In this document: positions 1-46,100 of the stretch, piece after piece | Layout: each line of letters begins with the position of its first letter | Position numbering within the stretch: the stretch's first letter is position 1 | Assembly (NCBI GenBank): GCA_900315485.1 | Contig: OMZI01000022.1 | Span: 1-46,100 of the forward strand | Source: an uncultured Eubacteriales bacterium | GTDB taxonomy: Bacteria; Bacillota; Clostridia; Peptostreptococcales; Anaerovoracaceae | DNA: 46,100 nucleotides | Direction of reading: 5' to 3' | Position numbers and translations under genes: made by a program | The notes under the pieces: generated by a model | Database searches by the model: none | What the model saw: only the letters and a program-made list of their open reading frames with translations | Told to the model about the DNA's origin: nothing

Positions 1-25
1 GTCTATTGGTTTAACCTTCGATGCG

Positions 26-42
26 CACCCGCATAGCGGGTG
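26..42 (+). terminator. Hairpin, possible terminator of a gene left of the window
   Basis: The arms CACCCGC (26-32) and GCGGGTG (36-42) close a 3-nt loop and are followed by GTTTATTTG. This fits a weak plus-strand terminator for a gene ending before base 1, but no gene is visible to confirm it. A second small hairpin (GAGCCC 65-70 / GGGCTC 77-82) follows. Confidence 0.35.
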
Positions 43-103
43 GTTTATTTGTCTCGGACTCTTCGAGCCCTCGACGGGGCTCATAGCCCCACAATAAAAG
101 GCG

Positions 104-125
104 GCCCGGCAGTTACCTGCCGGGC
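104..125 (-). terminator. Intrinsic terminator of the ribbon-helix-helix gene
   Basis: A 9-bp perfect stem (GCCCGGCAG 104-112 / CTGCCGGGC 117-125) has a 4-nt loop. Read on the minus strand it is followed by GCC and then TTTTATTGT. It lies about 40 bp past the stop of the minus-strand gene at 164-358. Confidence 0.65.
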
Positions 126-163
126 CTTCGTCCTATGCTGTCCTTCTTGCATATACCTTCTTA

Positions 164-358
164 TCATTCTTCGATTCTCACAATCTCAACCGCCTCCCTG
201 AGAAGCAGGTTTATGATCTCATTGCGCGAACGGTTGGTTTTGGCAGAGATGCTGTCGATCTGCTCCAGCAGCTCTTCTCGGATCCTTACCGAAATGATCT
301 TATGTCCCTGATCTCCCTTTTCCTTGCGCTTTGTGCTGATAGTAATCTGTTTCTCCAT
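164..358 (-). CDS. Small ribbon-helix-helix (CopG/Arc-type) DNA-binding protein
   Basis: This 64-residue protein has the ribbon-helix-helix pattern. A lysine-rich N-terminal tail leads to a beta-strand (KIISVRI, about residues 20-26). Then come an amphipathic helix (EELLEQIDSISA), a turn with TNRSRNEI, and a second helix (INLLLREAVEIV). RHH dimers bind operators through the strand; many are plasmid copy-control proteins or antitoxins, but no toxin gene adjoins this one. The ATG at 358 has an AGGAG site 7 nt upstream. A candidate promoter (TTGTTG, 18 bp, TATAAC) lies just upstream at about 388-417. The target is unknown; the AT-rich repeats at 464-608 are possible binding sites. Confidence 0.75.
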   Translation of the reverse strand: MEKQITISTKRKEKGDQGHKIISVRIREELLEQIDSISAKTNRSRNEIINLLLREAVEIVRIEE

Positions 359-706
359 ATGTCACTCCTGTTATGCATAAGTCCGGTGTTACGTTATATA
401 CCCCCCATTACTGAATCAACAACAGTATTGCTTCATGCAAGTATTTTAGCTATTTATATATCATTTTAAAATATTAAAATCCCGATATTTAAACATACTA
501 TATATTGCAAATATATGAACTGAATATATAGGATGCATGTTAGTCTTTATTTAATACTTAAAAGCTTCCTGTCGCAGATATTGCAGCTGCCTGTCGCAGA
601 TAATGCAGAATCAATTCCATTTTTAGCCTGTATCCGCTATTATTAGACTATAGGTTGTTCTCTTAGTATTGATATGTTGATGTATTGATGTATATGGAGG
701 AGCAAG
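359..706. other. AT-rich intergenic region with short repeats
   Basis: No gene is visible in these 348 bp. It holds a very AT-rich stretch (about 420-560), an inverted repeat CTATATATT (498-506) / AATATATAG (523-531), and two direct copies of a 19-bp sequence. The lipoprotein Shine-Dalgarno GGAGGAGC sits at about 695-702. Confidence 0.6.
568..608 (+). repeat. Pair of 19-bp direct repeats
   Basis: CCTGTCGCAGATATTGCAG (568-586) and CCTGTCGCAGATAATGCAG (590-608) differ at one base and start 22 bp apart, about two helical turns. They lie about 100-140 bp upstream of the lipoprotein start, so they could be tandem regulator sites. No regulator is known. Confidence 0.7.
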
Positions 707-1368
707 ATGAAGAATAGGATACGTACATTTGCTGTGCTGGTCCTGTCCGCCCTGATGGTGATGACATTCATGACAGGATGCAGCAGCAAGCCGACTGCAG
801 ATGATGCCAAAGCATATGTACAGGCCACCATGGACCTCATGTGCACCGGCGATTATGATCATTCAGTCAAGCTGGCTGATATCGAGGAGGGCAACGAGAC
901 TGCTGTCCGCGATGAGATGATCGACGAAGTTATTACTGAGCTTACCGGTTCGATGGGCCTTGACGAGGAGGCTGCCAATGCTTCAAGGATGTCATGCTCA
1001 AGGCTCTCAGCCTGGCAAAATACGAGGTCGTTGACGCCGTCCCTACTGAAGGCGAAGAAGGCGGCTTCGATGTAACCGTTTCTGTTGAGCCACTCAAGAT
1101 GTTCGACGGCGCGACTGCTGCCTTCCAGGAGCAGATGCCTGATATCACCGGCCACAGCATGGCTGAACTCCAGGCTATGAGCGAGACCGAACTCAACAAT
1201 GTTATTTACAAAGCACTGTTCGGTTTCATCAGTGACCGCCTCGACAGCCCAACTTATGCAGACCCTGTAGAAGTCTCCGTTCACTACGGTCTTCTCGATG
1301 AAGAACAGAAGATGTACGGCTGCAGTGAGGCCGAAGGCGAGAAGCTGATCACTCTTGAAGGAATGTAG
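707..1368 (+). pseudogene. Secreted lipoprotein gene interrupted by a frameshift
   Basis: The first part (from ATG 707, after GGAGGAGC) encodes a lipoprotein signal with lipobox FMTGC (Cys25) and an acidic helical domain (ADDAKAYVQATMDL...). Near 975-985 the reading frame shifts by -1. The original frame runs on as Ser/Arg-rich text to 1075, while sensible acidic sequence resumes in the other frame (FKDVMLKALSLAKYEVVD...) and ends at 1368. Adding one T near GCTTCAAGG would give an intact protein of about 220 residues. It resembles small clostridial lipoproteins of unknown function (DUF5105-like is a guess). No slippery heptamer is present, so a true indel or an assembly error is likelier than programmed frameshifting. 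Confidence 0.65.
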
Positions 1369-1428
1369 GCCTTCCCCGGAAGACACCGCTCGGCAGCCGC
1401 AGCTCACATTAAACTAGCATGAAAAAAA

Positions 1429-1484
1429 TCCCTCTGACAGTAGTGCAGTACGCTGTACTGCCCCGGTCAGAGGGAGTCTTTTTC
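1429..1484 (+). terminator. Strong terminator between lipoprotein and cytidylyltransferase genes
   Basis: The stem TCCCTCTGAC (1429-1438) / GTCAGAGGGA (1466-1475) encloses a second hairpin (GCAGTAC/GTACTGC) and is followed by a T-rich run from 1478. An A-run precedes it, so it may also end the convergent minus-strand operon. Confidence 0.8.
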
Positions 1485-1535
1485 TTTTGTTTTTTATCTT
1501 TTGTCTGTACTAAGTCTTGCTGCCTGAATTGCTGA

Positions 1536-2297
1536 TCACCGGGTGCGCCTTAATATAGCCTCAGCTATCTCAATATCCTGCGGAAATGTGATCTTGATAT
1601 TCCAGCTCTCACCTTTGACGATCTCTACAGGTTCACCTTTCATGACATATATCCTGGCTGCATCCGTGAGGACTTCCTTCTCTTCTTCAGTCAGTCTCAG
1701 GTACAGATCGCGGAGTTTCTTCGCTCTGAAGGTCTGCGGGGTCTGCACCATCCACAGTCTTGATCTGTCAGGAACCGTTGCCACGTGCTTGCCGTCTTCA
1801 GTCTCGATGATCGTATCTGTTGCAGGGAACGCCGTCTCACATGCACCGGTCTCCCTTGCGGCTGCAATGTTCTCTCTTATCATCCGCTCTGTTACGAACG
1901 GTCTCACTGCATCATGCGTTACGATGACCGTCTCATCGTCCAGGTTGCCATCCGCCTCGATGACCGATATCGCATTCATCAAGGTCTCGTTCCTTGTCGG
2001 ACCGCCTGCTGCCACTGTGATCCGGGCGCTTTCTCCTGAGTCTTTACCTGCGCAGTCAGGCATCTCTTTCCCGGGCCCGGATGACGGACCGCCAAAATAC
2101 TGCACCAGGAGATTTCGTGTATAGTCGCACCACTCTGCAGGAGTCACGACGATAACTCTGTCGATCTCGTCGCACTCCATGAATCGTTCGACCGTATGAA
2201 CTATTACAGGTTTACCGCTGAACTCGAGGAACTGCTTGGGCTTATCTGCGCCCATCCTTGATCCGATGCCGCCCGCCAGTACCGCTGCGTATATCAT
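1536..2297 (-). CDS. IspD/TarI-family cytidylyltransferase
   Basis: A 253-residue nucleotidyltransferase that transfers CMP from CTP to a sugar or polyol phosphate. The N-terminal LAGGIGSRMG loop followed by KPKQFLEF is the CTP-binding signature. IVTHDAVRPF holds the metal-binding Asp, and the C-terminal VKGESWNIKITFPQD is conserved. IspD makes CDP-methylerythritol (isoprenoids); TarI makes CDP-ribitol (teichoic acid). The wording VTPAEW, VIVTHDAVRPF, LTDA and WNIKIT reads closer to TarI, but both products remain possible. About 20 extra residues (GGPSSGPGKEMPD region) interrupt the usual sequence. The ATG at 2297 overlaps the hipT stop as ATGA, with GGGAGG 9 nt upstream, so it is the fourth cistron of the hipBST operon. 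Confidence 0.8.
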   Translation of the reverse strand: MIYAAVLAGGIGSRMGADKPKQFLEFSGKPVIVHTVERFMECDEIDRVIVVTPAEWCDYTRNLLVQYFGGPSSGPGKEMPDCAGKDSGESARITVAAGGPTRNETLMNAISVIEADGNLDDETVIVTHDAVRPFVTERMIRENIAAARETGACETAFPATDTIIETEDGKHVATVPDRSRLWMVQTPQTFRAKKLRDLYLRLTEEEKEVLTDAARIYVMKGEPVEIVKGESWNIKITFPQDIEIAEAILRRTR

Positions 2298-3316
2298 TTC
2301 GCGCGACCTCCCTTTTCTCTCAATCTCTCAGTTCTCTCCTTTACCAGAGCTGCAAATCTTTCTTTCACGGTATCAGGGATCAGTGATGCTCTAATCATTT
2401 CCAGATACACGGACTCCCTGTCTGTAATCGATCTTATCAGCCGGTCTGCCGTCTTTGCATCTATGCCGCATGATAATGCAAGTGAGTCAAAGTCCGGGCG
2501 CTTCAGCCTGCGTCTCTTGCCGCAGAGTGTCAGCGCTGTCTCCTCGTCATCATCAGAAACTATATTGACGGGAAGCAGATCATATGCCGGAGACAGTCTG
2601 TACTGCCTTGATCCCGGTGCGTCTTCAATCAGCGAGAAGTTCTTGAGATGCATGTCCGAGTTTCCTGTTATGAAGCAGAAAAGTATCCGCATGTAGAATT
2701 CTGACATGTCTAGCGGTGCCCACATTGAGTGTTCACGTATTATCTTCGCACACACCTCATATGATCCCTTATATTTATCCTCAGTGAGTCTTCCGCTGAG
2801 CTGACAGAAGTCCTCCATCGCCAGCATTCCGGCAGGAGTATCTGCTGTCCGGTCTATTCTTCTGGTTATATATGCGTACTCACCAGTCAGTTCTTTTTCA
2901 GATTGGTGTTCACGATCACCTGTGGCTGCAGGTCTCCATATCAGCGCATGCGGAACAGTCCTGATACCGGCTGCATCTGCCATCTGCATAACAAGCTGCT
3001 CGGCTTCAGGAAGATGCGGGTACTCATCCGTCTGAGGCTTGAGAATATACCCTGCTGCATGATCCACCACTGTCATCCTCGGCTTCCTCCTGCCGGATCG
3101 ATCCAGGTTGATGGACATCTTCTTCTGCACACCGGCAACTGTCCGTCCCTGCTCTGTTCCTGCAGCAGCGAGCTCTGCAAGTGCTTCAGGCTCCAGATCT
3201 ATCTGCGGCATGGATGACGTGCCGAAAAAGGAACGGATACATTTTGCATGCCAGCGGTATTCCTGTTCCTGCACGCCAGGATTCTGTATGTTTTTACCAC
3301 AGCAAAGGCATTTCAT
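2294..3316 (-). CDS. hipT: HipT-like Ser/Thr kinase toxin (HipA C-terminal type)
   Basis: A 340-residue HipA-fold kinase lacking the N-terminal subdomain, which is encoded separately upstream as in HipBST systems. The start ATG at 3316 is set by GGAGGTGCAGCG and the ATGA overlap with hipS. The N-terminus has a possible zinc knuckle (C3xxC6, H23xxC26). A Gly-rich loop TVAGVQKK is at 59-66, the ATP lysine in ILKP (Lys93), and an acidic partner near Glu104/Glu106. The catalytic loop NSDMHLKN (219-226) has Asp221 and Asn226, and the metal-binding Asp is Asp246 in YDLLP. In E. coli O127 HipT phosphorylates TrpS and autophosphorylates two serines in an SIS motif; here the equivalent reads TVA, so the second site is lost. 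The target is not known here. Confidence 0.85.
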   Translation of the reverse strand: MKCLCCGKNIQNPGVQEQEYRWHAKCIRSFFGTSSMPQIDLEPEALAELAAAGTEQGRTVAGVQKKMSINLDRSGRRKPRMTVVDHAAGYILKPQTDEYPHLPEAEQLVMQMADAAGIRTVPHALIWRPAATGDREHQSEKELTGEYAYITRRIDRTADTPAGMLAMEDFCQLSGRLTEDKYKGSYEVCAKIIREHSMWAPLDMSEFYMRILFCFITGNSDMHLKNFSLIEDAPGSRQYRLSPAYDLLPVNIVSDDDEETALTLCGKRRRLKRPDFDSLALSCGIDAKTADRLIRSITDRESVYLEMIRASLIPDTVKERFAALVKERTERLREKGGRAK

Positions 3317-3645
3317 CGCTGCACCTCCGTCATTATCTGAACGTCCCCTACGCTGTCCCTGCAGGCGGCAAGCAGTACGGCAAATCTGTCGTTTTTGCTT
3401 ATCTTCCAGCTGCGGCATACAACATCGAGTACCCATCCCTCAGGGATGAGCCCATCGAAAAAGGGGAACAGCGTGCCTGATACATATGGCTCCTGCTGCA
3501 GCGGCATAGTAAGGCTGACCGGAAGGACCTTTTCTTCGCTCAAATATCCGGCATCATACTGAAAGCTGTATCCTGTCTCTGTTTCGCTGATCATTCCCGC
3601 ATATCTGCGTTGTACATACACGTACCCTTTTCTGTATTCACTCAT
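3313..3645 (-). CDS. hipS: HipS-like protein (separate HipA N-terminal subdomain)
   Basis: A 110-residue protein matching the HipA N-terminal subdomain. It starts with GYVYVQRRYAG and contains LPVSLTMPL and LFPFFDGLIPEGWVLD, both characteristic of that subdomain, then a C-terminal NDRFAVLLAACRDSVGDV. In HipBST systems this small protein, not the HTH protein, neutralises the kinase. It is joined to its neighbours by ATGA overlaps: the hipB stop with its own start at 3645, and its stop with the hipT start at 3316. This implies coupled translation and roughly matched amounts. Confidence 0.85.
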   Translation of the reverse strand: MSEYRKGYVYVQRRYAGMISETETGYSFQYDAGYLSEEKVLPVSLTMPLQQEPYVSGTLFPFFDGLIPEGWVLDVVCRSWKISKNDRFAVLLAACRDSVGDVQIMTEVQR

Positions 3646-3851
3646 AACTCAGTTCTCTCAGCCTTTCCGGGAACGGCCTCGGCACCGAACATGGACAATG
3701 CCTGGTTCACCTTATCCAGTCTCAGGGTGGTCTTTCCCTGTTCCAGCTCACGGATGAATCTGAGTCCGAGGCCTGACCTCAGTGCGAATTCCTTCTGGGT
3801 CAGACCAGCCTTTTTCCTGTTCTCTCTTACGAAGTTTCCAATCGTGCTCAT
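3642..3851 (-). CDS. hipB: HipB-like HTH repressor
   Basis: A 69-residue XRE/HTH_3 protein. The helix-turn-helix spans about residues 16-42 (GLTQKEFALRSGLGLRFIRE then LEQGKTTLRLDKV). The ATG at 3851 is preferred because AGGAG lies 8 nt upstream; an in-frame ATG 30 nt earlier has no ribosome site. It heads the hipB-hipS-hipT-cytidylyltransferase operon. Four matching palindromes TAYACC-N6-GGTATA lie upstream, one inside the spacer of the predicted promoter, so autorepression is expected. E. coli HipB sites have a similar form (TATCC-N8-GGATA). Confidence 0.85.
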   Translation of the reverse strand: MSTIGNFVRENRKKAGLTQKEFALRSGLGLRFIRELEQGKTTLRLDKVNQALSMFGAEAVPGKAERTEL

Positions 3852-3930
3852 TGTTTTCTCCTGTCTCCCGGACCGGTTCATTTTATCCGGTAGAGATAAC
3901 CTTTCTCACGGGCTGATTTTTGTTGCAATC

Positions 3931-3959
3931 AGAATACACCTTTTCGGGTATAATTTCAA
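3931..3959 (-). promoter_or_regulatory. hipBST promoter overlapping operator 1
   Basis: On the minus strand, TTGAAA (3959-3954) and TATTCT (3936-3931) are separated by exactly 17 bp. Operator 1 (3935-3952) occupies the spacer, so a bound HipB dimer would block RNA polymerase. Transcription would start near 3924, leaving a leader of about 73 nt. Confidence 0.7.
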
Positions 3960-4074
3960 TTGCATTGTTTGCTTTATACCTTAACGGGTATAAAGCAAGT
4001 CCTGTTTATCTATTTTATACCTGTTCGGGTATAAAGGTTGTTGCTCATATCTCTTTTATACCCTTTAAGGTATA
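3935..4074. repeat. Array of four HipB-type operators spaced 40-41 bp
   Basis: Four palindromes share the form TAYACC-N6-GGTATA: TACACC-TTTTCG-GGTATA (3935-3952), TATACC-TTAACG-GGTATA (3975-3992), TATACC-TGTTCG-GGTATA (4016-4033) and TATACC-CTTTAA-GGTATA (4057-4074). Starts are 40, 41 and 41 bp apart, near four helical turns, so all sites face roughly the same side of the DNA. A degenerate match near 3896-3913 may be a fifth. Confidence 0.8.
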
Positions 4075-4098
4075 CAGAATCCGCTATTAAATGCAAAA

Positions 4099-4134
4099 GG
4101 CGCATCTGCGGTCTTCCCTGACTGCAGATGCGCC
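4099..4134 (-). terminator. Terminator of the L,D-transpeptidase gene
   Basis: An 11-bp perfect stem, GGCGCATCTGC (4099-4109) / GCAGATGCGCC (4124-4134), is followed on the minus strand by TTTTGCATTT. It lies about 20 bp past the stop at 4156. Confidence 0.8.
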
Positions 4135-4155
4135 CGGTAGTGCAATGTGCAACTG

Positions 4156-5643
4156 TTATTTCTGGACAATTACCGGCGTGCCTCTCTTGACCATGCTGTA
4201 CAGACTTGCCGCTGTGGAATATCTCAGATTGATGCATCCGTGCGAGCCGTTGTTCAGGTATGTCCTGTGGTTGGAGAACTGCTTTGAGGTCCTCCAGCTC
4301 GCGTCATGCAGTCCGTATGATGAGCCCTTGAAGGCGATCCAGTAGCTGACGTGCGAGTTCCAGGACGGTCCTACAAGATTTATGTTTCTCAGCTTGTTGC
4401 GGACTTTGAATGTGCCGGTCGGGGTAGGAGTTCTGCCCTTTGTTCCTGTGACAACATCTGATTTCAGCTTCTGTTTGCCGTTCTTATAGAACCAGATGGT
4501 CTGATCGGAAATATCCACCAGCACGAATGTCTTGTACTTATATTTATAGTAAGCCAGTCCGCTGATGGAACCGTTCTTCGCGGTCGTATATGTGTTGCCG
4601 TCGCTCGCCTTGAATGTGCCATACATCACAGCGCCGAATCTGTTCATGTGGTACAGTTTGTTCTTAACGACGTTGAATCCGTATCCGGCAGGTTTCCTCT
4701 TCTTGGTGAAGTAGAATTTGTAACCTCCGGCATTGACCCACTTGTTGCGTGTGCTCTTGCTGATGTTCTTGACATAGGCGCCTGCCTGTGTGAAGTAGCA
4801 CCATCTTACCTTCTTGCTCTTGTACGGCTTCATCTTGACCCAGCCTTTGACCGGGCTTCCGTTGCTGCCGAAGTAATACAGCTTGCCGCCGTCACTGACC
4901 CACTTATTCTTAGCTGTCAGCTTTGCGATCGTCTGTGTCTCTGTCGCACCGCAGCTGCACTTGCGGACTCTGGTCCCGTTCCTGAAGTATGTCGGGCTTA
5001 CTGTTGTTGTCCATCCGCCGTAGCTGTGAGTGTGCGGGATCGCTTTCCACTTGGCATTGACTGTAAGATTTGCTGTTACAGCTGAGAAGTCCTTGTCCCA
5101 GCCATCAAAAGTGTACCCGCTTCTTGAAGGGTTCACAGGTGCTGTTGCCGCACTGCCGCTCACAACAGTCTCTGTCGCAAGTACCTTACCGCTGTATCCG
5201 TCAGTGAAGGTGACTGTGAATAACTCCTTCCACAGAGCAGTAACTGTTGTATCCTCTGTGATCCTGACCGGATCTTCCGGAGCATATGTTTTATCTCCTA
5301 TCTGCCAGCAGTCGAACTCAAATCCTTCAGGCGCAGTAAAATCACAGGCAGGGAGGACATAGTCTTCTCCCTCTCCGTCTTCCTCTTTATCAGTAATGGT
5401 CACAGACTCCATAGATCCCTCTATGCTTTCTTTGCCCGGATCGAAGGTGATCACATACTGCTTTACGTCCGCTGGTGGATCTTCGACTTCGCCTTCATTA
5501 AGCGCTCCGGCCGATGCTGAAGAATTCTGCACCTCATTACCCGGCTGCCCGCCCTCTGTCTCCGCGAATACTGCAAGCGCCGAGGTGATCACCATCGCCA
5601 TCGCCAGCAGCACCACGATTATTCTTGAAAGAGTCTTTTTCAT
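4156..5643 (-). CDS. Secreted L,D-transpeptidase (YkuD) with cell-wall-binding repeats
   Basis: A 495-residue exported enzyme that probably crosslinks peptidoglycan or anchors proteins to it. A signal peptide (1-27) ends at VFAET. Two InlB/Listeria-Bacteroides type beta repeats follow (about 65-200; YVITFDPGKE, GYTFDGWDKDF). Next is a set of Trp/Tyr/Gly-rich cell-wall-binding-like repeats (about 245-350; NKWVSDGGKLYYFGSNGSP). The C-terminal YkuD domain (about 365-495) has GLHDASW and catalytic SHGCINL, with Cys470 and His468. Ldt-type 3-3 crosslinks are beta-lactam tolerant, but the substrate here is inferred. It is monocistronic, with its own promoter and terminator. Confidence 0.88.
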   Translation of the reverse strand: MKKTLSRIIVVLLAMAMVITSALAVFAETEGGQPGNEVQNSSASAGALNEGEVEDPPADVKQYVITFDPGKESIEGSMESVTITDKEEDGEGEDYVLPACDFTAPEGFEFDCWQIGDKTYAPEDPVRITEDTTVTALWKELFTVTFTDGYSGKVLATETVVSGSAATAPVNPSRSGYTFDGWDKDFSAVTANLTVNAKWKAIPHTHSYGGWTTTVSPTYFRNGTRVRKCSCGATETQTIAKLTAKNKWVSDGGKLYYFGSNGSPVKGWVKMKPYKSKKVRWCYFTQAGAYVKNISKSTRNKWVNAGGYKFYFTKKRKPAGYGFNVVKNKLYHMNRFGAVMYGTFKASDGNTYTTAKNGSISGLAYYKYKYKTFVLVDISDQTIWFYKNGKQKLKSDVVTGTKGRTPTPTGTFKVRNKLRNINLVGPSWNSHVSYWIAFKGSSYGLHDASWRTSKQFSNHRTYLNNGSHGCINLRYSTAASLYSMVKRGTPVIVQK

Positions 5644-5737
5644 TGCTCTTCCCCTCGCCTTTCTATATCACTCTGCCAGTACATGCGCACCTTTGATTAT
5701 TCTGTTCAGATAAGCATTCTTTGAATCGTAGTATTTT

Positions 5738-5767
5738 ATTATACTTTATGAACTGCAGTTATAGCAA
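5738..5767 (-). promoter_or_regulatory. Promoter of the L,D-transpeptidase gene
   Basis: On the minus strand, TTGCTA (5767-5762) and a perfect TATAAT (5743-5738) are 18 bp apart. The spacer contains the palindrome AACTGCAGTT (5751-5760), a possible regulator site. Confidence 0.65.
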
Positions 5768-5769
5768 GG

Positions 5770-5793
5770 GAGGCAGGCTCTTCAGCCTGCCTC
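5770..5793 (-). terminator. Hairpin downstream of dtd
   Basis: A 10-bp perfect stem, GAGGCAGGCT (5770-5779) / AGCCTGCCTC (5784-5793), has a CTTC loop. It lies about 57 bp past the dtd stop, but neither flank has a proper T-run, so termination would be weak. Confidence 0.45.
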
Positions 5794-5849
5794 ACACTTT
5801 CTCTTCGTCTTATTGAACTTTATTATCTGCTCATTTCAGTCTGATGAAC

Positions 5850-6296
5850 CTATAGCTTCTCCGAGTCGAGTACTATGGTAAACGGTCCGTCATTCACTAG
5901 CTCAACTGCCATGTGCGCTCCGAACGAACCCTTCTCGACTACAGGCACTCTCTCTTTGCACTTCTCTATGATGTACTCGTAGAGCGCGCTGGCCTTGTCC
6001 GGTGAACCGGCTTCAGTGAAGGATGGTCTGTTGCCCTTCTTGCAGTTGGCGTACAGGGTGAACTGGGATATGAGGAGGAGACCTCCGTCCACGTCTGCCA
6101 GTGACAGGTTGGTCTTGCCCTCTGCATCCTCATTGATGCGGAGCTTGATCATCTTGTCTACCATCTTGTCTGCAACGGCTTCATCGTCTGCATCGCTGAC
6201 GCCGATCAGGACCATGTAGCCTCTGCCGATCTTTCCGATGACTTCGTTTTCTACTGTTACGGATGCATGCTGCACCCTCTGGATCACAAACTTCAT
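5850..6296 (-). CDS. dtd: D-aminoacyl-tRNA deacylase
   Basis: A 148-residue cytoplasmic enzyme, full family length. It hydrolyses D-amino acids (and Gly mischarged on tRNA-Ala) from tRNA. The start [13 protein letters not shown] is characteristic. SQFTLYA (77-83) is the first active-site motif, and NDGPFT (135-140) matches the second, usually NxGPxT, whose cis Gly-Pro gives chiral proofreading. It starts only 3 bp after the galE stop, so the two are cotranscribed. Confidence 0.95.
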
Positions 6297-6299
6297 ATA

Positions 6300-7319
6300 T
6301 TACTCCCCGTATCCCTGCGGATTGTTGCTCTGCCACTTCCATGCGTCACGGCAGATCTCGTCGATGCCGCGCTTTGCTTCCCAGTGAAGGACTGCCTTGG
6401 CCTTGTCTGCGTTGGCCCAGCTGTCCTGTACATCACCGGCACGTCTCGGTCCGATCTCATATTTGACCTGATGGCCGCATGCTTTGCTGAATGCGTTGAC
6501 CATGTCGAGTACGCTGTACGGGTTGCCTGTTCCGAGGTTGAATACTTCGGTGCCCTTGTGGCTGACTGCGTACTCTGCAGCGCGGACGTGTCCTTCTGCG
6601 AGGTCCATTACATGGATGTAGTCGCGGCGGCATGTTCCGTCAGGTGTATCGTAGTCATCGCCGAATACTGTCAGGTGGTCTCTTCTGCCGACTGCTACCT
6701 GCGAGATGTAAGGCATCAGGTTGTTAGGGATCCCCTGCGGATCCTCTCCGATCATGCCGCTCTCATGAGCTCCTACCGGGTTGAAGTATCTCAGAAGAAC
6801 TACCGAAAGTGTATCGTTGCTTGCGAACTCTGCGTCTCTCAGGATCTGCTCCTGCATCCACTTGGTCCAGCCGTACGGGTTGGTGCATGCTCCCTTAGGC
6901 ATTGTTTCGAGGAACGGCGGAACGTTGTCTTCGCCGTATACTGTTGCCGAGCTTGAGAATACGAAGTTGGTCAGGCCAAGCTCCTTCATGACTTCGAGAA
7001 GTGTCAGTGTAGTGTCGATGTTGTTCCTGTAGTACTCTGTCGGCTTGGCTACTGACTCGCCTACAGCCTTGAGTCCTGCGAAGTGTATGATGCAGTCAGG
7101 CATTTCTGCCTTCAGGATCTCTCTCATCTTCTCCTTGTCAGCTGCATCTGCTTCGTAGAGTGTCACGCTCTTGCCCGTGATCTGCTCCACTCTGCGAATA
7201 GCCTCAGGCGAACTGTTGTAGTAGTTGTCGACGACTGCAACCTCGTGCCCTGCTTCTAGCATGGCTACTGCGGTATGCGATCCTATATATCCGGCTCCGC
7301 CGGTAAGAAGAGTTTTCAT
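6300..7319 (-). CDS. galE: UDP-glucose 4-epimerase
   Basis: A 339-residue extended short-chain dehydrogenase that interconverts UDP-glucose and UDP-galactose with bound NAD. The NAD loop GGAGYIG is at 7-13. The catalytic SSATVYG is around 123-129, with the YGWTK motif Tyr149/Lys153. RYFNPVGAHESGMIGEDP is the typical substrate region. It is the first gene of galE-dtd, with AGGAGG ahead of the ATG. galM lies elsewhere in the window (11436-12698), but no galK or galT is present, so the role may be supplying UDP-galactose for envelope sugars as much as galactose catabolism. Confidence 0.95.
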   Translation of the reverse strand: MKTLLTGGAGYIGSHTAVAMLEAGHEVAVVDNYYNSSPEAIRRVEQITGKSVTLYEADAADKEKMREILKAEMPDCIIHFAGLKAVGESVAKPTEYYRNNIDTTLTLLEVMKELGLTNFVFSSSATVYGEDNVPPFLETMPKGACTNPYGWTKWMQEQILRDAEFASNDTLSVVLLRYFNPVGAHESGMIGEDPQGIPNNLMPYISQVAVGRRDHLTVFGDDYDTPDGTCRRDYIHVMDLAEGHVRAAEYAVSHKGTEVFNLGTGNPYSVLDMVNAFSKACGHQVKYEIGPRRAGDVQDSWANADKAKAVLHWEAKRGIDEICRDAWKWQSNNPQGYGE

Positions 7320-7362
7320 TATTAGTGCCTCCTGTTGTCTTCTATATTATATGTACAGACTG

Positions 7363-7391
7363 ATTATACTTATTGCTCTGCCGGTTCGCAA
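7363..7391 (-). promoter_or_regulatory. galE-dtd promoter
   Basis: On the minus strand, TTGCGA (7391-7386) and TATAAT (7368-7363) have exactly 17 bp between them. Confidence 0.7.
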
Positions 7392-7422
7392 GAAAAGAGG
7401 ATGTGAGCTTTTGTTCATGCCG

Positions 7423-7431
7423 TGCTATAAT
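7423..7431 (+). promoter_or_regulatory. Extended -10 promoter of plsC
   Basis: TGCTATAAT at 7423-7431 is a perfect extended -10 (TGnTATAAT) about 35 bp before the plsC ATG. No clear -35 exists, as is usual for this class. It lies divergent to the galE promoter. Confidence 0.65.
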
Positions 7432-7466
7432 ACGTGTGGAAATAATCTTTATCAGGGGGAACTACA

Positions 7467-8198
7467 ATGCTCAATCCTTTCACATCAGTACCCAAGCTTC
7501 TGAGCTTTTACTTCGCAGCTGACAGTTACAAGAAATTCATTCCTGAACTGAAGCGTCTGCGCGAGGCAGGCGACATCGAGGGCGAGAAGGAGGTCATCCG
7601 CAAGGGCCAGAAGGCTGTCATCGAGAGAATGGCACCTAAGCTCGGTGTCACGTTCGAGGTCACCGGCGAAGAAAACATCCCGGATAACGACATGACTTAC
7701 ATGGTCTATGCCAATCATCAGAGTTTTGCCGATGTCCTGGCCATGATATGGCTGTTCAAGGACCGTCGTCAGATGGGTTATATCGCCAAGGAAGAATGGC
7801 GCAAGTACAAGGTGCTGTATAATGCGATCGAGTATACACGCTCGGTATTCCTCAAGCGCGGAGATGCACGTGAGGCCGTGAAGTCTCTTAAGGAAGTCAC
7901 GGACCTTCTGAAGCAGGGTTTTGCTCTTGTCATCTTCCCAGAGGGTACGCGTTCACAATGCCATGAGATGGGCGAGTTCAAAGCCGGTGCATTCAAGTTC
8001 GCTGAAAAAGGGAAGGTTCCTATTCTCCCTATCACTCTTGACGGCGGCTACAAGCTCTATGAAGAGAAAGGCACTTACCAGCCTGCACATGTCAAGATCA
8101 CGGTCCACCCTCTTGTACACATAGAAAAGATGGATAAGCATGAGCAGAAGGAAGCTGCTGCTCAGATAGAAGAGACCATCCGCTTGGCACTTGACTAA
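7467..8198 (+). CDS. plsC: 1-acyl-sn-glycerol-3-phosphate acyltransferase
   Basis: A 243-residue membrane-associated acyltransferase that makes phosphatidic acid from lysophosphatidic acid. The catalytic HX4D motif is NHQSFAD (His84, Asp89), and the phosphate-binding motif is FPEGTRS (157-163). VPILPITLDG matches the fourth conserved block. The sequence before residue 60 is unusually charged (ELKRLREAGDIEGEKEVIRKG) rather than a long membrane span. GGGGG at about 7456-7460 serves the ATG. It is monocistronic. Confidence 0.92.
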   Translation: MLNPFTSVPKLLSFYFAADSYKKFIPELKRLREAGDIEGEKEVIRKGQKAVIERMAPKLGVTFEVTGEENIPDNDMTYMVYANHQSFADVLAMIWLFKDRRQMGYIAKEEWRKYKVLYNAIEYTRSVFLKRGDAREAVKSLKEVTDLLKQGFALVIFPEGTRSQCHEMGEFKAGAFKFAEKGKVPILPITLDGGYKLYEEKGTYQPAHVKITVHPLVHIEKMDKHEQKEAAAQIEETIRLALD

Positions 8199-8439
8199 GT
8201 CATACAAATAGCCCCTCTTCATAAAAGGGACACAACATATAGTTTTACATAAAAACCCACTCAGCCTGCCTTCCCGGCAGGCTATTTAATATTCTTTAAG
8301 CATCGCCCTTTCTTAAAGGATCTTCAGATATATGCGATTTTCCGGGTGTTAGAATGATGTCACCATAGGGAAGATTATAATCCGGAGCACTGGTTTATGC
8401 GCTCCGGACCGCAGATAACCATAGAAGGAAGCTGTTATT
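8199..8439. other. plsC to CHAP-hydrolase intergenic region
   Basis: Contains a plsC terminator-like hairpin AGCCTGCC/GGCAGGCT (about 8263-8284), a candidate extended -10 TGTTAGAAT (about 8347-8355), and a hairpin TCCGGAGC/GCTCCGGA (about 8381-8407) in the leader. Much of it is homologous to 9685-9951 upstream of the second CHAP gene, so the flank was duplicated with the gene. Confidence 0.6.
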
Positions 8440-9684
8440 ATGAAGATCAATAAACACGCAATCGCAAGAATACTGCTGTGCCTGATGCTGACTTTCGCAA
8501 TGGTCGCACCGATGGCTATGCCATCAGAGGTATATGCTGCTAACAGTACTACGACTTCGTCTTCTGAAGTGAAGTCCAGGACTCAACGCATTTCCGGCAT
8601 AACGATCGTTTTTAAAAATAATGTCTTGACCAATGAGCGGCTCAAATATGCTCCAGGTAACCTTACCGTTACCGGCAAGTACAGAAGCGTAAAGCTCAAG
8701 TGGTCCCCTGTTTCAGACAGGAAGAAAATCACCGGTTACTGTATTCTTCGTAAAGATGGCAGCAAATGGAGACATATAGCAACAGTCGGCGCAAATACAA
8801 CTGCATACACAGATAAACAGGCAAAAAAGAAAAATAAACTCTACTTCTATTCTGTTGTTGCGTACAAAAGGTACAGCGGATCAGTAAAAGTATCGAATGC
8901 CGCAGCTTGGGCAGGTGCATATACGACCCGCAGCAAGAAGAAAAATGTTACATCTGTAAAAGTCACAAACCTTGCAAATGTGGTTTCCATCATGAGTGGT
9001 TCCTGTGCACAGACTTATATTAGTTTCCCGAGTAAAGCGGGATCCAAGAGCATCAGATGGTCCAGCAGCAACAATCGCGTTGCTACTGTGGATTCTAACG
9101 GGCTGGTTCGCGGCGTTGCTCCGGGAACCGCTACTATCTATGCGAAGACGCACACGGGTAATGTATCATCGTTCACAACACGTATAACCAAACCGGGCTC
9201 TGCGCAGGCTATGATTGACACCTTCAACGCATGGATGGGATACAGCAGGATCAACGGCAATCAGAAGGGCATCATAGACATTTACAATTCGATCACACCT
9301 TGGCCTAAGGGGTACAAAATGAGGTATTCTGATGCATGGTGTGATGCTACTATCACTGCCGCTGCCATCAAGACCGGCAACGTCGAGAGGATCGGAAGAG
9401 AGTGCAGCGTTCCGAGACACATCAAGATTTTCCAGGCTCTCGGAATCTGGCAGGAAGACGGAACTATAACTCCAAGGCCTGGCGACATCATCGTCTACAG
9501 CTGGAGCAAGTTCAAGCAGCCAAATAACGCCAGTGCATCGCACATAGGTATCGTAGCCAAAGTTCAGAATGGCAAGATCACTGCCATCGAAGGCAACAGA
9601 GGTATCGGTATCGTCGCCACCCGTGAAATCCCGGTTGGCTGGGGATGCATCAGAGGATACGCACAGCCTAAATATGTGAACTAG
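8440..9684 (+). CDS. Secreted CHAP-type hydrolase with Fn3 and Ig-like domains (copy 1)
   Basis: A 414-residue exported protein. A signal peptide runs to about residue 34 (VYAANS). A fibronectin-III-like domain follows (about 70-160; VKLKWSPVSDRKKITGY). Then a bacterial Ig-like BIG_2 domain (about 175-250; SIRWSSSNNRVATVDSNG). The C-terminal papain-like amidase domain (255-414) has the CHAP triad: Cys301 in SDAWCDAT, His368 in SASHIGIV and Glu384/Asn386 in IEGNRG. Such proteins cut peptidoglycan peptides or crosslinks. The last 160 residues are nearly identical to those of the next gene, while the front half has diverged. Confidence 0.85.
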   Translation: MKINKHAIARILLCLMLTFAMVAPMAMPSEVYAANSTTTSSSEVKSRTQRISGITIVFKNNVLTNERLKYAPGNLTVTGKYRSVKLKWSPVSDRKKITGYCILRKDGSKWRHIATVGANTTAYTDKQAKKKNKLYFYSVVAYKRYSGSVKVSNAAAWAGAYTTRSKKKNVTSVKVTNLANVVSIMSGSCAQTYISFPSKAGSKSIRWSSSNNRVATVDSNGLVRGVAPGTATIYAKTHTGNVSSFTTRITKPGSAQAMIDTFNAWMGYSRINGNQKGIIDIYNSITPWPKGYKMRYSDAWCDATITAAAIKTGNVERIGRECSVPRHIKIFQALGIWQEDGTITPRPGDIIVYSWSKFKQPNNASASHIGIVAKVQNGKITAIEGNRGIGIVATREIPVGWGCIRGYAQPKYVN

Positions 9685-9951
9685 GCATCAATATCTGCTG
9701 CGTAGTATGCATATGCTCCGCACAACACAATATATAGTTTTGCGCAAAGAAACACTCAGCCTGCCCCTGCGGCAGGCTGTTTAATATTCTTTAAGCTTAG
9801 GCCTTCCTTAATGGATGTTCAGAACTATCGGAATTTACCGATGCTATGATGAGCTTACGTAAAGGCAACTTTACCGTAAACGAAACTTTACCTGCACAGC
9901 CTGTCCGGGCAGACGGGGGTGCTGCAGGAATCACAGAGAAGGACCTGAGTC
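9685..9951. other. Intergenic region between the CHAP paralogues
   Basis: Contains a terminator hairpin AGCCTGCC/GGCAGGCT (about 9757-9779) followed by GTTTAATATTCTTTAAGC, the same as after plsC. It also has a candidate extended -10 TGCTATGAT (about 9842-9850) at the position matching copy 1. Confidence 0.6.
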
Positions 9952-11283
9952 ATGAATAACAGAACACTTTCAGAATCTAACAGTACAATCATACGCACCG
10001 CTGTCAGAATGATGCTGACCCTGATGCTGACCATCGCAATGGTCGCACCGATGGCATCACCGGCGGATGCTTTTGCCAAGAACAGCAACTCATCTGCGAC
10101 TGCCACTGCCTCATCCAGCTCGGCTAAAAGCAGTACGGCAACAGCTGCTGCAACACCGAAGTACACTACTTCCCAGTCGCAGACTGTCGGCGGATACAAC
10201 CTGTATATTGACAGAAGAGTCATAAAAGAAAAGCGCTACTCTGTCAGGCCAACCGGTTTTAAAGCAGAAGGTAAGTGGAGCAGCATTGAGCTGACATGGA
10301 CAGCTCCTTCGACACAGGTCAGAGGCTATTATATTCTGAAAAAGGATCTTACCGGTGATACATGGCGCAGGATAGCGACTGTCATGGGAGACAGCCAGAC
10401 GAAATATACAGATACTACTGCTGATCAGAAGGATACTTTCTATCAGTACACCATCGTTTCATATAAGAAAGTCGGCAATAAGATCATGATCTCCAAGCCA
10501 CTTGACTGGGTCGGCGCTGTAACTTCGAGAAGCTCCAAGAAGAATCTCGAGTCAGTCGAAGTTACCAATCCGGCTAACGCATCCATCGTCATGGTCGGCT
10601 CATGCGCAAAGCCTGAACTCAAGATCGACGAGAAGGCTTACTCGCCTGAGATCAGATGGTCCAGCAGCAATACTAAAGTTGCTACAGTTGATGAGACCGG
10701 TCTTGTCACTGGAGTTTCCGCTGGTACAGCCGACATTCGCATGAAGACTCATACCGGTGCTGTTACTACCTTCCCTGTCAAGGTTTCCAGGCCGGGAACT
10801 GCTCAGGCGATGATCGACACCTTCAACGCATGGATGGGATACAGCAGGATCAACGGCAAGCAGCACGGGATCATCGACATATACAATTCCGTTTTACCTT
10901 GGCCTGCCGGATACAAGATGAAATACTCTGACGCATGGTGCGACGCTACAGTATCGGCAGCCGCCATCAAGACAGGTTGCGTGAACCTGATCGGAAGAGA
11001 GTGCAGTGTCCCAAGACACATCAAGATCTTCCAGGCGCTCGGCATCTGGCAGGAGGACGGCACTATCACCCCAAGGCCTGGCGACATCATCGTCTACAGC
11101 TGGGGCAGATTCAGACAGCCGAACAACGCCTCTGCGTCTCACATCGGTATCGTTGTCAAAGTCGAAGGCAGACAGATCACCTGCATCGAGGGCAACAGAG
11201 GTATCGGCATCGTAGCTACACGTGAAATCCCTGTTGGCTGGGGATGCATCAGAGGATACGCACAGCCGAAGTATGCGAAATAA
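9952..11283 (+). CDS. Secreted CHAP-type hydrolase with Fn3 and Ig-like domains (copy 2)
   Basis: A 443-residue tandem paralogue of the previous gene with the same layout. The signal peptide ends near residue 43 (ADAFAK). A low-complexity Ser/Ala/Thr linker (about 45-68) absent from copy 1 follows. Then come Fn3-like (about 100-190) and BIG_2-like (about 205-280; EIRWSSSNTKVATVDETG) domains and the CHAP domain (284-443) with Cys330, His397 and Glu413. Conservation is strongest over the catalytic domain, suggesting selection or recent gene conversion there. It likely has its own promoter. Confidence 0.85.
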   Translation: MNNRTLSESNSTIIRTAVRMMLTLMLTIAMVAPMASPADAFAKNSNSSATATASSSSAKSSTATAAATPKYTTSQSQTVGGYNLYIDRRVIKEKRYSVRPTGFKAEGKWSSIELTWTAPSTQVRGYYILKKDLTGDTWRRIATVMGDSQTKYTDTTADQKDTFYQYTIVSYKKVGNKIMISKPLDWVGAVTSRSSKKNLESVEVTNPANASIVMVGSCAKPELKIDEKAYSPEIRWSSSNTKVATVDETGLVTGVSAGTADIRMKTHTGAVTTFPVKVSRPGTAQAMIDTFNAWMGYSRINGKQHGIIDIYNSVLPWPAGYKMKYSDAWCDATVSAAAIKTGCVNLIGRECSVPRHIKIFQALGIWQEDGTITPRPGDIIVYSWGRFRQPNNASASHIGIVVKVEGRQITCIEGNRGIGIVATREIPVGWGCIRGYAQPKYAK

Positions 11284-11381
11284 GCTACTGCAAGGCGCAT
11301 AGCAGATTCCCCATAAAAAAAGCAACAAGTTCATAACACACAATGACCCTCCTCAAAGTCATAAATGTGTAACCATTAAAA

Positions 11382-11430
11382 GAGCGCAGGCCCTGCGATC
11401 GACCCGGATCGGTCAGGAAGCCTGCGCTTT
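11382..11430. terminator. Bidirectional terminator between copy-2 CHAP gene and galM
   Basis: AGCGCAGGC and GCCTGCGCT form a 9-bp stem closing a longer arm with GATCGACCCGGATCGGTC-type pairing. AAAAG precedes it and TTTATCTTC follows, fitting termination of both convergent genes. Confidence 0.7.
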
Positions 11431-11435
11431 ATCTT

Positions 11436-12698
11436 CTACTCTGTTTCTACCACACTGAACGCATATGTCGTTCTTGATGTGAATTCCTCTCCTTCTCTCA
11501 GGATGCCTCCCGGGAAGTTCTCTTTGTTGATGGTATCCGGCCAGAACTGCGTCTCGAAGCACGCTGCATCCCTCTTTCCGTACACTGCATCGTCCTTGCC
11601 CATCTCGTTGTCCAGGCCGTTGGATGTGTACAGCTGGATGCCCGGCAGATCGGTCGCAACGCTCATCTTAATGCCGCTGTCTGCCGCATACATCGAAGCT
11701 ACCTCGCGGTATTCGCCCTGCCCGCTTCCGAGCACGAAGTTGTGGTCATATCCGCCGCCGAATTTCAGCTGCTCGTAATCCGCATCTATCTCCTTACCGA
11801 GGGCCTTCGGTTTTCTGAAGTCCATCGGTGTCCACTTTACTTCGAGCAAAGTCCCTGTCGGGATGCTGCGTCTGTCAGCCTCTGTGAAGTATTCCGCGTC
11901 GATCCACACTTCCTGTGTCAGGACAGTGCCGCTGTCGTGTCCGTTCAGATTGAAGTAGCTGTGGTTGGTCAGGTTGAGCGGTGTCTCCAGTGCAGCCCTG
12001 CTCTCCCCGTCAGCCTCGCTGTTCTCTGACTGTCCGGGCAAAGCCGATTCTTTCTTCTCATTGAACCCAGCCCTGTAATCCAGATGCAGCTCATTGCAGT
12101 CTGTCAGGGTGTATGTCAGCTCGATATGGATGTCACCCGGGAATCCCTGATCCCCGTCCGGGCTGTCGAGCGTGAATGTCACGCTGTCACCTGAAGCATG
12201 GCGCACCTCAGGAGTCTCTCCCCCGAGATCAACCGCATTGGTCATTCCAGCGTCTCTTCCTCTGCGCTCGCGGCTCCAGTCATTCATGCTTTCCGTCGCA
12301 TAGGTGGCTGCGATGTCACCGGTGCTGACTTTGCCGAACGGGATCACGGCCTGCCATAGGCGCTGCACATAGAAATCCTTGCCGCCGTGCAGGCAGTTCG
12401 GTCCGTTGTTGGCTGTCAGGATGTAGTGCCTGCCGTTCAGGTCAAAAGCCGCATTGCTGATGCGGTTGGCGACTCTTCCGACTGTCGCGCCGATTGATGC
12501 TCCGCCGTTCTCGTATCCCGAAACATCTGCGTAACCGAGCACAACATCGCGCCTCTTTCCGTTCCTGTCCGGAACTATTATGCTGACGATCGCTGCACCG
12601 TAATCAGTGAGATGCACTTCCATCCCGTTCCTGTTACGCAGTATATACAGTCCGGCACTCCTGCCGTCACTGAGTTTTCCGAAAGATCTGGTAATCAT
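11436..12698 (-). CDS. galM: Aldose 1-epimerase (mutarotase)
   Basis: A 420-residue galactose-mutarotase-fold protein that interconverts alpha and beta anomers of hexoses. Family features include YGAAIVSIIVPDRNG near the start, GATVGRVANRI, the active-site region LTNHSYFNLNGHD with its His, and the C-terminal ETQFWPD with the catalytic Glu. It is about 70 residues longer than usual because of two charged insertions (around DWSRERRGRDAG and ESALPGQSENSEADG). GAGGG precedes the ATG. It lies 51 bp after the hydrolase gene on the same strand and may share its transcript. Confidence 0.9.
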   Translation of the reverse strand: MITRSFGKLSDGRSAGLYILRNRNGMEVHLTDYGAAIVSIIVPDRNGKRRDVVLGYADVSGYENGGASIGATVGRVANRISNAAFDLNGRHYILTANNGPNCLHGGKDFYVQRLWQAVIPFGKVSTGDIAATYATESMNDWSRERRGRDAGMTNAVDLGGETPEVRHASGDSVTFTLDSPDGDQGFPGDIHIELTYTLTDCNELHLDYRAGFNEKKESALPGQSENSEADGESRAALETPLNLTNHSYFNLNGHDSGTVLTQEVWIDAEYFTEADRRSIPTGTLLEVKWTPMDFRKPKALGKEIDADYEQLKFGGGYDHNFVLGSGQGEYREVASMYAADSGIKMSVATDLPGIQLYTSNGLDNEMGKDDAVYGKRDAACFETQFWPDTINKENFPGGILREGEEFTSRTTYAFSVVETE

Positions 12699-12749
12699 GT
12701 TTTCCCTCGTTCTTTCTGTTATATGTTCCTGCTGTCTGAGTGCCGAAAT

Positions 12750-13274
12750 CTATTCTGTCATCTGGATCTGGCACATCTGCATTGTCTTAAGAGCTGCCTC
12801 GTGGCTTTCCAGTGTCACGCCTGCACAGCATGCTGGGTCGACTGAGATTTTGACCTCCGGCATCGTAGCCTTGAGCAGGAGTGCATTGGATACGACGCAT
12901 ATGTCCGTGCACAGACCGATCAGCTCGAGCTCTATCTCCTCGCGCGCAGCCATCTCCGCGATGTCCGCTGCCATCTTAGTGCTGCCGAAGGTTGGCTTGT
13001 CGTATACCCTTGCCTCGGTGAGGAGCTCAGCAATGTCCGGTCTTACCTCCCAGCCGGCTGTGCCTCTGATGCAGTGCTCGACCGGCAGGTACCTGCCTTC
13101 CTGCGTCTCGAGGTAGTTGACCTCATGAGTATCTCTTGTAGCAATGATGTCATGCGGATCATAGCTTCTGATCTTCGCTTTGACATTCTCCACGATGGCT
13201 TCCGCCTCCTTCGTTCCGAGCGCACCATCAATGAAATCATTTTGCATATCTATTACAATAAGAAGCTTTCTCAT
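12750..13274 (-). CDS. Isochorismatase-fold cysteine hydrolase, nicotinamidase-like
   Basis: A 174-residue amidohydrolase. The N-terminal LLIVIDMQNDFIDG carries the catalytic Asp, and LCTDICVVSNALLLK carries the nucleophilic Cys. ATRDTHEVNYLETQEG and LPVEHCIRGTAGWE form the metal and substrate region. This arrangement fits nicotinamide deamidation (nicotinate for NAD salvage), although related enzymes use other amides. The second of two adjacent ATGs is preferred because AGGAGG lies 6 nt before it. Confidence 0.8.
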   Translation of the reverse strand: MRKLLIVIDMQNDFIDGALGTKEAEAIVENVKAKIRSYDPHDIIATRDTHEVNYLETQEGRYLPVEHCIRGTAGWEVRPDIAELLTEARVYDKPTFGSTKMAADIAEMAAREEIELELIGLCTDICVVSNALLLKATMPEVKISVDPACCAGVTLESHEAALKTMQMCQIQMTE

Positions 13275-13561
13275 CATGTGCCTCCTGTATCTGTGCTGAT
13301 ATCTGTTTGCTGTAATTATATTCCAACTGCAGTTAATTGCAATTTCTTACGTAATTTCCTTTGTTTCAAGCGTCAGATGACGGAAGTCTTAATTCCTTCA
13401 GCGTCAATGACTTCCGTAATTCTTACCCCATTCGGGGCTAAATGCCGGAAGTTCAATCCATGATTTCCTCTATTATTCCGTTATACGGAGCGCAGCTGAA
13501 GCAACATAACGGAAGTGCGTGCCATATACTTGCCTGTCATCCAGTTGCGGACGGTCGCTAT
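13275..13561. other. Intergenic region holding the first alternating ACGGAAG array
   Basis: No gene is seen. It contains five motif copies at 32-33 bp spacing (13377-13516) and a partial duplicate of the nfo 3' end (13531-13559). A small hairpin CCCCATTCGGGG lies near 13427-13438. Confidence 0.7.
13377..13516. repeat. Alternating-orientation ACGGAAG array, locus 1
   Basis: Motif copies have CGG/CCG centres at 13382 (ATGACGGAAGT), 13415 (ACTTCCGTAAT), 13447 (ATGCCGGAAGT), 13479 (ATTCCGTTAT) and 13511 (ATAACGGAAGT). Spacings are 33, 32, 32 and 32 bp, and orientation alternates at every step. An extra degenerate copy sits at 13487. The first pair can form a 9-bp stem (ACGGAAGTC / GACTTCCGT). 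Confidence 0.8.
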
Positions 13562-13595
13562 TTACCTGCCTGTCATCCACTCCCGGATGGTCGCG
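13531..13595. repeat. Direct repeat duplicating the 3' end of nfo
   Basis: TGCCTGTCATCCA at 13531-13543 recurs at 13567-13579, and the next 16 bases match at 11 positions. The right copy encodes the last residues of endonuclease IV (ATIREWMTGR). The left copy, past the stop, would encode ATVRNWMTGK, a broken second tail. Confidence 0.75.
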
Positions 13596-14437
13596 ATCTC
13601 CTGCCTGTAGCCCTCGTCTTCATTCGGTGTCTCGAGGATGAACGGCTTGCCCTGCAGCAGAGGGTGACGGACGACTCTCTTCAGCGCCTCAGCGCCAATC
13701 ATTCCCTGTCCCAGCTTCTCGTGGCGGTCCTTGCGGGCGCCGCAGTCATTCTTGCTGTCGTTGATGTGGATGGCTTTGAGGAACTCGAGTCCGATGATCC
13801 GGTCGAACTCCGCAAGCACCCCGTCAAGGTCATTCACGATATCATAGCCAGCATCCCAGACGTGGCAGGTGTCGAGGCAGACACCGAGATTTGCTGTAAG
13901 CCTTCCGTCTGCGATTTCGACAGTTCTGTCGATGATCGCGCGCAGCTCTTCGAAGGTTCCGCCCATCTCGCTGCCTTTTCCGGTCATCGTTTCAAGCAAA
14001 ACGGTATTCGCAAGTTCCGTGCCGGTCCTTCTTTCGGTCTCTGTGATCGCAGTAACCAGTCCGTCAGCGATCTGCTCGATCCCGGTCTCTGTGCCCTGTC
14101 CTGTGTGGCTGCCAGGATGGAAGTTGTAGAAGTTGCCCGGCAGCTGCTGCAGCTTGACGAGGTCATCCGTGATCATCTCAAGCGAGTTAGTCCTCACTTC
14201 TTCCTTGGCCGAGCAGAGGTTCATCGTATATGCCCCGTGCACGACAAGCGGGCCGAAGTTGTTTTCTTTGATCAGGCTTCTCAGTGCAGCGATATCCTCA
14301 GGCGTGACTTCCTTTGATCTGCCGCCCCTCGGGTTACGCGGGAAGAAGGCAAAAGTATCACCGCCAAGCGATATCTCGTGCCTGCCCATCGCCTCATATC
14401 CGTCAGTAACTGATACGTGGTTTCCTATATATATCAT
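13562..14437 (-). CDS. nfo: Endonuclease IV (AP endonuclease)
   Basis: A 291-residue TIM-barrel, zinc-dependent nuclease that cleaves 5' of abasic sites in base-excision repair. Metal-ligand motifs are in order: NFHPGSH, VLLETMTGKG, LGVCLDTCHVWDAGYD, KAIHINDSKND and FILETPNE. It starts at 14437 in an ATGA overlap with the upstream DUF4298 gene, so they form a coupled pair. A degraded duplicate of its last codons follows its stop. Confidence 0.95.
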   Translation of the reverse strand: MIYIGNHVSVTDGYEAMGRHEISLGGDTFAFFPRNPRGGRSKEVTPEDIAALRSLIKENNFGPLVVHGAYTMNLCSAKEEVRTNSLEMITDDLVKLQQLPGNFYNFHPGSHTGQGTETGIEQIADGLVTAITETERRTGTELANTVLLETMTGKGSEMGGTFEELRAIIDRTVEIADGRLTANLGVCLDTCHVWDAGYDIVNDLDGVLAEFDRIIGLEFLKAIHINDSKNDCGARKDRHEKLGQGMIGAEALKRVVRHPLLQGKPFILETPNEDEGYRQEIATIREWMTGR

Positions 14438-14733
14438 TTTACAGCCACCCTCATACGTTCCATTAGTTCCCTGTGTTCTGTGATGAGGTCGTACACCGCA
14501 TCCTCCGAGAGCACTCCCCTCTTCAGACCGGCAGGCAGCAGACCCTCTTCATCAGCTTCGAAGTCAGCTCTCCACTGCCCATTGCTGTAATAATCAAGCA
14601 GCGCGTTGTACCTGTCCTGCACAGCTTCATACGCATCCATTGCCTCTGCCAGTTTATCCACTGCAGCCTTAGATATATCCAGGGCTGCCTCCATGTCTTT
14701 GATTCTTTTGATTCTTTCCGTGTTGTTATCCAT
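14434..14733 (-). CDS. DUF4298-family protein
   Basis: A 99-residue acidic helical protein. It shows the DUF4298 pattern: RIKRIKDMEAALD at the start, LLDYYSNGQWRADFEADE in the middle and GVLSEDAVYDLITEH near the end. The family has no established function. Its stop overlaps the nfo start (ATGA), so a link with DNA repair is possible but unproven. A promoter lies about 90 bp upstream. Confidence 0.8.
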   Translation of the reverse strand: MDNNTERIKRIKDMEAALDISKAAVDKLAEAMDAYEAVQDRYNALLDYYSNGQWRADFEADEEGLLPAGLKRGVLSEDAVYDLITEHRELMERMRVAVK

Positions 14734-14819
14734 ATATGCTTACTCTTTGTTCTCTCCGGAGGATCGCGAGACCGTTTTCAAAATTTTAAAAAATTTTTTT
14801 CTGCTTAAGTTTCAATTAA

Positions 14820-14847
14820 GTTATATGCATTATCCTATCATTGTCAA
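14820..14847 (-). promoter_or_regulatory. Promoter of DUF4298-nfo
   Basis: On the minus strand, TTGACA (14847-14842) and TATAAC (14825-14820) are 16 bp apart. The -35 sits in a palindrome TTGTCA-N7-TGACAA (14841-14859), a plausible operator. Confidence 0.65.
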
Positions 14848-15012
14848 AGGAAATGACAACAAATTTCTTCATAACTAACCTCTATAAAACTCCATAATGT
14901 TTCCTTCATTCATAACGGCGTTGCCGTAAGGAAGGAAACATTGATCTTCGGAGGCAAGCTCCTTCGATAGAAATACCACCTAACAAACCTTTCAATACCT
15001 AAGACGAAGAGG

Positions 15013-15040
15013 GCCTGCACTGTGAAGTGCAGGTCCTTTT
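15013..15040 (+). terminator. Terminator with T-run on the plus strand
   Basis: GGCCTGCACT-GTGA-AGTGCAGGTCC is followed by TTTTT. No plus-strand gene ends here, so it suggests a plus-strand RNA from 14890 onward. It may also end the parC-like gene (stop at 15069), though the minus-side tail is only CCCTCTTCGTCTT. The hairpin core resembles that at 30129-30155. Confidence 0.6.
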
Positions 15041-15068
15041 TGTCGGTATCATCTGTATTTTATTGCCC

Positions 15069-17264
15069 CTAGTCGAACAGGCTCAGCTGCACATTCGCAT
15101 GCGCCTTGCCGGCTGCCGGTATGTTTGCAGAGCGGTAGTCCTCTTTCTTCTTGAGGCGGTATTCCTTGACTCTTCCGAAGGAGACTGCGGTCTCGCCCTT
15201 CTTGAGCCTGATGACCTGTACGCCCTGTGTGGACTTGGTCGTCTTGAGCGGGATCTTGCTGCTCTCGAATACGAGCAGTTTGCCCGACGAGCTCTGCATC
15301 GCAAAGTCCTCGTCTTCCTTTATAATACAGATCCTCAGCGCCTTCGCCGCGCTGCCGATCGCGTTGACCAGCTTCTTTCTGTTCTGCTTGGTCTCATAGA
15401 CGTTCAGCGGGAACTTCGCGACTTTGCCGTTCTCGAATCCGATCAGGACATTCTCGCCCGCATCCGAGGTGCACATCTTGATGATGGTCTCGTTCGGCTC
15501 GATGTCGCAGATGTTGTTGGCGTAGTCAGCGATGTCTGATGGCTTGGAATCCTTGAGATCGGACAGCTGGACTTTGTACACAGCCTGCTGGTCGGTGAAA
15601 ACGAGCAGTTCCTTCGAGTTGAAGCTGTCGTATACCGCCAGGACCTCGTCGCCTTCCTTGAACTTGATCTCAGGGTCGTTCTTGATGGAGGTGAGAGCCA
15701 CCTTCTTCACGTAGTTCTCTCTCGTGACGTAGACCTTGACCGGGTAGTCAGGCTTCTCCTCCGCCGCAGGAACCGCGACACTTTCGTACTCCGTGACAAC
15801 TTCCGTTTTGCGCGGGATGCCGTACTTCTTCTGGATCTCCTTCAGAGTGTGGATGATCAGCTTGTCGATCTCCTTCTCCGAGCGGAGCTGCTTGTCGATC
15901 AGCGCCAGGTCTTCCTTGAGCAGCTCGATATTCTTCGTCTTGTTGAGGATGTAGTCCTTGTTCAGGTTACGCAGCTTGATCTCAGCCACGAACTCGGCCT
16001 GCTCCTGCGTGATGGCAAAGCCCTTCATCAGGTTAGGAACAACGTCCTCATCCTTCTCCGTCCTGCGTATGATGCGGATCGCCTTGTCGATGTCGAGGAG
16101 GACTTTGGCCAGACCTTCGAGGAGGTACAGCTCTTTCGCCTTCTTCTGGTAATCGTAGTACAGCTCGCGGACGACGCAGGTCCTGCGCCACTTGATCCAC
16201 TGGTCGAGTATCTCGTTGACGCCGAGCAGCCTCGGGTGCCCGTCGATCAGGACGGTCATGTTGCATGAATAGGTGTCCTGCAGCTTGCTCAGCCTGTACA
16301 GCTTCTTCATCAGCGCATCCGGGTCGACTCCGCGCTTGTAGTCGATCGCGAGCCGGAATCCGTGGAGACCGATCTCGTTACGGACGTCGGAGATCTCGGT
16401 CACCTTGCCCTGCTTGATCAGAGCGATGATGCCGTCGATGATGGCTTCGGCCGTTGTCGAATAAGGGATCTCGTTGACCTCGATGATGCGGGCCTTGGTG
16501 TCTACTGTGTATTTTGCGCGCAAAGTGACAGAGCCCTTGCCCGTGCGGTAGATCTCTGCCATCGCTTCGGTGTCGAGGAGGAGCATGCCGCCGGTCGTGA
16601 AGTCCGGTCCCGGCATGACTTCGGCGATGTCCTTCTTCGGATGCTGGATCCTCATGATGGTCGCGTCGCACAGCTCGATGAGGTTGAAGCTCGGTATCGA
16701 TGATGCCATTCCTACGGCGATACCCTCGGTCGGGTTGGCCAGGATGTTCGGGAATGTTACAGGCAAAAGCACCGGCTCCTTGCGTGTGGAGTCGTAGTTG
16801 TCGACAAAGTCCACGGTGTTCTTCTTTATCGACTTAAAGAACTCCGCGGCTACCGGCATCAGCTTCATCTCGGTGTATCTCGAAGCAGCGTAAGCCATGT
16901 CACGGCTGTAGTGCTTGCCGAAGTTTCCTTTGCCGTCGATCAGCGGTGTGAGCAAAGTGTCGTTATGCTGGGTCAGTCTGACCGCCGCTTCGTAAGCCGA
17001 TGCGTCACCGTGCGGGTTGAGGAGCATCGTCCTCGCCGCAACGTTGGCCGACTTCGTGCGCGCGCCGTTCAGCAGGCCCATCTCGTACATGGTGTACAGG
17101 ATCTTCCTGTGCGACGGCTTGAGACCGTCGATCTCAGGGATCGCACGCGAAACGATAACGCTCATCGCATAAGGCATGAAGTTGTTCTTCAGTACCTCCG
17201 GCGCCGAGACATTCTGAATATTTTCAACTATAGGTTTCGGTTCTTCTTTCTTCTTTCTAGGCAT
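15069..17264 (-). CDS. Divergent type II topoisomerase subunit A (ParC-like)
   Basis: A 731-residue DNA-cleaving subunit. The breakage-reunion core includes PYAMSVIVSRAIPEIDGLKP (31-50), LNPHGDASAYEAAVRLTQ (82-99) and the catalytic AASRYTE with Tyr130. The C-terminal region lacks a QRRGGKG GyrA box, unlike the gyrA at 20911, so it should not wrap DNA like gyrase and is better read as decatenating or relaxing. The motif around residues 63-72 (GLLNGARTK) departs from standard ParC/GyrA. It follows the ParE-like gene by about 150 bp, with structured element D between them. AAAGG lies about 10 nt before the ATG. Confidence 0.85.
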   Translation of the reverse strand: MPRKKKEEPKPIVENIQNVSAPEVLKNNFMPYAMSVIVSRAIPEIDGLKPSHRKILYTMYEMGLLNGARTKSANVAARTMLLNPHGDASAYEAAVRLTQHNDTLLTPLIDGKGNFGKHYSRDMAYAASRYTEMKLMPVAAEFFKSIKKNTVDFVDNYDSTRKEPVLLPVTFPNILANPTEGIAVGMASSIPSFNLIELCDATIMRIQHPKKDIAEVMPGPDFTTGGMLLLDTEAMAEIYRTGKGSVTLRAKYTVDTKARIIEVNEIPYSTTAEAIIDGIIALIKQGKVTEISDVRNEIGLHGFRLAIDYKRGVDPDALMKKLYRLSKLQDTYSCNMTVLIDGHPRLLGVNEILDQWIKWRRTCVVRELYYDYQKKAKELYLLEGLAKVLLDIDKAIRIIRRTEKDEDVVPNLMKGFAITQEQAEFVAEIKLRNLNKDYILNKTKNIELLKEDLALIDKQLRSEKEIDKLIIHTLKEIQKKYGIPRKTEVVTEYESVAVPAAEEKPDYPVKVYVTRENYVKKVALTSIKNDPEIKFKEGDEVLAVYDSFNSKELLVFTDQQAVYKVQLSDLKDSKPSDIADYANNICDIEPNETIIKMCTSDAGENVLIGFENGKVAKFPLNVYETKQNRKKLVNAIGSAAKALRICIIKEDEDFAMQSSSGKLLVFESSKIPLKTTKSTQGVQVIRLKKGETAVSFGRVKEYRLKKKEDYRSANIPAAGKAHANVQLSLFD

Positions 17265-17310
17265 TTACTTTCTACCTTTTCTATGCGCAGTATCAGTTAT
17301 TTATTCGCTT

Positions 17311-17403
17311 TTGACAATGCATCTTCTCGGAACGAGAACCCCGCAGACGCATTCAGTGCATGTCGCGTCGAGGACTCGAGTGAAGAGAACGATGCATTGG
17401 CAA
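17311..17403 (-). repeat. Structured 3'-UTR element D (GTCCTC/TCTGCGG family)
   Basis: On the minus strand it starts 9 bp after the parE-like stop. The outer stem pairs GAGAACGATGCATTGGCAA (17385-17403) with TTGACAATGCATCTTCTC (17311-17328), with one bulge and one mismatch. Inside are CTTCACTCGAGTCCTC, a variable GACGC/GCGTC stem and TCTGCGGGGTTCTCGTTC, matching copies at 30.2, 34.4 and 35.8 kb. Confidence 0.8.
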
Positions 17404-17412
17404 CGCGATACA

Positions 17413-19395
17413 TCAACTGATATCAAGCTCATCCATGAACTCGTGCCCATGCGCCTCTATGTACTGCTTCCTCGGTGCTACATCGTTGCCCATGAACAGG
17501 TCGAACCACTTCTCCATCTCCTCAGCCTCTGCCGAAGTGATGCGGATGAACCTGCGGGTGCCCGGTGTGATGAATTTTGCCATCATCTCGGCATCGTTCT
17601 CGCCGAGTCCCTTGGATCTCTGGATGGTGATCTTCTTCGGATCCTTGCCCTCGATTATGCGGTCGCGCTCCTGATCACTGAACGCGTACAGAGTCTCCGG
17701 CTTTTTGCCCGTACGGTCGGTGATCTCGAAAAGCGGGGTCATCGCGTAGTACAGGTAGCCGCGCTCGATCAGCTGCGGGCACAGCTTGTATATCATGGTG
17801 GTCACGAGGCATACGATGTGCGAACCATCGACATCCATATCCGCCGTGATTATTACCTTGTTGAATTTGAGGCGCTCCTCGTCGAACTGCGGGATGTCCT
17901 TAGGCAGTTTCTTGCCCCTGACTTCGATACCGCATCCCATGACACGGATGAGGTCCATGATGATATCCGATGCAAAAACGCTCTGCAGGGACGCCTTCTG
18001 AATGTTGAGGATCTTACCCCTGATCGGCATGAGCGCCTGGTACTCAGGGTCGCGCGCAGTCAGCAGGCTGCCCAGAGCGGAATCGCCCTCGCAGATGAAG
18101 AGCTCTCTTCTCTCAGGATCCTTGCTGCGGCAGTCGACGAACTTCTTGACCTTGTTGGTAACATCCGTCTTCTCCATGAGCTTCTTCTTGACCGTGATGC
18201 GCTGGCTCTCGGACTGCTCGCGGCTCCTCTTGTTGATCAGTACCTGCTCGATTATCTTGTCCGCATCAGGCTTGTGCTCTATGAACCATATCTGCAGGTT
18301 GGTCTTGATCAGATCTGCCAGGAACTCCTGGATGAACTTGTTGTTGATCGCCTTCTTGGTCTGGTTCTCGTATGATGTCTGGGTCGAGAACGAGTTGGTG
18401 ACCAGGATCAGGCTGTCCTGGATATCGCCGAAGGTCAGCTTGGCCTCCTTGGCGGTGTATCTGTTGCGTGCCTTGAGCTCCTTATCGAAGGCCGCGACAA
18501 AAGCACTCTTGACTGCCTTGTCCGGCGACCCGCCGTGCTCGAGGTACGATGAGTTGTGGAAATACTTGAGCTCCTGCGTCATGTTGCTGAAACAGAAAGC
18601 GATATCCGCCTTCACCGAGTACTCGTCCTTGTCCGCACGGTCGCGGCCCCTGCCCTCGCCAGAGAACTGGAACGGAGTGGTCATCGCCTCATCCTGTGCC
18701 AGCTCATTGACATAGCCGAGGATGCCCTCAGGGTACAGATAGGTCTCAGTAAAACCATCTCTCTCATCCGTAAAGTTTATAGTCAGGCCTGCATTTACTA
18801 CAGCCTGTGTTTTAAGCATATCGACTATTGTAGCCTGCGGTATTTCTATTTCCGTGAAGACTTCCAGGTCTGGCTTCCAGGTCTGGATAGTACCTGTCCG
18901 CTGATGCTTCTTTGCCTTTGTTATCTCAAGCTCAGATGCCGGCAGACCTTTCTCGAAGTGCATCCTGTAGACTTTTTTATCTCTTCTCGATTCAACATCA
19001 AACCACTCTGAAGAGCACTGACACGCCATTGCGCCAAGTCCGTTCAGTCCAAGAGAATAGGAGTAATTATTATCAAAATATTTACCTCCGCTATAAAATT
19101 CTGTGTATAAAAGTTCAAAATTATAGCGTTCTTCGTTCTTATTCCAGTCTAAAGGAATACCTCTTCCAAAGTCCTCAACTGTAATTGAGTTGTCTGCATG
19201 AATGGTGAAGTTGATCGTATCTCCGAATCCTGCTCTTGCTTCATCAACTGAATTAGACAGTATTTCGAAGGCGGCATGTATGCATCCGTTTATATCAGCG
19301 GAGCCTAACATTACACCGGGCCTGAAACGGATCGCTTCAACCGGTTTCAATGAGGTTATTGATTCATTTGAGTACGAATCTTTCAATGAGCTCAT
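17413..19395 (-). CDS. Divergent type II topoisomerase subunit B (ParE-like)
   Basis: A 660-residue ATPase subunit of a second type II topoisomerase. The GHKL site includes EILSNSVDEA (Glu44, Asn48), EDFGRGIP (Asp75) and the lid GLNGLGA (116-122). The Toprim domain has CEGDSALGS (about 434), DMDVDGSHI, and a variant QRSKGLGEND in place of QRYKGLGE. The N-terminal third (about 18750-19395) is clearly more AT-rich than the rest and matches the neighbouring endonuclease gene. The start overlaps the end of that gene by 32 bp, with GAAAGG 8 nt upstream. It pairs with the ParC-like subunit downstream. Confidence 0.87.
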   Translation of the reverse strand: MSSLKDSYSNESITSLKPVEAIRFRPGVMLGSADINGCIHAAFEILSNSVDEARAGFGDTINFTIHADNSITVEDFGRGIPLDWNKNEERYNFELLYTEFYSGGKYFDNNYSYSLGLNGLGAMACQCSSEWFDVESRRDKKVYRMHFEKGLPASELEITKAKKHQRTGTIQTWKPDLEVFTEIEIPQATIVDMLKTQAVVNAGLTINFTDERDGFTETYLYPEGILGYVNELAQDEAMTTPFQFSGEGRGRDRADKDEYSVKADIAFCFSNMTQELKYFHNSSYLEHGGSPDKAVKSAFVAAFDKELKARNRYTAKEAKLTFGDIQDSLILVTNSFSTQTSYENQTKKAINNKFIQEFLADLIKTNLQIWFIEHKPDADKIIEQVLINKRSREQSESQRITVKKKLMEKTDVTNKVKKFVDCRSKDPERRELFICEGDSALGSLLTARDPEYQALMPIRGKILNIQKASLQSVFASDIIMDLIRVMGCGIEVRGKKLPKDIPQFDEERLKFNKVIITADMDVDGSHIVCLVTTMIYKLCPQLIERGYLYYAMTPLFEITDRTGKKPETLYAFSDQERDRIIEGKDPKKITIQRSKGLGENDAEMMAKFITPGTRRFIRITSAEAEEMEKWFDLFMGNDVAPRKQYIEAHGHEFMDELDIS

Positions 19396-20650
19396 TCTTA
19401 TACCTTTCTATTTCTTCTAAGTTCCACAAAACTACATAGTTCAGGTTGTTGTCTTGTGCTGCTTTTCTTTTCTGAGGATCACTGACTGTCCAGACATATA
19501 TAGCTGCGCTGTAAAGGTCTTTTCCTTTTGTTCTTTCTCTCCACAGGGCAAGTTTCTCAAGGTCTGCCGGATCATTTTCGTTAAACCAGTGAAAGCCATG
19601 CACAAAGTAAAGGTTTAACTCTATAAATAAGTCCAGTGACCTTATATAGAAATCACAGGCGAATGGATACCTGGGATCATCCCCATGCTGTCTTTCGACA
19701 TCTTCTTCTCCGAATACCGCCAGCAGAAATTTGTGGAAGTCATCTTCCGGTTTAGATGCATTGAAAGAGTTGTTCTTTTTGTGCGTTAAATATCTTTTCC
19801 TGTTTGCTGATTTTGTATGGCTTGCCCTGATCGTTTTCTCGAGATATGCCGGATTGGAGACGCCATATTTAGCAAGGTTTGTTTCCTTTATCTTTTCCTG
19901 AACCTCTTTGGAACTGAAAGGATTTTCTACCCCAAACCTTTTCCGAATTATGTTTACATACTCTTCAGACCCGAACGGGTTCGGCCCTAGCTCACAGCCA
20001 AACCGCTCGAGGTTAGTCTTTCTTCTGGTATTCTTTACTTCCTCTTTTTTTCGTTCTGACCAGGCGCCCTTTGTGGCAACCATGCTTTCGCTCGCACACT
20101 TTCTGCATCCGCCCCACATATCTTCCAGATGATAGCAGGCTACAGTGTTAAACAGTCCGTGCCTTTTGCATATAACATCTATCCTGTCATGCAGTATTCC
20201 TACATGGGTAGGTGCATAATCAAATTTATCTCCATGTATACTGCGTGCTTTTTCTATAAACGATTCAGTGTCATATTTCCTGATTTTAAGGCTTATCTTT
20301 CTCGCCCGTCTTTCATCTATACTGACCCATTCTGCCTTACACGCCTTGGAACAGGTCATGAGATATCCTCCGTACCTGTATGGTGTGGGTTTACCGCAGA
20401 TTATACAAAAGCCGTCAGTCTCTTTCTTGCAAAGGTTATCAAATACAGTCTTCGCTGATATGCCATGTCTGAATCTTATATGCTGATATAGTCCTCCGAG
20501 CGCTTCATATGTTTCATTGCAATACGGGCATACAGTCTTGCCATTTTCCTGTGTTACCAGTTCGGACACTGTCCTGTACTCGCCTTTGATTACAGGATTC
20601 AGTCTTTGTCTGTTTACTGTATCCAGCCAGATATTATTTACTGCGTTCAT
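19364..20650 (-). CDS. Phage-style homing endonuclease-like protein with zinc fingers
   Basis: A 428-residue protein with several cysteine modules. An N-terminal C2H2 finger (C41, C44, H57, H62) comes first. A four-Cys knuckle (C82, C85, C100, C104) follows. Then comes a HGDKFDYAPTHVG ... CKRHGLF ... CRKC module like those in phage endonuclease-associated proteins. NUMOD-like repeats follow (TNLERFG...NPFGSEE, KRFGVENPFSSKEVQ, NLAKYGVSNPAYLE). The C-terminal PD-(D/E)xK-like nuclease core has ACDFYI (Asp near 334) and IELN (Glu near 343). This is the make-up of free-standing homing endonucleases, which commonly sit next to replication or topoisomerase genes. Its last 32 bp overlap the parE-like start. 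AAGGAG precedes the ATG. Confidence 0.75.
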   Translation of the reverse strand: MNAVNNIWLDTVNRQRLNPVIKGEYRTVSELVTQENGKTVCPYCNETYEALGGLYQHIRFRHGISAKTVFDNLCKKETDGFCIICGKPTPYRYGGYLMTCSKACKAEWVSIDERRARKISLKIRKYDTESFIEKARSIHGDKFDYAPTHVGILHDRIDVICKRHGLFNTVACYHLEDMWGGCRKCASESMVATKGAWSERKKEEVKNTRRKTNLERFGCELGPNPFGSEEYVNIIRKRFGVENPFSSKEVQEKIKETNLAKYGVSNPAYLEKTIRASHTKSANRKRYLTHKKNNSFNASKPEDDFHKFLLAVFGEEDVERQHGDDPRYPFACDFYIRSLDLFIELNLYFVHGFHWFNENDPADLEKLALWRERTKGKDLYSAAIYVWTVSDPQKRKAAQDNNLNYVVLWNLEEIERYKNELIERFVLK

Positions 20651-20685
20651 CGGTGTTCTCCTTTTCTTCTGGTATAAATAAAAAA

Positions 20686-20720
20686 GCGCAAGGACTTATT
20701 TAAGCATCCTTGCGCACTTT
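20686..20720 (-). terminator. Terminator hairpin in the leader of the endonuclease/parE operon
   Basis: On the minus strand, GCGCAAGG and CCTTGCGC form an 8-bp stem followed by TTTTTTATTT. It sits between the promoter at 20769-20797 and the endonuclease ATG, so it either attenuates the operon or ends a small RNA of about 75-80 nt. Confidence 0.65.
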
Positions 20721-20768
20721 TGCCTGCGTATGGCCCGGCCGGAAAAAGCCTGACTATTCAGATGCTTA

Positions 20769-20797
20769 ATTATACCACGGAACAGCTTTGAGAACAA
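20769..20797 (-). promoter_or_regulatory. Promoter upstream of the endonuclease/parE operon
   Basis: On the minus strand, TTGTTC (20797-20792) and TATAAT (20774-20769) are separated by 17 bp. A 9-bp inverted repeat, GATGCTTAA (20761-20769) / TTAAGCATC (20700-20708), spans the transcribed leader. Confidence 0.65.
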
Positions 20798-20835
20798 CCG
20801 TTCGCAATGTTTTTCTGTATTTAATTGACAATGGG

Positions 20836-20866
20836 TGCAACTGCATGTCCTGCGAATTGCACCCGT
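20836..20866 (-). terminator. Hairpin downstream of gyrA
   Basis: GGGTGCAA and TTGCACCC form an 8-bp stem about 45 bp past the gyrA stop. The minus-strand flank (ATTGTCAATTAAAT) is only moderately T-rich, so this is a probable but weak terminator. Confidence 0.5.
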
Positions 20867-20910
20867 AATGTCTCTATTCGCCGGTAACTATTTGTTATCG
20901 GTAGTTTCTG

Positions 20911-23472
20911 CTATTCTTCTTCGAGGTCCTCAGCCACGAGGTCTTCTGCGTCGGCTTCTTCCGTGAATTCAACGTCTTCAGCCATTTCATCCGCACCCTC
21001 TGCATCGGCATCGCTGTCGTCCCCAGGTCTGCCCTGGTTCTCTTCATCGACGACCTTGGCGAAGGATACGATGCGGCCCTCTTCATTGACTCTCATGATC
21101 TTGACGCCCTGAGTCGATCTGCCCGAAGTGCTTACTTCGTTGGCTCTGATCCTGATGATGACGCCATCAGAGTTGATGATCATGACTTCGTCTTCATCGT
21201 CAACAAGAGTTGCTCCGACGAGCTTGCCGGTCCTTGCGAACTTGGTCTTGTCGTAAGTTGCGACACCCTTGCCGCCTCTGGACTGCAGCCTGTACTCATC
21301 AAGCGGCGTCCTCTTGCCGTATCCGTTCTCGGAGATGACGAGCATCTTCCTTGTCTGGTCGATGTCGAGCTCCATGCTCACGACCTCGTCGCCCTTGTCG
21401 AGGAGGATAGCCCTTACGCCGCCGGCCGCTCTGCCCATCGGTCTGACATCCTTCTCGGAGAAAGCGATCGCTTTGCCCTCTTTAGTGACAACGTAGATGT
21501 TCTCATCACCGCGCGCCTGAGCGACTGCGATGAGCTTGTCGTCCTCTCTGAGGTTGATCGCGATGAGTCCGGTCTTGCGGTTCGTGTCGAACTCGGACAG
21601 CGGAGTCTTCTTGATCGTACCCTGCTTGGTGACCATGACGAGGCACTCGTTGGCCGGGAAGTCCCTGATAGGAATGACAGCGGTGACCTTCTCCTCGCTG
21701 TTGAGGTTGAGGAAGTTGATGACCGGCGTGCCCTTGGCCGTCCTGGACGCCTCAGGGATCTGGTAAGCCTTGATCTTGTATACGCGGCCCATGTCTGTGA
21801 AGAACATCAGGTAGTCATGGGTGCTCGTGATGATAAGATCGCGGACAAAATCAGAATCGCGTGTCGTCAGTCCGACGATACCCTTGCCTCCGCGGCGCTG
21901 AGCCTTGTAGGTGTCGGCCGGCACTCTCTTGATATATCCGAGGTGTGTCAGCGTAATCGCAACATCCTGCTCCTCGATCAGCGACTCATCGTCGAGGTCG
22001 CCTTCGAAAGCAACGATCTTGGTCCTGCGCGGATCGCCCCATTTTTCCTTGATCTCGAGCAGCTCATCCTTGATGACTCCCATCAGGAGGTGTTCATCTG
22101 CGAGGAGGCTCTTGAAGTAAGCGATCTTCCTCTGCAGCTCTTCATACTCAGCCTGGATCTTCTCACGTTCGAGTCCCTGCAGGCGGGCGAGCCTCATGTC
22201 GAGGATAGCCTGTGCCTGGATCTCGGTAAGGCCAAAACGAATCATCAGCTTTTCCTTGGCGTCGTTGTACGATGAGCGGATGGTCGCGATGACTTCATCG
22301 ATGTTGTCGAGCGCGATGATGAGTCCTTCGAGGATGTGAGCCCTGGCCTCTGCCTTGGCGAGGTCAAATCTCGTTCTTCTTGTTACTACTATCTTCTGAT
22401 GCTTGAGGTACTCCTCGAGGATCTGCCTCAGATTAAGGATCTTCGGCTCGCCGTCGACGAGTGCAAGCATGATCATGCTGAACGAGGTCTGCAGAGCTGT
22501 GTGCTTATACAGTCTGTTCAGGATGACATTAGGATTGACATCTTTCTTGAGTTCGATTACGATCCTGGTTCCTTCTCTGTTGGACTCGTCCCTGATAGCC
22601 GAAATGCCCTCGATCCTCTTGTCTCTTACAAGGTCTGCCATCGACTCGATGAGCCTTGCCTTGTTGACCTGGAACGGGATCTCGGATACGACAATCCTCA
22701 TCTTTCCGTGAGCGTGCTCCTCGATCTCGCATACGGATCTTACGAGAACTTTGCCCTGACCGGTGAGATAGGCTTCCCTTGCGGCCTTCTTACCGAGGAT
22801 CATTGCTCCTGTCGGGAAGTCAGGTCCCTTGATTATGTTTATGAGCTCGTCGATGTCACAGTCCGGCTCGTCGATGAGCTTCACACATGCGTCGATCGTC
22901 TCGCCGAGGTTGTGCGGCGGGATCGATGTCGCCATACCAACGGCGATACCGTTCGAGCCGTTGATCAGGAGGTTAGGTACTCTGGATGGGAGTACTACAG
23001 GCTCCTGCTCCTCGCCGTCATAGTTGTCCATGAAATCGACGGTGTCCTTCTCGATGTCTCTGACCATCTGCAGCGAGAACGGAGACATCCTTGCTTCGGT
23101 GTATCTCGAAGCAGCAGCCCCATCGCCATCGACCGAGCCAAAGTTGCCGTGGCCGTCGACAAGCGGATACCTCGTGGAGAAGTCCTGCGCCATTTTGACC
23201 ATGGCTTCGTAGATGGAACTGTCTCCGTGCGGATGGTACTTACCCATTACCTCACCGACGATACGCGCCGATTTCTTGTGAGGCTTGTCAGGTGTGATGC
23301 CGAGGGAGTGCATGCCGTACAGGATCCTCCTGTGTACCGGCTTGAGTCCGTCTCTGACATCAGGAAGAGCACGGCCGACTATGACGCTCATCGCATAGTC
23401 GATATACGAGTTCTTCATCTCATCGTATATCTCGTGTTCTATGATCGTGCTTTTTTCTATCTTTTCTTCCAT
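20911..23472 (-). CDS. gyrA: DNA gyrase subunit A
   Basis: An 853-residue DNA-cleaving subunit of gyrase. The core has [20 protein letters not shown] (26-45), [19 protein letters not shown] (78-96) and catalytic AASRYTE with Tyr124. The quinolone-region positions equivalent to E. coli Ser83 and Asp87 are Ser85 and Glu89. The GyrA box QRRGGKG at about 524-530 identifies true gyrase. The C-terminal tail is very acidic ([16 protein letters not shown]), a feature that tunes supercoiling in other species. It starts 14 bp after the gyrB stop, with AGGAAAATAAA before the ATG. Confidence 0.97.
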
Positions 23473-23486
23473 TTTATTTTCCTGTA

Positions 23487-25703
<2,217 letters not shown>

Positions 25704-25765
25704 TTATGCGGCTGCCGGATAGTGTCATTTGCCTCTTTTTATGGTTGAAACATTCATAATCTATC

Positions 25766-25794
25766 TTGAAATTATAACGTCAGAACGTTATAAT
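25766..25794 (+). promoter_or_regulatory. Promoter and operator of the HTH/HipA-like module
   Basis: TTGAAA (25766-25771) and TATAAT (25789-25794) have a 17-bp spacer. A perfect inverted repeat ATTATAACGT-CAGA-ACGTTATAAT (25771-25794) covers spacer and -10, so the HTH product very likely represses its own operon here. Confidence 0.8.
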
Positions 25795-25822
25795 TCTGAT
25801 CATAAAGAAGGAGATGTCAGAC

Positions 25823-26278
25823 ATGTTCGATAACAGCAACTTTAACGCAGCTCTGGAACAGACCGGGCTGACAATGTATGCCCTTTCCAAAATATCCGGA
25901 GTCCCGTATACAACGGTAAACGAGATACGTAACGGCAGGATCAGTATCAATCAGTGCGCGGCAGAGACGGTCTGGCGCCTTGCGGCTTCCCTCGGTACAG
26001 AGCCTGATTCCCTGATCAACCATATCAACTATCTTGATGGTGTTAAGGGAAAATACAAGGGCATCGATTATGAGTGGTCAACCGATGACGGCAGCTGCAT
26101 AACTTTTGAGTATGACGGAAAGCCGGTCACTCTCAACGCCGGAGCCTACTACAACATCCCTTCGCGGATCAGGTATTACAACATTGCTGCCGGGTGGATG
26201 ATCAAAGAATATATAGAACACAGGCAGTGGGAAAAAGAAATCGAGGCATTGCTTGAAAGGAAACACAATGAACGATAA
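25823..26278 (+). CDS. HTH regulator/antitoxin-like protein paired with a HipA-like kinase
   Basis: A 151-residue protein. The N-terminal HTH (about 10-45) contains GLTMYALSKISGVPYTTVNE then IRNGRISINQC. The C-terminal domain, about 85-150, has no recognised family (YEWSTDDGSCITFEYDGKPV, ending in a charged helix). The ATG at 25823 is preferred: AAGGAG is 9 nt upstream, while an ATG at 25814 abuts it. Its 3' end overlaps the kinase start by 11 bp. By position, operator and overlap it acts like HipB, and the extra domain could be the kinase-binding part. Confidence 0.72.
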   Translation: MFDNSNFNAALEQTGLTMYALSKISGVPYTTVNEIRNGRISINQCAAETVWRLAASLGTEPDSLINHINYLDGVKGKYKGIDYEWSTDDGSCITFEYDGKPVTLNAGAYYNIPSRIRYYNIAAGWMIKEYIEHRQWEKEIEALLERKHNER

Positions 26279-27443
26279 TTATCTTCTCATGCACAAAGAC
26301 ATACAGTGCGGAGTTGTCGCGATCGACCGCATCAGTGGTGCTCTGTCTGAGTTTTCGGTTATCGATCCGGAGCACGCTCCGTTTCTCGGCAATGCTAACG
26401 AAAACAATATGAAAACATGGTGGAAACACAGAGCCGTGCCGGGTTCAAGGACAGATATGGCTGAAATTATACGTAAGGCTGGCTGCGACAGCAACCTTGA
26501 TTATCTCGCGAAGAATCTTGCCCTCAGTATTACCGATACTTACTGGATCTGCCCTCTTGATCTTGAGCTTTCCTGGGATGATGTCAACCTTCACAGACGC
26601 AGTCTCAATGATCAGGGCATTTTATCATATCAGAACGGAACGTCATATGACCCGAATGCTTCTCTCGGCGGTCAGATGAATAAGTACTGGGATATCAGCG
26701 GCGAGTCACCTGTCCTGGTCAAACGGGCATATGAATATTACGGTCAGCAGAGTGTAAACGAACTCTTTGCTTCAGAATTACATTTAAGGCAAAATTCAGG
26801 AGTCCCTTTCGTCATGTATCATGAGCGCAAAGCAGACGACAATGCGGTTCTGTCATGCTGTGAGGCTTTCACCGATGAGCATGTTGAATTTATCTCTGCA
26901 TATGAAGTCATGCTCTCAAGAAAGCAGCGTCCGGGTATGTCTGACTGTGACCATTACATCTCTGTCTGTGATTCTATGGGTATCCCTCAGGAGGAAATGC
27001 AGCAGTTTCTGGATTATCTCATCCTCACTGATTTTGCCATCAGCAACATTGATGAGCACCTGCAGAACTTCGGTATTCTGAGGAACGCGGACACACTTGG
27101 ATTCATTGGACCTGCTCCTATCTTTGATTCAGGCAACAGCATGTTTTTCAACAGGACAGGCTCTGTTCCTCTCAGCAGGACTGAATTACTTGAGCAGGAG
27201 ATCAGGTCGATGCATACGAGTGAAGAAAAAATGCTTAAGCATGTACGTGATGTGTCCGTCCTGGACCCTGATAAACTCCCAGCCCCGGATGAAACATCCG
27301 CCTTCTATCTTTCTCACGGGATTCCGGAGGCAAAATGTCACCTGATATCCGGCAGCTACCGCAACAAACTGAGCCTTCTGAATGACTTCATGAAAGGTAT
27401 AAAAATCTCCCTCTACCTCGAAAAGCAGAGAGGCATGTCATAA
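26268..27443 (+). CDS. HipA-like kinase, toxin-type
   Basis: A 391-residue protein with a divergent HipA/PI3K-like kinase core. A Gly-rich loop SYDPNASLGGQMNKYW lies near 126-141. The ATP lysine is in VLVKRA (Lys152), and Glu170 is in FASELHL. The catalytic loop SNIDEHLQNFG has Asp262 and Asn267, and the metal Asp287 is in IFDSGNS. All key residues are present, so it should be active. Its N-terminal 120 residues are unlike HipA or HipT. The ATG at 26268 (AAAGG 7 nt upstream) is used rather than a TTG at 26253. It lies on the lagging strand between gyrB and recF, which normally adjoin, suggesting insertion. The target is unknown. Confidence 0.75.
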   Translation: MNDNYLLMHKDIQCGVVAIDRISGALSEFSVIDPEHAPFLGNANENNMKTWWKHRAVPGSRTDMAEIIRKAGCDSNLDYLAKNLALSITDTYWICPLDLELSWDDVNLHRRSLNDQGILSYQNGTSYDPNASLGGQMNKYWDISGESPVLVKRAYEYYGQQSVNELFASELHLRQNSGVPFVMYHERKADDNAVLSCCEAFTDEHVEFISAYEVMLSRKQRPGMSDCDHYISVCDSMGIPQEEMQQFLDYLILTDFAISNIDEHLQNFGILRNADTLGFIGPAPIFDSGNSMFFNRTGSVPLSRTELLEQEIRSMHTSEEKMLKHVRDVSVLDPDKLPAPDETSAFYLSHGIPEAKCHLISGSYRNKLSLLNDFMKGIKISLYLEKQRGMS

Positions 27444-27530
27444 ACGGTCTTTTTCATCTTTTTTATCCAGATTCTTCCTGTACACTGCGAGCATTATGAA
27501 GCCGAGGAGCAATGCCAGCACCAGCACTGT
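27438..27530 (-). pseudogene. C-terminal remnant of a membrane protein
   Basis: On the minus strand this stretch reads TVLVLALLLGFIMLAVYRKN followed by LDKKDEKDRL and a stop. It is a transmembrane helix and charged tail with no start or upstream body. It abuts border element E2 at 27531 and overlaps the end of the HipA-like gene. It looks like the tail of a gene lost when the locus was rearranged. Confidence 0.5.
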
Positions 27531-27552
27531 GGGGACGGTCCCTTTTGACACG
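27531..27552 (+). repeat. Border element E2 (half palindrome)
   Basis: GGGGACGGTCCCTTTTGACACG, read from 27531 just past the recF stop at 27553, matches the core and right half of E1. The left TGTGTCA arm is reduced to TGTG. Confidence 0.7.
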
Positions 27553-28791
27553 TTAATACTTATCTACTCGTGTTACAGTTCCCTCTTCTATACGGAATAA
27601 CGTGCCCCCTCTTAAATCTCTGATAACCTCTTCGTTCAGCTCGGCTGAAGTGATGAAGAGCTGCACATCGTCTATCTCGTTAACAAGGAATCTCTGCCTG
27701 TCGAGATCGAGCTCGGACAGCACGTCGTCGAGAAGCAGTACAGGCGATTCGTCAAGAAGCTGCCTTGCTATCCTTATCTCGGCCAGCTTGAGTGACAGCG
27801 CGATCGTCCTCTGCTGTCCCTGCGAACCGTACTTCTTCGCATCCTTGCCGTTGATGTAGAACTCGATGTCATCCCTGTGCGGTCCTATGCTCTGGCTGCC
27901 GTTGTAGATATCCCTGTCTCTGTGGTGGTAGAACTGCTTGTACAGAATCTCCCTTCCCTCAGGCGCGGTGACAAAATCGCAGGTCGTCCTGTATCCGATC
28001 CTCAGCTCTTCCCTGCCGCCCGATATCTTCCTCATTATCTCGGCCGCCTCATCAGACAGCATCTCTGTGAATTCCTTCCTGTATCTGATCAGCTCATATC
28101 CCGCATCCGCGAGCTGGTGATCAAACACATCCAGCATGTCCTCGTTGTACTGCCTGCTGTTGTCGAATCTGCTCCTGTCACCCTCTCCCGGCGCCAGGCC
28201 CTCCAGCGACGGCATCTTGCCGCCCGCGTTTATATCGTTAAGTGATATGTTGTCAGCGCGGGTGAATGTTTTCTTCTTTATATTAAAGTAACCTTTGAGC
28301 AAAGCGTTCTTCTGTCTCAGTGCGTCATTGTACTGTTTGAGGACCTCGTAGTACCTCGGCCTCATCTGCGACAGTTCGCGGTTGATGAAAGCTCTTCTTC
28401 TGTCAGGGCTGTCCTTGATTATCCTCAGATCATCCGGTGAAAAGATGATAACAACGACATTATTAAGAAGCTCGGTCGTCTTGCTGATGACCTTGCCGTC
28501 CTTTTTTATCATCTTTTTACCGTCATTTCTTATAACTATATTAATATTTTTATCAATATCTTCTGAAGTGATGTCCGTACTTACCCTCGCACTGCTCTCA
28601 CCGAACATGATGAGGTCCGACGAGTTGTTCGTGCGGAACGACCTTGCGAACGCTGTGAGATATATCGCCTCGACGAGATTCGTTTTGCCCTGGGCATTCT
28701 CGCCGACGATAATATTGCGGCTGTCATCAAAGTCCAGCTCGAGGTTTTTATAGTTTCTGAAGTTTTCAAGAATGATACTGTTTATCTTCAT
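27553..28791 (-). CDS. recF: DNA replication and repair protein RecF
   Basis: A 412-residue SMC-like ATPase that loads RecA at gaps and stalled forks. Walker A is GENAQGKT (30-37). The ABC signature lies in YGSQGQQRTIALSLKLAE, and Walker B is VLLLDDVLSELD. The start is MKINSIILENFRNY at 28791; the longer in-frame reading is not supported. It is about 40 residues longer than usual because of a Gly/Asp-rich insertion (NDINAGGKMPSLEGLAPGEG). It lies on the other side of oriC from dnaA-dnaN and is separated from gyrB by the HTH/HipA-like module. Confidence 0.95.
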   Translation of the reverse strand: MKINSIILENFRNYKNLELDFDDSRNIIVGENAQGKTNLVEAIYLTAFARSFRTNNSSDLIMFGESSARVSTDITSEDIDKNINIVIRNDGKKMIKKDGKVISKTTELLNNVVVIIFSPDDLRIIKDSPDRRRAFINRELSQMRPRYYEVLKQYNDALRQKNALLKGYFNIKKKTFTRADNISLNDINAGGKMPSLEGLAPGEGDRSRFDNSRQYNEDMLDVFDHQLADAGYELIRYRKEFTEMLSDEAAEIMRKISGGREELRIGYRTTCDFVTAPEGREILYKQFYHHRDRDIYNGSQSIGPHRDDIEFYINGKDAKKYGSQGQQRTIALSLKLAEIRIARQLLDESPVLLLDDVLSELDLDRQRFLVNEIDDVQLFITSAELNEEVIRDLRGGTLFRIEEGTVTRVDKY

Positions 28792-28945
28792 GATGCATCC
28801 CGTTCCGGTCCGCTGCCATTCACGGCTGCGGATCATAATATTTCTCTTTGTATCAAATTATACAATATTATTAAGTGCTCTATGCAAATAAATGGAGGGC
28901 TTCACAAATTAATAGTTGCCGGATTACGCCACTTTACTCTATTTA

Positions 28946-28954
28946 TGATATAAT
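28946..28954 (+). promoter_or_regulatory. Extended -10 promoter of the membrane-anchored protein
   Basis: TGATATAAT at 28946-28954 is a perfect extended -10, 44 bp before the ATG at 28998. No strong -35 is seen. Confidence 0.6.
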
Positions 28955-28997
28955 TCACACAGATATACGCATTTTTCCGGAGATTGGAGATACAGAA

Positions 28998-29594
28998 ATG
29001 AATAATAAAAGAGGCGGTGTTGGTGCCAAGATACTGCTTGTTCTCATACTGATGCTCGCATCCGCTGCAGGCGGTGCTTACGGCTACAGCATCCTTGACG
29101 GAAAGCTGGCTGCCCGCGATGCGAAGAAGGACATCGAGATGGTCAGGATCTCTGACTATGACACTGAGGAAGCAACTACTGTCGAAGGCCTTATTGAAGA
29201 GACTTCCAAAGATCTCGAAACAGCAAAATCCCGCAAGGATGTTTACGAGATAATGGAAAAGTTCGATGAGGAGGTTGCCAAGGTCAAGACCAAGGCTCAG
29301 AAAGAGCTCGAAGAGGCTAAGAAGGAAGCTGAAGAAGCCAGAAACAGCCGCAACAACAACAGTAATAACAACAGCTATAACAGCTCGGACGATTACGACG
29401 ACACATACGGCAATGATTACGACAGTAATTATGATTCCGGCAGCAGTTCTTCAGGCAGCGGCAGCAGCAATAATAACAGCAACAGCAGTGGTAACAGCAG
29501 CAACAGTAACAGCGGCGGAAGTGCTATCACCAATGATGACGGCAGTTCCGGAAGAGGCGGACTTATCAACAGCCTGCTGAATAAGGACAACTGA
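28998..29594 (+). CDS. Membrane-anchored coiled-coil protein with Ser/Asn/Gly-rich tail
   Basis: A 198-residue protein of unknown family. After MNNKRGGVGA a single transmembrane or signal helix (11-32) would leave the rest outside the cell. A charged coiled coil follows (about 70-118; MEKFDEEVAKVKTKAQKELE). The C-terminal 80 residues are low-complexity Asn/Ser/Gly/Asp with tandem NSN and SGS runs, like a flexible cell-wall spacer. The start at 28998 has GGAGA 7 nt upstream. It lies about 75 bp before a lipoprotein gene on the same strand. No function is assigned. Confidence 0.7.
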   Translation: MNNKRGGVGAKILLVLILMLASAAGGAYGYSILDGKLAARDAKKDIEMVRISDYDTEEATTVEGLIEETSKDLETAKSRKDVYEIMEKFDEEVAKVKTKAQKELEEAKKEAEEARNSRNNNSNNNSYNSSDDYDDTYGNDYDSNYDSGSSSSGSGSSNNNSNSSGNSSNSNSGGSAITNDDGSSGRGGLINSLLNKDN

Positions 29595-29668
29595 TAATAT
29601 ATCTTTTTTTACTATTATTAATAATTGAGGGGTATTGAAGAGAAAGGTATTTTAAGGAGGTTCATAAA

Positions 29669-30091
29669 ATGAAAAGAAAAAGTATGATAGCGATGCTTCT
29701 CGCATTCGTAATGTCATTCTCACTGATGGCTACAGCATGCGGCTCCCCTAAGACAATCGAGGAGTACATCGAGAAGGATAAGGAAGCAGCAGAACAGGTA
29801 CAGAAGGCAGCTGATACAGCTGGTCTCACAGTAGACTTCAGTGGAAACGATGTTGTTTATACATACGATCTCGCATCCATCGATAACGTTACTGAAGAAG
29901 TTATCAAGAGTGACATGATGAAAGAGCAGCTCTCATCCGCACTCGACTCAACAACAGATACATTCGTAGGTCTGTGCAAGCAGCTTGAGGAAGAGTCCAA
30001 GATCGAAGGCATCCAGATCGTAGTCAACTACACATACGGAGATGAGGTCATTGTAACCAAGACATTCAATTCATCCGGAGCGGTAGAATAA
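29669..30091 (+). CDS. DUF4854-family lipoprotein
   Basis: A 140-residue lipoprotein. Its signal ends in a lipobox MATAC with Cys24. The mature part has IEEYIEKDKEAAEQVQKAAD, a VYTYDL strand, and a C-terminal VVNYTYGDEVIVTKTF, matching the DUF4854 pattern of small clostridial lipoproteins with no known role. AAGGAGG is 8 nt before the ATG. It is followed by a good terminator and probably shares a message with the coiled-coil protein before it. Confidence 0.8.
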   Translation: MKRKSMIAMLLAFVMSFSLMATACGSPKTIEEYIEKDKEAAEQVQKAADTAGLTVDFSGNDVVYTYDLASIDNVTEEVIKSDMMKEQLSSALDSTTDTFVGLCKQLEEESKIEGIQIVVNYTYGDEVIVTKTFNSSGAVE

Positions 30092-30128
30092 TAACTGCTT
30101 AATTAGTTGATATTATTGGCAAAGTGAT

Positions 30129-30161
30129 AATCCTGCACTAATGAAGTGCAGGATTATTTTT
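30129..30161 (+). terminator. Terminator of the DUF4854 gene
   Basis: AATCCTGCACT (30129-30139) and AGTGCAGGATT (30145-30155) form a perfect 11-bp stem followed by ATTTTTAAT. Confidence 0.85.
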
Positions 30162-30176
30162 AATATGATTAATACA

Positions 30177-30280
30177 AAAGCAGCACTTATATATCGTAAT
30201 GCGAGTATTCCGCAGAACCTGCCTTCAGGATATGCTGCAGGTTTGAGGACGCGAGCAGTGCGATATATAAGTGCTGCTTT
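30177..30280 (-). repeat. Structured 3'-UTR element A (GTCCTC/TCTGCGG family)
   Basis: A perfect 20-bp outer stem joins AAAGCAGCACTTATATATCG (30177-30196) to its complement (30261-30280). On the minus strand the interior reads CACTGCTCGCGTCCTC, a variable hairpin (ACCTGC/GCAGGT), then TTCTGCGGAATACTCGCATT. It begins 10 bp after the jag stop, in sense orientation to jag. Confidence 0.85.
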
Positions 30281-30290
30281 CTAATATTAA

Positions 30291-31169
30291 TTATTTAAGT
30301 TCTATTATTACCTTGCGGTACGGATCCTTGCCCTCACTTCTTGTCTTGACCTTAGGGTGATTCTGAAGTGTGCAGTGGATCACTTTGCGCTCATAAGGAT
30401 TCATCGGCTCGAGTGTGACTGAATGTCTTGTTCTCTCTACCTTGCCTGCAAGTCTGTTGGCGAGGTTGACAAGTGTCTTCTCTCTCTTGGATCTGTAGTT
30501 CTCAGCATCCAGGATGACTCTTGTGTATTTGCCGTTTTCCTTATTTACTACGTAGCTTGCGAGACACTGAACTGCGTCGAGTGTAGCACCGCGCTTGCCG
30601 ATAATAGTTCCTGTATCCTTGCCGGTGATCTCTACGAATACCAGCTCTTCGCCTGCCTTGACACTGAAGTCGAGGTCGATGCCCATTTTGTCAGCGATAT
30701 CTCTGAGGAAAGCCTCAACAGGATGTCCCTGAACCGGGTCGAGCTTCTTGACCTCATACAGCATAGAGTCTTCTACTGACAGGTCGTATTTCTTGTTCTT
30801 TGACGATTTGCTGTTTTTTCTTGATTTTGCATGAGCCTTCTCTCTTGCTCTTGCATCTTCTCTCTCTTCAGCTTCGTACTTATCGTATTCTGCCCTTACT
30901 TCATCAGGCAGCTTTGAAGATGAATTTTCAGGGAGACCTGCGAGGATAGCATCGATGTCATCGAATGTAGCCTTTTCCTTGACGTTGTTTCCCTTATCTT
31001 CCTTCGCCGTTACTCTAACTCTGGCGAGCTTTGAGCCGATTCCCAGAAAACCGCTTGACGATTCCTCCAGAATCTCTACCTCTACCTCATCTCTTTCAAG
31101 CTTGAGATCCTTGAGTGCAAGTCCGACAGCGGTCTCTACATCGACTCCCCATTTTTCTGAAGATCTCAT
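30291..31169 (-). CDS. jag: RNA-binding protein Jag/KhpB
   Basis: A 292-residue protein with three parts. A Jag_N domain (about 5-52; VDVETAVGLALKDLKLERDE) comes first, then a charged linker (about 60-130). A KH domain carries GTIIGKRGATLDAVQ, and a C-terminal R3H domain has MNPYERKVIHCTLQNHPKV. KhpB binds RNA and in Gram-positives affects cell division and wall synthesis. The ATG directly follows the yidC stop, with AAAGGA in the yidC tail. Structured element A lies immediately downstream. Confidence 0.95.
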   Translation of the reverse strand: MRSSEKWGVDVETAVGLALKDLKLERDEVEVEILEESSSGFLGIGSKLARVRVTAKEDKGNNVKEKATFDDIDAILAGLPENSSSKLPDEVRAEYDKYEAEEREDARAREKAHAKSRKNSKSSKNKKYDLSVEDSMLYEVKKLDPVQGHPVEAFLRDIADKMGIDLDFSVKAGEELVFVEITGKDTGTIIGKRGATLDAVQCLASYVVNKENGKYTRVILDAENYRSKREKTLVNLANRLAGKVERTRHSVTLEPMNPYERKVIHCTLQNHPKVKTRSEGKDPYRKVIIELK

Positions 31170-31934
31170 TTACTGAACATATCCTTTCATTCTTGCTCTC
31201 TTCTTCCTTGCAAGTTCCTTTTCAGCTCGCTCTGCCAGCTTCTTCTGCTCTTTTTCCTTATTCATCTGTTCTCTGATCTTGTTGATTCTGATGTTAAAGA
31301 AAATCTGCATGATCTGACCGCCTGCCCAGTAAATGGCAAGTCCGGCAGGATATGATCTTGCGAGCCAGAGGATACTAAGCGGGAAGAAATATTTCATTAT
31401 TGCATTCATTGCCTTGTTCTGTCCTGCAGAAGCGCCAGGCTGCTGCATTTGCATTGCATTGTTCATGGCAAATGCAAAATATGTGGCTACTCCTGCTAAT
31501 ACAGGCAGAATCCAGGCATCCGGCTGTGCAAGGTCCTTGATCCAGAGGAAGGACTCGTGGTTCGCGAAAATCATTTCGTCTCCGGCCGGCATGTACTTCA
31601 TCGGATTTCTGAGAAGTGCAAACAGTCCCATGATGATAGGGAACTGAATAAGCATAGGAAGACATCCGCTCATAGGATTGAATCCTGTCTCAGAGTAAAG
31701 CTTCTGCATTTCTTCGTTCTGCTTCTCTTTGTCGTTGGCATATCTGCGCTGGATTTCCTGAGCTTTCTCAGACATCTCAGCCATATCTCCTGAAGACTTT
31801 ATCTGTTTTGCATACAGAGGATAGAGAACCAGCTTTACAATGAATGTAAGAATAATGAGCGAAATACCGTAGTTTCCTACTAATTTATATATCCACATCA
31901 GCAGATATCCGATTGGCTTGGCAATTATTCCCAT
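31170..31934 (-). CDS. yidC: Membrane protein insertase YidC/OxaA/SpoIIIJ
   Basis: A 254-residue inner-membrane insertase of the short Gram-positive type. It starts with a membrane segment (IIAKPIGYLLMWIYKLV) and has five predicted segments in total. The first cytoplasmic hairpin is IQRRYANDKEKQNEEMQKLY. The conserved CLPMLIQFPIIMGLF and a basic C-terminal tail (KEKQKKLAERAEKELARKKR) that contacts ribosomes are present. No lipobox is evident at the start. It lies 15 bp after yidD. Confidence 0.95.
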   Translation of the reverse strand: MGIIAKPIGYLLMWIYKLVGNYGISLIILTFIVKLVLYPLYAKQIKSSGDMAEMSEKAQEIQRRYANDKEKQNEEMQKLYSETGFNPMSGCLPMLIQFPIIMGLFALLRNPMKYMPAGDEMIFANHESFLWIKDLAQPDAWILPVLAGVATYFAFAMNNAMQMQQPGASAGQNKAMNAIMKYFFPLSILWLARSYPAGLAIYWAGGQIMQIFFNIRINKIREQMNKEKEQKKLAERAEKELARKKRARMKGYVQ

Positions 31935-31949
31935 TATCTGTCTCCGTTC

Positions 31950-32177
31950 TTATGGTACAGGGTCATATCCACCCGGGCGGCCCGGATGACATCTGAGTAT
32001 TCTCTTTATACCCAGCCAGCTTCCTTTGAGAGCTCCGTATTTTTCAACGGCTTCTATAAAATATGCGCTGCAGGTAGGTGTATATCTGCAGTGAGCTCCT
32101 ATATAGGGTGAAATACCAAGCTGATAAGCCCTTACCATCAATATTAAAAATCTCTGAATAAAGTTTTTCTTCTTCAT
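31950..32177 (-). CDS. yidD: Membrane protein insertion efficiency factor YidD
   Basis: A 75-residue protein, full family length. It has the signature [20 protein letters not shown] followed by [21 protein letters not shown] and the C-terminal [13 protein letters not shown]. It aids YidC-dependent insertion. It starts 6 bp after the rnpA stop. Confidence 0.96.
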
Positions 32178-32183
32178 GTCCCT

Positions 32184-32546
32184 TTACTGATTGTTTTCTT
32201 TCAACAGACCGCAGGCTCTTAATGCACCGTACATTGCACGCTGCACTTCACTCTGTCCTGCTTCCTTTATAGTATTCCTTGCCACGAATACTATGTCATA
32301 ACCTTCCTTAATATATTCACGTACGGAATAGTATGACTCTCTCATGAGTCTTCTTGACCGGTTTCTCTCTACAGAGTTACCTACCTTCTTGCTGGAAACA
32401 AATGCTGTTCTTGTATAGTCCAGATTGTTGTTTCTGTACAGCACAACAACATACCTGCTTCCTCTGGATTTTCCTCTGTTGTAAACTCTGCTGAAATCCT
32501 TCTGTTTTCTGAGAGTAAGTTCGCTGTTATCTCTCACCTGGGACAC
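32184..32546 (-). CDS. rnpA: Ribonuclease P protein component
   Basis: A 120-residue basic subunit that helps the RNase P RNA mature tRNA 5' ends. LRKQKDFSRVYNRGKSRGSR is the N-terminal signature, and the RNR motif is in NSVERNRSRRLMRESY. The GTG at 32546 is the most likely start, with AGGA just upstream; a second GTG three codons in is possible. It lies 12 bp after rpmH. Confidence 0.95.
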   Translation of the reverse strand: MSQVRDNSELTLRKQKDFSRVYNRGKSRGSRYVVVLYRNNNLDYTRTAFVSSKKVGNSVERNRSRRLMRESYYSVREYIKEGYDIVFVARNTIKEAGQSEVQRAMYGALRACGLLKENNQ

Positions 32547-32558
32547 CTGATCCTGAAA

Positions 32559-32693
32559 CTAAGCTGTGAGGGACTTTCTTCCTCTTGCTCTTCTTCTCTT
32601 GAGTACCTTGCGGCCGTTAGCTGTAGCCATTCTCTTGCGGAATCCGTGTTCCTTAAGTCTCTGTCTCTTCTTAGGCTGATAAGTTCTTTTCAT
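32559..32693 (-). CDS. rpmH: Ribosomal protein L34
   Basis: A 44-residue protein starting [20 protein letters not shown] and ending GRKSLTA, the universally conserved bL34 sequence. ATG is at 32693 and TAG at 32559, with AAAGGAG 9 nt before the start. It heads the rpmH-rnpA-yidD-yidC-jag operon. Confidence 0.97.
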
Positions 32694-32733
32694 TTTTCTT
32701 ACTCCTTTAACTTAATATATAATGTAAATAATT

Positions 32734-32765
32734 AAAAAATTGCTGCTCTCTGAATTTCAAGAGCA
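32734..32765 (-). terminator. Terminator-like hairpin in the rpmH leader
   Basis: On the minus strand TGCTCT (32765-32760) pairs with AGAGCA (32749-32744) and is followed by GCAATTTTTTAATT. It lies between the rpmH promoter and its start codon, so it may attenuate ribosomal-protein expression. Confidence 0.45.
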
Positions 32766-32778
32766 CATACGCCTAAAA

Positions 32779-32807
32779 AGTATAGTTTAACGTCCTTTTT
32801 AAGTCAA
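32779..32807 (-). promoter_or_regulatory. rpmH operon promoter
   Basis: On the minus strand, TTGACT (32807-32802) and TATACT (32784-32779) are separated by 17 bp. Confidence 0.75.
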
Positions 32808-32987
32808 GTTATTCATACTCATACACTGCAGTATTTTATGTGTCTAAAATAAATACAAATTTCTCAAAAAATCATTTATTCACAATATGTAGTGTTGCCT
32901 GATACTTATTAACAACTTTATCAACAACATGTGGATAACTATATTTTTGTTTTTAATTTTTACTTAGAAAATGCGTAATTTCAGCCT

Positions 32988-33016
32988 TTGCATATGTGGA
33001 AAACTTTATGTAAAAT
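32988..33016 (+). promoter_or_regulatory. dnaA promoter with DnaA box in the spacer
   Basis: TTGCAT (32988-32993) and TAAAAT (33011-33016) are 17 bp apart. The DnaA box TGTGGAAAA (32995-33003) lies between them, which fits DnaA autorepression. Confidence 0.75.
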
Positions 33017-33043
33017 TGATACATAAGTGATAGGAGTGGAAAT

Positions 33044-34387
33044 TTGGACAAAAACAAGATATGGGGTACTACTCTCAATTACCTCAAGGCAAATACAACT
33101 GAACTAAGCTATAATACCTGGATCTCTCCTCTCTACATCCATCACATTGAGGAAGAAGCAGGTATTATTTATCTTGCATGGCCTAATCAGTCAAAATTAG
33201 TCAATCATCTGAACGAACATTACCTCAATCAGATTGAAAATGCACTTAACAGCAGCCTTGATAAACCATACAGAGTAGTAATCAGGCAGGAAAAAGAATA
33301 CGACGTTAATAAGATAGATACAACAAGGATGAAGAACCCTCTCAATCAGGAGAAACTCTTCAACCCTCGTTTTAATTTTGAAAATTTTGTAGTAGGAAAT
33401 TCTAATAAATATGCACATGCAGTATCTGTAGCAGTAGCAGAGGCTCCGGGAGAAATATATAATCCTCTTTTTATTTACGGAGGATCCGGTCTGGGCAAAA
33501 CTCATCTGATGCAGGCCATAGGTGTACAGATAATAAGGAACAATCCGAGTACCAAAGTACTCTATGTTTCCACCGAAATGTTTACAAATGAGCTTATTAC
33601 TGCAATCAATGACAATAAAACAAGAAGTTTCCGCAATAAATACAGAAAAGTGGATGTACTTCTCATAGATGACATACATTTTTTACAGGGTAAAGAAGCA
33701 ACACAGGAAGAATTTTTCCATACTTTTGAAACACTTTACCAGAACAACAAGCAGATAGTCATTACAAGTGACTGCCCGCCGGTAAGTCTCAAGGGTCTTG
33801 ATGAAAGACTCAGAACCAGATTCAGCTGGAACATGATAGCAGATATACAGCCGCCTGATTATGAGACAAGAGTAGCTATTCTCAAGAATCTCGCTGAAAA
33901 GTCTGATCTTGAAATGAATTCTGATCTGTATGATGTACTCTGCATGATAGCTGACCAGGTCAAGGATAATATAAGAGAACTTGAAGGTGCATATAACAGA
34001 GTTATCGGATTATCCCAGCTTCTCAATGAAAAAATAACTGTTGATAATGCCAAGAGCATACTCAAGGACATCATTAAAGATAATGAGCAGGCAGTTGCTC
34101 CTGAAAGAATAAGATCAACAGTAGCAAATCATTACAAAATCAAGATTGCTGACATGGATTCTCCTAAGAGAAATGCAGAAATAACTCTTCCTAGACAGGT
34201 AGCAATGTATCTGTGCAGAGAAACTACAGAACTTTCACTTCCTAAAATAGGAAAACTCTTCGGAAACAGACACTATTCAACAGTTATACATGCAGTTGAA
34301 AAGATAGAAGATGAGCTGAAGTATGATGAAGAGCTGCGTGAAAATGTAGAAACTATAAAAGCAAAGCTGAATATAGGAAGAAGATAA
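33044..34387 (+). CDS. dnaA: Chromosomal replication initiator DnaA
   Basis: A 447-residue AAA+ initiator. Domain I (about 1-85) includes NTWISPL. Domain II is short. Domain III has Walker A GGSGLGKT (146-153), Walker B LLIDD (206-210) and sensor 1 IVITSD. Domain IV binds DnaA boxes through RQVAMYLCRE and GNRHYSTVIHAV. It starts with TTG at 33044, 7 nt after AGGAG, a weak start that keeps initiator levels low. It is flanked by DnaA-box clusters on both sides. Structured element C begins 7 bp after the stop. Confidence 0.98.
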   Translation: MDKNKIWGTTLNYLKANTTELSYNTWISPLYIHHIEEEAGIIYLAWPNQSKLVNHLNEHYLNQIENALNSSLDKPYRVVIRQEKEYDVNKIDTTRMKNPLNQEKLFNPRFNFENFVVGNSNKYAHAVSVAVAEAPGEIYNPLFIYGGSGLGKTHLMQAIGVQIIRNNPSTKVLYVSTEMFTNELITAINDNKTRSFRNKYRKVDVLLIDDIHFLQGKEATQEEFFHTFETLYQNNKQIVITSDCPPVSLKGLDERLRTRFSWNMIADIQPPDYETRVAILKNLAEKSDLEMNSDLYDVLCMIADQVKDNIRELEGAYNRVIGLSQLLNEKITVDNAKSILKDIIKDNEQAVAPERIRSTVANHYKIKIADMDSPKRNAEITLPRQVAMYLCRETTELSLPKIGKLFGNRHYSTVIHAVEKIEDELKYDEELRENVETIKAKLNIGRR

Positions 34388-34394
34388 TATTTAA

Positions 34395-34492
34395 AATCAA
34401 ATAAAAATATTCGCTTCACTCGAGTCCTCAAAAGTGCGCATATCCTTACAGCACTTTCTGCGGAATTCTCGTTCATCAAAATTTTTATTTGA
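34395..34492 (+). repeat. Structured 3'-UTR element C (GTCCTC/TCTGCGG family)
   Basis: The outer stem ATCAAATAAAAAT (34395-34407) / ATTTTTATTTGAT (34480-34492) is perfect over 13 bp. Inside are CTTCACTCGAGTCCTC, a variable stem AAGTGC/GCACTT and TCTGCGGAATTCTCGTTC. It lies 7 bp after the dnaA stop, in sense orientation. Confidence 0.85.
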
Positions 34493-34665
34493 TCTATGAA
34501 CTTTTAAACATTATTTATAACAATTATCAACTTTGTTTTTAACTGGATGAATGTGGTGTTAACTGCTGAAATTTCAATGTTTTAAGAAGTTATCCACATT
34601 ATCCACACTCCCTACTGTTAATACTATAATCTTATATATAAATATGATCCCGGAGGATGACCGAT
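34493..34665. other. Replication origin, right part (dnaA-dnaN)
   Basis: Two perfect DnaA boxes TTATCCACA abut directly (34590-34598 and 34599-34607). TATAAT at 34625-34630 marks the likely dnaN -10, so DnaA bound there would cover its -35 region. The stretch is AT-rich. With 32694-33043 it forms a bipartite origin flanking dnaA. Confidence 0.75.
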
Positions 34666-35769
34666 ATGAAGATGTACTGCAACAGATCTGAACTGAACAG
34701 GGCTCTTGCCAACGTTTCACATTCAGTACCTGTAAGATCAACTTCAAATATACTTGAAGGTATTCTTGTTGAAGTAAGCAACGGCTTTATGAAGCTGACT
34801 GCCACTGATACAAACATCACGATAGAATCCAGCATCAGCGTACAGACAAGTGATGATTTTGCATTCGTTGTACCGGCAAAGCTGTTTACTGCTATCGTAA
34901 ACAAGCTGCCTGAAGAAGAAATGATGATAGATTTTGATCCTGCATCTGTAAAGATTATGATAAGATGCGGAGGATCCAATTCTGAACTTATCTGCTTCAG
35001 AGCTGATGAATTTCCTAAGATCAGGATCAATGATGGTGTAAATCAGATATATCTCAGCAAGGAAGATGTCAAGAAGCTGATAAGAAAGACTGCTTTCAGT
35101 GCTTCCACTGATGATTTCAACGGAATTCTTACAGGAGTTCTTCTTGAGATAAAGGATGGAAAGATGAAGATGGTAGGTGTTGATCCTTACAGGATAGCTA
35201 CCTATAACATCGAAGTAACCAATAATTATGATATAAGTGTTGTCATTCCGGCCAAGCTTATAAATGAAACTGCCAAAATCATAAGTGATGAAGGCGAGGA
35301 TCAGATGAGTTTTGAGATTGCTGACGGTAAGGTTGTCATGAAATTTGACAACAACAGAGTAATCATCAACACTTTTTCAGGAAAATTCATCGATTACAAC
35401 AGGATTCTGAGCAAGCAGGGAGATATAAATGTAAGAGTAAAGAGAAATGACCTTTTGAGAAGTACAGAGAGAGCTTCCCTTCTAGCATCTGTACAGAACA
35501 ACAATCTTATAAGATTTGATATAGACAGTGATCTTATTGTTATAAAGTCACTCAATGAAGAAGGTAATATTGAGGAAAAGGTTGAGATAATAAATGACGG
35601 TGCAAGTCTCAATATTGGTCTCAATTCAAAGTACCTCAAGGATGCTCTCAGTGTAATTGAGGATGAAGAGATAATAATAAACTTCAGAGACAGCATCAGT
35701 CCTTGTGTTATAAAGCCTCTCAAGGGAGATAAGTATGCATATCTGATACTTCCTATCAGAATGAATTAA
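34666..35769 (+). CDS. dnaN: DNA polymerase III sliding clamp (beta)
   Basis: A 367-residue clamp of three tandem folds that tethers polymerase to DNA. It starts MKMYCNRSELNRALANVSHS and ends with ISPCVIKPLKGDKYAYLILP then IRMN, typical of the clamp C-terminus. The ATG at 34666 is chosen over 34657 because GGAGG (34652-34656) is 9 nt away from it and directly abuts the earlier one. Structured element B lies 16 bp past the stop. Confidence 0.97.
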   Translation: MKMYCNRSELNRALANVSHSVPVRSTSNILEGILVEVSNGFMKLTATDTNITIESSISVQTSDDFAFVVPAKLFTAIVNKLPEEEMMIDFDPASVKIMIRCGGSNSELICFRADEFPKIRINDGVNQIYLSKEDVKKLIRKTAFSASTDDFNGILTGVLLEIKDGKMKMVGVDPYRIATYNIEVTNNYDISVVIPAKLINETAKIISDEGEDQMSFEIADGKVVMKFDNNRVIINTFSGKFIDYNRILSKQGDINVRVKRNDLLRSTERASLLASVQNNNLIRFDIDSDLIVIKSLNEEGNIEEKVEIINDGASLNIGLNSKYLKDALSVIEDEEIIINFRDSISPCVIKPLKGDKYAYLILPIRMN

Positions 35770-35785
35770 GTTATTATATTTAAAT

Positions 35786-35884
35786 AAAAGAGCGTTTACA
35801 TCTCATTGCTCACGTCCTCGAAAATCTTTTATAAAATATATGATTTTCTGCGGAATATTCGCATTAAGATGTAAACGCTCTTTT
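35786..35884 (+). repeat. Structured 3'-UTR element B (GTCCTC/TCTGCGG family)
   Basis: A perfect 18-bp outer stem joins AAAAGAGCGTTTACATCT (35786-35803) to AGATGTAAACGCTCTTTT (35867-35884) and is followed by a T-run, so it can also terminate dnaN. Inside are CATTGCTCACGTCCTC, a variable AAAATC/GATTTT stem, and TTCTGCGGAATATTCGCATT. Confidence 0.88.
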
Positions 35885-35911
35885 TTCTTTATATTTATGA
35901 TCAGAATATGA

Positions 35912-36823
35912 TTATTTACATAGTTCTGCTGCTGTAAGTGCTGCTACTTTAGCATTATTGAATACCAGTCTTATATTGGATTCCAGGCTGTCTCCTCCTG
36001 TGATGTCCTTGACCTTGGCAAGAAGGAATGGTGTTGTAGCCTTTCCTTTGATTCCCAGTCTGTTACATTCCTCGATAGCTTCATCAATTGCAGGATTAAT
36101 TACATCAGGATCCATTGAATATTCTTCAGGTATAGGATTTGTTACAAGAACTCCTCCTCTTAGTCCTAGCTCAAGATGAGTATTGAAGAATTTTGCGAGG
36201 TCTTCCGGGCTGTCTACTTTGTAATCTACATTGAACCCGCTCTTTCTTGTATAGAATGCAGGCATTTCTTCAGTTCCGAAACCGAGTACAGGAACGCCGT
36301 GAGTTTCAAGATATTCAAGAGTAAGACCTATATCAAGGATAGATTTGCATCCTGCACATACTACCATTACAGGTGTCTGAGCAAGTTCTTCAAGGTCAGC
36401 ACTTATATCCATAGTGACTTCAGCACCTCTGTGTACTCCGCCGATCCCGCCGGTCGCGAAAACTTTGATGCCTGCCATATGTGCGATCATCATTGTAGTT
36501 GTTACAGTGCACGCACCATCCTCACCTCTTGCACACAGCATAGCAAGGTCTCTTCTTGAAGCCTTGGTTATTTCAGGGCCTTTTTTGCCAAAATATTCGA
36601 TTTCTTCAGGTGTGAGTCCGGCTTTAAGTCTGCCTCCGATGATTGCGATAGTTGCAGGTACTGCGCCGTTGTCTCTTATGATCTGCTCTACCTTTAGAGC
36701 AGTCTCAACATTCTGAGGATAAGGCATTCCGTGTGAAATGATAGTTGATTCGAGAGCAACTACAGGCTTGCCTGCTTCGATAGCTTCTTTTACTTCAGGT
36801 TTTATATCCAGGTATTTATTCAT
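35912..36823 (-). CDS. psuG: Pseudouridine-5'-phosphate glycosidase
   Basis: A 303-residue enzyme splitting pseudouridine 5'-phosphate into uracil and ribose 5-phosphate. Family motifs include VALESTIISHGMPYPQN near the N-terminus, TVTTTMMIAHMAGIKVFATG, GGIGGVHRGAE, and VTNPIPEEYSM. The catalytic Lys in the family lies in KASRRDL-type sequence. It starts 10 bp after psuK, with AAGGAG before the ATG, completing the two-step pathway. Confidence 0.95.
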   Translation of the reverse strand: MNKYLDIKPEVKEAIEAGKPVVALESTIISHGMPYPQNVETALKVEQIIRDNGAVPATIAIIGGRLKAGLTPEEIEYFGKKGPEITKASRRDLAMLCARGEDGACTVTTTMMIAHMAGIKVFATGGIGGVHRGAEVTMDISADLEELAQTPVMVVCAGCKSILDIGLTLEYLETHGVPVLGFGTEEMPAFYTRKSGFNVDYKVDSPEDLAKFFNTHLELGLRGGVLVTNPIPEEYSMDPDVINPAIDEAIEECNRLGIKGKATTPFLLAKVKDITGGDSLESNIRLVFNNAKVAALTAAELCK

Positions 36824-36833
36824 TTTTAACTCC

Positions 36834-37790
36834 TTACTTTATGATATCTATATTGGTTCCGCTTCCGTTCATCCTGTGGAGAAGAAGTTCAGGTGTTATG
36901 TCATTATTTATTGACTCCTGCACTTCTATTGTCATTGCGGCTGCTGCGTTTGAAGCCTTGGATGCTGTGATGAGATAATCTTCATCATGATTCAGAAGAT
37001 AAGCCCATACTACTGCGGCTGTTGATGAGTCCCCTGCCCCGGTCGTGCATACAGGTTCGGCATCATAATTGGCTGTTACATATTTTTTGTCCTTATCAGC
37101 GGCGAGTATCCCGTCCTTGTCCATTGAAATGAATACTTTTTCAACGCCCTGATCAATCAACTTCATTGCTGCCGCGGCGCAGTCTTCTGAATTGTTGATT
37201 TTGATATCTGTGAGATATTCCGCTTCGATGATATTAGGCTTGATAGAATAGATTCCGCTCAGGTTATTCTTTATCTTAGGTGACTTATTCACTGAAACAG
37301 TATCTATAAATATTGGTACCTTACTTACTTCCCTGATGTGCATGAGTGTTTCATGAGTAAGGTTGCAGTCCGCTACTACAGCGGATGATCTGTTGATTAT
37401 ATCTGCGCACTTATCTATATATTTCGGTGTTATGTGACTGCATATTTCCATGTCTGAGAGAGCCAGCTTCATATCACCTTCTTTATCATTGATATACATA
37501 TAAAGTGATGAGCGGACATCATCTACTTTGATGGAGTATTCAGTATCTATACCATACTTTTCACAGTAATTCAGAATTTCATTACCGAACGGATCATTAC
37601 CGACTGCTGTTATGAGTTTTGTATTCACTCCGAGATTGGCAAGGTTGTGTGCTATATTGCGCCCTACACCTCCGAAGGTAACTGTTATTCTGCCCGGATT
37701 TGAATCCTCAGGAATAAGCTCATTATAAGGAGTGCCTCCGATATCCACGTTGGCACCTCCTATTACTACTACATAATCGTCTTTATTCAT
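36834..37790 (-). CDS. psuK: Pseudouridine kinase (PfkB family)
   Basis: A 318-residue ribokinase-fold enzyme. VVVIGGANVDIGG starts the protein, GGVGRNIAHNLANLGV matches the PfkB first signature, and CTTGAGDSSTAAVVW carries the anion hole and catalytic Asp. With psuG downstream, its substrate is very likely pseudouridine. The ATG at 37790 has no visible Shine-Dalgarno site. Border element E3 occupies the space between tdk and psuK and may have displaced it. Confidence 0.9.
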   Translation of the reverse strand: MNKDDYVVVIGGANVDIGGTPYNELIPEDSNPGRITVTFGGVGRNIAHNLANLGVNTKLITAVGNDPFGNEILNYCEKYGIDTEYSIKVDDVRSSLYMYINDKEGDMKLALSDMEICSHITPKYIDKCADIINRSSAVVADCNLTHETLMHIREVSKVPIFIDTVSVNKSPKIKNNLSGIYSIKPNIIEAEYLTDIKINNSEDCAAAAMKLIDQGVEKVFISMDKDGILAADKDKKYVTANYDAEPVCTTGAGDSSTAAVVWAYLLNHDEDYLITASKASNAAAAMTIEVQESINNDITPELLLHRMNGSGTNIDIIK

Positions 37791-37803
37791 TTGAAAAATG
37801 AAA

Positions 37804-37838
37804 TTGTGCGTCAAAAATGACCGTCCCTATTGACACAA
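37804..37838 (-). repeat. Palindromic border element E3
   Basis: TTGTGCGTCAA (37804-37814) and TTGACACAA (37830-37838) flank GACCGTCCC (GGGACGGTC on the minus strand). It overlaps the tdk stop codon and supplies its last residues (LCQ). Confidence 0.7.
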
Positions 37839-38411
37839 TTTCTGCTCCTTTATCTTATTTACCCAGCATCTGTGGCACATTGCAGTGTATCTGTCATTTC
37901 CGCCGAGCATTACCTGATCCCCCTCTGTGATTATGCGGCCGTTTTCGTCGAATCTCGCATTTACGGTCGCCTTGCGTCCGCATTCACATATTGTCTTGAT
38001 CTCTGTGATAGAATCCGCAAGCTCCATCAGACGTTTTGCACCCGGGAAGAAGTGAGTCAGAAAGTCGGTTCTCAGGCCAAAACAAAGCACCGGCAGGTCG
38101 CACTCATCCACAAGTGTGCGGAGTCCGTCTATCTGAGCAGGTGTAAGAAACTGTGCTTCGTCGGCGATGATGACATCGTAGTCCCCGGCTTTGTGATATT
38201 CCTTAATGATGTCGTCCTCAGGACTGATGATCTGTGCCTGCTGCCTGAGACCGATGCGGCTCTGGATTATATCTGCTCCGTCCCTTGTATCTGTGCCGGG
38301 CTTGATGAGCCATACACTCATACCCTTTTCTTCATAGTTGAACTTTGTAATAAGAGCCTGGGCTGACTTGGATGAACCCATAGCTCCGTATTTGAAATAT
38401 AGTTTTGCCAT
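37827..38411 (-). CDS. tdk: Thymidine kinase
   Basis: A 194-residue type II thymidine kinase phosphorylating thymidine and deoxyuridine. The P-loop reads GAMGSSKS, a variant of the common GxMxSGKT. The catalytic Glu is in DEAQFL. Structural zinc ligands are CECG and CHRC. AAGGGG precedes the ATG. Its C-terminus is formed by element E3. It lies upstream of psuK-psuG on the same strand, in a nucleoside-salvage context. Confidence 0.93.
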   Translation of the reverse strand: MAKLYFKYGAMGSSKSAQALITKFNYEEKGMSVWLIKPGTDTRDGADIIQSRIGLRQQAQIISPEDDIIKEYHKAGDYDVIIADEAQFLTPAQIDGLRTLVDECDLPVLCFGLRTDFLTHFFPGAKRLMELADSITEIKTICECGRKATVNARFDENGRIITEGDQVMLGGNDRYTAMCHRCWVNKIKEQKLCQ

Positions 38412-38695
38412 TATATATCCCCTTTTTTAAAAAATGTGTCAGTAAGAAACGTTCCCGGTGACACATCATCATGTCTCCATGACACACTCATTATAATGCA
38501 AAATGGTGCATATATTGTGTTTAAAATTAGAGAATTATCCATATATATATATGAGATGTAATTTGTACTAATTTTTGTATGAATTTTTGATGTTGTCGCT
38601 ATTCTTTTTTATTAAGTGATAGATTATAATTATGGCAGTACGGAAACTATTTGTTTCCAGTTATTATTTTCTTTAAAACCTTGAGGAGGGCAATT
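38412..38695. other. tdk to BMP-lipoprotein divergent intergenic region
   Basis: It carries element E4, an AT-rich stretch (TATATATATATA near 38540), a TATAAT near 38627 that is the likely -10 for the transporter, and a small palindrome GGAAAC-TATTT-GTTTCC (38642-38658) in the leader. No purine riboswitch consensus is seen. Confidence 0.6.
38435..38485 (+). repeat. Palindromic border element E4
   Basis: TGTGTCA (38435-38441) and TGACACA (38459-38465) flank 17 bp with a degenerate core ACGTTCCCGG. A second, shorter TGTC-TCCA-TGACA palindrome follows at about 38472-38485. Confidence 0.65.
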
Positions 38696-39829
38696 ATGAA
38701 GAAATTTCTTGCTTTACTCCTCGCTGCTATGATGGTATTTGCTTTCACAGCATGCGGGGGCGGCGGATCATCCGAAGAAGCTGCTGATGACAGCTCTGAT
38801 GCAGCTGCAGTATCATATGATGATATCGATGATAACTGCGAATCAGAAGATGGAACTTACCAGATTGCAATGGTAACAGACGTTGGTCAGCTGAAGGACG
38901 GTTCTTTCAACCAGTTCACATGGAACGGCTGCAAGAAGTATGCTGTAGACAATGGTAAGACTTATAAGTATTATCAGCCTGCTAACGGCCAGAACGCTAC
39001 TGACGAAGACAGAATCAAGGCTATGACTGATGCCTGCGATGCAGGAGCTGAGGTCATCGTAACACCTGGATTCCTTCAGCAGACAGCTCTTGAGGCTGTA
39101 GCTCCTAAGTATCCTGAAGTTCAGTTCATCTTTATCGACGGATGGGATCTCGGAATTGACAACGTACTCGGAGTAAGCTATCAGGAAGAGCAGGCAGGAT
39201 ATCTTGCCGGATACGCTGCAGTTATGGAAGGATACACTAAGCTCGGATTCTCCGGCGGTGGTGGTGGATCCAACCCTGCTTGCATCAGATACGGTTATGG
39301 ATATGCTCAGGGCGCAAATGATGCTGCTAAGGAAAAGGATGTAGATGTTGAAATGAGATACAGTTGGGAGTACGGCTCAAGCTTCTCCGCTTCTGACGAC
39401 CTCCAGGCTATGCTCGCTGGTTGGTACAATGCAGGTACAGAAGTAATCTTCATGTGCGGCGGTACAATGTTCAACTCCGGCGCAGCTGCTGCTGAAGCTG
39501 CTGACGGCGCTATCATCGGCGTTGACGTAGACCAGTCAGCTCAGTCCGATGCTGTAATTACATCTGCTACTAAGGGTCTTGCACAGTCTGTACAGATCTC
39601 ACTCGAAAACTTCTACGGTGAAGGTCTCCAGAAGGGAGCTCTCGTACTCGGAGCTGCTGATGATGCTGTAGGTCTGCCGGTTGACACATGGTCACTGCAG
39701 AACTGGTCAGTTGAAGACTACAATGCACTGTTTGAGAAGGTTAAGTCCGGCGAAATCAAAGTTGACAACAACTCTGAGATGGCTGATCCAAGCACAGCAG
39801 GACTTGAGAAGATCAAATTCGTAAAGTAA
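38696..39829 (+). CDS. BMP-family nucleoside-binding lipoprotein
   Basis: A 377-residue lipoprotein with lipobox FTAC (Cys20) and an acidic Ser-rich linker. The BMP/PnrA periplasmic-binding fold follows: IAMVTDVGQLKDGSFNQFTW, VIVTPGFLQQTALE, FIFIDGWDLG and GYLAGYAAVMEGYTKLGFSG. BMP proteins deliver purine or pyrimidine nucleosides to ABC transporters. The ATG at 38696 follows GAGGAGGG. It is the first gene of a four-gene transporter operon, with a terminator after it that likely keeps it more abundant than the membrane parts. Confidence 0.92.
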   Translation: MKKFLALLLAAMMVFAFTACGGGGSSEEAADDSSDAAAVSYDDIDDNCESEDGTYQIAMVTDVGQLKDGSFNQFTWNGCKKYAVDNGKTYKYYQPANGQNATDEDRIKAMTDACDAGAEVIVTPGFLQQTALEAVAPKYPEVQFIFIDGWDLGIDNVLGVSYQEEQAGYLAGYAAVMEGYTKLGFSGGGGGSNPACIRYGYGYAQGANDAAKEKDVDVEMRYSWEYGSSFSASDDLQAMLAGWYNAGTEVIFMCGGTMFNSGAAAAEAADGAIIGVDVDQSAQSDAVITSATKGLAQSVQISLENFYGEGLQKGALVLGAADDAVGLPVDTWSLQNWSVEDYNALFEKVKSGEIKVDNNSEMADPSTAGLEKIKFVK

Positions 39830-39858
39830 TTTAGATATTAATCATAATTACAATGTTC

Positions 39859-39883
39859 ATGCCGCCTCTTAATGAGGCGGCAT
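39859..39883 (+). terminator. Hairpin after the BMP lipoprotein gene
   Basis: ATGCCGCCTC (39859-39868) and GAGGCGGCAT (39874-39883) form a perfect 10-bp stem without a T-run. It could protect the 3' end of the lipoprotein message. Confidence 0.55.
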
Positions 39884-39912
39884 GGCTCATAATCAAGCGA
39901 AAGTCGAATCAA

Positions 39913-39938
39913 GGGGGAATACCTATTCCCCCTTTTTT
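39913..39938 (+). terminator. Terminator between BMP lipoprotein and ATPase genes
   Basis: GGGGGAAT-ACCT-ATTCCCCC is followed directly by TTTTTT. Partial read-through would explain an operon with excess binding protein. Confidence 0.8.
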
Positions 39939-39973
39939 CAGAGAAATACACTAAACACAAAAGGAAAAGGACT

Positions 39974-41521
39974 ATGTCAGAATATGTAATTGAAATGAAC
40001 CACATCCGCAAGGAATTTCCCGGAATCGTGGCCAATGATGACATAACGCTCCAGCTTAAGAAGGGTGAGATACATGCTCTTCTCGGGGAGAACGGAGCCG
40101 GCAAGTCTACACTGATGAGTGTTCTTTTCGGACTGTATCAGCCTGAAGCAGGTGAGATCAAGAAGGATGGAAAGGTCGTAAAGATCAACAATCCTAATGA
40201 TGCCACCGCTCTCGGCATTGGAATGGTCCACCAGCACTTCAAACTCATCGATGTTTTCACTGTACTCGACAATATCATTCTCGGTGCAGAGACTACCGGT
40301 GCTCTTGGTTTTCTCAAGAAGAAGGAAGCAAGAGAGAAGGTAATCGCACTTTCAGAAAAATACGGTCTGAAAGTTGACGTTGATGCCAAGGTTGAGGATA
40401 TCACTGTAGGAATGCAGCAGAGAGTAGAGATCCTCAAGATGCTGTACAGGGATAACGAAATTCTTATTTTCGATGAGCCTACAGCAGTTCTTACTCCTCA
40501 GGAAATTGATGAGCTTATGGAAATAATGAGAGGATTTGCGAAGGAAGGCAAATCCATCTTGTTCATCACACATAAATTAAACGAGATCATGGCTGTATCC
40601 GACAGAGTTACGGTACTGCGTAAGGGTAAATACGTCGGCACCGTTAATACCAAGGATACCAACAAGCAGGAACTCTCCAACATGATGGTAGGACGTCCTG
40701 TACAGCTCGAGATCCACAAGAAGCCTGCAACTCCGGGCGAGACCGTTCTCAAGGTAGAAGGTCTTACAGTTCCGTCCAAGATCCATAAGAACAATGCAGT
40801 CAACAACGTTTCATTCGAAGTGCATGCAGGTGAGATACTCTGTATCGCAGGTATCGACGGAAACGGCCAGACTGAACTTGTCTACGGACTTACCGGTCTT
40901 GAAAAGGCATCGGCAGGAACCATTACTCTAAACGGTCAGGATATATCCAAGTCCTCGATCAGACAGAGAGCCCTTGCCGGAATGTCACATATTCCGGAAG
41001 ACAGACATAAGCACGGACTTGTTCTTGGATATACTCTCGAGCAGAACTTGGTGCTGCAGAAGTACAAAGAGCCAAGATTCCAGAATCATGGTTTCATCAG
41101 GTTCGATGAGGTCAGAAAATATGCGGAAAAGCTTATAAAGGACTTTGACGTAAGATCGGGTCAGGGACCTGTGACTATTACAAGATCGATGTCCGGTGGT
41201 AACCAGCAGAAAGCCATCATCGCAAGAGAGCTCGACAGAGATGAGCCACTGCTGGTAGCAGTTCAGCCAACAAGAGGTCTGGATGTCGGAGCTATCGAGA
41301 ACGTTCACAAGAGTATCGTAGCTGAAAGAGACAAGGGACATGCGGTACTTTTGGTTTCCCTCGAGCTCGAAGAGGTAATGGGACTGTCAGACAGAATACT
41401 CATTATCTATGAAGGCGAGATAGTAGGAGAAGTAGACCCTAAGAATACTACACCTGAAGAACTCGGACTCTACATGTCCGGTGCGAAGAGACAGGGAAAG
41501 GAGGGGGAAGCAAATGCCTAG
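39974..41521 (+). CDS. Nucleoside ABC transporter, dual ATPase subunit
   Basis: A 515-residue protein with two ABC cassettes. The first has Walker A GENGAGKS (38-45), a Q-loop region GMVHQHFKL, signature VGMQQRVEILKML and Walker B LIFDEPTAVL. The second has a degenerate Walker A GIDGNGQTEL, signature MSGGNQQKAIIAREL and VAVQPTRGLDVGA in place of a regular Walker B Glu, so it is probably less active. This matches NupO/YufO-type subunits of BMP transporters. AGGAAAAGG precedes the ATG. The permease gene overlaps its 3' end by 8 bp. Confidence 0.93.
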   Translation: MSEYVIEMNHIRKEFPGIVANDDITLQLKKGEIHALLGENGAGKSTLMSVLFGLYQPEAGEIKKDGKVVKINNPNDATALGIGMVHQHFKLIDVFTVLDNIILGAETTGALGFLKKKEAREKVIALSEKYGLKVDVDAKVEDITVGMQQRVEILKMLYRDNEILIFDEPTAVLTPQEIDELMEIMRGFAKEGKSILFITHKLNEIMAVSDRVTVLRKGKYVGTVNTKDTNKQELSNMMVGRPVQLEIHKKPATPGETVLKVEGLTVPSKIHKNNAVNNVSFEVHAGEILCIAGIDGNGQTELVYGLTGLEKASAGTITLNGQDISKSSIRQRALAGMSHIPEDRHKHGLVLGYTLEQNLVLQKYKEPRFQNHGFIRFDEVRKYAEKLIKDFDVRSGQGPVTITRSMSGGNQQKAIIARELDRDEPLLVAVQPTRGLDVGAIENVHKSIVAERDKGHAVLLVSLELEEVMGLSDRILIIYEGEIVGEVDPKNTTPEELGLYMSGAKRQGKEGEANA

Positions 41522-42794
41522 AAAAGATCCTATAACAGGCAAGCTCAAATGGTACAAATCCGAAGGAGCTGTTGCAGTATATTCCGCTCTTATCTCTATT
41601 CTCATCGGTATGGCTGTAGGAGCCATAATCGTAATAGTAGTCGGAATGTCCAAGTCCAATATCTCCACATCAGGAGTATGGGAAGGAATCAAGCTGGTAT
41701 TCCTCGGAGTATTCTCTACAGGAAGAGATAGCGCCGGTCAGCTGACATTCGGTTTCAACGGAGTCAATATAGGAAACATGCTTTTCAGAGCGGTTCCTCT
41801 GATCATGACAGGACTTTCCGTAGCGGTTGCCTTCAAGACAGGACTCTTCAACATCGGAGCATCCGGTCAGTACCTGATGGGTACTATGGGAACACTTTCA
41901 GTAGGACTCTGGCTCGGATGGAGCGGATGTCCTAAGGGAATAGCATGGCTGTGTGCATTCCTCGCAGGCATCATCCTCGGAGCACTCTGGGGAGCTATTC
42001 CTGGTATCTTCAAGGCTTACCTCAATATCAACGAGGTAATCACCTGCATCATGACCAACTGGATAGCGGCCAATCTGGTCACCTGGTGGTTCGATGCACA
42101 CGAAACATTCAAGAACTCAGCAGAGGGTGGTAAGGTCGGATACATCATTCCTCTCAAGAATGTAGGAGTCGTTACACCTAAGCTCCTGATGGACAAGATC
42201 TTCTCAGGTTCACAGGCTAACGGCGGTATCTGGATCGCGATAATCATTGCTGTGGCAATGTGGATAATGATGACCAAGACAACATTCGGATATGAGCTGA
42301 GAGCATGCGGTGCCAACAGACATGCTGCAAAGTATGCCGGCATCAACGACAAGAAGAGCATAATCCTTTCGATGGCGATCGCAGGCGGACTCGCTGCAGC
42401 CGGAGCATCCCTCTATTTTCTCTCAGGAAACACAGAGTTTTACTGGTCAACATACCAGAAACTCCCTGCAGAAGGATTCAACGGTATCCCGGTCGCACTG
42501 CTGGCTGCCAACCATCCGATAGGAGTTATCTTCTCAGGAATATTCATGTCGATGCTGAATATTTCCGGACTGCAGCTCAAGTACCTGACTGCTTACAATG
42601 AGTACATTGCAGACATCATCATTGCTGTTATCGTATACCTGTCAGCATTCTCAATGCTGATCAAGACGATTCTCTCAAAGAAGATCAAGCACGATCACGG
42701 CAATGTAAATGCAGAACCGGCACCTGCTGCAGACAATAAGGATGAAGCAGCCGGAGTTAAAGAAAACGAGACTGAGAAAGGAGGACAGAAATAA
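41514..42794 (+). CDS. Nucleoside ABC transporter permease 1
   Basis: A 426-residue integral membrane protein of the BPD_transp_2 family, with about nine hydrophobic segments. Family motifs include FKTGLFNIGASGQYLMG and FGYELRACGANRHAAKYAGI. The C-terminus is a charged tail (PAPAADNKDEAAGVKENE). The ATG at 41514 follows AGGAGGGGG and overlaps the ATPase gene. It pairs with the next permease. Confidence 0.92.
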   Translation: MPRKDPITGKLKWYKSEGAVAVYSALISILIGMAVGAIIVIVVGMSKSNISTSGVWEGIKLVFLGVFSTGRDSAGQLTFGFNGVNIGNMLFRAVPLIMTGLSVAVAFKTGLFNIGASGQYLMGTMGTLSVGLWLGWSGCPKGIAWLCAFLAGIILGALWGAIPGIFKAYLNINEVITCIMTNWIAANLVTWWFDAHETFKNSAEGGKVGYIIPLKNVGVVTPKLLMDKIFSGSQANGGIWIAIIIAVAMWIMMTKTTFGYELRACGANRHAAKYAGINDKKSIILSMAIAGGLAAAGASLYFLSGNTEFYWSTYQKLPAEGFNGIPVALLAANHPIGVIFSGIFMSMLNISGLQLKYLTAYNEYIADIIIAVIVYLSAFSMLIKTILSKKIKHDHGNVNAEPAPAADNKDEAAGVKENETEKGGQK

Positions 42795-43801
42795 TGGTAT
42801 TCTTACTTCAACAGATGATGTTATACGCTGTTCCTCTGATGATCGTAGCTCTCGCCGGTGTATGCGCAGAGAGATCCGGTGTCATCAACCTCGCGCTTGA
42901 AGGTATCATGATATTCGGTGCTTTCATGGGCGTAGTATTCGTAAGAATGTTCCAGGAAGGCGGATGGACCCAGGATCAGGGTCAGCTGATAATGCTTATA
43001 TCACTCCTGCTTTCAGGACTGTGCGGTATCGCATTCTCAATGCTGCTGGCATTCTCGGCCATCAACCTCAAGGCTGACCAGACCATCGGCGGTACAGCTC
43101 TGAACATGCTCGCTCCTGCTCTCGTTATGTTCTTCATCTACATGATCGTACAGCAGAACACAATGGGAATGGCTCAGGGCGGAGCAGCCGGCTGGTTCAT
43201 GATCAAGCCTTCGACATTCGGATATCCTAAGGGATACAGCTTCGGACCTATAGGAGACTTCTTCCTGAACAAGGTATACCTGACAACCTACATCTGCATC
43301 ATAATCTTCATACTGGTATCCATCTTCCTGTACAAGACCAAGACAGGAATGAGACTGAGATCCTGCGGTGAAAACCCACAGGCAGCTGACTCACTGGGTA
43401 TCAACGTATACAAGATGAGATATCTCGGTGTCGGCCTTTCAGGTTTCCTTGCAGGTATCGGCGGATTCACTTTCTCGATGACAACAGCCAACATGACATC
43501 CAACGGAGACGTTGCCGGCTACGGCTTCCTTGCTCTTGCCGTAATGATCTTCGGTAACTGGACACCGCTGAACATCGCAGGCGGATCGATCCTCTTCGGT
43601 CTGTTCAAGTGTATCGCAGCAACATACTCAACACTCGATATCAACGGAGACGGAGTATTCGCTCTGAACGAGATCGGCATCAGCCCATATGTATACAGGA
43701 TGCTGCCGTATGTGATCACCCTGGTAGTACTTGCATTCACATCCAAGAACTCCAGAGTTCCTAAGGCAGAAGGAATCCCTTATGACAAGGGCATGAGATA
43801 A
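42794..43801 (+). CDS. Nucleoside ABC transporter permease 2
   Basis: A 335-residue membrane protein of the same family. It contains ERSGVINLALEGIMIFGAFM, IGGTALNMLAPALVMF and TKTGMRLRSCGENPQAADSL. The start overlaps the previous stop by one base (TAATG), with AAAGGAGG upstream. It completes the BMP-ATPase-permease-permease system, and a terminator follows. Confidence 0.92.
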   Translation: MVFLLQQMMLYAVPLMIVALAGVCAERSGVINLALEGIMIFGAFMGVVFVRMFQEGGWTQDQGQLIMLISLLLSGLCGIAFSMLLAFSAINLKADQTIGGTALNMLAPALVMFFIYMIVQQNTMGMAQGGAAGWFMIKPSTFGYPKGYSFGPIGDFFLNKVYLTTYICIIIFILVSIFLYKTKTGMRLRSCGENPQAADSLGINVYKMRYLGVGLSGFLAGIGGFTFSMTTANMTSNGDVAGYGFLALAVMIFGNWTPLNIAGGSILFGLFKCIAATYSTLDINGDGVFALNEIGISPYVYRMLPYVITLVVLAFTSKNSRVPKAEGIPYDKGMR

Positions 43802-43815
43802 AAGGCCTTAGATAC

Positions 43816-43852
43816 GATGCATAACTAAAATAAGATGCATAATTAAAAATAA
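43816..43852 (+). repeat. Short tandem repeat GATGCATAAYTAAAA
   Basis: GATGCATAACTAAAATAA is followed by GATGCATAATTAAAAATAA, two near-identical 18-19 bp units just after the permease stop. Confidence 0.65.
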
Positions 43853-43897
43853 GACTGAGGTTAACGATTTGATTTCGTTGATCTCAGTCTTTTTTAT
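43851..43897 (+). terminator. Terminator of the nucleoside transporter operon
   Basis: AAGACTGAG with GTTAACGA pairs with TCGTTGA and CTCAGTCTT, followed by TTTTTA. Confidence 0.8.
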
Positions 43898-43921
43898 TGG
43901 TTATGGGGCGTCGGGAGGATT

Positions 43922-44170
43922 GATTCCGTCATAATTAGAGATTCAGTGGCAAAATGACGGAAGAAATGAGGTGCTGGCGGGTTGAAACTTCCGTCATATG
44001 AATAGAATCGTGAGGGAAATTACGGAAGTAATGGGCATTATGAAGGGCAAAACTATGCAAAACTTCCGTCATTTTGTCATAATAACGGATGAAATAACGG
44101 AAGAAAAGGTAACAAAGAAGAGGCAAACTTCCGTTATAGTGATATGTAAATGCATAAAATGCCGGAAGCA
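43922..44170. repeat. Alternating-orientation ACGGAAG array, locus 2
   Basis: Eight regular copies have CGG/CCG centres at 43927, 43959, 43992, 44024, then 44067, 44099, 44132 and 44164. Spacings are 32, 33, 32, a 43-bp gap, then 32, 33, 32. Orientation alternates throughout (TTCCGTCAT, ATGACGGAA, ACTTCCGTCAT, TTACGGAAGT and so on). One extra truncated copy sits at 44087. It fills the 380-bp gap after the transporter operon and ends about 14 bp past the stop of the next minus-strand gene. Confidence 0.85.
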
Positions 44171-44183
44171 GGAATAAAAGCTA

Positions 44184-45293
44184 TTAAATAGATACCCACT
44201 CCCCTTTCACTGCGCTCTTCTTAACTGCACTGCAGACAGCTGCTATATATGCTCCGTCTGTGAAGTCAGGATACTTTCCGTGCTCATCTCCGACGATTGC
44301 TGCATATACATCTCTGAAAAGTGCAGTGAACGTATTTTCTCTCACATCTTCAGAGGACGCAATAGCATCATTATCTGAATCAGAAGAAACAGTGTCATCC
44401 TGTGTGCACTGCCTGCTCTTCATCTCCCCTCCTTCTGAATACCATATGGTCTCAGGATGGAGTTCCTCCCACTTGTATGAATTCCGGAGGTCAGTGACTT
44501 CAATTGAAAGATCATTGGAGTGTCCCGGTGCTGTCTCTGAGAGCAGAAGTGTTCCGATGCCTCCGTTTTCGAATCTCATCAGGATCGCTGCTGTATCTTC
44601 AGTGTCTACTTTCACCTTCTCCCCGTCAGGATCAAGTGTCAGCATTCCATCTTTTCTGTATCTGTACGGATACCAGTTGCCGAGCTCAGCAAATACTGAT
44701 GATATCTTTATTCCTGACCATGCATAGGCAAGGTCGAACCAGTGAGTACCGATCTCACTTATTGCACGCTGGCCGCCGTTCTTTTCAGGATCGAATCTCC
44801 ATCCGTCGTCGTGCGGAGGAATGTGGAACTGCTGCAGATAGGAGCCTGACATTACAAGAGGACGCGCGGTACTGTCCGAACGTATCAGGCGCATGATCTC
44901 CTGATTGGCAGGATAGTATCTTACATTGCAGCACAGGGCTGTAATGATACCGCGCTCCTGATAAGCAGCTTCAGCTTCTTCAGCAAGAGCGGCTGCTTCA
45001 TCCGGATCCATGCACAGAGGCTTTTCACAGATGATGTGTTTGCCTGCTGCAAGGCATTTTCTGATAATACCGGCATGCTCAGCCGGCGGCGTGCAGATGT
45101 GAACGATCTCTGCATCGGATGACAGAGCTTCATCAATATCTATTGTCCAGTCCGGAATTTTGTTTTCCTCAGCAAAGGCCTGAGTTCTTACTGCATTTCT
45201 TCCCACTATCCATGTTACCTCATGTCCTAGGCTGCGGATCGCAGATAAGTGCGTGCGTGCAATGAAGCCGCCGCCTGCAATTATTATTTTCAT
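44184..45293 (-). CDS. Gfo/Idh/MocA-family NAD(P)-dependent oxidoreductase
   Basis: A 369-residue dehydrogenase, typically acting on sugars or inositols. The N-terminal dinucleotide loop is IIIAGGGFIARTHLSAIRSL. HICTPPAEHAGIIRKCLAAG and the conserved HIICEKPL (catalytic Lys) follow. The substrate domain has ISEIGTHWFDLAYAW, with the usual His. The start is MKIIIAG at 45293, because GGAG lies 6 nt before it and overlaps an earlier in-frame ATG that lacks a ribosome site. The substrate cannot be told. Confidence 0.88.
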   Translation of the reverse strand: MKIIIAGGGFIARTHLSAIRSLGHEVTWIVGRNAVRTQAFAEENKIPDWTIDIDEALSSDAEIVHICTPPAEHAGIIRKCLAAGKHIICEKPLCMDPDEAAALAEEAEAAYQERGIITALCCNVRYYPANQEIMRLIRSDSTARPLVMSGSYLQQFHIPPHDDGWRFDPEKNGGQRAISEIGTHWFDLAYAWSGIKISSVFAELGNWYPYRYRKDGMLTLDPDGEKVKVDTEDTAAILMRFENGGIGTLLLSETAPGHSNDLSIEVTDLRNSYKWEELHPETIWYSEGGEMKSRQCTQDDTVSSDSDNDAIASSEDVRENTFTALFRDVYAAIVGDEHGKYPDFTDGAYIAAVCSAVKKSAVKGEWVSI

Positions 45294-45376
45294 AGGTTTC
45301 TCCATAATTGATACACGTGCCTTAAGAATATGAATATCTGTCTTATGCTCATGGTCCTTGGACTGAAGAACAATGG

Positions 45377-45895
45377 CTACTCAGGTCTTGCCAGCAGCGG
45401 AAGTATAAGTTCTCTGAAATCAGGATACTGTTCGAGCAGTACTTCAGTCCCGTCTTCATAATCCGAATCTTCATAGCCCGGTGCCATCGTGGTTCCGAGC
45501 AGAGCAAAATCATTTTCATCATCTGATACCACCCTGACTCCCTGCCAGCATCCGCGCGGTACCATAGCGGTCACAGTCTCTCCACCGGCTATGTCATGAC
45601 CGAGTCTTTCAGTATATCCCGTTCCGTCAGGACACAGAACCAGCATCTCACATGGCGCACCCATGTAGAAATGCCATATCTCATCAGTTGCAAGACGGTG
45701 CATCCGGGATACAGATTTACCGGTCAGCATGTACAGTATTGAACCGTACAGGTCATGCGGACCTTTCCGCCCTTCCAGCTGCCCTTCCGGGATCTTCTCA
45801 TCACTTCTGAACATCGCTTTCCACATACCGCCTTCGACATCTAGCGGTATCATGCTGAAGTGACTGATAATATCTTCTTTTGTTATTTTGCCCAT
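45377..45895 (-). CDS. Cupin_5 (DUF985) family protein
   Basis: A 172-residue single-domain cupin. SILYMLTGKSVSRMHRLATD is followed by EIWHFYMGAPCEMLVLCPDG, the DUF985 core with its His and Glu metal-type ligands. MVPRGCWQGVRVV and FALLGTTMAPGYEDSDYEDG complete the barrel. The family has no firm function; some members act on sugars. It lies 83 bp upstream of the oxidoreductase on the same strand and probably shares its message. Confidence 0.87.
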   Translation of the reverse strand: MGKITKEDIISHFSMIPLDVEGGMWKAMFRSDEKIPEGQLEGRKGPHDLYGSILYMLTGKSVSRMHRLATDEIWHFYMGAPCEMLVLCPDGTGYTERLGHDIAGGETVTAMVPRGCWQGVRVVSDDENDFALLGTTMAPGYEDSDYEDGTEVLLEQYPDFRELILPLLARPE

Positions 45896-46037
45896 GATCG
45901 TAATTATTGTTTTGCAGCAGTTCTCTGACTACCTGCCTTTTCAAAGCAAGTGATCCTTCAACTGAATTGTAACAGCATCCGCAGCTGTTGACAAAAGAAA
46001 CGTTAGTGTAAAGTAAATGTGGAGTTTTAAAAGAAGA

Positions 46038-46090
46038 AAAGCACGCTCCTGAAGCCCGCCCAGCTTTGGGCCCACCCTCAAGATCGCGTG
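46038..46090 (-). terminator. Structured region at the right edge
   Basis: GCACGC and GCGTGC close a GC-rich hairpin with inner GGGCCC-type pairing. On the minus strand it is followed by TTTTCTTCTTTT. It is probably a terminator for a minus-strand gene beyond the window. Confidence 0.45.
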
Positions 46091-46100
46091 CAAAAAATAA

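Follow-up and report, generated by a model that had tools for sequence, protein, structure and literature searches.

Four palindromic elements of about 100 bp in the window, the 46,100-nucleotide stretch of contig OMZI01000022.1 analysed here, belong to a family with many copies in the same genome. The best explanation, in which we place about even confidence, is that they are dispersed palindromic DNA elements, broadly REP-, ERIC- or MITE-like, with a core that is read in either orientation and stems that serve as 3′-end hairpins and sometimes as terminators. What is observed is that the copies are dispersed, are gained and lost between relatives, occur in mixed orientations that can switch, lie preferentially 3′ of genes and differ little in their cores between orthologs; the explanation is independent of strand. 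A preliminary description of the window had treated the elements as sense-oriented RNA. Its observation is confirmed, the family, the covariation and the 3′ placement being real, while a strictly sense RNA was not supported.

Four elements in the window

All four elements of the preliminary description are present, both as sequence and as covariance-model matches. The genes in sense orientation end 7–15 nt upstream of them, in line with the 7–16 bp after a stop codon described before. The host genes had been named dnaA, dnaN, jag and parE-like; DnaA, DnaN and Jag/EloR score above the NCBIfam cut-off, while the topoisomerase B subunit scores below it. The copies and their core strands, the latter assigned from the sequence, are:

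17311..17403, minus strand: copy after the topoisomerase B-subunit (parE/gyrB-like) gene; type B core; covariance-model match 17310-17404, 52.7 bits, E 1.1e-10
17370..17379, minus strand: core 5′ strand of the parE-like copy, TCGAGTCCTC
17334..17346, minus strand: core 3′ strand of the parE-like copy, CTGCGGGGTTCTC
30177..30280, minus strand: copy after jag; type A core, terminator-like T tract; covariance-model match 30178-30279, 93.3 bits
30245..30254, minus strand: core 5′ strand of the jag copy, TCGCGTCCTC
30203..30215, minus strand: core 3′ strand of the jag copy, CTGCGGAATACTC
34395..34492, plus strand: copy between dnaA and dnaN; type B core; covariance-model match 34395-34494, 66.7 bits
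34420..34429, plus strand: core 5′ strand of the dnaA copy, TCGAGTCCTC
34458..34470, plus strand: core 3′ strand of the dnaA copy, CTGCGGAATTCTC
35786..35884, plus strand: copy between the convergent dnaN and the gene at 35912-36823; type A core; covariance-model match 35785-35885, 93.8 bits
35810..35819, plus strand: core 5′ strand of the dnaN copy, TCACGTCCTC, conserved between orthologs
35848..35860, plus strand: core 3′ strand of the dnaN copy, CTGCGGAATATTC, conserved between orthologs

The dnaN copy is preceded by an A tract and followed by a T tract.

A covarying family of imperfect hairpins

Covariance model R1 identifies 27 copies in the genome of the window (G000), all at E 2.1e-7 or better and including the four window copies. 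The motif of the 3′ strand, allowing up to two mismatches, gives 27 matches in this genome vs 2 for a reversed control, and on inspection 17 of these 27 motif loci proved to be elements. Chance does not account for the family. Building such a model and searching the genome and its relatives, the check proposed in the preliminary description, thus yielded 27 copies in the genome itself and more in the relatives.

The first alignment consists of 26 copies, 18 from the own genome and 8 from two named MAGs, six of 32 having been omitted as near-duplicates. It is gap-free outside the inner hairpin. With the hairpin taken as the structure, 85.8% of cells pair and 226 cells show changes on both sides, against 73 in shuffles. 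The covariation score is 0.606, compared to 0.195 for shuffled and at most 0.181 for slid alignments, which bears out the claim that the stems vary while keeping their pairing. Covarying pairs do not distinguish RNA from DNA. A second model, R2, was built from 87 aligned matches; full-length model matches are about 80–146 nt long.

The unit is an imperfect hairpin of about 100 bp in which long outer arms enclose an asymmetric core that hardly varies and, inside it, an inner hairpin that does. The arms span about 20 bp, and their inner part is common to subfamilies. From the outside in, the arms are followed by UCRCG/AUAYUC, in which the R-Y pair covaries (14 GC, 11 AU and 1 GU in 26 copies), then by UCC/GGA, by a U/C, C-G, U step and finally by the variable inner stem. 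On the strand read in the preliminary description (hereafter the described strand) the core is GUCCUCG ... CUGCGGR; its complement reads YCCGCAG ... CGAGGAC and contains tandem G-A loops. Two core types can be distinguished, A (CRCGTCC/GGAATAYTC) and B (CGAGTCC/GGRATTCTC), and in the further types found in other genera other pairings replace the loop.

The ends of the outer arms are the least conserved part of the element. The outer stems, described before as unrelated between copies, are indeed largely copy-specific, although the jag copy shares its stem with L041 and a subfamily has about 12 bp beside the core in common. The conserved strands, previously called non-complementary, do pair in part, through UCC/GGA and the covarying R-Y pair.

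An extra third hairpin occurs at one fixed place, the core bulge, in L065, L067, L165, L166, L167, L168 and L173. It has a stem near ATCATAAGG/CCTTATGAT with an inner CCGCTTGCGG in most cases. These seven fetched loci fall into five orthologous groups, in three of which the hairpin is present or absent depending on the species. At L170 (G149:C215:1-2200), a second, complete element seemingly lies inside the remains of a first one.

Constant core and paired arm changes

Across 27 ortholog pairs, with some loci counted twice via two relatives and gapped sites excluded, 4 of 661 core sites differ (0.6%). This count is biased, since the search that retrieved both orthologs, whether by model or by pattern, scores the core; too few degraded cores therefore enter it, and coreless sites are excluded. 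In the same pairs the arms differ at 112 of 1349 sites and the inner hairpin at 71 of 726 (8–10%), one pair adding 56 sites with the third hairpin among them; the 30-nt flanks differ at 297 of 1579. The constancy of the core holds in copies of both orientations.

In the 25 of 31 pairs whose arms could be aligned, all 16 double arm changes between orthologs end in Watson-Crick pairs, a number that falls to nine after removal of six from a single indel pair and of one duplicate. Both arms of L042/L078 carry an indel, and a position-by-position comparison overcounts their changes. The arms of six pairs did not align (L058/L097, L081/L093, L057/L170, L045/L116, L059/L168 and L062/L166); these set-aside pairs also show double changes to mismatches. 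Judged from these sequence comparisons, the core appears to be held, and the arms appear to drift while staying paired.

Placement and orientation relative to genes

We refer to a copy as sense or antisense by the orientation of the described strand relative to the nearest gene. Ten of the 27 own copies lie between convergent genes, eight are tandem sense, seven tandem antisense, one is divergent and one is at a contig edge; gene context was derived from a simple gene-calling script that makes errors, such as at L088, which was reassigned by reading. By the nearest stop codon, 17 copies are sense and 9 antisense, the divergent one having no stop codon assigned. A hand tally of non-redundant copies across the genomes fetched by then gives 33 sense vs 16 antisense (p 0.02), omitting L048, L172, L102, L083 and later finds. 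L041 is antisense by its nearest stop codon and is so counted in this tally; in the wobble and tract lists below, which include orthologs, it is sense.

The placement 3′ of genes is strong. There may be a mild preference for the sense orientation, which is not required. A strictly sense-oriented 3′-UTR element is not supported, given the 17:9 ratio of the own copies, the 8:7 ratio of the tandem ones and two in-place flips. Further sense-oriented copies with covarying stems had been expected; the covarying pairs were found, but the orientation was not consistent (17 sense, 9 antisense, 1 divergent). Conversely, random placement and orientation, or a lack of compensatory changes, had been named as signs of an inert mobile repeat. 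Half of this applies: orientation is nearly free, but the copies are placed non-randomly and show many compensatory changes.

With respect to replication the copies have no preferred orientation (15:12 by gene strand, 11:16 by GC skew), and single-strand transposition on the lagging strand was rejected on this ground. Several copies lie inside likely operons, among them atpD-atpC, ftsY-der and dxs-tlyA, the names being given from reading the proteins. T tracts (T at least 6 of 8 downstream) follow 15 of 40 sense and 4 of 20 antisense copies, and A tracts (A at least 6 of 8 upstream) precede 12 of 40 and 2 of 20, orthologs included. Such a T tract is missing from 41 of the 60 copies.

Distribution among genomes

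The element family is lineage-restricted. In a family sample, model R1 found copies in 4 of 148 genomes, and in the genus it found them in 8 of 47, own included (27 in G000, 21 in G177, 15 in G193, 7 in G167 and one each in four others). G148 has 22 copies, one of them only at E 0.54, and G149 has 15. Model R2 matched 13 of 349 genomes of the family, own included, in 7 of 92 genera. In an order sample of 393 genomes that includes the own family, R2 matched eight, all of them in the own family. Matches per genome in both R2 surveys are lower bounds, with 10–11 candidates scored per genome. Among named genome records, a set that may omit the near relatives of the own genome, only RUG11020 and SRR12081301_bin.56 match a strict pattern. 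Two strict patterns gave no match in viral contigs, and neither did the dnaN copy, used as query, in phages and plasmids.

The same core with different arms is found in six other genera. The core pattern has 15 matches in G123 vs 3 in controls and 10 vs 2 in G106; these form subfamilies of their own, partly in tandem, whose arms are different. In G185, G163, G035 and G226 the matches are few or barely above controls, and some lie within long palindromes. Tandem element copies occur in G123 and G226. Three cores lie within about 240 bp in G123:C152 (L303), and pairs are seen elsewhere (L304, L305, L306).

Turnover at orthologous sites

For 17 of the 27 own copies, a copy in the same orientation is present at the orthologous site among the fetched G148 and G149 loci. 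Two further copies are flipped in place, L042/L078 and L045/L079, the second being the dnaN copy and its counterpart in G149. After dnaN in G167, the counterpart (L116) is sense, with arms that are changed yet paired. The dnaA copy has an orthologous copy in G149 (L097).

The orthologous sites of the remaining eight copies were examined where contigs allowed. L051 lies between atpD- and atpC-like genes, and G177 and G193 lack its element. A coreless stem is found at the site of L050 in G177 and G193 and at that of L067 in G193, and a left-arm stretch is left at the sites of L043 and L066. The L063 site has a rearranged palindrome in G177, the L049 site has a different, simple hairpin, and the L047 site fell at contig ends. 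At the G177 site orthologous to the parE-like copy (L245), a rearranged palindrome retains the same right arm and has no recognisable core.

Copies of relatives are likewise missing from other genomes. The element of L094 is absent from the site in G000, G193 and G185, and those of L088 and L096 are absent in G000. At the sites of L075, L081 and L163, G000 has short left-arm stretches that may be remnants or host DNA. The L172 site in G000 (L243, G000:C35:27700-29000) contains a larger, diverged palindrome with core-like strands that R1 missed. Inspection by eye revealed no clear target-site duplication at L094, L088 or L051.

Insertion of the core into pre-existing terminators was rejected. 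The coreless hairpin at the L050 site keeps arm letters of unlinked copies (CAGTTTAT, CAGTACAAACTG), which makes deletion of the core more likely. In L163 the left arm takes in the stop codon of the host gene together with the last letters of the codon before it, and the right arm carries their complement. The element is absent there in the outgroups G173, G167 and G185, where divergence blurs the distinction between an empty site and a remnant; a foldback origin of these arms was set aside for this reason.

Among the loci listed, a plain terminator-like hairpin follows dnaN instead of the element in G163 and G157. Genus mates without an R1 match have other long palindromes near dnaN, again among the loci listed (on the 3′ side L138, L139, L143 and L145; on the 5′ side L133 and L136), and several parallel palindrome families may exist around dnaN in these genomes. 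G157 has two different dnaN genes, on contigs C18 and C24, and the surroundings of the C24 gene, as far as listed, are identical to those of G163:C35; this MAG may be mixed.

Folding of the two strands

The four window copies had been read as sense RNA. By RNA energy, three of the four have the complement as the better-folding strand, the parE-like copy being the exception. With RNA parameters the complement folds better in 24 of the 27 own copies, by a mean of 4.5 kcal/mol; the exceptions are L057, L061 and L063, which include the parE-like copy. With DNA parameters it does so in 26 of 27 (mean 2.5). Read on the complement, the U-C mismatches turn into tandem G-A, and the place of the C-A mismatch is taken by U-G (22 of 26), A-U (3) or C-G (1). 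For the same set of pairs, 87.5% of cells pair on the complement vs 83.3% on the described strand. The invariant G-U pair of the described strand, in turn, becomes A-C on the complement (26 of 26), and a consensus-like type B string folds better on the described strand. In other genera the complement is better in only 10 of 26 rows, one of which repeats another locus (2 of 11 in G123, 5 of 8 in G106). Since the own genome favours the complement and other genera do not, folding energy gives no general strand assignment and no strand is settled. Wobbles in the outer stems carry no strand signal either: GU:AC is 7:6 in 40 sense and 6:7 in 20 antisense copies, and a strand assignment from this difference was dropped.

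Candidate mobilising enzymes

No mobilising enzyme was found for the element. The own genome has a RAYT-like gene that scores below cut-off, with no element match in the 7 kb around it (L175); in G193 the RAYT match has a different repeat on either side, and G167 has seven element copies and no Y1_Tnp match. A RAYT/Y1 transposase was rejected as the mobiliser, as its presence does not track the copies and another palindrome flanks the G193 match. A second palindromic repeat is located at 25426-25469 of the window (GTGTCATCGGGGACGGTCC...TTTTGACAC) and has many near-identical matches in G177 and G193, two of which flank the RAYT-like match in G193 contig C165. The RAYT-like gene of the own genome seems to serve this other palindrome.

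At L055, a XerS-like tyrosine recombinase of 379 aa (1615-2754, minus strand), below the curated cut-off, ends 12 nt before the element copy. It is only a lead.

Interpretation and alternatives

As dispersed DNA elements, the copies would be recognised by a trans-acting protein that reads the core as a single-stranded or extruded hairpin, so that either orientation works. Recognition would serve spread, chromosome function or both. The long stem would act at its site as a 3′-end hairpin, with intrinsic, often bidirectional, termination confined to copies flanked by A/T tracts. Selection for pairing, template-switch repair of the palindrome or both could have produced the coordinated changes in the arms. 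Several findings count against this reading: no mobilising enzyme was found, no target-site duplication was clear by eye, the viral, phage and plasmid searches above gave no match, the termini vary most where those of MITEs are usually conserved, there is no orientation bias relative to replication, and the constrained core exceeds what is expected for inert mobile DNA, although the count behind it is biased by the core-scoring search. A shared binding partner, as suggested in the preliminary description, is possible, though a strictly sense 3′-UTR RNA is unsupported.

A cis-acting 3′-UTR RNA of the kind first proposed, to which a protein would bind or on which an RNase would act via the core, and which might be read from the complement strand, is unlikely. 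It would account for the low core divergence and the strong covariation, and the complement in the own genome gains tandem G-A loops and U-G wobbles, while the described strand shows the sense excess of the hand tally (33 vs 16, p 0.02). Against this, orientation flips between species, tandem copies are divided into 8 sense and 7 antisense with an equally constant core in both, the outer stems have no excess of GU over AC, and the better-folding strand varies by genus and is antisense to the upstream gene in three of the four window copies. We regard it as unlikely that the elements are mainly bidirectional intrinsic terminators with a conserved insert. The 10 of 27 own copies between convergent genes, the T tracts (15/40 sense, 4/20 antisense) and A tracts (12 and 2), the persistence of coreless stems and the plain terminator-like hairpins after dnaN in some element-free relatives, among the loci listed, are in keeping with such a role; however, 41 of 60 copies are without a T tract, several lie within likely operons (for example atpD-atpC, ftsY-der and dxs-tlyA), and termination does not explain a constant core.

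Quite unlikely in our estimate is a self-palindromising element, in which the core alone would be the heritable, possibly mobile unit and the arms would be made from flanking host DNA by inverted copying (template switching), giving each insertion a private stem that can flip. The copy-specific paired arms, the pairing-restoring double changes, the apparent matched indels in the arms of L042/L078 and the L163 arm are consistent with it. A plain inert MITE-like repeat of no present function fits the gains and losses, the deletion remnants and the flips, but is very unlikely given a core divergence of 0.6% vs 8–10% elsewhere in the copies, unless ectopic conversion or search bias explains the difference. 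It is highly improbable that the element is a recombination site read in folded form by a tyrosine recombinase, similar to integron attC, a site marked by R/L boxes and by an integrase that acts on its folded bottom strand. The element does fold into a hairpin of conserved structure whose bases are in part bulged and whose terminal part varies, and the XerS-like gene adjoins L055, with a homologous flank preceding the copy in G148; yet this is one recombinase adjacency among 27 copies, and many neighbours read as housekeeping genes rather than cassettes.

The fixed core points to a putative factor that reads it. Copies located after dnaA, dnaN and jag and inside an atp operon could also affect the expression of core genes.

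Comparison with known repeats and structured RNAs

The view that no matching family is known agrees with Rfam 15, where neither the window nor 16 loci have a match at gathering score. At a relaxed cut-off, region 34360-35920 gives only matches below gathering, the best being a eukaryotic microRNA hairpin (E 0.001). Structured RNAs in Rfam such as skipping-rope likewise are hairpins with a conserved internal loop, without an Rfam match for the element. A literature search that included parts of PMC3733652 and PMC6006769 returned no description of the family, which does not prove that there is none; the term 'clostrid' is absent from the main text of PMC3733652.

According to the parts of PMC3733652 consulted, REP sequences are short palindromes, often species-specific, that lie mostly downstream of genes in tandem or convergent spacers and are sometimes clustered. 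They measure 20–40 bp, with stems of 5–13 or 8–9 bp and an unpaired tag, GTAG or CGTC. The element resembles REP, BIME and REPIN sequences in its location 3′ of coding regions in tandem and convergent spacers, but is about 100 nt long, with a conserved core inside copy-specific arms, and lacks the size and tag of a REP. All four letters occur before its GTCC core, CGTC being present in type A and a few others and not in types B–D. The same parts of PMC3733652 describe CGTC families without a dedicated transposase and some REP dimers within longer palindromes. The transposase-less CGTC palindromes differ from the element in having a stem of 8–9 bp, a loop of 4–5 and a CCA tail. A RAYT-mobilised REPIN would have element copies flanking the RAYT gene, which is not the arrangement seen here.

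The termini of MITEs are usually their conserved part. In the element conserved terminal inverted repeats are lacking and the ends vary most. ERIC/IRU-type repeats are conserved in sequence throughout, in contrast to the arms of the element, whose sequence changes from copy to copy without loss of pairing. In known palindromic repeats of bacteria it is usually the whole unit that is conserved; here, only the asymmetric core is fixed across several genera, and the long arms change yet stay paired, which offers a natural test of whether palindromes in bacteria are kept up by selection or by template switching. In size, inverted-repeat build and intergenic sites, the element resembles ERIC/IRU and other intergenic repeats of 100–170 bp (compare PMC2759123 and PMC2229807).
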